Assembly: GCA_937868485.1 (NCBI GenBank)
Contig: CALMML010000018.1
Span: 1-39,727, forward strand
DNA length: 39,727 nucleotides
Source: an uncultured Myxococcales bacterium
Lineage (GTDB): Bacteria; Myxococcota_A; Polyangia; Palsa-1104; JAEUJZ01
Direction of reading: 5' to 3'
This document shows, piece after piece, positions 1 through 39,727 of the stretch (the first letter of the stretch is position 1; each line of letters opens with the position of its first letter). The translations under genes and the position numbers were made by a program. Below the pieces are notes generated by a model. The model was not told the DNA's origin. It searched no databases and saw nothing but the letters and a program-made list of their open reading frames with translations.

Positions 1-90
1 GGGGGGGGGGGCAGTGGGGCGGGGGGGGGGGCGCGGGGAGCCGGGAGGGGGTACGCAGTGATCCGGGAGGGGGTACGCAGTGATCCCCCC
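1..90. repeat. G-homopolymer runs and 22-bp tandem duplication
   Basis: The first 40 bases are almost entirely G in runs of up to eleven, broken by a few C, A and T. They are followed by two perfect head-to-tail copies of a 22-bp unit (41-62 and 63-84), and then a run of seven C that ends at the dnaE stop codon. No gene or terminator hairpin with a T tract is visible. The composition is unlike the rest of the window. It could be a real simple-sequence tract or a sequencing/assembly artefact at a contig end. Confidence 0.7.
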
Positions 91-3636
<3,546 letters not shown>

Positions 3637-3700
3637 GGTGGGGGGGATTAGCAGCGCGGACCCTGCGCAGTCAACCAAAGCGGCGGTCGATTCGTCGCTG

Positions 3701-3729
3701 TTGCCTTCGGGCATCTCGCCGGATATGTT
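3701..3729 (+). promoter_or_regulatory. Possible sigma-70 type promoter for the 3778 gene
   Basis: TTGCCT at 3701-3706 and TATGTT at 3724-3729 are separated by 17 bases. Each matches four of six consensus positions. The predicted start would lie near 3736, leaving about 40 bases of leader before the GTG start at 3778. It sits in the divergent gap between dnaE and the membrane protein. This is pattern matching only. Confidence 0.3.
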
Positions 3730-3777
3730 GAGTCCTACTTCTCAAATCAGGCGACTGCCCATAGCTGTGAGGATTCC

Positions 3778-4911
3778 GTGGCGAAGCGCAACGAAGACGA
3801 TGAACTGGAAGGACAGAGCCCAGTAAACTTTGGGGCTGAAGAGGGAGACGGCTATCGCCGAACCCGCCGTCAGGTGGCTCGGGGCGATAAGCCCGATGCG
3901 CAGAAGGACGAAGAAGCGGCCCCTGTGCCCAAGTCCGCCTACGATCGGTTTATGGAAGAGCACTGGGAAGCGTGGCTGGGCCCGGTGCTCTTGCTGACGC
4001 TGGCGGCGGCGATGATCCTCGGCTATCGCATGGACTACCTGCGTGAGTCGATGGTCGGCATGCTGCTGTCGGCGGGCCTGGTGGCCTACGCGATCTATGC
4101 GACGGCGGTTCCGGCGTACGACCTGATTCAGAGCAAGAACGGTCGCTATGCCTTTGCGGCGCTGTGCATCTTGTGGGCGGCGGCGGCAGGCTATCCGACG
4201 CTGCGCAAGACGATGGCGCGCACGGTGTACGGCCAGACGGTGCTGACCGAAGCAAACAAGACCGAAAAGGTTCAGCTTCCCGAAGGCAAGACGGGGCCGT
4301 TTGATGTGACGGTGAGTGGGACGCTCAAGGCCGAAAGCAGCCAGAACGCGGCGGTCTATGACCTGCAAATCGCGGGCGAAGGATCGAGCGAAGCGGTGAG
4401 CGGCGAGTTTTCGGTGCGGACCAACCAGATGCGGGTTCGTCGTGGCACGTCGTCGTGGACCGAGCAGTCCAATCAGAGCGAGCACCGCCTGCCGCGCAGC
4501 CTTCGTGGCAACACGCTGACGTTTACGGTGGAGCACATTGATGATCAGATCTCCGACGGTCTGCACATCTCGGTTCACCCGCAGAGCTACGATCCGAAGT
4601 GGTTCTTCCTGCTCGGGATCTTGGTGGTCATCGGGATGATGTACGTCGAGAGCAAGATCGGCGACTCGAAGACCAAGACGCACCTCATCATGGCGGCGGC
4701 GTCGACGGTGGTCTTTGCGTTCCACTTCCACGAGCATGCGACGGCCTCGCGGGTGGTCAGGCCCGCGCTGGATTCGCTGATCCTGGCGGTGCTGACGGGC
4801 GGCATTGGCGGAACGATCGTCGGTGCGATTGTGCGTCGCGCCTCGGGTCGGGACAAGGTCAAGCCTGCGAAGGAAAAAGAAGAAGAGACGAAGAAGGACA
4901 GCAGCGAATAG
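3778..4911 (+). CDS. Hypothetical six-segment membrane protein
   Basis: I do not recognise this 377-residue protein. It has a charged N-terminus of about 60 residues (MAKRNEDDELEGQS). Three hydrophobic segments follow (around residues 65-82, 88-110 and 120-140). Next is a soluble, probably extracytoplasmic, domain of about 120 residues rich in beta-forming sequence. Three more hydrophobic segments follow (near 275-292, 300-318 and 328-350), and then a lysine/glutamate-rich tail (KPAKEKEEETKKDSSE). The start is GTG, preceded by GAGG five bases upstream. It is divergent from dnaE and convergent with the next gene, so it is probably a single transcription unit. The topology suggests an inner-membrane protein with an exposed middle domain; the function is unknown. 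Confidence 0.8.
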   Translation: MAKRNEDDELEGQSPVNFGAEEGDGYRRTRRQVARGDKPDAQKDEEAAPVPKSAYDRFMEEHWEAWLGPVLLLTLAAAMILGYRMDYLRESMVGMLLSAGLVAYAIYATAVPAYDLIQSKNGRYAFAALCILWAAAAGYPTLRKTMARTVYGQTVLTEANKTEKVQLPEGKTGPFDVTVSGTLKAESSQNAAVYDLQIAGEGSSEAVSGEFSVRTNQMRVRRGTSSWTEQSNQSEHRLPRSLRGNTLTFTVEHIDDQISDGLHISVHPQSYDPKWFFLLGILVVIGMMYVESKIGDSKTKTHLIMAAASTVVFAFHFHEHATASRVVRPALDSLILAVLTGGIGGTIVGAIVRRASGRDKVKPAKEKEEETKKDSSE

Positions 4912-4932
4912 CTGTCCTGTGTGCTTCTTTAT

Positions 4933-4959
4933 CGAGGGATGCGGTTAGCGAATCCCTCG
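4933..4959. repeat. Inverted repeat between convergent genes
   Basis: CGAGGGAT (4933-4940) and ATCCCTCG (4952-4959) form an 8-bp perfect stem with an 11-base loop that overlaps the stop codon of the minus-strand gene. It lies where two convergent genes end, as a bidirectional terminator would, but neither side has a T tract. I call it an inverted repeat rather than a terminator. Confidence 0.5.
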
Positions 4960-5550
4960 GCGATCTTCCCGCAGCTCGCGGCGATCTTCCCTGACCTCTG
5001 CTTTGGATCGCTGAAGCTCGGCCCGCGCGAGCACAACGAAGCGATCCATCACCTGACGGGCCCTGGCCAAGATCGGCACTTGCGGCCCCCACGCATACTC
5101 AGCAGCCACGGTGCGCTCTAGCTCGGCGAGCAGGTTCTGCTCTTCCGCGAGCGCGGCATTTTCACGCGCAGCATCACGACGGTCATCGCGCAGGTTGCGG
5201 GCATCGCGACCGTTGCGATCGCGCATCAGCTCGGCCCCAGAGCGCGCCACTTCTCGCTGCGCTTGGGCGGTTTCGCGAGACTGCTCGGCCACTTCGGCGC
5301 GACCTTGCTGGACGAAGCTGGTCAGGGCGGCACGGACTCCGACTGCATCTCGACGAGCCACGGCTGCATCAAACGCATTGAGCGTCGCTTGAAACCGGGC
5401 GAGATCGCGGCGATCGTCGGCCACTTGAGCGGCGCTGCGAGCGGCTTCGACGCGATCCTGACGAAGCTCGCGCTGGCGTCCGTGCATGGGCTGCGCAGAA
5501 GCAACCTGGGCACTCAGAAGAACAAGAGCGGAAACGGCTGCGAATCGCAT
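4945..5550 (-). CDS. Secreted arginine-rich coiled-coil protein
   Basis: This is a 201-residue protein of unknown function. The N-terminus is a clear Sec signal peptide (MRFAAVSALVLLSAQVASAQ) with a likely cleavage after the ASA motif. The mature part is almost entirely helical and highly charged, with heptad-like Ala/Leu spacing. It is dense in R, D and E, for example LREDRRELREDRRG near the C-terminus and RDARNLRDDRRDAARE in the middle. There are no cysteines and no catalytic motif. GGAG lies about nine bases before the ATG. A periplasmic extended-helix protein is likely; periplasmic-chaperone-like or cell-wall-associated roles are possible, but nothing in the sequence decides it. Confidence 0.78.
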   Translation of the reverse strand: MRFAAVSALVLLSAQVASAQPMHGRQRELRQDRVEAARSAAQVADDRRDLARFQATLNAFDAAVARRDAVGVRAALTSFVQQGRAEVAEQSRETAQAQREVARSGAELMRDRNGRDARNLRDDRRDAARENAALAEEQNLLAELERTVAAEYAWGPQVPILARARQVMDRFVVLARAELQRSKAEVREDRRELREDRRGIR

Positions 5551-5625
5551 GGGCTGAATCTCCGGGGTCTTGGAAGACCGCTTGGGGTTGTTTGACTAGG
5601 TTGGACGAGGCGCTGGCCGAGGTAT

Positions 5626-6618
5626 TTACGGGGCCAAGCACAGACCAGCGGTTCGATCGCGGGCACCTACGCGCGCACCGGCGAGCAGCGAGTCACTGCA
5701 GACTTCTCCAGCACCGGGGCAGGTGTTGCTGGCGACCTTGGCTCCGGCGGGGACGAACAGACCGGGCAGATCGACTTGCACGCCATCGCCCTGGACACAC
5801 AGCGCACGGCAGATTCGCTCTTCGGCCCGCGCAGCGTAGAGATCGCACTCGTAGCCGTCCTGACATTCGCCAAGGTTTGTACACTGCGAGCCCGGGGTCT
5901 TGGGGGCAGCGGTCTGACGGAAGCAGATGTTGGCGCGCAGCTTGTCCTTGGGATTGGTGATGTTGCCTCGGCTGTCGAGCCCCGCATCGACGTAGAGACA
6001 CTGCTGAGCCGGAGCCGGCGTTCCCGCGCGTGAGTCAGGCGGGCAGGTGTTGGTGCCGAGCTTGCACTGCAAGTGGCAGACACCACCGTGCTCATCGTCG
6101 TAGGCGACGCGGACGCAGCCACCGATGTACTTGTCCGCGCCGTAGTCGCAGTAGCCTTCGTTGGCGGTGGGGTTGCAGTCGAAGTTGGCGTTCGGGAAGC
6201 AGATGGAGTCGGTGGCTCCCTCAAACGCGCACGAATAACCGGGCTTGCGGCAGGTGTTGGTGGCGTCGCAGCGAGCCATGCAGTAGCGCTTGGTTGCGTT
6301 CGGGAGCGTGTAGCACTTGCCGGTCCCACAGTCCGCATCGCTGTCGCACTCTCTGCTGCAGTATCCGTCCGGCGTGGGAAGCAGCTTCGGGTTGTTTAGG
6401 ATGGTGCCGACCCAGCAGGTGGCCGCTTGGCTTGCGTTGCCTTCGGTGCAGTCCGCCGGCTTGGCGCAGGGAGCGCCGATACAGCCATCGCCCTTGCAAA
6501 CGACGATGCCGGCATCTACGCCACCGTCGCTGTTGCTGGTCGTCGTGTCACAACCGATAAGCCCGATCAGGAACAGGCCAGCCACTACAGCCAGGCCCTT
6601 GGTTGTCCAGGTAGTCAT
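5626..6618 (-). CDS. Cysteine-rich lipoprotein
   Basis: This is a 330-residue exported lipoprotein of unknown function. A hydrophobic signal segment (LAVVAGLFLIGLIGC) ends in a lipobox cysteine, followed by a low-complexity T/S/D/G linker (DTTTSNSDGGVDAG). I count about 31 cysteines including the lipid-anchor one. They are spaced in repeated short modules such as DCGTGKCYT and ECQDGYECD, resembling the disulphide-rich EB/Dickkopf-like modules common in myxobacterial surface lipoproteins. An ATG at 6618 is chosen over the adjacent in-frame TTG at 6621 because GGAGG (6627-6631) sits eight bases before it. A surface-attached, disulphide-stabilised binding or structural protein is an inference. 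Confidence 0.85.
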   Translation of the reverse strand: MTTWTTKGLAVVAGLFLIGLIGCDTTTSNSDGGVDAGIVVCKGDGCIGAPCAKPADCTEGNASQAATCWVGTILNNPKLLPTPDGYCSRECDSDADCGTGKCYTLPNATKRYCMARCDATNTCRKPGYSCAFEGATDSICFPNANFDCNPTANEGYCDYGADKYIGGCVRVAYDDEHGGVCHLQCKLGTNTCPPDSRAGTPAPAQQCLYVDAGLDSRGNITNPKDKLRANICFRQTAAPKTPGSQCTNLGECQDGYECDLYAARAEERICRALCVQGDGVQVDLPGLFVPAGAKVASNTCPGAGEVCSDSLLAGARVGARDRTAGLCLAP

Positions 6619-6626
6619 CAATCAGT

Positions 6627-6631
6627 CCTCC
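6627..6631 (-). promoter_or_regulatory. Shine-Dalgarno deciding the lipoprotein start
   Basis: GGAGG on the minus strand lies eight bases upstream of the ATG at 6618 and five bases upstream of the in-frame TTG at 6621. The spacing and codon type favour the ATG. Confidence 0.6.
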
Positions 6632-6759
6632 AGTTCGCGTCATTTTACCCCGTCCCGACCGCTGACCTGTACGCGAGTTATGCGCAGACTGCGCCCAGTC
6701 CCGGTCGAGCGCGCAAACTGTGGAGGCCATCGTGAAAGGTGGGGTAGATTAGGGCTTCC

Positions 6760-8091
6760 ATGGCCAACTACCGCATCGATACCGTCCTTCGTGTTCGTAC
6801 TCGACATCGCCCCGGCCAGCTGGCGCGGGTTGCTACGGTGATCGCGCAGGAAGGCGCTTTGATCGGCGAGATCGCGACGCTGCACATGGCGGAAGGTCTT
6901 TCGACCCGCGAAATCACCGTCGAAACAGAGAACGAAGAGCACACCGAGCGCTTGGTCTCTGCGCTGGCCCGCACCGATGGCGTCGAGATCATCAGCGTTC
7001 GCGATCGCGTCTTCGACTGTCACCTTGGCGGCAAGCTGCACTCGACGAGCCGGATCGAGCTCAAGCACCTGTCTGACCTTCGCTACATCTACACGCCGGG
7101 TGTGGCGCGTGTGTCGCGAGCGATTGCTGAAAAGCCTGAGCGCGCGTTTGACTACACGGGCCTTGGAAACTCCGTCGGTATTTTCACAAACGGAACGCGT
7201 GTCCTTGGCCTGGGCGACATCGGTCCACTCGCCAGCATGCCGGTGATGGAAGGCAAAGCCGTTCTATACGATCGCTTCGCCGGGATCTCTGCGACGCCGA
7301 TCTTGGTCGATACCAAAGACGTGGATGACTTTGTGCAGACCGTCGTGCGTGTCTCTCGCAGCTTCGGTGGCATTCACCTGGAAGACATTCGCATTCCCGA
7401 GTGTTTCCGCATCGAAGAAGAGCTAAAGCGGCGTCTGCGCAAGCCGGTGATGCACGATGATCAGCACGGCACGGCGGTGGTGACGCTGGCGGCGATCATC
7501 AATGCGTGTCGTCTGACCGGGCTGGAGCTGCGACGATCCAAGATGGGTCAAGTGGGCTTGGGCGCGGCGGGATCGGCGATTGCGAAGCTGGCGCTGGCGT
7601 ACGGCGTTGGGGAAGTGATGGTGACGGATCGCAATCCTGAAGCGATGGCTCCTCTGACGGCTGCGGGCGCGCGGGCGACGGACTTTGACACGCTGATTCG
7701 GCAAGCCGACATCGTCGTCTGTACGACGGGCAAGGTTGGCTTGATCAAGCCGGAGCACATCCGTCGCGGACAGGTGATCTTCGCACTGTCAAATCCGTAT
7801 CCCGAGATTGAGCCGGATCTGGCGCGGGATGCTGGCGCTGCGTACGCTGCCGATGGAACCGCGATCAACAATGCGCTGGCGTTTCCGGGCATTTTCCGAG
7901 GCGCACTGGCAGTTCGCGCTGGACGGATCGAGCCACAGATGTACATCGCCGCAGCCGAAGCCATTGCTGCGTCGGCGGGAAGCGATGAAGTCGTGCCGTC
8001 TCCGCTTTCGTCGTCGGTTCACGATGCCGTCACGGATGCGGTGTCGAGCTGTGCGACCAGCCTGGGCCTTGCGAACACGGCAGAGCTGTAG
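6760..8091 (+). CDS. NAD(P)-dependent malic enzyme with N-terminal ACT domain
   Basis: It converts malate to pyruvate and CO2 with reduction of NAD(P), in the cytoplasm, linking the TCA cycle to pyruvate. The 443 residues comprise an N-terminal ACT domain (about 5-85), usually a site for small-molecule (often amino-acid) control. The malic N-terminal domain follows, with YTPGVARVSRAI, KAVLYDRFAG and the metal/substrate region HDDQHGTAVVTLAA. The NAD-binding domain comes next (GLGAAGSAIAKLAL) and then ALSNPYPEIEPDLA and PGIFRGALAVRAGRI. All expected malic-enzyme motifs look intact. It is monocistronic by position, divergent from the lipoprotein and convergent with the ABC operon. The ACT fusion suggests allosteric control. 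NAD versus NADP preference cannot be read from the sequence with confidence. Confidence 0.93.
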   Translation: MANYRIDTVLRVRTRHRPGQLARVATVIAQEGALIGEIATLHMAEGLSTREITVETENEEHTERLVSALARTDGVEIISVRDRVFDCHLGGKLHSTSRIELKHLSDLRYIYTPGVARVSRAIAEKPERAFDYTGLGNSVGIFTNGTRVLGLGDIGPLASMPVMEGKAVLYDRFAGISATPILVDTKDVDDFVQTVVRVSRSFGGIHLEDIRIPECFRIEEELKRRLRKPVMHDDQHGTAVVTLAAIINACRLTGLELRRSKMGQVGLGAAGSAIAKLALAYGVGEVMVTDRNPEAMAPLTAAGARATDFDTLIRQADIVVCTTGKVGLIKPEHIRRGQVIFALSNPYPEIEPDLARDAGAAYAADGTAINNALAFPGIFRGALAVRAGRIEPQMYIAAAEAIAASAGSDEVVPSPLSSSVHDAVTDAVSSCATSLGLANTAEL

Positions 8092-8142
8092 CGCGATTCC
8101 GACGAGCGGGCGTCCCCATGGTCGGTCCGCGTCGGGCGCTGT

Positions 8143-9366
8143 CTATTCGTAGCGCAGCGCGTCGATGGGATCGAGCCGAGCGGCTTTGCGCGCTGGATAG
8201 AAGCCAAACAGCACGCCAATCGCGACGGAGACACCGAAGCCCAGGATCATCCAGAAGGCCGAAAAGTCGACGGGCATTCCACCGCCGAGCTTGGAAAACA
8301 GCGTCGCAGCCAAGACACCAAGCCCAATTCCGAGCAGGCCTCCCATCACCGACAGCACGACGGCTTCGACCAAGAACTGAAGCAGGATGTCACGCTCTCG
8401 TGCGCCGATGGCGAGTCGAATGCCGATCTCGCGCGTCCTTTCGGTGACGGATACCAGCATGATGTTCATGATGCCGATGCCACCGACGAGGAGTGATACC
8501 GCAGCGACGTTGCGAAGCATTCCCGTCTGGGTCTCGACGATCTTTTGCTGGGTCTGAACCAGCTCAGCCAGGTTGCGCACGGTAAAGTCGTTTTCTTGAT
8601 CGTCGGACAGCTTGTGCCTCTGACGAAGGATCGAAACGACCTCGCTTTCGGCGGCAGACAGATCGTCTTCGCTCGTCGCAGAGACCATGATCGTGCTGAC
8701 AAACTGGCGGTTTTGGTTGAGCACTCGAGTCCGCAGCGTCAGCGACGGCATGATCAGCACATCATCTTGATCGCTGCCCATCGCAGACTGGCCCTTGGCG
8801 GCGAGCAGTCCAATGACTTCACACGGCATCTGCTTGACGCGAAGCTGTTGTCCGACGGGATCGGTATCACCAAAGATGTTCTGGGCGACGGTCTTTCCCA
8901 GCACGCAGACCTTGGCGGCGGTGTCGTTTTCGGCGGAGTTGAAGAATCGACCGCGTGCGACGGGCCAGTCTCGTAGCGCCAGGTAGTCGGTCGTGGTTCC
9001 GATGATCGGCGTCTGCCAGTTGAGGTTGCTGCTGACGACTTGTGCGACGGTGCGATCGACGGGAACTGCATAGCGAACCGAGCGCGCTTGCAAGATGGCT
9101 TCCACGTCGTCGCGCTGAAGCGGTCTGCCGCTGCCGGTTCCGCCCATGAAGCCGCCTTGGGCTGAGGCGCCAGGGACGATCATCAAGATCGCCGAGCCCA
9201 TCGAGGCAATCTGTGCGGCGACCATCTTGCGCGTGCCTTCCCCGAGCACCACCGTCACGAGCAGTGCGGCCACACCGATGATCACGCCGAGCGCCGTCAG
9301 GGCCGATCGCATTCGGTTGCGCAGCAGGCTCCGCAGCGCCAGACGAAGAGCCATCAAGATCATCAT
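8143..9366 (-). CDS. MacB/FtsX-type ABC transporter permease
   Basis: This is the membrane subunit of a type VII (MacB/LolCDE-like) ABC system, about 407 residues. One N-terminal membrane helix (SALTALGVIIGVAALLVTVV) is followed by a large periplasmic MacB_PCD-type domain with the usual AQIASMG and MIVPG motifs. Three C-terminal helices follow, with the family hallmark ERTREIGIRLAIGA. Such permeases transmit ATPase-driven motion to periplasmic substrates, for example in lipoprotein, peptide or drug export. The ATG at 9366 overlaps the ATPase stop by four bases (ATGA) and has GGAG upstream, so the two are translationally coupled. No membrane-fusion protein or outer-membrane channel gene is adjacent, so the substrate is unknown. 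Confidence 0.93.
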   Translation of the reverse strand: MMILMALRLALRSLLRNRMRSALTALGVIIGVAALLVTVVLGEGTRKMVAAQIASMGSAILMIVPGASAQGGFMGGTGSGRPLQRDDVEAILQARSVRYAVPVDRTVAQVVSSNLNWQTPIIGTTTDYLALRDWPVARGRFFNSAENDTAAKVCVLGKTVAQNIFGDTDPVGQQLRVKQMPCEVIGLLAAKGQSAMGSDQDDVLIMPSLTLRTRVLNQNRQFVSTIMVSATSEDDLSAAESEVVSILRQRHKLSDDQENDFTVRNLAELVQTQQKIVETQTGMLRNVAAVSLLVGGIGIMNIMLVSVTERTREIGIRLAIGARERDILLQFLVEAVVLSVMGGLLGIGLGVLAATLFSKLGGGMPVDFSAFWMILGFGVSVAIGVLFGFYPARKAARLDPIDALRYE

Positions 9367-10124
9367 TGGAGTGTCTCCTCGTCGCGCCACTCGCTGAGAG
9401 CTTGCTTGGCCGACATGGCCTTTCGCTTTTCGTCGGTGCGCAGACGACCATCTTTGACCAGCAGCAGCCGTCCCGCATACGACGCAATGTCTGGCTCGTG
9501 CGTGACCAGCAGCACCGTCAGTCCTTCGCCGTTTAGCTCTTGCAGAAGCGCCATCACCTCAATCGAGGTCCGCGAGTCCAAGTTTCCCGTCGGTTCGTCG
9601 GCGAGAAGCAGCTTGGGCCGCGTCACCAGCGCTCGTGCAATCGCCACACGCTGCTGCTGACCTCCCGAGAGCTGATTGGGCGTATGTCCCGCGCGTGCAT
9701 CGAGGCCAACGCGACGGAGCGCATCTTTGGCGCGCTCGGCCCGTTCCTGCGACTTCATGCCCGCGTAGAGCAGCGGCAGCTCGACGTTTTCCAGCGCCGT
9801 GGTGCGCGACAGCAGGTTGAAGCCCTGAAACACAAAGCCGAGCGTCCTCAGTCGCACGCCCGCCAGCGCATCGCGATCGAGCTGCGCCACATCTTGACCT
9901 TCCAAGTAGTACGCGCCCGACGTTGGCCTATCGAGACAGCCAATCAGGTTCATCAGCGTCGACTTGCCGGAGCCGCTCGGACCCATGACCGCGACGAACT
10001 CGCCTTGTTCGATGGTCAAGTCGATGCCGCGCAGAGCTGGAACGGCCAGATCGCCTCGGGTGTAGACCTTGGTGATTTTGGAAAGCCGAAGCAGCGGCTG
10101 GCTGTTTGCATCCGCATCACTCAT
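9363..10124 (-). CDS. MacB/LolD-type ABC transporter ATP-binding protein
   Basis: This cytoplasmic ATPase subunit powers the adjacent permease. It has about 253 residues from the chosen start. Walker A (GPSGSGKSTLMNLIGCLD), the Q-loop region (GFVFQGFNLLSRTTALENV), the ABC signature (LSGGQQQRVAIARAL), Walker B (LLLADEPTGNLDS) and the switch histidine (LVTHE) are all present. The TALENVELPLLYAG stretch is typical of the LolD/MacB subfamily. After the core there is a charged C-terminal tail (KDGRLRTDEKRKAM). A start at 10175 would add 17 residues not resembling the family, so 10124 is preferred. No good Shine-Dalgarno is seen there. It is first in the two-gene operon. Confidence 0.94.
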   Translation of the reverse strand: MSDADANSQPLLRLSKITKVYTRGDLAVPALRGIDLTIEQGEFVAVMGPSGSGKSTLMNLIGCLDRPTSGAYYLEGQDVAQLDRDALAGVRLRTLGFVFQGFNLLSRTTALENVELPLLYAGMKSQERAERAKDALRRVGLDARAGHTPNQLSGGQQQRVAIARALVTRPKLLLADEPTGNLDSRTSIEVMALLQELNGEGLTVLLVTHEPDIASYAGRLLLVKDGRLRTDEKRKAMSAKQALSEWRDEETLQ

Positions 10125-10217
10125 GAGCGCCAAGGGTAGCGTAACTTCGGTCGCTTCGCTGGACGCGACGAGCAAAAAGTTGAGACGGAAAACACCCCAT
10201 GTTACCCACGGGCCACG

Positions 10218-11624
10218 ATGTCCTCGTCACAGCTCGAACGTAGGCTTGGTGCCGTCGACGCAGCGGCTCTGCTCGTCGGGAGCATGATTGGCTCGGGGAT
10301 CTTCATTGCTCCGTCGCTGATGGCCAAAAACATCGCAGCGCCGGGCTTGTATCTGGGCCTGTGGCTGCTGGCTGGGGTGTTTACGCTGCTTGGGGCGCTG
10401 AGCTACGCGGAGCTGGCGGCGATGATGCCCGAAGCGGGTGGGCAATACGTCTATCTGCGACGAGCGTTTGGTCGACTTCCGGGCTTTTTGTATGGCTGGA
10501 CGCTGTTTCTGGTGATTCAGTCGGGCTTCGTCGCTGCGGTGGCGATTGCGTTTGCCAAGTACCTCGGGATTTTCCTGCCGTGGGTCGGTGAAGAGAAGCT
10601 GTGGCTGACGCTGTATCAGAGCAGTCACGGTCCCGTTGGTGTGTCGTCAGCGCAAGCGGTGGCGCTGATCGTGATTGCGGTGCTCACGTACATCAACACG
10701 CGGGGTGTCGTCGCGGGCGCAGCGGTGCAGAACCTGTTTACGGGCCTGAAGCTGCTGGCGCTGTGGGGACTGATTGCGCTGATTTTGATCATGGGACGAG
10801 GCAGCACGTCGAACTTTGTGCCCGTTTGGAGCACGGATGTTCCACGGTTGTCGGGCGCGGTGTCTGCGGGCTTTTTGGCGGCACTTGGCGTCGCTGCATC
10901 GAAAGCGCTGTTTTGTTACGACGCGTGGAACACCGTGACGTTTGCGGCAGCGGAAGTGCGCGATCCGGCGCGCAACCTGCCAAGAGCGCTGATTGCGGGA
11001 ACGCTGCTGACGACGCTGACGTATGTGCTGGCTGCTGCGGGCTATCTGTATCTGGTGCCGCTGTCGAAGATGGCGCAGGTTCCCGAGCATCGGATCGCCG
11101 CCGAGGCCGCGCAGAGCTTGCTTGGTACCGTCGGTGGTCAGCTGATTGCTGCCGCGATCTTGGTTTCGACGTTCGGCTGCATCAACGGAATGATTCTTGG
11201 CGGCGCGCGGGTGCTGTTTGCGATGGCGGAAGATGGACTGTTTTTCCGTCGGGCAGGACAGCTCAATCGTCGGAATGCACCAGGCTGGGCGCTCGGGATG
11301 CTGGGGCTGTGGTCGGCGGTGCTGACGATGTCGGGCAAGTACGATGATCTGCTGACGTACACGACGTTTGCGTCGCTGCTGTTCAATGCGGCGACGGCGG
11401 CTTGTGTGCTGGTGCTGCGAAAGTCACTTCCCGACGAACGTCGTCCGTATCGCGCGCTCGGTTATCCGGTATCGACGCTGGCGTTCATCTTTGTGGCGCT
11501 CGGCTTTGTGATCTACATCGTGCAAGGCGACCCTCGTTCGTCGCTGTATGGTCTGGGCTTGGTGCTGCTTGGGGTTCCGGCGTACTTTCTGATGAATCGT
11601 GAGTCCTCGTCGCCGAAGCCTTAG
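10218..11624 (+). CDS. APC-family amino-acid permease
   Basis: This is a 468-residue inner-membrane secondary transporter, with about 12 hydrophobic segments. Its N-terminus carries the APC hallmark GSMIGSGIFIAPS in helix 1, and AGGQYVYLRRAFG follows helix 2, as in the LAT/APC branch that moves amino acids by antiport or proton symport. Later segments include KALFCYDAWNTVTFAAAEVRD, where family members contact substrate, and FGCINGMILGGARVLFAMAEDG. The length matches the family (450-500). It heads a run of same-strand genes: 33 bases separate its stop from the first MuiA-like gene. Substrate specificity cannot be inferred. Confidence 0.92.
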   Translation: MSSSQLERRLGAVDAAALLVGSMIGSGIFIAPSLMAKNIAAPGLYLGLWLLAGVFTLLGALSYAELAAMMPEAGGQYVYLRRAFGRLPGFLYGWTLFLVIQSGFVAAVAIAFAKYLGIFLPWVGEEKLWLTLYQSSHGPVGVSSAQAVALIVIAVLTYINTRGVVAGAAVQNLFTGLKLLALWGLIALILIMGRGSTSNFVPVWSTDVPRLSGAVSAGFLAALGVAASKALFCYDAWNTVTFAAAEVRDPARNLPRALIAGTLLTTLTYVLAAAGYLYLVPLSKMAQVPEHRIAAEAAQSLLGTVGGQLIAAAILVSTFGCINGMILGGARVLFAMAEDGLFFRRAGQLNRRNAPGWALGMLGLWSAVLTMSGKYDDLLTYTTFASLLFNAATAACVLVLRKSLPDERRPYRALGYPVSTLAFIFVALGFVIYIVQGDPRSSLYGLGLVLLGVPAYFLMNRESSSPKP

Positions 11625-11657
11625 CTCGTAACGCTGCTGAAATTGGAAAGGCGCTTC

Positions 11658-13649
11658 ATGTCTCGGCTGTCATTGTCGTCGCTGTTTGTGTTTGGAATGG
11701 GATGGCTGCCTTCGGCTGCGCTGGCGATGGATGCGCCGGTGACAGCGGTGACGGTCTATAGCGATCGGGCGCGTGTCACGCGGACGGCCAAGCTGTCGCT
11801 GCAAGGTGCGCAGCCGATGCGAGTCGAGCTGCCGCTCTTGCCCTCGCGGGTCAATCCGTCGAGCATTCGGGTGGATGTTCACTCGGCGCGGGGCGATGAT
11901 GCGTCGGTGCAGCGGGTCGAAGTGGCCTATGTCGATGCCAGCGAAGCGAAGCTGCCGACGCAAGAAGTGGTCAAGCTGCTGGAAGAACTGGATGCGCTCG
12001 ACGATCAGCTTGCGACGCTGCAAGCCGAGCAGAGTGCGTATGCCGCGCAGCTTCGCTTGGTCGGTCGAGTGCTTCCGTCGGCAAGTGGGCTCGCGCACAA
12101 TCAACCGGGTCAGCCGTCGCCGCCGAAGCTGAATCCGTCGGGCTGGGGCGCTGTGTTTGCGTGGACGCAGCAGCAGTACGAAAAGCTCCAGGGTAAGTCG
12201 CGACAGCTGAGTGAAAAGCAGCGACAGCTTCAGCTTCAGCGCAAGACGATCGTCGAAAAAGGTCAAAAGCTCGGTGGACTGCTTCGGCAAGGCGGACATC
12301 GGGTGACGGCGGTGCTGTTGGGATCGGGAACTGCGTCGGTGGAGCTGAGCTATGAGGTGTTCGGTGCGCGCTGGCGTCCGTCGTATGACCTTCAGCTGAT
12401 TCCCGACAAAAACCGTGTGGAGCTGTCGCTCGCCGGGCTGGTCAGTCAGGAAAGTGGCGAAGACTGGACCGATGCAAAGCTGACGCTATCGACGGCGGTT
12501 CCGGCCACTGCGACGCAGATTCCGAAGCTGCTGACGTGGAAGCTGGGAGAGCGAGAGCGGTTCATTCCGACGCCACAGCCTCAGCGTGAGCAAGTTCCGC
12601 CCGCGCCGCCGGTGCCAGCTGTGCCGATGTCGCTGGAGCACGATCCGATGGAAAGTCTGCGACGAAGATTTTCCAGCAAGATGGCGGTTGCGCCTCAGAC
12701 CTCCAGCTCGGGCAAGGACTACAAAAAGGCGGAAGTGGAAGTAGAAATGGCTCCCGTATCGACGATGGACGATGCGGATGGCTCGCCGATGGATCGCGTT
12801 GCACCGTCGCCGCCTCCGCCGCCTCCTCCTCTCGAAGAGCGAGTGACTGCGGTTGTATCGGAATCGATCCAGACGGGGGCTTCACTGTCGGCGGGGATGC
12901 CAAGTCGGATGCAGCTGCAGCGCAGCATGTCGGTTGCCAAGCCGGTCGTGCTGGCATCTGTTGGACTGAGTCCACCGCCAGGCTATCGTCCACCAGCACA
13001 GAGCGCGGCGCTGCTGGCGTCGGCGTCCGGTGGATATGACATGGTGTTTTCGGCGGCGGCTTCCGACACCGTAAAGAGCGGTCAAGGTGAGCGACGAGTG
13101 GCGCTTCTTTCACGAAGCTTTCCCGTCGAGGTTCATCGAAAGATCTTGCCGGCTCTCGCACCGGAAGCATTTCTGGTCGCGGACATCAAGAATCAAGGAC
13201 CGGATCCGCTTCCGTCGGCCCAAGCGCAGCTGTTCGTCGGTACCGATCCGGCTGGAGTGGCGCAGCTTTCGCTGATGGCTCCGGGTGAGGTGATCTCGCT
13301 GCCGCTGGGGCTTGATCATGCGATTCGTCCGGCGCGCAATGTCGCAGTGACCACCGTCGAAAAAGGCATCATTAGCAAAGACGAAGTGAGCGAATACACG
13401 GTGACGACCGAGATCGTGAATCCGTATCGGGTGCCGGTGCGGGCGCGGATTTCGGATCAGGTGCCGCTCGTCGGTGACAAGAACGTCGAGATCAAGCTGA
13501 TTCAGACGGAACCGGCGGCGCAGTTCGACGAAAAGACGGGCGTGCTGGAGTGGCGTCCGCAGATTGCGCCGGGAACGAAGCTTGTGACGAAGTTTGTGTA
13601 TTCGCTGCGACGGCCCAAAGGCTATCGACTCGGACAGGCGCAGTACTAG
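11658..13649 (+). CDS. MuiA-like protein (DUF4140/DUF4139), long form
   Basis: This is a 663-residue exported member of the mucoidy inhibitor A family, whose biochemical role is poorly defined. A Sec signal peptide (LSLSSLFVFGMGWLPSAALA) precedes the DUF4140 region, which opens with PVTAVTVYSDRARVTR. A coiled-coil stretch follows (about 105-215, rich in L, Q and K). Next is the DUF4139 beta domain (ELSYEVFGARWRPSYDLQL, SGEDWTDAKLTLSTA). A Pro/Ser-rich insert of roughly 150 residues (about 295-470, including SPPPPPPPLEER) splits DUF4139 before its C-terminal part (EYTVTTEIVNPYRVPV). The ATG at 11658 is preferred over an in-frame TTG at 11643 because GGAAAGG lies about seven bases before it. 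It is followed after 11 bases by a paralogue. Confidence 0.88.
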   Translation: MSRLSLSSLFVFGMGWLPSAALAMDAPVTAVTVYSDRARVTRTAKLSLQGAQPMRVELPLLPSRVNPSSIRVDVHSARGDDASVQRVEVAYVDASEAKLPTQEVVKLLEELDALDDQLATLQAEQSAYAAQLRLVGRVLPSASGLAHNQPGQPSPPKLNPSGWGAVFAWTQQQYEKLQGKSRQLSEKQRQLQLQRKTIVEKGQKLGGLLRQGGHRVTAVLLGSGTASVELSYEVFGARWRPSYDLQLIPDKNRVELSLAGLVSQESGEDWTDAKLTLSTAVPATATQIPKLLTWKLGERERFIPTPQPQREQVPPAPPVPAVPMSLEHDPMESLRRRFSSKMAVAPQTSSSGKDYKKAEVEVEMAPVSTMDDADGSPMDRVAPSPPPPPPPLEERVTAVVSESIQTGASLSAGMPSRMQLQRSMSVAKPVVLASVGLSPPPGYRPPAQSAALLASASGGYDMVFSAAASDTVKSGQGERRVALLSRSFPVEVHRKILPALAPEAFLVADIKNQGPDPLPSAQAQLFVGTDPAGVAQLSLMAPGEVISLPLGLDHAIRPARNVAVTTVEKGIISKDEVSEYTVTTEIVNPYRVPVRARISDQVPLVGDKNVEIKLIQTEPAAQFDEKTGVLEWRPQIAPGTKLVTKFVYSLRRPKGYRLGQAQY

Positions 13650-13653
13650 GAGG
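13648..13653 (+). promoter_or_regulatory. Strong Shine-Dalgarno overlapping the upstream stop codon
   Basis: AGGAGG begins within the TAG stop of the first MuiA-like gene and lies seven bases before the ATG of the second. This arrangement indicates translational coupling of the two paralogues. Confidence 0.7.
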
Positions 13654-13660
13654 CTGACCC

Positions 13661-15310
13661 ATGACGACGACGCGGACAAAAACATGGACCTTCGCGACGA
13701 CGCTGGTCTGGGCGGCACTGGGACTGCCTGATTCGGCGCGGGCGGATCGTGTCAGCAGCGTGGTGGTGTATCCCGATCGCGCGCAGGTGACGCGGCTTGG
13801 GCAAGCAAGCTGTGGCGACAGAGTGCTGGTTCGCTTTGCGGGGCTGCCTCCGTCGGCGGATGCGCAGTCGGTGCGGGCGCTGGTCGATGTGCCCGGCGCG
13901 ATGATTGTGGGCGTGCGGACCGAGACGGAGATCTTGAGCGGGCCGTATACCAAGCAGGTGGAAGTGCTCGACGATGAGCTTCAGCGGATCGACGACGAGC
14001 TAAATCAGATTGGCGATCAGCGTAGCCGAGAGCATGCCGTCGAGGCGGTGGCGACGCGCTATGAAGATGTGGCGGTGACGCTGCTCGGACGAGAGCTGAC
14101 CGAGCCGCCGGGAAGTCCGTCGACGCCAGCGCAGCTTCCGAAGGCGTGGACGCTGGCGCTTGAGGCTCCGCTGAAGGTTCGACTGGAGCATGCGGCGCAG
14201 AAGGGACCGCAGGAAAAGCGTGTTCGTGCGCTTCGTCTGAAGCAAGAAGAGCTGACGATCAAGCGACAGCGGCTGATTTCTGCATCGCAGCGTCGGCAGC
14301 TGAACGCGGAAGTGCTGCTCACTTGTCCAAGCTCTGCGACGGATCGCAAGGCGCAGGTCGAGCTGACGTATCTGGTCGGTGGCGCGGGCTTTTCGATGGA
14401 GCATGAAGCGCGGCTGTCGGCCCAAGGTGCGGTGGAGCTTTCAAGCTATGCGACGCTGACGCAGCGAACGGGCGAAGACTGGAAAGATGCGCAGGTGATT
14501 GTCTCGACGGCGGTTCCTCGGCAAAATGCGACACCGCCAGAGCTGATACCGCTGCGTGTGACAGCGACGGAACGAACGCCGCCCAAGCGGCTGCTGGTCA
14601 GTCGGACCGAAGAGCAGGTTCATCGCGAAGCGTCGGGGAGCAGTTCTGTTCCGACGACGGGCACGATGGGCGGCAAGAACCTTCAGCTGGTCGATCAAGG
14701 TCTGTCGGTTCAGTTTGTGGCGCCTCAGACGGCGGATGTTGCGGGAGATGGCACGCCGGTGCGGATTCGGGTGGCCCGAGCGGAGCTGCGCGGTCGTATC
14801 GTCTATCGGACGATTCCGAAGCTTCAGCCGTTTGTGTTTCGCGTCGCTGACTTGGTCAATACAGCGGGCTATCCGCTGCTTTCGGGACCCATCGATGTGT
14901 ATCGCCAAGGTCAGTTTTCGGCGCGCTATCCGCTGCCTCGGGTGGCTGCGGGCGAGCGATTTGAGCTGAGCTTTGGGCTGCTCGATCGGGTGAAGGTGAA
15001 GCGAACGATCCTCGAGGAGATTGCGCGCGACAAAGGCATCTTGGGCACGACGCGACGGCATCGCTACGGCTATCGCTTTGAAGTGGAAAGCTATCTGCCG
15101 GGCGGCGAAGACATTGAGCTGCTGGAGCACATTCCGGTGTCAGAGCTAGACGATGTCAAAGTGGCGCTCGATGCGAAGGCGACACCCGGTTATGAGCTGC
15201 GCGCGTCCGACGGAATTGTCAGCTACAAGCTGCGACTTTCGCCGGGGGAAAAGCGCGCGGTGGAGCTGCACTATTACGTTGATGCCCCGGCCAGCATGCT
15301 CGGCGAGTAA
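13661..15310 (+). CDS. MuiA-like protein (DUF4140/DUF4139), short paralogue
   Basis: This is a 549-residue second member of the same family as the gene just upstream. An N-terminal signal sequence (FATTLVWAALGLPDSARA) is followed by the DUF4140 start VSSVVVYPDRAQVTRLG. Two predicted coiled-coil stretches follow (about 90-130 and 165-200), then the DUF4139 domain (RTGEDWKDAQVIVSTAVP, FRVADLVNTAGYPLL, IPVSELDDVKVALD). It lacks the long proline-rich insert of its neighbour. The usual WRPSYDL segment of DUF4139 is replaced by a diverged GAGFSMEHEARL stretch. A strong AGGAGG overlapping the upstream stop decides the start. Tandem placement suggests that the two act together at the cell envelope, which is an inference. 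Confidence 0.88.
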   Translation: MTTTRTKTWTFATTLVWAALGLPDSARADRVSSVVVYPDRAQVTRLGQASCGDRVLVRFAGLPPSADAQSVRALVDVPGAMIVGVRTETEILSGPYTKQVEVLDDELQRIDDELNQIGDQRSREHAVEAVATRYEDVAVTLLGRELTEPPGSPSTPAQLPKAWTLALEAPLKVRLEHAAQKGPQEKRVRALRLKQEELTIKRQRLISASQRRQLNAEVLLTCPSSATDRKAQVELTYLVGGAGFSMEHEARLSAQGAVELSSYATLTQRTGEDWKDAQVIVSTAVPRQNATPPELIPLRVTATERTPPKRLLVSRTEEQVHREASGSSSVPTTGTMGGKNLQLVDQGLSVQFVAPQTADVAGDGTPVRIRVARAELRGRIVYRTIPKLQPFVFRVADLVNTAGYPLLSGPIDVYRQGQFSARYPLPRVAAGERFELSFGLLDRVKVKRTILEEIARDKGILGTTRRHRYGYRFEVESYLPGGEDIELLEHIPVSELDDVKVALDAKATPGYELRASDGIVSYKLRLSPGEKRAVELHYYVDAPASMLGE

Positions 15311-15343
15311 ACTGCGCTGGCTTTGTCTTTCTCTGCCAAACCC

Positions 15344-16945
15344 ATGAATGATCGCACGGTGTCTGCTCCGTCTTCCGAACCTGCTTCGTCTGCGCCAACC
15401 GATGACTTGGGTCAGTCGGCGCGACGAGGTGCGCTGTTTATTCCGCTCGCCAAGCTGTGGTTCATGATGGCGGCGCTGCTGCTTCAGCTGCTGCTTCCGC
15501 GCGCACTGGGGAGCGCTGCGCTGTACGGCGTGTGGACGCTGGTTTCGTCATGGCTGTCGACGCTGAACAACGTGATGATCACCGCGACGATTCAAGCGGT
15601 GGCGTACTTTGCGGCGGGTGGGCCGTCGGCGGTCGAGCAAGCGAAGAAGACGGCGCTCAAGATGAACCTGCTGATTGGTGGCGGTTCGGCGGCGCTGTTT
15701 TTCCTGCTGGCACCGACGATTGCAAACTTTGAGCACGATGGAGAGCTGACCTCGCAGCTTCAGCTCGGATCGCTCATCATCTTGGCCTATAGCTTTTACG
15801 CGGTCTTCGTCGGTGCGGCCAACGGTGCGCGGCAGTTTCACAAGCAAGCGGGACTCGATATCACCTTTGCGACGATGCGAACGGGCTTGGTGCTCGTCGG
15901 AGCGCTGATGCTGCACAGCACGCTGGCGGCGGTGGGCGGCTGGGTCGCGGCGGCGATGCTGATCTTGGTCTTGTCGGTGCTGCTGGTGGGCCTACCGAAA
16001 GCGACCGACGGAGAGCCGATCTCGGTTCGGACGATGCTCGGCTTTGGTGCGTGGCTGGCGCTGTATCTGCTTGGGCTCAACGCGCTGATGTTCATGGACG
16101 GCTGGTGGCTCAAGCGGCTGTATACCGAAGCACAGACGGGACTTTCGCCCGCCGAGATCAAGCGTACCGTCGATGCAGTGGTCGGAATTTACGGTGCGGC
16201 TCAGACGGTGGCGCGGCTTCCGTATCAGCTGATTGTCGCGGTGACGTTTGTGGTGTTTCCGCTGTTGTCGGCTCCGGCGGTGAAAGCGGATCGCGAGCGC
16301 ACCCAGCGATACATCTCGGCGACGCTGCGCTATTCGCTGATTGCGATCCTGGGACTTGTGTCGGCGCTGGGAGTCCGTCCGCAAGCGACGCTGCGTCTGC
16401 TGTTTCCACCGGAATACATGGTCGGAGGCGCGGCGCTGGCGATTTTGCTCGGTGCGTACGTGTGTTTTTCGCTGTTTAGCATCGTCGGAACCATCACAAA
16501 CTCGCTCGGGCGGACGGTTCACACGGCGATCATCGGGCTGGTGACGCTGGTGCTGTCGGCGGTGTCGGTGTACGCGAGCATTCGCTACTCGCTCGGGCTC
16601 GGACAGCAGCCTCTGCGCGCGGCGGCACTGGGTCTGCTTGCGGGCATGGGCGGCGGTCTGCTGCTGGGACTTATTTATCTGTGGCAGACGCTGCGGGCGA
16701 CGCTTCCGGTGCTGACGCTGCTTCGCTGTGGGCTGGCGCTGGGTCTGGTGCTCGCGCTGGGACAGCTCTGGCCAGCGGCGGGCAGCGTCGGTCTTTTGGG
16801 CAGCAAGATCGGCACGATGTTGTGCGCGGGTCTGTCCGGCGTGCTGTATCTGGTGGTGCTGCTGCTGAGCAAAGAGCTGTCGCTTCAAGAGCTGGCGCTG
16901 CTGCGACGAGAGCGGCCCCAAGGTCCGGCGGCGGTGGCGTCGTAG
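15344..16945 (+). CDS. MOP-superfamily oligosaccharide/lipid flippase-like protein
   Basis: This is an integral membrane protein of about 533 residues with roughly 14 hydrophobic segments and the overall look of the polysaccharide-transport/MurJ (MOP) superfamily, which flips lipid-linked sugars across the inner membrane. A polar Ser/Pro-rich leader (about 30 residues) precedes the first helix (LWFMMAALLLQLLLPRALG). The family-typical early segment GSAALYGVWTLVSSW follows, and central segments such as GAAQTVARLPYQLIVAVTF and LFPPEYMVGGAALAILLGAY are present. I chose the ATG at 15344; an in-frame TTG at 15323 is possible. It is last in the APC-MuiA-MuiA run, and its stop abuts the convergent RT gene with no spacer. 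The envelope-polysaccharide role is inferred. Confidence 0.82.
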   Translation: MNDRTVSAPSSEPASSAPTDDLGQSARRGALFIPLAKLWFMMAALLLQLLLPRALGSAALYGVWTLVSSWLSTLNNVMITATIQAVAYFAAGGPSAVEQAKKTALKMNLLIGGGSAALFFLLAPTIANFEHDGELTSQLQLGSLIILAYSFYAVFVGAANGARQFHKQAGLDITFATMRTGLVLVGALMLHSTLAAVGGWVAAAMLILVLSVLLVGLPKATDGEPISVRTMLGFGAWLALYLLGLNALMFMDGWWLKRLYTEAQTGLSPAEIKRTVDAVVGIYGAAQTVARLPYQLIVAVTFVVFPLLSAPAVKADRERTQRYISATLRYSLIAILGLVSALGVRPQATLRLLFPPEYMVGGAALAILLGAYVCFSLFSIVGTITNSLGRTVHTAIIGLVTLVLSAVSVYASIRYSLGLGQQPLRAAALGLLAGMGGGLLLGLIYLWQTLRATLPVLTLLRCGLALGLVLALGQLWPAAGSVGLLGSKIGTMLCAGLSGVLYLVVLLLSKELSLQELALLRRERPQGPAAVAS

Positions 16946-18415
16946 CTAGCTCGACGAGGACTCGTCACTCGAAAGCAGCGCACGAACTTCTTCCAGCGCT
17001 CGCTTGCCAAGCGCTGGCTGAATCATGCGCAGATACGACGCGTAGCCGAGCAGATAGGCGCGGAAGTTTCGACGACCGCGCGCTTGGCTCGCGACGCCAT
17101 GAACGCGACAGTTGTGCAAGATGGCGCGGAAGGTGCGACGAAGCTCTCTTGGCACCGATAGTCCGCTGTTGACGACGACGCCGGTGATGCGCTGCTGCGA
17201 CGAAGGACGGAGCACTTTTCGCTTGGTGACGTGCTCGGCAAAGCCTTCTTGCTGACAGATCTGATTGACCCACCACAGAAAGCGTCCCACGTCGCTGTGG
17301 TTGTCCATTCCATCGGCAAATGAAAACGTCATGTCGTCGGCATAGCGGGTGTAGCGAGCGCCGACTTTCTTGGCCAGCCCCGTGAGCCGTGCATCAAGCC
17401 GCATGCAGATCAGGTTCGCCAGCGCAGGTGACGTCGGAGCGCCTTGCGGAAGCACGCCGGGCCACACCACATAACCGTCGCTGAGCACGGATCGATGCGT
17501 CATAAGTCCAGCCAGCGTATCGCAGACTTCCGACGGAAATCCGTAGCCGCGCAGCAGTCCTCTCACACGGTAAAACGAGATCGTCGGGAAGAAGTCCTTG
17601 ATGTCGAGCTTCACCACCAGCTTCGCACCTTGATGCGGCTTGGCGTTCGTCAGCACCGATCGCTTCTTCACAAAGCCGTGCGCCGCCGTGTGCGTTGGCA
17701 GCTTGCTGAGTAGCTCGTCGAGGATCTGACGCTGAACCTTGCGCAGCGTCATTCGCGGCGCCGTGATCGTTCGGGTCTCGCCGCTCGACTTGGGAATCGC
17801 AAACGAGACATACGGACTGCCCGGACCGCTGCCCGCGCGCAGCAGCTTTCGCAGGTCACGCAGCGACGAAATGTGCAGCCACTGAAGCACGTCTTTGCGC
17901 GTCTCTAGCTTGGGCACACCCAGGTCGGACAGCGTCGGCTTCGGCTTGCGCTGCTTTCCTTTTTGCTGACGGACAAAGTACATGTTGCCAAACAGACCGG
18001 AAGACCAGCCCGTCGGATTCCAGCCTCCCAGCGCTTGGCTGTGTGGCTTTTGCGGCGTACGAAACCGACCGTCGGGCAGCGCCACATCGTCGAGCCGCAG
18101 CGCGCGCATCGATCGATGGGCTGCACTTTTGACAAGGCCACTTGGATCTTTGCAGAGCACGCGCAGATACCGTCCGGCCTGACGCTGAGTGCAGCTCAAA
18201 CGAACGAAGTGCGCGGCCTGAACACGCTGACGAGGATCGGGACTTTGCACAAGCTGCGCAAGCTGTCGCGACGTGAAGCGACTGACGTAGAAGCGCGCGA
18301 CCTCGTATTCGGCCAGATCTTTGTGCGCGTCGAGCAGCGCCAGCACTTTTTCCCAGTTGTCGTCGAGCGATTCGCACAGCGGAATCAGCTCCAAAAGCAA
18401 GCTCGACAGGCTCAT
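16946..18415 (-). CDS. Retron-type reverse transcriptase with N-terminal extension
   Basis: This 489-residue reverse transcriptase is predicted to make msDNA from the adjacent structured RNA. Polymerase motifs are intact: catalytic motif A VVKLDIKDFFPTI (D271), PQGAPTSPALAN (323-334) and RYADDMTFSF with YADD at 358-361. Retron-specific markers are NAKPH at 257-261, matching the NAxxH motif of region X, and ITG at 410-412 (ITGVVVN), matching the VTG motif of region Y. Residues 1-110 are a helical extension with two HEAT-like units (SPDPRQRVQAAHFVRL and KDPSGLVKSAAHRSMRAL). A linker follows with an odd GWNPTGWSSGLFG motif (131-143). Extended N-termini are known in myxobacterial retron RTs. AAAGGA lies eight bases before the ATG, and the RNA ends 42 bases upstream. 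There are no group II intron maturase or endonuclease domains. Confidence 0.93.
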   Translation of the reverse strand: MSLSSLLLELIPLCESLDDNWEKVLALLDAHKDLAEYEVARFYVSRFTSRQLAQLVQSPDPRQRVQAAHFVRLSCTQRQAGRYLRVLCKDPSGLVKSAAHRSMRALRLDDVALPDGRFRTPQKPHSQALGGWNPTGWSSGLFGNMYFVRQQKGKQRKPKPTLSDLGVPKLETRKDVLQWLHISSLRDLRKLLRAGSGPGSPYVSFAIPKSSGETRTITAPRMTLRKVQRQILDELLSKLPTHTAAHGFVKKRSVLTNAKPHQGAKLVVKLDIKDFFPTISFYRVRGLLRGYGFPSEVCDTLAGLMTHRSVLSDGYVVWPGVLPQGAPTSPALANLICMRLDARLTGLAKKVGARYTRYADDMTFSFADGMDNHSDVGRFLWWVNQICQQEGFAEHVTKRKVLRPSSQQRITGVVVNSGLSVPRELRRTFRAILHNCRVHGVASQARGRRNFRAYLLGYASYLRMIQPALGKRALEEVRALLSSDESSSS

Positions 18416-18423
18416 GCTGGCTG

Positions 18424-18429
18424 TCCTTT
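18424..18429 (-). promoter_or_regulatory. Shine-Dalgarno of the retron RT
   Basis: AAAGGA on the minus strand lies eight bases before the ATG at 18415. It sits just downstream of the inverted-repeat-bounded RNA, so translation of the RT can proceed from the same transcript. Confidence 0.6.
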
Positions 18430-18445
18430 CCGACGAGACGTGCGG

Positions 18446-18458
18446 AGGGAAAAAGAAA
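18446..18458. repeat. Flanking direct repeat, copy 1
   Basis: GGAAAAAGAAA (18448-18458) just outside the a2 arm recurs exactly at 18646-18656 outside the a1 arm. The two copies thus flank the predicted RNA in direct orientation. A matching pair could mark a duplication at an insertion or a shared transcript element. Confidence 0.55.
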
Positions 18459-18476
18459 CAGCGTTCCTTCGGTCGC
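18458..18476 (-). repeat. Retron a2 inverted-repeat arm
   Basis: This is the 3' arm (in the minus-strand transcript) of the repeat bounding the predicted msr-msd. Fourteen bases from 18458 to 18471 pair perfectly with 18607-18620. After one mismatch, four more pair. Confidence 0.85.
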
Positions 18477-18491
18477 AGCTACTTGCGTGGC
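18477..18491. repeat. Internal direct repeat in the retron RNA, copy 1
   Basis: This 15-base stretch (AGCTACTTGCGTGGC on the plus strand) matches 18589-18603 at 13 of 15 positions. The two copies lie immediately inside a2 and a1 respectively, in direct orientation. One copy contains the candidate branch guanosine and the other lies at the expected start of reverse transcription. Confidence 0.6.
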
Positions 18492-18588
18492 AGCGGTGCC
18501 CGAGCTGAGAAAAGCCGCAAGCGGCAGCTCGGTCCAGCGCATTGTCCATTGTAGGTCGTACGCACCCGCGACGTAGCATCGCGGAAGA

Positions 18589-18603
18589 AGCTAACTGCGT
18601 GGC
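18589..18603. repeat. Internal direct repeat in the retron RNA, copy 2
   Basis: AGCTAACTGCGTGGC on the plus strand is the partner of 18477-18491. On the transcribed strand it reads through the TTAGC candidate branch site. Confidence 0.6.
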
Positions 18604-18620
18604 GATCGAAGGAACGCTGT
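18602..18620 (-). repeat. Retron a1 inverted-repeat arm
   Basis: This is the 5' arm of the same repeat. It starts about 100 bases after the stop of the HEAT/AKR gene. The arms enclose 125 bases. Confidence 0.85.
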
Positions 18621-18645
18621 CCGTTCTATGTTCGCAGGCGGCCTT

Positions 18646-18656
18646 GGAAAAAGAAA
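18646..18656. repeat. Flanking direct repeat, copy 2
   Basis: This is the second exact copy of the 11-base GGAAAAAGAAA element, 26 bases outside the a1 arm. Copy 1 abuts the a2 arm, so the spacing is not symmetrical. Confidence 0.55.
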
Positions 18657-18722
18657 GGGCCTGTCGAGCGCTCGCGCCGAGTGCTGGCTTGTGTGACGCG
18701 GTGTGGTGAGGTCGCTGCGTGC

Positions 18723-21602
18723 TCATGACCGACGCTCCGGGCCGCTCTTGGCGTGTCGTCTCGTCGATGCTGAGGTGATCGACTCGCCTTGTGGGGCAGG
18801 GTGTTCGGCCAGCAGCTCCGCCAGTCGCTGCGAGATCGTCGTCGGCTCATTTTGCGCATGCAGCGGGTTTTCGTGACCTTTGCGAACCAGCGCGTTGAAG
18901 CGACGACTCATCGCGTGAACCGCTTCGCCGTGACGAATCAGGCTCTCTTTGCGATCTTCCGTCAGCGTCAGATCTTGCATCACCGTCAGGTTGTCATCGA
19001 GTTCCGACGGATAGCTCGGAGCCGAGATCACCGCCGTCACACCGCGCTGCGCAAGCGAATAGCGATAACAGTCCGCCGCCGTCGGACGAATCCGTGGTGC
19101 AGGCTGACCCGGAATCGCTCGCAACAGCCGTCCATACGAAGTCGCCGAAAACGTCAGAAGCCCGACGCCCGCCTGCTCACACTGCGGAAACAGCGACTGC
19201 TCTGCACCGGGATGCGCTGCGCTGTGACGAGTCATCAGCACATCGATTCCACCGTCGGAAATGGCAGCCTGCGCCAGGCTTCGAGCGTGCGTCGACAAGC
19301 CCGCTGCGCGAATTTTTCCATCCGCTTTGAGCTGCGCCAGCGTCTTGCGAACTTCGTCGGACAGTCGCTCCGGCGAGCGCACCCAGAACAGCAAAAACAC
19401 ATCCAAGCAGTCGGTCTTCAGTCGTCGCAGCGCGCGCTCGACATCCGCCGTGATGCTGTCGCCGTCGCCTTCGTAGCTGCCGGTGATGATGTGTAGCTTC
19501 CGTCGCTGCGTCCGAATCACCCGAGTCAGCGCCTGATAGCCCGGCTCCCAGAAGAATAGGTTCACGCCTGCGTCAATGGCTCGATCGTAGGTGCGCGGCG
19601 ACAGCTCGTGAACACCCGACAGTGCCAGCGGCGACACAAGTAGATCGGTCTGTCCCAGTCTGCGACGGAGCGCTGATGTCTGCGGTTCCTGTCGCGTCGC
19701 TGGCTGTTCGGATCGAATCGTCGGATGCGGATTCGGCTGCGCTTCCCCGCGCAGCGTCGCAATCGCTGACAACAGTGACGCCACTTCGTTCGGGTCATCG
19801 ACTTGCTGTAGCTCGCGACGAAGTGTGCCCAGCGCATCGGGATCGTCCATCGCTGCCTTGAGCTGCTCGGAATACGCCGCCAGTCGCTGTTCAGACGAGA
19901 GCTGTCCGCTTGCCAGCAGCGCACGCAAGCTCGTGTCCAGGTCGGGATGCTCGGTGATTGCCGTCGTCGCTGCGTGCCTGACACTTTGGTGACGATCCCG
20001 ACAAAGCTGGAGCAAAATGGGCAAGTCTTCCGTCGCTGATGCGAAGGATGAAGCGCGCGTCCTTTGCCACGGATCGTCGTCGCGCGACGCTGTTTCCAGC
20101 ACCAGCTTTCGCTGGGCGTGCGTAAGCTTCTGTCTTCGTCGCCACAGCTGTCGCAGCACTTCGCGTCTCGTCTGTGGATCTGGATCGTGCGCAAGCCAGT
20201 GACCCAGCGTTTCCGTCGCCAGCGCTGGCACAATGGCCTGACGAATCAGCGGATCATCGCTGGTTTGGTAGCGTGTCACGTCGGAAAGTCGTCCAAGCGT
20301 GAGCAGTGCCCGCAGCGCGCGTGCTCGAACCAGCGGATGATCTTCGTCGAGCAGCCTGTGGATGAGCGGCAGGTCGACGCCAGACATCGCTCGTTCCAGC
20401 AGCGCAAGCTTCGTCAGCGGACGCGCATCCGGTCCAAACAGAAGCGGCAGCAGTCGTCCCAGCTCTGACTCTTTGACGCGCGTCACCAGCGCATGCAGCG
20501 CCGCCGCCCGAACTTCTGCATCGTCATCTTCGAGCCGCTTGTCAAACAGCGTCGTATCGGTTTCGCCCAGCTCATCCAGACAGCGCACCGCTGCGTGGCG
20601 AGCCAGCGGATGCGGATGTTCCAGCGCCGCGCGTACCGGATTTCGTCGTCCGCCATTGTGCAGCAGCTTGTGACAGGCCCACATCACCGCACCGACGGGA
20701 GACTCCGCATCGCTCAAGATTCGCGTGGTCAGCGCCATTGCGCGTCGTCCCGTCCTCGACAGCAGATCCCACGTACTTTCCAGCGCGTGCGGCAGGCCGG
20801 GAATCTGCAAAAACGGCAGCACTTCCTCAAGCTCGGTCGCTCGACTGAGCCGCGCCAATCGATCCACCGCCAGCTCGCGAAGCTGGGTGTGCGGGTCCGA
20901 CAGAAACGGCAGCAGCTCAGCGGGCGTTAGCTCGGACAGCGGACGCGCTCGCAGCCGAGCGGTCGTCACCGCCGGATCGGGATTGGCCAGCGCTTGATCG
21001 GTCGGACGCGGCGCTTCGGCCTTGTAGGACGCCAGCGCGGGCTCTACGCGTGCTTGCAGCTCCAGCTGGGCGCCCAGCGCGGCTTCGGACATGCCTTGCG
21101 TGACCGTCAGGATCTGCTCGCGCTCATCGGGCAGCGCATGCCACAGCGTCTCCAGCGCGCGAATGGCGGCATGACGGACGCGCCAAAACGGATCACCGAG
21201 CACTTGCTTGATGGTTCCAATTGCTTCGCGGTGTCCGCTTCGGGCCAGCGACAGCGTGGCTGTGCGACGGACCCACCAGATTGGATCGAGCCGTGCCAGA
21301 TGCGACAGCCGGTGCTGCACACTCGGAGCGAGCGCCTGCGGACACAGTCCCAGCGCACGGGCAGCGGCTTCGCGAACGCTCGGTCGATCATCGTAGGTTG
21401 CGTCGTGAAGCCACCGAACAGGATCGACCTTCACCGACTTGGCCAGCACCTGCGCGGCGTCGGCTCGCACGCGACCATCCGTGTCCGAAAGCAGCGCAGC
21501 GCGAGCGGCATAGACATCGGCAGTGCAGTGCGGATCCAGATCGGACAGCGCAGCCAGTCGAACATCGGGCGATCGTGACAGCAGCCTAGTGCGCGCGTGC
21601 AT
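18723..21602 (-). CDS. HEAT-repeat protein with C-terminal degenerate aldo/keto reductase domain; candidate retron effector
   Basis: This is a 959-residue protein. Residues about 10-620 are tandem HEAT-like helical repeats, for example DTDGRVRADAAQVLAKS, DDRPSVREAAARALGL, GDPFWRVRHAAIRALETL and DDDAEVRAAALHALV. A Pro/Gln-rich linker (about 620-645) leads to an aldo/keto-reductase fold (about 645-895): RRRLGQTDLLVSPLALSG, RALRRLKTDCLDVFLL, LKADGKIRAAGLSTHA and GVTAVISAPSYPSELDDN. Aligned to the family, the catalytic Asp, Lys and His positions are F684, G708 and F739; only the Tyr (Y689) remains. Reductase activity is therefore unlikely, while cofactor binding could persist. GGGAGG lies four bases before the ATG. 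The retron RNA begins about 100 bases after its stop on the same strand, making it a candidate partner of the RT. The effector role is inferred. Confidence 0.88.
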   Translation of the reverse strand: MHARTRLLSRSPDVRLAALSDLDPHCTADVYAARAALLSDTDGRVRADAAQVLAKSVKVDPVRWLHDATYDDRPSVREAAARALGLCPQALAPSVQHRLSHLARLDPIWWVRRTATLSLARSGHREAIGTIKQVLGDPFWRVRHAAIRALETLWHALPDEREQILTVTQGMSEAALGAQLELQARVEPALASYKAEAPRPTDQALANPDPAVTTARLRARPLSELTPAELLPFLSDPHTQLRELAVDRLARLSRATELEEVLPFLQIPGLPHALESTWDLLSRTGRRAMALTTRILSDAESPVGAVMWACHKLLHNGGRRNPVRAALEHPHPLARHAAVRCLDELGETDTTLFDKRLEDDDAEVRAAALHALVTRVKESELGRLLPLLFGPDARPLTKLALLERAMSGVDLPLIHRLLDEDHPLVRARALRALLTLGRLSDVTRYQTSDDPLIRQAIVPALATETLGHWLAHDPDPQTRREVLRQLWRRRQKLTHAQRKLVLETASRDDDPWQRTRASSFASATEDLPILLQLCRDRHQSVRHAATTAITEHPDLDTSLRALLASGQLSSEQRLAAYSEQLKAAMDDPDALGTLRRELQQVDDPNEVASLLSAIATLRGEAQPNPHPTIRSEQPATRQEPQTSALRRRLGQTDLLVSPLALSGVHELSPRTYDRAIDAGVNLFFWEPGYQALTRVIRTQRRKLHIITGSYEGDGDSITADVERALRRLKTDCLDVFLLFWVRSPERLSDEVRKTLAQLKADGKIRAAGLSTHARSLAQAAISDGGIDVLMTRHSAAHPGAEQSLFPQCEQAGVGLLTFSATSYGRLLRAIPGQPAPRIRPTAADCYRYSLAQRGVTAVISAPSYPSELDDNLTVMQDLTLTEDRKESLIRHGEAVHAMSRRFNALVRKGHENPLHAQNEPTTISQRLAELLAEHPAPQGESITSASTRRHAKSGPERRS

Positions 21603-21750
21603 GCGACCTCCCGCTGGCTGGCTGACGGCTTCCCGATGTGGTTCGTTGCGAGTCCGGTAGACCCGACGCCAAGCGCTGCGCTTGTTGTGTCACCCACTTA
21701 GCGTACGGCACAACTCGCATCGGACTCAATCGCGACGGAGCGTGCCACAT

Positions 21751-21783
21751 GTCCTGTGCGTACCTACTCGGCTGCGACAGGAC
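21751..21783. repeat. Inverted repeat between MFS and HEAT/AKR genes
   Basis: GTCCTGT (21751-21757) and ACAGGAC (21777-21783) are perfect inverted copies separated by 19 bases, extendable to 9 of 10 positions. They lie in the 202-base gap after the MFS stop and upstream of the HEAT/AKR gene, so they could be an operator or a transcript hairpin. No T tract follows. Confidence 0.45.
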
Positions 21784-21804
21784 GTGACAACAGAACGTAC
21801 GGAC

Positions 21805-23040
21805 TTACGGACGACGCTTGGGATGATTGCCGGAGCTGGCTCGCGGCGACATGAACATGCGTGGCAAGGTGATTCCGCGCGTCTCGGGCAGCATCCAGAC
21901 CCAGCTGGCGGTGGCGAGCGCGAGCACGAGAGGAACCGACAGTCCACCGGCCAGACCAAAGCGCAGCTTCATCGCGGCCACGACCACGGGGGCCAGCAGC
22001 TGAACCGAGCGCGCCAGGTTGTAGGTCGCTCCCATCGCAGCGCCGCGAATCTCGGTGGGAAATAGCTCGGCCAGCAGTGCGCCAAAGCCCGCCGTGCAGC
22101 CGGATCCAAACCCGAGCATCAGCATCGTCAGCCAAAACAGCGGTGGATGCAGCGTCAGCCACTTCCAGTTAAACGCGAGCATCGCCAGCGCACTGGCCGT
22201 TATCAGCGAATACGCACAGAAGGCGGGACGACGTCCGGCTCGATCGGCCATGTTGCCAAACATCAGCATGCCGACGAACTGACCGATCTGCGCGGTCAGC
22301 ACCCAGATCATGCTCTTGCCGATGCGCTGACCCATTTCGTTTAGCAAAAACGACGGCAGCCAGATGTAGCAAGTCCAGTACGTGCCCATCTTGAGCACGG
22401 TCAAAATCCACGCGACGACGAAGCGACGACCGATACCGGCGCGGAAGACTTCGACGAAAGAGACATGTTGGTTGGTGCGCTCGTTTGGCAGGACCATGGA
22501 TCGACGCATGGCGACGGCGAGCAGCGCGGTGGCACTGGAAGCGAGCAAGATGGCGCGCCAGCCAAGGATCGGTAACAGCAGAAATCCGGCGACGGCAGCG
22601 AGTGCGGCTCCGAGCGGCTCGCCGGCTTGCAACAGTGCGGCGGCGCGACCTCGATAGCGTGATTCAACGGCTTCAGCGACGAGTCCGTGTCCGATGGCCC
22701 ACTCGCCACCGACGCCCAGTCCGACCAGTCCGCGTCCAATCAAAAACACGGACAGCGACGGAGCCAGACCACAAACCGCTGAACCGAGCGAGTACACAAA
22801 CACCGTCAGCGCCAGGATGGATCGCTTGCCATATCGATCCGCCAGCCATCCGGCCAAGATACCGCCCAACCCGGATGTGGACAGCGCGACGCCCAGCAGC
22901 CAGGACTCGACCTCGTGCGAGAGGTGGAACTCGTGGCTGACGGCGTCTTTGATGTACGCAAACAGGACGAGATCGTAGAAGTCGAAGGTCCAGCCCAAAA
23001 ATGCAAACAGAAACAGTCGATATGGGAACGGGCGACCCAT
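21805..23040 (-). CDS. MFS transporter
   Basis: This is a 411-residue inner-membrane secondary transporter with about 12 hydrophobic segments. Helix 1 carries GWTFDFYDLVLFAYI, resembling the DxxD-type start of metabolite:H+ and aromatic-acid:H+ symporters. The loop 2-3 signature GWLADRYGKRS fits MFS motif A, and helix 4 has RGLVGLGVGGEWAIG. The second half has NMADRAGRRPAF, the mirrored loop motif. A short charged tail follows the last helix. It is divergent from the ROK kinase gene, with a 209-base shared upstream region. The substrate is probably a small organic acid or sugar acid, but this is a guess from motif resemblance. Confidence 0.92.
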   Translation of the reverse strand: MGRPFPYRLFLFAFLGWTFDFYDLVLFAYIKDAVSHEFHLSHEVESWLLGVALSTSGLGGILAGWLADRYGKRSILALTVFVYSLGSAVCGLAPSLSVFLIGRGLVGLGVGGEWAIGHGLVAEAVESRYRGRAAALLQAGEPLGAALAAVAGFLLLPILGWRAILLASSATALLAVAMRRSMVLPNERTNQHVSFVEVFRAGIGRRFVVAWILTVLKMGTYWTCYIWLPSFLLNEMGQRIGKSMIWVLTAQIGQFVGMLMFGNMADRAGRRPAFCAYSLITASALAMLAFNWKWLTLHPPLFWLTMLMLGFGSGCTAGFGALLAELFPTEIRGAAMGATYNLARSVQLLAPVVVAAMKLRFGLAGGLSVPLVLALATASWVWMLPETRGITLPRMFMSPRASSGNHPKRRP

Positions 23041-23134
23041 GGAAGAACTGGCCCTAACCGTAGAGGCGATGGAAGAAAGGCGTTAGAAACAGCGTCGGAA
23101 ACCCTAGCGGCATGATTCATCGATTTAAGCTCGA

Positions 23135-23153
23135 GTTGCCTTTGCGGGGCAAC
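23135..23153. repeat. Inverted repeat in the divergent MFS/ROK upstream region
   Basis: GTTGCC (23135-23140) and GGCAAC (23148-23153) form a 6-bp perfect inverted repeat with a 7-base spacer. It lies between the divergent start codons at 23040 and 23250, where an operator would be expected. The repeat is short and may be chance. Confidence 0.3.
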
Positions 23154-23249
23154 GGATGAGCCATTTTTCTTTCGTTCTTGGGCTAACTGGCTCACTGCAA
23201 ATGCGGGACGACTGGGCTGTCCGGGGTGCGGGCCTGATAAGTTGAAGCG

Positions 23250-24185
23250 ATGGAATCTGCTGCACAAGAACAGCTCCGCTTGGGTGTGGATCTGGGTGGA
23301 ACCAAGATGGAAGCGGTGGTGGTTCGTCTATCGGGGGATTCGTTTGAAGTCCTTGCGAGACTGCGTCGACCGACGGAGCGAGACCTTGGCTATCAGCACA
23401 TCTTGGATGCGCTCTTTGAGCTGGTGACAGACACGGCGCAAAGTGCGGGACTTGCGACGATTCCTCCGATCGGGGTCGGCATGCCGGGCAGCATCAGCAG
23501 ACGCAGCGGGCTTATCAAGAACTCGAACACAACGTGTCTCAATGGCCGCCCATTTCGCGATGACTTCAGCATCAAGCTGGGCCAGTTTGTGCGCTTTGCC
23601 AACGACGCCAACTGCTTTGCGCTGGCGGAGGCTCGCTTCGGTGCGGGACGCGGACATCAGGTCGTCTTCGGTGTCATTTTGGGCACCGGTGTGGGCGGTG
23701 GCTTGGTCTTTCCTTCCGCAGACGGTGTGCCTGATGCCTGGGACGGACCGCAAGGCATCGCGGGGGAGTGGGGCCATGTCAGCCTCGATCCAGCGCATGG
23801 ACCCAGCTGCTACTGCGGTCGTCGCGGCTGTATCGAGACCTATCTGTCGGGACCGGCGCTGGAAGCTCGCTATGCCGAAACGGCGGGGTCGGCGGGTGTG
23901 CTCTCGCTCAAGCAGATTGTCGAGCGTCGCGGCGAAGATCTCGTCGCCCAGAAGGTTTTGACCGAGCACTATCAGCTGTTCGGACGAGCGATTGCGACGG
24001 TGATAAACATCGTCGATCCCGACGCGATTGTGCTCGGAGGTGGCCTATCGAACTTGCCCTGGCTCTATGAGTCGGGCGTTGCCGAAGCCGCCAAGTGGGT
24101 CTTTAGCGACGAGCTGACCACGCCGATTGTGCAGAACGAACTCGGAGACAGCGCCGGGGTGATTGGTGCTGCCCTTTTGCCGTAA
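23250..24185 (+). CDS. ROK-family sugar kinase
   Basis: This is a cytoplasmic ATP-dependent sugar kinase, 311 residues, the usual size for single-domain ROK kinases. The phosphate-binding LGVDLGGTKMEAVVV starts the protein. GVGMPGSISRRSGLIKNSN and FANDANCFALAEA (catalytic Asp within the ND-N motif) follow. ILGTGVGGGLVF is the second ATP motif. EWGHVSLDP supplies the zinc-ligand His, and CYCGRRGCIETYLSGPAL is the ROK zinc motif CxCGxxGCxE. The presence of the zinc motif fits glucokinase, fructokinase or N-acetylhexosamine kinases; which one cannot be decided. It leads a short-spaced set with trmB (23 bases) and a lipoprotein gene, and is divergent from the MFS gene. Confidence 0.94.
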   Translation: MESAAQEQLRLGVDLGGTKMEAVVVRLSGDSFEVLARLRRPTERDLGYQHILDALFELVTDTAQSAGLATIPPIGVGMPGSISRRSGLIKNSNTTCLNGRPFRDDFSIKLGQFVRFANDANCFALAEARFGAGRGHQVVFGVILGTGVGGGLVFPSADGVPDAWDGPQGIAGEWGHVSLDPAHGPSCYCGRRGCIETYLSGPALEARYAETAGSAGVLSLKQIVERRGEDLVAQKVLTEHYQLFGRAIATVINIVDPDAIVLGGGLSNLPWLYESGVAEAAKWVFSDELTTPIVQNELGDSAGVIGAALLP

Positions 24186-24208
24186 GAGCTTGGTATCCTC
24201 CGCCGCCC

Positions 24209-24832
24209 ATGCCGCTGCGAGTTCGTCATCACGTCAATCCGTTTCACCTTCGTCTGCTCGACATTGCGCCAGAGCGGCTCGCAGCACCCGTCGGTCAAGA
24301 CGAAGCGCTTCAGATTGAGCTGGGCTGTGCCGATGCGCAGTTTCTGTTTCAGCTGGCTCGCCGCGATCCGCTGGGCAGCTACGTTGGGGTCGAAATTCGC
24401 GAGCCGCTGGTCGATGACGTAAATCGCCGCGCCGAAGCGGAAGGTCTTCACAACCTGCGTGCCCTGTTTGCGCACATCAACCTGGACCTCCAGCGGCTGT
24501 TTGCCGGTCATCGGATTCGTCGCTTCTTTATCAACTTTCCCGATCCGTGGTTTAAGCGCGCGCACCACAACCGGCGCATCGTCAATCCTGAGCTGGCCGA
24601 TCAGCTCGTGTCGATGCTGGAACCCGGTGGCGAGCTGTTTTTTCAAAGCGATATCTGGGATTTGGCGATTGCCGCGATGGAAGTGTTCGAGACCACCGCA
24701 GGAATCGAAAACACCGCCGGAGAGTGGTCGTTCTTGAAGCACAATCCGTATCCGGCGATCTCGCTGCGTGAAGAGCGTGTCAGTGAGAAGAACCTGCCGA
24801 TCTGGCGCATCCTGTATCGGCGCGTGGCATAA
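24209..24832 (+). CDS. trmB: tRNA (guanine-N7-)-methyltransferase
   Basis: It transfers a methyl group from S-adenosylmethionine to N7 of guanine 46 in the tRNA variable loop. The 207 residues form a class I methyltransferase. The SAM-binding motif I is IELGCADAQFLFQLA (usually ExGxGxG, here ELGCAD). YVGVEIREPLVDDV follows. The family signature INFPDPWFKRAHHNRRIV is present, close to the canonical FPDPWxKxRHxKRR, and then NPELADQLVSMLEPGGELFF. The length is slightly below the usual 210-240 because the N-terminus is short. It lies between the ROK kinase and the lipoprotein gene, with only seven bases to the latter, so it is probably co-transcribed. Confidence 0.94.
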   Translation: MPLRVRHHVNPFHLRLLDIAPERLAAPVGQDEALQIELGCADAQFLFQLARRDPLGSYVGVEIREPLVDDVNRRAEAEGLHNLRALFAHINLDLQRLFAGHRIRRFFINFPDPWFKRAHHNRRIVNPELADQLVSMLEPGGELFFQSDIWDLAIAAMEVFETTAGIENTAGEWSFLKHNPYPAISLREERVSEKNLPIWRILYRRVA

Positions 24833-24839
24833 ACAGAGG

Positions 24840-25490
24840 ATGAGGCACGCGCGGCTCGGACTGTTGCTCGCTTTGCTCTGCGCAATCGGCTGTAGCGCGA
24901 ACAGCGCGGCGGACCTTGGGTACTTGATGCTGCGGCTGCAAGCGCAAGGTGTGCCCGCCCGTGCGACGCTGCTGGAACCACAGGTCTCGGTGCTGAGCAA
25001 CGAGTGGAAGAGCGCGGACGCGATTGCTCCAGCGGACTTGTCGATGCTGACCAAGCGCGATCCGGTGACGGTGATCCTGCGCGTGCCGGTGCAAGATGCC
25101 GGACAGCGGGTGGCGGCTGCGGTGCGCGTGCTCGACGAAAACAAGCAGATGCTGGCGGTGGGCGGTGCGCAGCTTGCGCTGATGAGAGACTCGTCGCTGC
25201 CAGTGGCGCTGGTCGATGCACCAGATGCCCGCAATCAGTCGCTTCAGCTTGCGAAGGTGGTTCCGTCGAAGATCGCGAGCGGAAAAGTGGTGACGCTGTA
25301 TGGCTGGGGCTTCTTGTCGACAGACGAAGTGACGGTTGGGGGTCAGAAGGCTCCGTCGGTGCAGTGGCAGTCTTCCGTCGAGCTGGTGGTGACGATGCCG
25401 CAAGCGCTGGTGCTTGGACCGACGACGATCACTGTCTCGCACCTCGCTGGATCGAGCGACACCCGATCTGACCTTGCCACCGTCGAGTAG
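24840..25490 (+). CDS. Lipoprotein with IPT/TIG-like domain
   Basis: This is a 216-residue predicted lipoprotein of unknown function. The signal segment (LGLLLALLCAIGCSANS) ends in a lipobox cysteine at about residue 18. The C-terminal 80 residues resemble an IPT/TIG immunoglobulin-like fold: VVPSKIASGKVVTLYGWGF, a VTVGGQ turn, VELVVTMPQALVLGPTTITV. The middle (about 60-120) looks like a second beta-rich domain (RDPVTVILRVPVQDAG). The ATG at 24840 is chosen over an upstream in-frame start inside trmB because the signal peptide begins there. AGAGG directly abuts this ATG, an unusually close spacing. It is convergent with the regulator gene, nine bases away. It is likely envelope-anchored; the partner is unknown. 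Confidence 0.83.
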   Translation: MRHARLGLLLALLCAIGCSANSAADLGYLMLRLQAQGVPARATLLEPQVSVLSNEWKSADAIAPADLSMLTKRDPVTVILRVPVQDAGQRVAAAVRVLDENKQMLAVGGAQLALMRDSSLPVALVDAPDARNQSLQLAKVVPSKIASGKVVTLYGWGFLSTDEVTVGGQKAPSVQWQSSVELVVTMPQALVLGPTTITVSHLAGSSDTRSDLATVE

Positions 25491-25499
25491 CTGCGCTGG

Positions 25500-27293
25500 T
25501 TACTTGCTCGTTTTCGTCGGAACCGTCAGCCCGTACTGCTTGAGCTTGTACGAAAACGTCCGAATGGGCATGCCGAGCAGCTCTGCGGCGCGCACTTGAA
25601 CCCCGTTACAAGCGGTCAGCGCTTCGCTCATCCGACGCTGCTCAAGCTCCCGAATCTCGGCTTCCAGGTTGCGAATGACGGGCGGCGTGCGCTGCGGATC
25701 GACCGACGGCTTGGGCGGACTTGCTGTGGGCAGTCCATCCGCGGACTGAAGCAGACCACTCACTTCTTCGCTCGTCACGACGCCGTGCGTGCAGGTTGCA
25801 GCCAGATAGTCACAGACGTTGCGCAGCTCGCGGATGTTGCCGGGCCAGGCATGGCCAAGCAGCAGCGCCAGCGCACCGTTCGACAGCGACGGAGTCTGCG
25901 TTCCCAAGCTGGCACACGCGCGACGCAAAAACTGCCGCAGCAGGATCGGGATCTCTCGTCGCCGATCTCGCAGCGGAGGCAGCACCACCCGCGCCGCCAC
26001 CAAGCGAAAGAACAGATCTTGGCGAAAGCGACCGTGACGGACTTCTTCTTCTAGGTCGCGATGCGTCGCTGTGACCAAGCGGACATCGATCGGCAGCTCG
26101 CGAGTTCCCCCGACGCGAACGATCCGCTGCGATTCCAGCGCGCGAAGCAGCTTCGCTTGCAGCGGCAGCGGCAGCTCTCCCACTTCGTCGAGAAACAGCG
26201 TGCCTTGTGCCGCCTGTTCGAGCAGACCGTGTTTTTGGCTGACTGCGCCGGTAAACGCGCCTTTTTCGTGACCAAACAGCTCGCTTTCGGCCAGGGCTTC
26301 GGGCAGCGCTGCGCAGTTGACCGCGACAAAGCGACCGCTGCGCTTGGAAAAGACATGCAGCGCGGTGGCGGCGATTTCCTTCCCGGTTCCCGTCTCACCG
26401 TGAATCAGCACCGGCAGCGTGCTCCGCGCGAGCCGCTCAATCAGCGCAAAGATCCGCTGCATCGCCGGGTCCGCAATCGTCACCTCGTGTTCCCCGATGA
26501 GCTGCGTCCGCTGGGCTTTTTCCGCGAGCAGACACTCTCCAGCTTGGGCCATCGTCACCGCGGCTTGGGCGGACAGCGTCAGATGTTCTGCGTCATTTCC
26601 GTCGGCAGGAAAGCAGGCCACACCACCGCGAATCGAGGCACTGACTTTTTGCGCTTTTTGATGAAGCTCAGCGACGATCGCGTGTCGTTCCTCATCGGCC
26701 AGCTCGGGCAGCAGCACAAAGAACAGCGAATCTTGGCGACTGACCACATCGATCAGCCGAACCTGCGTCGTCAGCGCCAGCAGGAGCCGCGCGATGTCGG
26801 CGTGCTCGTCCGCTTGCAGACACAAGAGCGTCAGCGGTCGTCCATAGCGCTGCGATCGCTCCACTTCTTCGATCAGACGCTGACGAAACAGCTCCATCGG
26901 AGCCAGCTCGTGACGAACTTGCTGAAGCTGCGGCGCGTGCAGGACGAGCGTGACCTCGCAGATTTGAATCACATCGCCGTGCTGGAGCTTGCGTGAACCG
27001 ACGACGCGCTGACCGAGCACGCGGGTTCCATTGTGCGAGCCCAGATCCACCAGCAGCAGCTCCGATCCGTCGATGCGCAGCCGTGCGTGATGTCGCGATG
27101 CCGTTCGATCCGACAGCCGCAGCGTGCAGTCTTCGGCGCGTCCGATCAGCAGCTCTCCCGATGCGGGCAGCGGGCAGCGCCACGAGCTGTGACCTTCAAT
27201 GACCAGCAGATACGGCGCGGGCAAGCTGCGCGGCTGAGTCTGCGGCTCAATCGGACTGATGGTTAACGTGGCGTCGCTGGGAGAACCAGACAT
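25500..27293 (-). CDS. Sigma-54-dependent activator with FHA and degenerate GGDEF-like domains
   Basis: This is a 597-residue transcription activator. An FHA domain (about 27-120) shows the phosphothreonine-binding set: LIGRAEDCTLRL, SRHHARL (S66) and LGSHNGT (N88). Residues about 130-260 look like a diguanylate-cyclase fold with the GGDEF site replaced by RQDSL (186-190), although SIRGGVACFPADGND is preserved; it is therefore not catalytic. The AAA+ domain has Walker A GETGTGKE (299-306), the sigma-54 contact loop GAFTGA (345-350) and Walker B GTLFLDEVGEL. A Fis-type HTH (about 545-592) ends it. GAFTGA indicates true sigma-54 activation. The FHA domain suggests control by a Ser/Thr kinase, consistent with the PP2C gene 47 bases upstream on the same strand. 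No good Shine-Dalgarno precedes the ATG. Confidence 0.94.
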   Translation of the reverse strand: MSGSPSDATLTISPIEPQTQPRSLPAPYLLVIEGHSSWRCPLPASGELLIGRAEDCTLRLSDRTASRHHARLRIDGSELLLVDLGSHNGTRVLGQRVVGSRKLQHGDVIQICEVTLVLHAPQLQQVRHELAPMELFRQRLIEEVERSQRYGRPLTLLCLQADEHADIARLLLALTTQVRLIDVVSRQDSLFFVLLPELADEERHAIVAELHQKAQKVSASIRGGVACFPADGNDAEHLTLSAQAAVTMAQAGECLLAEKAQRTQLIGEHEVTIADPAMQRIFALIERLARSTLPVLIHGETGTGKEIAATALHVFSKRSGRFVAVNCAALPEALAESELFGHEKGAFTGAVSQKHGLLEQAAQGTLFLDEVGELPLPLQAKLLRALESQRIVRVGGTRELPIDVRLVTATHRDLEEEVRHGRFRQDLFFRLVAARVVLPPLRDRRREIPILLRQFLRRACASLGTQTPSLSNGALALLLGHAWPGNIRELRNVCDYLAATCTHGVVTSEEVSGLLQSADGLPTASPPKPSVDPQRTPPVIRNLEAEIRELEQRRMSEALTACNGVQVRAAELLGMPIRTFSYKLKQYGLTVPTKTSK

Positions 27294-27340
27294 AAACGGA
27301 GAGAAGCGAGCGAGGACAGAAGGAAGAGGGCCGGAGCCGC

Positions 27341-28132
27341 TTACTTCTTGGTGACGACGTCTTCGTCGTCTTTGTAGGCTTTGAGCACGATCACCGTGAT
27401 GTTGTCGACGCCGCCATTTTTATTGGCTTGATCGACCAGATCCGTCACGGCTTTTTCCAGGTCTTCGCCGGCGGCCAGACAGATCTTCATGATCGTCTGG
27501 TCGTCGATCATACCGGTCAGACCGTCGCAGCACAGGAAGATCGTGTCGCCTGGCAGCAGCGTGTCGTGACGGATATCAACCTGAACCGACTCACGCATAC
27601 CCAAGGCCCGCGTGATGACGTTCTTGTGAGGGAAGTTTTTCTGCTCCTCCTCCGTCATGTCGGGCTTGGCTTCTTTGTAGTCTTCGAGAAGGCTGTGGTC
27701 GCGCGTCATCTGCTTGATGACGCCGTCGCGAATGCGATAACCACGAGAGTCACCGACGTGGCTGAAGTACGACTTATCACCGCTGATCATGCAGGTGACC
27801 ATCGTCGTGCCCATGCCTTTGCACATCGGGTCTTTGGTTGCCGATTCGTGTACTTTCCAGTTCGCCAGCTTGATGCTGCAGACGAGCCGGTTTTCAACGT
27901 ACGACAGCTGCCGATCCATCTTGTACGGCCAAGTTGCTTCTTCATCGCGCGTGCGCTTGAAGAACTCCTTGACCGTCTCGGTCGCTAGCTTCGAGGCTAC
28001 TTCGCCTTTGGCATGGCCACCCATGCCGTCGGCCACGATGAAGAGCTTTTCCTCCTCTACCGTGTCGTAATAGTCCTCATTCTGCTGCCGCTTCATTCCA
28101 GGGTCGGTCTTGGCTGCGTAGCGAATCTTCAT
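27341..28132 (-). CDS. PP2C-family serine/threonine phosphatase
   Basis: This is a 263-residue metal-dependent protein phosphatase (PPM/Stp1 type) that removes phosphate from Ser/Thr residues set by bacterial Hanks-type kinases. The core motifs are complete: RQQNEDYY (18-20 NED), the metal-binding [60 protein letters not shown] and [11 protein letters not shown]. There is no signal peptide or membrane segment, so it is cytoplasmic. It precedes the FHA activator on the same strand with a 47-base gap and is likely its co-transcribed counterpart. A candidate promoter lies at 28176-28203. No kinase gene is in the window. Confidence 0.95.
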
Positions 28133-28175
28133 GGTAAAGGCGCCGGGCTGTTGTGCATCTTCAGCGCAGAGTAGG

Positions 28176-28203
28176 ACTTTATCAACAGTGACGAGAAAGT
28201 CAA
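28176..28203 (-). promoter_or_regulatory. Candidate sigma-70 type promoter for the PP2C gene
   Basis: On the minus strand TTGACT (28203-28198) and TAAAGT (28181-28176) are separated by 16 bases, matching five and four of six consensus positions. Transcription would begin near 28168, about 35 bases before the ATG at 28132. Confidence 0.4.
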
Positions 28204-28335
28204 CCGGGCCGAGTTGTCACTCGATAGCTTGGTCGCTCGGTGCAAGGTAGGGAAAGTGCGCAGCTTGGCTTTCGCGATGGCATCTAATGGCTCGTCGGAA
28301 ATGTCCGCCAAGTCAACCTGATAGACTGAGGAACC

Positions 28336-29685
28336 ATGCAAACGCAGACCTCGCACAACGACCACAGCGGCTCGGACGCGCGACAATCGGCACCGCTTTC
28401 GGCCACGCTTTTGACCATCGGAGATGAGCTGAGCCGAGGCGAAATCATCGATAGCAACGCGGCCTTTTTGGGCAGTGAGCTGACCGCGCTCGGCGTGTAC
28501 GTTCGCAAGCGGATCGGCTGTAACGATCGACTGGAAGACATCGTCGCTGCGCTTGATGATGCGGCACGGTCTGGATCGCTCATTTTTGCGTCGGGAGGAC
28601 TTGGGCCCACAAGCGATGATCTGACGGTTGATGCAGTGTCGGCGTGGCTCGGGGTTTCGCCGGTTCAAGAGCCCGTTCACGAAGAGCGAATGCGTCGTCG
28701 CTTTGCCGAGCGAAACTTTGCGATCACGCCGAACAACCTGCGCCAGGTGCGCATTCCGGCGGGCGCGACCGTGCTCAGCAATCGAACGGGCGCAGCGCCG
28801 GGCTTTTCGGTGGAAAAAAACGGGGTTCGCGCCTTCTTTATGCCGGGTGTCCCGCGTGAGATGAAGCCGATGTTTAGCGAGCAAGCGGTTCCGCTGCTTT
28901 CGGCGGTGCTGCCTCAAACGGTGACGGTGCGCCGGATCTATCGAACGCTCGGACTTGGTGAATCGCACGTCGATCATCGCTTGGCGGATCTGCTCAGCTC
29001 GACGGAAGCACAGCGGCACGCGCAGCAAGTTTCCGTGACGATTCACTATCGGCTCGCGTTTCCTGAAGTGCTGGTGACGCTGGTGGCAAGCGGTGCGGAC
29101 GCGACGCGGCTGGATGAAGCGCTGGCGGTGCTGGACGTGGAAGTGCGGCGACGGCTCGGGCACGCGCTGTACGGAACGGGAGAAGACGAGCTATCGGCGG
29201 TGGTCGGAAAGGCGCTGCTTGCGCGCGGACAGACGCTGGCGACGGCAGAGTCGTGCACAGGCGGCATGATCGGTCAGACGCTGACAGCGGTGCCGGGATC
29301 GTCGGCGTATTACCTGGGCGGGGTTGTGGCGTATGACAACTCGGTGAAGCGCGGGGTGCTGGGCGTTTCCGAAGCGACGCTACAAGAACACGGAGCGGTC
29401 AGTGAAGCGTGCGTGCGCCAGATGGCTGAGTCGGTGCGGACGCTGCTCGGTGCGACGTACGGCGTGTCGGTGTCAGGCATCGCGGGACCGGGCGGCGGCA
29501 CACCCGACAAGCCGGTGGGAACGGTGTGGCTGGCTGCTTCATCGCCGGAACGGACGCTGTGTCGGCTGATTCAGTGGCCTGGAGATCGGGAGCAAGTGCG
29601 AAAGATTGCGACGGCGGCAGCGCTGAACCTGGTTCACAAGCTGATGTTTCCAGAGCGGCTGTCGGACCCGGCGCTGCGACTGTGA
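28336..29685 (+). CDS. cinA: CinA-family protein with NMN deamidase domain
   Basis: This is a 449-residue CinA protein. The N-terminal MoCF-type domain shows TIGDELSRGEIIDSNA, FASGGLGPTSDDLT and MPGVPREMKPMF, as in CinA members with ADP-ribose pyrophosphatase activity. The C-terminal PncC/CinA domain shows ATAESCTGGMIG, GVVAYDNSVKRGVLGV, VSGIAGPGGGTPDKPVGTV and a terminal ATAAALNLV. It is expected to deamidate nicotinamide mononucleotide in NAD recycling. Both halves keep the family motifs, and the length is slightly above typical (410-430), with extra N-terminal residues (MQTQTSHNDHSGSDARQSA). GAGGA precedes the ATG. It is divergent from the PP2C gene and convergent with the DUF3999 gene, so it is probably monocistronic. 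Confidence 0.95.
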   Translation: MQTQTSHNDHSGSDARQSAPLSATLLTIGDELSRGEIIDSNAAFLGSELTALGVYVRKRIGCNDRLEDIVAALDDAARSGSLIFASGGLGPTSDDLTVDAVSAWLGVSPVQEPVHEERMRRRFAERNFAITPNNLRQVRIPAGATVLSNRTGAAPGFSVEKNGVRAFFMPGVPREMKPMFSEQAVPLLSAVLPQTVTVRRIYRTLGLGESHVDHRLADLLSSTEAQRHAQQVSVTIHYRLAFPEVLVTLVASGADATRLDEALAVLDVEVRRRLGHALYGTGEDELSAVVGKALLARGQTLATAESCTGGMIGQTLTAVPGSSAYYLGGVVAYDNSVKRGVLGVSEATLQEHGAVSEACVRQMAESVRTLLGATYGVSVSGIAGPGGGTPDKPVGTVWLAASSPERTLCRLIQWPGDREQVRKIATAAALNLVHKLMFPERLSDPALRL

Positions 29686-29695
29686 CGGACGGCGC

Positions 29696-31981
29696 TTAGG
29701 CTTCGGACTTCGGCGGGCTCGGCGCGGCTTCGTTCGGAGCGTCTCCCTCGCTGGCTTGATGCGGCGCCCGAACCAAGCGAATCGACAGACCCAGCAGCAC
29801 CACCACACACAGCAGCAGCACCCCGAGCAGCACCCAGTTCATCCGTCCTTCTTGGAAGTAGTTTCCCGGCGGACGATAGCCAGGGTTTTGCGCAAGATCG
29901 CCAAGGCTTGCAAGCTTCGACGGATAGTCGACGAGCACTTGGCTCAGGCTGGCCAGATCATATGACGGACTTCCCAGCGACGGATTGCCGAGCAGCAGCC
30001 GATAGCTGTTTTGCGCATCGCCTTTGTAAATCACGCGCGGCACCGAGACGACGCCCAGCACCTGCGGAATGTCGAGCGCGGGATTGTCTCCGTTGTCGAC
30101 TTCGAGGATCAGCTCTTTGACGGGATGTCCAGGCAGTGGCAGCCGGTGAAGTCCCGCATCTTCTTCGGACAGACGCAAGATCGTCCCACTACACAGCACG
30201 GTCGCGTACGGCGTGGCTTCGCTTTTGGCTTCTCGGACACGCACGCTGCGACGATAAAACGAGCTGGACACCGTAAGCTCCAGCGCTTCCATCGGCACGA
30301 GCTGGCTTTGTCCTTGATGCATCAGCGACAAGCGATAGCGGCTTACCTTGTCGGTCGCGACGCTCGGCTCGGCGGTGATGCGTAGCTCGGTCCTTGTTTC
30401 CATGTCGTGAGGCACGATCACGTACGGCACTTGCTGATTCGAGGCATCGACGACGCGCAGATCGCCCAGATCCGATCGCAGAAACGCCAGGTCAATCGGC
30501 GACAGGAGCAGCGAATACAGCTCGATGCCATCACTCATCAGCACCGGGCGCTGCATGCGAAAGCTGGTGGTTTCCAGCGGACTTCCTGTCGTCGGAACGG
30601 CGGGCAGCGGCTGGGGCTTTTGAAAGCGTGGATTGGTCTGTTTGGGTCCCAGCGTCGCGGGCAGCAGCGTGCTCAGCTTCGCCAGTGAGTCGGTCAGCTT
30701 CGCCAAGTCATAGTCCCGGACACGCGCCGTTTCACTTCCGTAATACAGCGTGTACTGCGAGTCACGCTCGGCAGATGATCCATTTCCGACGGGACTTACC
30801 GGGAAGATCAGCCGCGAACCGTAGCCAGACACTGTCACTTGCAGCTCGCTCAGCGGCGGACTGTCTCCGTTGGCGATTTCCAGCACGATCACGCCACGAC
30901 CCGGCGCTTCGTCGAGTCCAAGCGTCAGGTTTTCGCCCGTCACTGGCTCGTCGTCGATGGGCTCGGTCGGATCCTTTTTGTCAGGCTTTTTCGTCGGTGG
31001 CTGAATCGGTCCGTCGGCGATGCGAAACAGCGTGCCTTCGGCCAGCACCTTCAGCTTGGCTTGATGGGGAAGCTGACTGCTCAGTCCTTCGGCTTCGAGC
31101 AGCCGGACCGATCGCACAAATCCGAGGTCGCGCGCGGAAAGCTGAAGCTGCAAAAAAGCCAGCTCAGGCGGCACTTCGAGTCGATACAGCGACAGGTTCT
31201 CGTCGTCTCTGTCCTTGTCCTTGCCGTGCTTGCTACTCGCGGGCGAAGGCATGGGCACCAGCGGCACATTCATCGTCCACAGCGAGCCCGGACGACTCAG
31301 CGACGACAGCGCGGTCACTCCTTGCAGCGACAGCGAGCGGAAATAGCGAAAGCGTGTGCTGATTTGAAAGCGCAGAAAGCGCGCGCGCTCGGACTTGGGC
31401 AGTCGCAGCGTCGTGTAGTGCAGCCGTCCGCCTGGCGCGTTTTGCCACGGCAGATCGAAGATTCCGACATCGCGCGCAATCACGCGGAACGGTCCGCCGG
31501 GCTCATCGCTGGCTTCGACGGTGACTCGACGACGGAACTGATGCTGCGGAATGGTCAGCTCCAGGCTCTCGAAGCGGCGAATGCTGCCCAAATCGACGAC
31601 CCAGAGCGTCTGTTCCGGCTCGTGGCGCGTGTCGATCAGCTGCCCGGAATAGCGACGCTCTTTGGACTCGGGCGCATCTTTGGTGACGACGTAGGGCACT
31701 TCTCGTCCGTCGGAACGGATCAAGCGATAGCTACCGGCTGGGACGGTGCTGGTTAGCTCGGGAGGCAGCGCGACGACCGCGAAGCCATCGGCAGGCGTTC
31801 CTTTGAGCTCGATGCGACGGAGACTTGGATAGCTCGACTGGGCGGCATCGCTGGCTGCTGCGTACAAATCAGACAGACCGACGAGCAAGCCAAGTGCAGC
31901 ACAGAGCGCGACAGAGCCTCGATGCGAACAGACGGAACGGACTGCGCGAAGCAAAGTAGACAGCGAAAGCTGATCGCTCAT
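29696..31981 (-). CDS. DUF3999 family exported membrane-anchored protein
   Basis: This is a 761-residue protein of the DUF3999 type, whose function is not established. An N-terminal hydrophobic segment (SVALCAALGLLVGLSDLYAA) acts as a signal or anchor. A long extracytoplasmic beta-rich region follows, with repeated patterns such as RRRVTVEASDEPGGPF and YRRSVRVREAKS. These are typical of DUF3999: jelly-roll-like repeats comparing an object with its expected value. One C-terminal membrane helix (WVLLGVLLLCVVVLLGLSI) and a short Glu/Pro-rich cytoplasmic tail close the protein. Its ATG overlaps the stop of the DUF2339 gene by four bases. Such adjacency of DUF2339 and DUF3999 is common across bacteria and points to a shared envelope complex. 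It is convergent with cinA. Confidence 0.88.
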   Translation of the reverse strand: MSDQLSLSTLLRAVRSVCSHRGSVALCAALGLLVGLSDLYAAASDAAQSSYPSLRRIELKGTPADGFAVVALPPELTSTVPAGSYRLIRSDGREVPYVVTKDAPESKERRYSGQLIDTRHEPEQTLWVVDLGSIRRFESLELTIPQHQFRRRVTVEASDEPGGPFRVIARDVGIFDLPWQNAPGGRLHYTTLRLPKSERARFLRFQISTRFRYFRSLSLQGVTALSSLSRPGSLWTMNVPLVPMPSPASSKHGKDKDRDDENLSLYRLEVPPELAFLQLQLSARDLGFVRSVRLLEAEGLSSQLPHQAKLKVLAEGTLFRIADGPIQPPTKKPDKKDPTEPIDDEPVTGENLTLGLDEAPGRGVIVLEIANGDSPPLSELQVTVSGYGSRLIFPVSPVGNGSSAERDSQYTLYYGSETARVRDYDLAKLTDSLAKLSTLLPATLGPKQTNPRFQKPQPLPAVPTTGSPLETTSFRMQRPVLMSDGIELYSLLLSPIDLAFLRSDLGDLRVVDASNQQVPYVIVPHDMETRTELRITAEPSVATDKVSRYRLSLMHQGQSQLVPMEALELTVSSSFYRRSVRVREAKSEATPYATVLCSGTILRLSEEDAGLHRLPLPGHPVKELILEVDNGDNPALDIPQVLGVVSVPRVIYKGDAQNSYRLLLGNPSLGSPSYDLASLSQVLVDYPSKLASLGDLAQNPGYRPPGNYFQEGRMNWVLLGVLLLCVVVLLGLSIRLVRAPHQASEGDAPNEAAPSPPKSEA

Positions 31982-34900
31982 TGTGGCTTCTCCGAGGCGG
32001 GCGCGCCCTGTTTGGGGTCCTTGGCGGTTCGGAATGCCAGTCGCTGATACAGCAGCGACACGACGAACAGCGACACCGCAAGTCCCAAAAACGACAGCGC
32101 GCGATAGATTCCGCCCACTTTCGAGAGATCATACAGAAAGACTTTTCCGACGGTGAGCAGCATCAATCCGAGCGAAAAGAAGCGCTGACCTCTGCCGCTC
32201 TGTCGCATACCGAGCACGAGCAGCGTCAGCGCGTAGATCACCCACGACAGTGATCGCGTCAGGTCGCGTGCATAGCTGCGCTCTTGCCATAGCTCGGTGT
32301 GACGTCCGACGGAAAATGCATCCGCGATCTCGACGTTGATCAGCACAAACACCAGCAACAGACCGGCGTAGTAGATGACGCCCGCGAGCGGGATTCGTCC
32401 GAGCGGAGTCAGCTCCTCGAAGCGGCGACGATACTTGGCTTCCACGGGCGCAAGTCCCGCCGAGCCCAGCAAGAACGCGACGCAGGGCACGCCGTAGCTG
32501 TAGAGCAGCCAGTTGAGCACCGGCAACCCGCGCTCGTGATAGGTCAAAAATGTTTGATCGGGCAAAAGCCGCAAGAGCACTCCGACGTAGAGCAGCAGTC
32601 CAAAGTACTTGAGCCCCGGATGCGGCAGCTTGCGATACAGCCACCAGACCGACGCTGCTTCAATCGCCCACGCGACGGCAATCCACTGTTTTTGCAGCTG
32701 AAGCGGAATCGCCAGCGCGATAAAGCCCAGTGCGACGGCAGCAAACAGCGCACGATGGGCCAAGTGACGCTCGGCCAGCTCGTCGGTAGACAGCGTCTTG
32801 GTCGCCGACGGTCTGGGCAGCGACTGAATCAGCGCGAGCGCCGTTACCGACAGCGTGGCCATCACCACCGGCAGCACGCCCACCATCGCTGCACCGATTC
32901 CCGACAGCCACGCTTTGTAAATCGGCCAGAAGAACATCGGACCGGCCAGCCCGGCTGCGACGAACAGGCTCCGACGCTGACGCAGATGCGGCACCGCCCA
33001 CAGCAGCAGCAGCGGTACGAGCAAAAACCACAGATAGAACGCTCCGTAGAGCGGCATCACCGTCGAAAAGTCGATGCGTTGAAAGTGCGCAAAATGCCAC
33101 GAGCCGAGCGTCCACGCCGACAGCGCTTCCGCCACCAGAATCACGCTCGTCACGGTCTGACGCATCACCGTCGTCAAGAGCAGCAGGTTGTAGCCGAGCA
33201 GCACGCCGAGCGCGAGACCGGGTCGCTGGCTGAGTGCCGAGTCTTGCAGCGCCACCACCACGCCGAGCATGCCCACAAACGTCGCGATGCCTGCCGAAAG
33301 CTCACTGTCCCAGCGACGATGTTTGATCGTCAGCAGCCCGAGCTGTTCAAACGGAACCATCTGCGCCGGACCCGACTGTGATCGCAGCGCAGCACGAACC
33401 TGCATGGCCACCGCAAACAGCATCGGAATCGCCAGATCGCGCAGCACCCGCGCCGCCGGTCGAACTTGCAGCAGTGCTCCGTCGGGACCGAGCGTACCCA
33501 GCAGCCAGGCCCACAGCGTCAGCATCACCATCAGCGTCGCCACTGGCTGTACAAACGGCAGCGACTGCACACGAGACCGCTCACCGAGCAGCACAAACAC
33601 CGACAGCAGCAGCGTGACCAGCACCCACGGCGGATCGGCAAAGCCGCGATGAATGACCACCGCCACAAAGCCAAGCAGGCCAAGCAGCACGACTGTCGCG
33701 CCAAGCTCTGCAAGCAGCGCTCTCGTCGTCGCGGTTTCGGTCACATCCGCGCGCTGAATCAGCGGGCCAAGCCGTGGCAGCACGCTGCCGATTCCCACCC
33801 ACAAAAGCAGCAGCAGCGTCGCGGGCCAGAGCGTCGCCAGCGTAAGCTGCTCACTTGACCACAGCACAATGCCCACACCGAGCAGCGCCGCCGAGCCCAG
33901 CAGACGCAGCGATCTTCCGTAGCGCAGGGCACCGAGAGACGAGCCCAGATAGGCCAACAGTCCAAAGCCGTACAAAAAGAGCTGACGATCGTCATAGCTT
34001 CCCGACGACAAGACACCGATGGCAGCCAGCATCGGCCACAGTCCCGCGCCCGCAGCGGCTTGATGCGCTGGCTCGGTGGTGTCCGGGTCGCGTCGACGAA
34101 GCCGAAACAGCAGCGGCAGCAGGCCAAACAGCAGCGAAAACCCGAGCGATACGCCCGCCAGGATCGGCAGATGACTCGGTCTCCAGCTCTGCGAGGCCCA
34201 CGCAAGCTGCGTCAGGCACGTTCCAAACAGCGCGGGCCACAAAAGGGCTGCCCAGCGCTCGACCGACAGCACAAACAGCCCGAGATCGACGCACAGGACC
34301 AGCGTAAACAGCAGCGGCCAGCGCTCTGCGTAGCGAGGCTCAGCGGCCAGCACCACCGAAAAGACAAACGGCCACAGCGCCGCAAACGTCGCGTTCCACA
34401 GCAGCGCTTTGTGTCGATCTGGATCGAAGCGCTTGGCGACAAACGGCACCGCGATATACATCAGCGCAAACGCCAGCGACGACACCACCAAGAACGGCAG
34501 CTTCTGCGGCGACAGATGTGTCAGCGCCCAGCCGGTCTGAATCAGCAGCGTTCCTGCCAAGCTCAGCGACAGCAGGCGATGCCAGCTCTTCTGAATCGCC
34601 ACCCACAAGAACCCCAGGTTGAGCAGCAGGATGTAGCCAAACAGCCCAGCCGGACGATCTTGGCCTGTCGACAGTGCCAGCGGGGTCGCAAAGCCGCCGA
34701 GCAGTCCCAAGATCGCGATGTAAATCGATCCGTAGCGCAGCGACAAAAGCGCCGCCGTCACCGTCGTCAGCAGCATCAGCAAAAACGTCGGCCACAGCGA
34801 GATCAGGTCGTACAGATCGTGCGCGGCAAAAAACGCGGAATACAGGATGGCGATGCCAGCTCCGCATGCGGCATTGGCTGTGACGCCGTAGCGTGGACGC

Positions 34901-35733
34901 AGGAAAAACTCGGACCCGGTCAGCGCCGACAGCGCGAGCAGCACCAGCAAGATGATCCGCAGCGTCGGACTGATCAGATCATTTTCGATGGAGTACTTGG
35001 CAAACAACGCACCCGCGACGGCCAGTGCAATGCCTCCCAGCCACGCGGCGCCACGAACACCGAGCAGCTGTTCCCAGTCAAAGCTCGGCGCTGGTTGCTG
35101 AGAAATCGTTACAGCTGGTGGTTCCGATGGGATCGACGGATTGGCGGGCGGACTCGCTGACGCAAGACCTGCGCTTGGCTGCGGCAGCACGGAGTCTGCG
35201 GGGGCGATGTCCGGTCGAGCGGTCGTCGCAGGCTCGGTGATCGGTGCAGACGCTTGGGCGGGCGGGTTTTGTTCGGCGAGACCGGCGGCTTGGGCTGCCG
35301 TAAAGACCGCATCAAGCAGTGCTGTGGGCGCTGGGGCTGCGACGGCTGGTTGGGCCGCTTCCGGCAAGACCGCGTCGTGTGTGCGCTCGTCTTCCGGTTG
35401 TGGCGCAGCACTTGGCGCGGTCGATCCGGCTGGCGTTTGAACCGCGACTTCTACGGCGGGGGACGCTGCGGGCCTGGGCGGACTCGGCTCGGCGTTGATC
35501 GCTTCCTGTAGATCTCCGAGCCGTCGCTGAAGCTGTCCGTGCGCTCGCAACAGCTCGAGCACTTGGCCGCGTAGTCGCTCGGACTCGGCGCGGGCCTGCG
35601 CAGCGAGCTGCTTATTGATCTCATCGCTGCTCTTGAACCGTCGCTGGAGATCAGACAGCTCTTGTTCTTGCTGGACCGATCGCGTGATCAGCCAAATCAA
35701 GACACCGATCGCCGGGACAAGCAGCCATTCCAT
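31978..35733 (-). CDS. DUF2339 family polytopic membrane protein
   Basis: This is a 1251-residue protein of the DUF2339 family, of unknown biochemical role. A first helix (LLVPAIGVLIWLITRSV) is followed by a short coiled coil (about 22-70). A Pro/Ala-rich low-complexity linker follows (about 85-215, for example PPANPSIPSEPPAVTI). After DWEQLLGVRGAAWLGGIAL, the recognisable DUF2339 start, comes a dense series of roughly 25-30 hydrophobic segments to the end. The conserved AIPLQLQKQWIAVAWAIEA segment and FLYDLSKVGGIYRALSFLGL lie near the C-terminus. The size is within the family's large range. It is translationally coupled to DUF3999 (ATGA overlap) and lies 38 bases after rpiA. Confidence 0.92.
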   Translation of the reverse strand: MEWLLVPAIGVLIWLITRSVQQEQELSDLQRRFKSSDEINKQLAAQARAESERLRGQVLELLRAHGQLQRRLGDLQEAINAEPSPPRPAASPAVEVAVQTPAGSTAPSAAPQPEDERTHDAVLPEAAQPAVAAPAPTALLDAVFTAAQAAGLAEQNPPAQASAPITEPATTARPDIAPADSVLPQPSAGLASASPPANPSIPSEPPAVTISQQPAPSFDWEQLLGVRGAAWLGGIALAVAGALFAKYSIENDLISPTLRIILLVLLALSALTGSEFFLRPRYGVTANAACGAGIAILYSAFFAAHDLYDLISLWPTFLLMLLTTVTAALLSLRYGSIYIAILGLLGGFATPLALSTGQDRPAGLFGYILLLNLGFLWVAIQKSWHRLLSLSLAGTLLIQTGWALTHLSPQKLPFLVVSSLAFALMYIAVPFVAKRFDPDRHKALLWNATFAALWPFVFSVVLAAEPRYAERWPLLFTLVLCVDLGLFVLSVERWAALLWPALFGTCLTQLAWASQSWRPSHLPILAGVSLGFSLLFGLLPLLFRLRRRDPDTTEPAHQAAAGAGLWPMLAAIGVLSSGSYDDRQLFLYGFGLLAYLGSSLGALRYGRSLRLLGSAALLGVGIVLWSSEQLTLATLWPATLLLLLWVGIGSVLPRLGPLIQRADVTETATTRALLAELGATVVLLGLLGFVAVVIHRGFADPPWVLVTLLLSVFVLLGERSRVQSLPFVQPVATLMVMLTLWAWLLGTLGPDGALLQVRPAARVLRDLAIPMLFAVAMQVRAALRSQSGPAQMVPFEQLGLLTIKHRRWDSELSAGIATFVGMLGVVVALQDSALSQRPGLALGVLLGYNLLLLTTVMRQTVTSVILVAEALSAWTLGSWHFAHFQRIDFSTVMPLYGAFYLWFLLVPLLLLWAVPHLRQRRSLFVAAGLAGPMFFWPIYKAWLSGIGAAMVGVLPVVMATLSVTALALIQSLPRPSATKTLSTDELAERHLAHRALFAAVALGFIALAIPLQLQKQWIAVAWAIEAASVWWLYRKLPHPGLKYFGLLLYVGVLLRLLPDQTFLTYHERGLPVLNWLLYSYGVPCVAFLLGSAGLAPVEAKYRRRFEELTPLGRIPLAGVIYYAGLLLVFVLINVEIADAFSVGRHTELWQERSYARDLTRSLSWVIYALTLLVLGMRQSGRGQRFFSLGLMLLTVGKVFLYDLSKVGGIYRALSFLGLAVSLFVVSLLYQRLAFRTAKDPKQGAPASEKPQ

Positions 35734-35771
35734 GATAAGGGTCCGGCTACTTTACCACACCCGACGTGGGA

Positions 35772-36503
35772 CTACTTCGATGTCGATTTGTATAGCGTGC
35801 GTACACTTCCATCGGGTCGTCCAATCATGGCGATGCTGGCTTCGTGACAAAATAGGCCGGTTTCGACGACGCCCAGCAGCTGCTTGAGTGCGAGATGTAG
35901 TGCCGCACAGACTGTATCGGGTCGTAGCGTGGCTTCGGCGATGAAGTGGCCGGAATCGGTGCGATACGGACTGGATCCGTCCGCGCTCAAACGGATGTGA
36001 ACGCGCTCGACCATCGGCTGCTTGGCAATGCGCTCGACCGTGTGCCGCGCGCCAAACGAGACGATCTCCACGGGAAGTGCGCGTGTTTCACCAAGCTGCG
36101 CCACGACCTTGGCTTCGTCTGCAATCACCACCATCTGCCGCGACGCCTGCGCCACCAGCTTTTCGAACAGCAGCGCACCGCCGCCTCCTTTGATGAGCTG
36201 AAGCGAGGGATCGATCTCATCGGCACCATCGATCGTCAGATCAATGGCCGGTGGTGAGCAGGGATCGATCTGATCCAGCTCAAACAGCGGCAAGCCAAGC
36301 GCTGCGGCAAGCTCTGCGGATCGTCGAGACGTTGCAACACAGCGCAGGCCGTGCAGCTTTTTGGCGGCAATACAGCGGATGGCGTGTGCGGCGGTGTCTC
36401 CGGTTCCAAGTCCCAGCGTCATGCCTGGTTTGACCAGTGCGACCGCTGCTTCGGCTGCGGCACGACGGGCAACAGTCTGTGGGGACAGCGTTTCTTGCGA
36501 CAT
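35772..36503 (-). CDS. rpiA: Ribose-5-phosphate isomerase A
   Basis: It interconverts ribose 5-phosphate and ribulose 5-phosphate in the non-oxidative pentose phosphate pathway, in the cytoplasm. The 243 residues are close to the usual 220-235. The phosphate loop is GLGTGDTAAHAI (GSTA is more common; the D for S change is unusual). The catalytic region has DLTIDGADEIDPSLQLIKG, and then GGGGALLFEKLVAQAS. The catalytic Glu/Lys set (DGADEID, KGGGG, EK) is intact, as is PVEIVSFG. It is first in a same-strand run with DUF2339 and DUF3999, and the role of that linkage is unclear. Confidence 0.94.
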   Translation of the reverse strand: MSQETLSPQTVARRAAAEAAVALVKPGMTLGLGTGDTAAHAIRCIAAKKLHGLRCVATSRRSAELAAALGLPLFELDQIDPCSPPAIDLTIDGADEIDPSLQLIKGGGGALLFEKLVAQASRQMVVIADEAKVVAQLGETRALPVEIVSFGARHTVERIAKQPMVERVHIRLSADGSSPYRTDSGHFIAEATLRPDTVCAALHLALKQLLGVVETGLFCHEASIAMIGRPDGSVRTLYKSTSK

Positions 36504-36710
36504 TGGGCGGCACCTTAGCGCAGCTTGCTTCGGCAGTTAAGCGCTCAATGTCACCGACTGTCAGCCTCTGTGCGGGACGCTCTCCTTCTGGACGGTTGGG
36601 CAGTGTCGCAAAGACCTCATTACTCAGGCTATGATTCCAGCTGAGTGTCTGGGGCTTGCGTCAGCGTCTCTTCGGGGGGCTTGCGCTGGGGGCTCGACAT
36701 GGGTGGGCAC

Positions 36711-36718
36711 AGAAGGAG
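36711..36718 (+). promoter_or_regulatory. Strong Shine-Dalgarno deciding the propeller lipoprotein start
   Basis: AGAAGGAG lies seven bases upstream of the ATG at 36726. It supports that start over upstream in-frame candidates and over the internal methionine at 36765. Confidence 0.65.
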
Positions 36719-36725
36719 CGCTTGC

Positions 36726-39038
36726 ATGCGTACTGGCAGGTCATCACTTGGCTGGGTCGGCTGGATGTCTGTGCGGCTGTGGCTTTTCTTCGTGCTGCTC
36801 TGGGGCTCGACGGGCTGTGGCGGCGATTCATCGGTTCTTGTGACCGTGCTGCGCGCCGACTCGGAAACCGCTCAGTTTGTCGTCGATGCAAGCCTTGATG
36901 GCGAGCCGATCGCTGCGTCCCAGTCGTTTCCCGCGAGTCCTCCGTATTTCAGCGTGTCGATTCCTTCGGGCCGTCGTGGCCTGCTGTCGGTGCTGATCGA
37001 ATCGCGCGATGTCGATGGCTGCACGCGAGCCCAAGGTCGCGCGTCGATCCAGATCGGGAGCGACGGTCGGGCTGCGCTCGATGTGGTGCTGACGCCGCTG
37101 CCCGCGCCAAGCTGTGCGGTGCTCGTTCAGCTTCCCGATCGCATGGTCAGTCGAGTGATCTCGACGGATGGAACGCTGCGCTGTGACGGTTCGTGTCGGA
37201 CGCTGGTTCGCAAAGGCTCGTCGCTGACGCTGCGGGTGGAGCCAGCCTCGGGAGAACACCTGATCGGATTTCGTGCGCCGTGCGCAGGAACCGAGCCGTG
37301 CTCGCTGCAAGTCCGCGCGCCTGTGACGGTCGAAGTCTCGGTGGTGCGCGCCGAGGTCTGCTCCGTCGATGGCATCTGCTGGAATCAGCCAAGTCCCCAA
37401 GGTCAGACGCTGCAAGGTCTATGGGCTGCGACGCCAACCGATGTCTGGGCCGTCGGTGAACACGGAACGCTGCTTCACTTCGATGGTCAGAGCGTCGCCA
37501 GCATGCCATCCCCGACGCATGTGCCGCTGTCCGCCGTGTGGGGAAGCTCGCCGCAGAATGTCTGGGCCGTCGGAGAAGCTGGAACCCTGTTCGCGTTCGA
37601 TGGCAAGACCTGGACCGCCAAGCAGCCCGTCACCGACGAGTGGCTTCACGGCATCTGGGGCAGCGGCGCAAGCGATGTGTACGCCGTCGGTGAAAGCGGA
37701 GTCGTCATTCACTTCGACGGACAGACTTGGAAGAAGCGCTCGCTACCGACTTCGATGGCGTTTTCCACCGTCTTTGGCACCAGCGCGAGCGATGTCTGGG
37801 CGATGGGCTACGGCAGCGAAGCCTGGCACTTCGACGGAACAGCGTGGAACTCCGTGTCGCTCGGCGGCAGCTTGCTCATTCGTTCGATCTGGGGCCTGCG
37901 CGCAAACGATCTGTGGGCCGTCGGATACGACTACAGCACACGCAGCGGCGTCATCTTGCACGGCGACGGACAGAGCTGGAATCGCTATCTCATGACGGCT
38001 GGACCTCGGCTCTACGCGGTGACCGGAACCAGCGACGGAGACGTCTATGCCATGGGCGAACAAGGTCTGATCCTGCGCTTCGTCGGTGGTCGCTGGGAAA
38101 GCCTACCGAGGCTGACGACGCAAGCGATCTATGCGGTCGGAGGACTCAGCGCCCGCAGCGGTCTGGCCGTCGGTGAAGGTGGCTTGCTGCTGCGCTTTGA
38201 CGGCACATCGTGGCAGCTGCAAAGCAGCGGCGAGCCCACAAACCTGCTGGCGATGACCACGCTCAGCTCGGGAGAGTCTTGGATCGTCGGTGAATCGGGT
38301 CTTGTCTTGCGCGGTCAGGCCGGACACTTTGAGCGCGTCGCCAGCTCGTCACTCGATGCCTTGCGCGGCGTCTGGGCCAGCAGCAGCGATGATGTCTGGA
38401 TCGTCGGTGACTACGGAACGATCTTGCACTACCGCAATCAGCGCATGGACCTTGTGCAGTCGGGGATCCGCAGTGATCTCCTTGGTGTCTATGGCTTTGG
38501 TGAGCGCGATGTCTGGTTCGTCGGACGCGGCGGAATCCTTCTTCACTACGACGGTCAGTCGCTGTCACAGGTCGATACCGGGCTGCCACAGGCACTGCTT
38601 GCTGTGGGTGGTTCGTCGTCATCCGATGTCTGGGCCGTCGGTGAACAGGGTGTGATCTTGCATCGCATCGGCACCGATTGGCGTCGCAGCTACTCGCGGA
38701 CCGGCGACACCTTGCGTGCCCTGTATTCTTCGTCGCCCAGCGAGGTTTTGATCGTCGGAGACAACGGCGTCATCATTCGCTACACCGGCAGTGCCTACGA
38801 ATACGACTTCGTCGGGGATGAAAAGCGACCCATCACGCTGCTCAGCGTGGCGGGCGCAGCGAGCGGCGAGCGACTGATAGCGGGGCAGGGTGGAACGCTG
38901 TTTCGCTTCGACGGCACCGGCTGGAAAGAGCTAGACAGCGGCACCTCAAACCCGATCACCGCGATGCGCAGCGACGGAACGGGCCGATTCTTGCTGGTCG
39001 GTCACGGTGGCTCCATCCTGCGTCGAGATGCGCGATAG
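36726..39038 (+). CDS. Lipoprotein with about 14 tandem beta-propeller-type repeats
   Basis: This is an exported protein of about 770 residues. The N-terminus has a hydrophobic signal (VRLWLFFVLLWGSTGC) with a lipobox-like cysteine. A beta-rich N-terminal region of about 200 residues contains cysteine pairs (LRCDGSCRTL, APCAGTEPCSL). From about residue 240 to the end there are about 14 repeats of 38-42 residues with the pattern [GA][VI]W..S..DVWAVGE.G.[LI]LHFDG..W, typical of extracellular propeller repeats. The repeats are diverged near the C-terminus. The set occupies about 570 residues, enough for two seven-bladed propellers. AGAAGGAG seven bases before ATG 36726 decides the start. It is divergent from rpiA. 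No catalytic motif is seen; a binding role is inferred. Confidence 0.9.
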   Translation: MRTGRSSLGWVGWMSVRLWLFFVLLWGSTGCGGDSSVLVTVLRADSETAQFVVDASLDGEPIAASQSFPASPPYFSVSIPSGRRGLLSVLIESRDVDGCTRAQGRASIQIGSDGRAALDVVLTPLPAPSCAVLVQLPDRMVSRVISTDGTLRCDGSCRTLVRKGSSLTLRVEPASGEHLIGFRAPCAGTEPCSLQVRAPVTVEVSVVRAEVCSVDGICWNQPSPQGQTLQGLWAATPTDVWAVGEHGTLLHFDGQSVASMPSPTHVPLSAVWGSSPQNVWAVGEAGTLFAFDGKTWTAKQPVTDEWLHGIWGSGASDVYAVGESGVVIHFDGQTWKKRSLPTSMAFSTVFGTSASDVWAMGYGSEAWHFDGTAWNSVSLGGSLLIRSIWGLRANDLWAVGYDYSTRSGVILHGDGQSWNRYLMTAGPRLYAVTGTSDGDVYAMGEQGLILRFVGGRWESLPRLTTQAIYAVGGLSARSGLAVGEGGLLLRFDGTSWQLQSSGEPTNLLAMTTLSSGESWIVGESGLVLRGQAGHFERVASSSLDALRGVWASSSDDVWIVGDYGTILHYRNQRMDLVQSGIRSDLLGVYGFGERDVWFVGRGGILLHYDGQSLSQVDTGLPQALLAVGGSSSSDVWAVGEQGVILHRIGTDWRRSYSRTGDTLRALYSSSPSEVLIVGDNGVIIRYTGSAYEYDFVGDEKRPITLLSVAGAASGERLIAGQGGTLFRFDGTGWKELDSGTSNPITAMRSDGTGRFLLVGHGGSILRRDAR

Positions 39039-39067
39039 CTCACCGTCCCAAACCGTCACAAGCGACG

Positions 39068-39718
39068 CTACAGACGATCTTCGGACTCGAAGTCGGACTC
39101 GTAGCGACTCACGTCGATGCCCTGATCGATGAGCGGCTGACGGTTGCGATAGCGTGTGACCTTGGCGCTCGACAGGATAAACGAGCGGATGACCTGCTCT
39201 CGCTGCACCACGCGCGTCGCTTCGGCCAGATGCTCCGCATTTTTGGAAACGCGCCAGCGCGCAAGTGCCCGGAACAGCGACGGAACACTCTTCAGAAGTG
39301 CTTGCAGCAGCTCTTCGGCTTCCGCGCTCCAGGTCAGCTCTTTGGGCAGCGCCGGAATGTGATCGTATTCGTCTTCGCTGAGCGGTCGCCAGACGATCAG
39401 CGTGTGTCCTTCGGGGTCCATCACCACCGACTGAAGCTCTTGAGCCGTCGTCCGATGCGGTTCGTACTGAACCCGCGCGCCGATCGCCGTCAGCGAACGG
39501 ACCGCTGACTCGACGCTTTCGACCTGAAGTCGCAGCGTGACCGGATGTTCGACCCGTCGCACCTTCGATAGACGAAGCACGCAGGTGTACACATCAACGT
39601 CGAGCCAGCCTTCGCCGCGTGCTTTGACCTGGAATCCCAGCTGGTCGATCCAAAAGCGCTCGGCCCGCTCGATGTTCTGGACGGGAACGTCAATGTGGCT
39701 CAGTCCAAACACAATCAT
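39068..39718 (-). CDS. VOC-superfamily protein with PCP_red-like C-terminal domain
   Basis: This is a 216-residue cytoplasmic protein. Residues 1-112 form a glyoxalase/VOC (vicinal oxygen chelate) fold: GLSHIDVPVQNIERAERFW, LGFQVKARGEGWLDVD, QSVVMDPEGHTLIVWRP. The N-terminal His (H8) and the D/E region near the end of the fold are plausible metal ligands. Residues about 125-200 resemble the PCP_red helical domain of protochlorophyllide-reductase-related proteins (LTWSAEAEELLQALLKSVP, then FRALARWRVSKNAEHLAEA and a VVQREQVIRSFILSSAKV stretch). Such tails are found on several non-photosynthetic proteins. The full-length gene ends 29 bases after the propeller gene on the opposite strand. The function is unknown. 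Only nine bases lie before the window edge, so upstream context is missing. Confidence 0.8.
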   Translation of the reverse strand: MIVFGLSHIDVPVQNIERAERFWIDQLGFQVKARGEGWLDVDVYTCVLRLSKVRRVEHPVTLRLQVESVESAVRSLTAIGARVQYEPHRTTAQELQSVVMDPEGHTLIVWRPLSEDEYDHIPALPKELTWSAEAEELLQALLKSVPSLFRALARWRVSKNAEHLAEATRVVQREQVIRSFILSSAKVTRYRNRQPLIDQGIDVSRYESDFESEDRL

Positions 39719-39727
39719 CGCAACAAC

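Follow-up and report, generated by a model that had tools for sequence, protein, structure and literature searches.

Organization of the locus

The window analyzed here (the whole 39,727-nt stretch of DNA, from an uncultured Myxococcales bacterium) carries, in this order on its minus strand, a gene for a fusion of HEAT repeats with an aldo-keto-reductase-like domain (HEAT-AKR; 959 aa, 18723..21602), a structured msr-msd RNA, and a gene for a retron-class reverse transcriptase (RT; 489 aa, 16946..18415). The HEAT-AKR gene, assigned from Pfam matches, synteny, and co-occurrence as the presumed effector or partner, lies directly upstream on the RT strand, with its stop codon about 100 bases before the first repeat (a1) of the RNA. 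The original prediction, made from the sequence alone, described a complete retron at this site; its RT and msr-msd RNA hold up, but this third component escaped it. There is no evident defence island: within the window genus, the retron is flanked by genes for metabolism and transport, and these are conserved together with it. Also kept beside the retron in this genus is a pair of adjacent ORFs (window positions 11643-15310; 668 and 549 aa) that are alike at their start (VYSDRARVTR and VYPDRAQVTR) and are probably paralogues. A 104-aa ORF overlapping the RNA (18412-18726) was rejected as unsupported as a gene.

The reverse transcriptase and its clade

PADLOC, Pfam, and structure matches place the RT domain at approximately residues 170-484. 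The best PADLOC model is RT_XIII (369 bits), followed by further retron RT models, and Pfam matches RVT_1 at 1.5e-21. The motif set of retron RTs (NAxxH, YADD, and a VTG-type motif) is met exactly where it had been predicted, by NAKPH at residues 257-261, YADD at 358-361, and ITG at 410-412; LPQG is at residue 322. A structure search returns Ec86 first (4e-20), then Ec67, Ec78/Eco7, and Eco8, with group II intron and diversity-generating retroelement (DGR) RTs appearing only later. Assignment to either of the last two classes is ruled out, as neither is closest by sequence or by fold.

In a phylogenetic tree of 104 RTs, the window RT and 20 relatives form one clade (SH-aLRT 93), which is near to, yet separate from, the other myxobacterial retron-type RTs; placing the RT in such a tree was a check proposed with the original prediction. 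A search of plasmids returned distant retron RTs and nothing closer. Members of the clade are extended at the N terminus by about 150 aa; the first part of this extension in the window RT (residues 1-111, 18083..18415, minus strand) is alpha-helical and HEAT-like, with six helices in the predicted model (pLDDT about 57 to 86). The HEAT-like assignment rests on this model and on homologues: HEAT_2 matches were found in the extension of 11 of 18 RT homologues at a lax limit (best, 1.8e-6), and at the same limit none was found in that of the window RT itself.

Additional genes follow the RT in parts of the clade. Directly 3′ of the RT, several genera encode a related protein of ~320 to 455 aa (L114 4124-5491, L123 9797-10762, L124 9299-10291, and L125 9901-10887), recognized by Pfam as LRR in L114 only and not present at this position in the window. 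In a distant RT subclade, the RT is followed by an FGE-sulfatase-like gene (L127 5346-6569, L128 6644-7699, L129 3280-4155, and L130 4288-5394), whose domain is identified by Pfam in L127, L128, and L130 and by homology in L129.

The msr-msd RNA

The RNA is bounded by two long repeats, a1 (18602..18620) and a2 (18458..18476), on the minus strand like all features named in this section. The predicted 14-bp perfect inverted repeat (18458-18471 with 18607-18620) is confirmed base for base and is alone of its kind (arms 40 to 250 bases apart) in the window, against 0.1 expected per Markov-shuffled window; if one mismatch is tolerated, it grows to 19 positions, of which 18 pair. It encloses 135 bases, not the 125 first counted, and 42 bases separate the end of a2 from the RT start codon, as predicted. 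Both of the hairpins anticipated between the repeats are present: an msr hairpin (18566..18584) of the form CCGCGATG-CTA-CGTCGCGG, paired in 9/9 aligned loci, and an msd hairpin (18500..18532), with compensatory double changes among relatives. The proposed TTAGC branch site is also in place (18590..18594), with guanosine 18591 as the predicted branch nucleotide; its TAGC is invariant in the nine aligned loci and is the commonest priming motif among known retrons (PMC6868368). An AAGTAG box (18479..18484), invariant in 9/9 loci, presumably marks where the DNA template begins, which gives an estimated msd of ~70 nt (~18479-18550).

Two checks had been suggested for this RNA. Folding of positions 18440-18640 gives z = −4.06, with 0/200 shuffled sequences equally good, whereas the covariance search of the window against Rfam yielded no gathering-level match (at lax thresholds nothing relevant appeared, the sole match, isrK, being at chance level), and the RNA is backed instead by comparative evidence.

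We aligned the RNAs of nine loci of the RT clade, including those of other species. The distance from TAGC to AAGTAG is 109 to 113 nt in all nine, and the msr hairpin is nearly invariant, keeping the pattern CCGCGATG-nnn-CGTCGCGG. Midway, before the second hairpin, comes a box that reads CACTGAA in most loci and CAATGGA in the window genus, and the 3′ part carries GCAAGTAG or GAAAGTAG. Double changes affect half of the 20 predicted pairs overall, and the second hairpin is changed on both sides of many of its pairs. The sequences of a1 and a2 are wholly different between groups, but their complementarity is kept: duplexes of a1 with its own a2 have energies of −29 to −51 kcal/mol, compared with mostly −12 to −31 for partners from unrelated loci. 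Over 30 RNA copies, the mean is −39 for own pairs versus −24, and in 29 of the 30 the own pair is one of the four best. The window and L001, which belong to the same genus, have an identical 118-nt RNA core, whereas the HEAT-AKR proteins share only 78% identity. Judged by its conserved sequence, the RNA fits the expected msr-msd design, with production of msDNA being inferred from that design.

A covariance model of the core of this RNA matches 16 of 379 genomes of the phylum, all of which have both the RT and HEAT-AKR; 8 of these 16 were not used in building the model. Within the distant RT subclade, the model found nothing significant in G122, G136, G252, G257, or G284. Weak matches occur in L128 (9252-9324, E 0.005) and L147 (85-165, E 0.001), the former just 5′ of the RT ORF and possibly a shorter msr-msd form.

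That some other class of RT merely sits next to a chance inverted repeat is an explanation we can scarcely entertain: the lack of an Rfam match is what it has in its favor, and it is contradicted by the covariation, the conserved spacing, the specificity of the RNA model, and the RT phylogeny. With retron models scoring highest, a retron-RT fold, and an RNA bearing compensatory changes, the original reading of the element as a retron is upheld.

The HEAT-AKR protein

The HEAT-AKR fusion matches HEAT_2 (1.5e-29) and Aldo_ket_red (2e-16) in Pfam, and its C-terminal domain satisfies a test for AKR-type sequence. This domain (approximately residues 645-905; 18888..19670, minus strand) is divergent, with matches to AKR structures in the PDB from 8.8e-12, and does not meet the canonical catalytic tetrad (Asp, Tyr, Lys, and His). 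The catalytic His is lost, the LLHW His of 4pmj being aligned to the Phe of LLFW in the window protein; the Asp and Lys positions were placed by motif reading only. Across 15 homologues, FWEP is present in all (as FFWEP, it replaces the usual FDTA region), the strand expected to supply the Lys keeps none and has a GT or GS pair instead, and further motifs comprise an LLFWVRS-like stretch lacking the catalytic His, STHxR or SSHxR, and an RHSAAHPGAE-like stretch. The domain has its own set of new invariant residues (W685, E686, P687, R742, H772, R774, R792, H797, and E801). Predicted structures of three HEAT-AKR sequences display a clear alpha solenoid and an AKR part of low confidence.

Members of the family are 800 to 1160 aa long, and HEAT-AKR diverges more quickly than the RT does, with 78% identity to the nearest relative versus 89% for the RT. 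A search of phages for HEAT-AKR gave weak generic AKR matches and nothing more. L181, in another genome, encodes a stand-alone AKR-like protein in which the catalytic His is likewise missing and two motifs of the fused domain, IMVRYNAAHPGAE and DCYRF, recur. Since this protein has parts of the fused-domain pattern, the fused domain probably derives from a divergent AKR subfamily, as far as sequence motifs can indicate. By analogy only, its activity would be expected to be directed at a nucleotide or cofactor; with the canonical catalytic His missing, the chemistry is a guess.

The pairing of an RT best matched by RT_XIII with a HEAT-type protein, as occurs in type XIII systems, raises the possibility that the locus is an ordinary type XIII retron, consisting of an RT and a HEAT-ARM protein. 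We consider this unlikely. Although RT_XIII is the best model for the clade, it gives these RTs 333 to 382 bits versus 429 to 482 for other myxobacterial and Psychrobacter/Thiofilum RTs, a shortfall of ~50 to 150 bits, and the clade is separate in the tree. The window genome has no HEAT-ARM_XIII match at E 1e-30, and HEAT-AKR itself matches that model only weakly (25 bits), over the HEAT stretch. Moreover, true HEAT-ARM_XIII proteins adjoin other RTs in G236, G353, G335, and G122, separate from the HEAT-AKR systems of those genomes. Membership in type XIII as PADLOC models it is rejected on the partner, HEAT-ARM_XIII not being met.

Linkage of the RT, the RNA, and HEAT-AKR

We searched the same 379 genomes separately for the RT clade and for HEAT-AKR. 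Each is present in 21 genomes and both are present in 20, such that HEAT-AKR occurs in 20/21 genomes with the RT clade versus 1/358 of the others (Fisher p ~5e-31). This value ignores kinship among genomes; the genomes involved represent 14 genera and at least eight families. The lone genome having only the RT (G257) is 65% complete. Of 22 RT-clade regions inspected, 16 have a HEAT-AKR homologue adjoining the RT, in two orientations. At five loci (L115-L118 and L124), the covariance model locates RNA copies absent from its training set directly 3′ of HEAT-AKR, with other genes between the RNA and the RT; further such copies are beside HEAT-AKR in G236, whose RT is 636 kb distant, and in G324, whose RT is on a different contig.

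It is conceivable that the retron functions without HEAT-AKR, the upstream gene being merely a conserved, co-inherited neighbour. The whole neighbourhood is common to three genomes of the window genus, where inheritance alone would suffice to explain the linkage. However, the association holds over the 14 genera in varied gene orders and orientations, and the RNA remains beside HEAT-AKR, not the RT, in G236 and G324, which is hard to explain unless the three parts cooperate. Co-inheritance alone is thus quite improbable in our estimation, and HEAT-AKR is very likely a functional partner of the RT and the RNA, with its role as effector inferred from genetic association.

The window element is a retron with near certainty, although that it makes msDNA is an inference. 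What the sequences show is an RT of the retron class, a structured msr-msd RNA whose a1 and a2 coevolve, and the near-perfect co-occurrence of RT, RNA, and HEAT-AKR. We regard it as likely that the locus represents a retron of three parts, the RT, the msr-msd RNA, and a HEAT-AKR partner, and that it belongs to a myxobacterial clade of its own.

Tandem and dispersed RNAs

Some relatives carry more than one copy of the RNA. Two or three ncRNAs are arranged in tandem directly 3′ of HEAT-AKR in L115 (7034-7376), L116 (6585-6928), L117 (13751-14095), L118 (11019-11367), L124 (3990-4334), and L144 (437-1005). In addition, G236 and G324 each have at least six RNAs scattered over the chromosome with unrelated genes as neighbours, and the positions correspond between these two species of one genus. 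One dispersed RNA has 95% identity over 184 nt versus ~80 to 85% in its flanks. Among dispersed copies the msr is conserved and the msd hairpins are unrelated. Such msr-msd-like RNAs, with intact a1 and a2 and no RT of the clade nearby, were found at L163-L172 (G236 and G324) and L173-L174 (G335). About 0.9 kb downstream of a gene for a protein with 13 HEAT_2 matches (L174 7131-9620), a possible second partner, lies an orphan RNA of G335.

No RNA of the family was found beside the RT in G236 or G324, and with the RT lacking an adjoining RNA there, the dispersed RNAs point to an RT that acts in trans. Whether G236, G324, and probably G335 possess a network in which one RT serves several msr-msd RNAs, yielding a repertoire of msDNAs that guards a single HEAT-AKR, perhaps with a separate phage function monitored by each msDNA, is a question on which we are evenly divided.

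Proposed function and implications

By inference from the retron family, the RT would bind the folded RNA, prime at G18591 of TTAGC, and copy the ~70-nt msd into a branched RNA-DNA molecule. With less assurance, we suppose that the RT-msDNA particle keeps HEAT-AKR inactive, possibly via the HEAT-like N terminus of the RT, and that a phage disturbing the msDNA or the RT would release HEAT-AKR, whose altered AKR barrel may then act on a cofactor or nucleotide such that growth stops. We know of no HEAT-AKR protein with established toxic activity. An antiphage, toxin-antitoxin-like role is the most likely one, but it is unproven, being inferred in the absence of expression or phage data.

The tripartite system could instead be real and non-killing, a regulatory or redox-sensing device in which HEAT-AKR is a cofactor sensor under msDNA control. 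This we hold to be a lesser but appreciable possibility: the AKR active site is altered, the dispersed RNAs hold their positions between two congeneric species, and myxobacterial retrons have been reported to be inherited vertically (PMC6868368). On the other hand, the distribution is patchy (21/379 genomes), HEAT-AKR evolves fast, and retrons are described as immune systems against phages in every case with a demonstrated function (PMC12548924).

HEAT-AKR would add a class to the retron effectors. It supplies a testable partner for a myxobacterial retron group that had no assigned one in the sources consulted, making the role of retrons in these bacteria testable as well. From the tandem and dispersed RNAs of relatives, it seems that a retron RT can use several templates in trans, a property that would also be useful for in-cell DNA production.

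HEAT-AKR is absent as a retron partner from the PADLOC models and from the literature that we searched. To our knowledge, and judged by those models, it is also new relative to Mestre 2020 and to the 2024 retron census; its novelty drops if the Mestre 2020 tables contain HEAT-AKR as a minor association.

Comparison with known retrons

Retrons were first found in 1984, in myxobacteria, as abundant msDNAs. Two known kinds of retron resemble the window retron in part. Type XIII provides the nearest RT family model and has a HEAT-type partner; that partner is a HEAT-ARM protein of 1972 model positions, whereas the partner here combines HEAT repeats with an AKR domain in 800 to 1160 aa. Retron-Eco1 (Ec86) is the best structural match of the RT and likewise consists of an RT, an RNA, and a separate effector protein, but in place of HEAT-AKR it has an NAD-hydrolysing effector that resembles nucleoside deoxyribosyltransferases.

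The window retron is presumably sister, or else closely related, to the classical myxobacterial retrons, although the named Mx162, Mx65, Sa163, and Ne144 RT sequences are not among the 104 in our tree. The RTs of these four have an extended N terminus, and their RNAs have long a1/a2 repeats and an AGC priming site (PMC6868368); the 489-aa window RT likewise has an N-terminal extension, with long a1/a2 repeats and an AGC context. Differences lie in priming (CAGC or GAGC in Mx162, Sa163, and Mx65; TAGC here) and in the msDNA (~160 nt in Mx162 and Sa163; ~70 nt here by estimate). Other myxobacterial retron-type RTs, family f10 (L102-L110), group apart from the window clade in the tree; HEAT-AKR is lacking from the f10 genomes G178, G355, and G150.

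Literature searches on retrons with AKR or HEAT proteins, on Sorangium or Nannocystis retrons, and on RNAs acting in trans returned nothing beyond Ne160. This element, Retron-Nex1, is alike in having duplicated msr-msd copies with no RT within a kilobase (PMC6868368). The relatives of the window retron differ from it in that their copies are chromosome-wide and have unrelated msd hairpins, and in that both the RT clade and a partner protein are identified.
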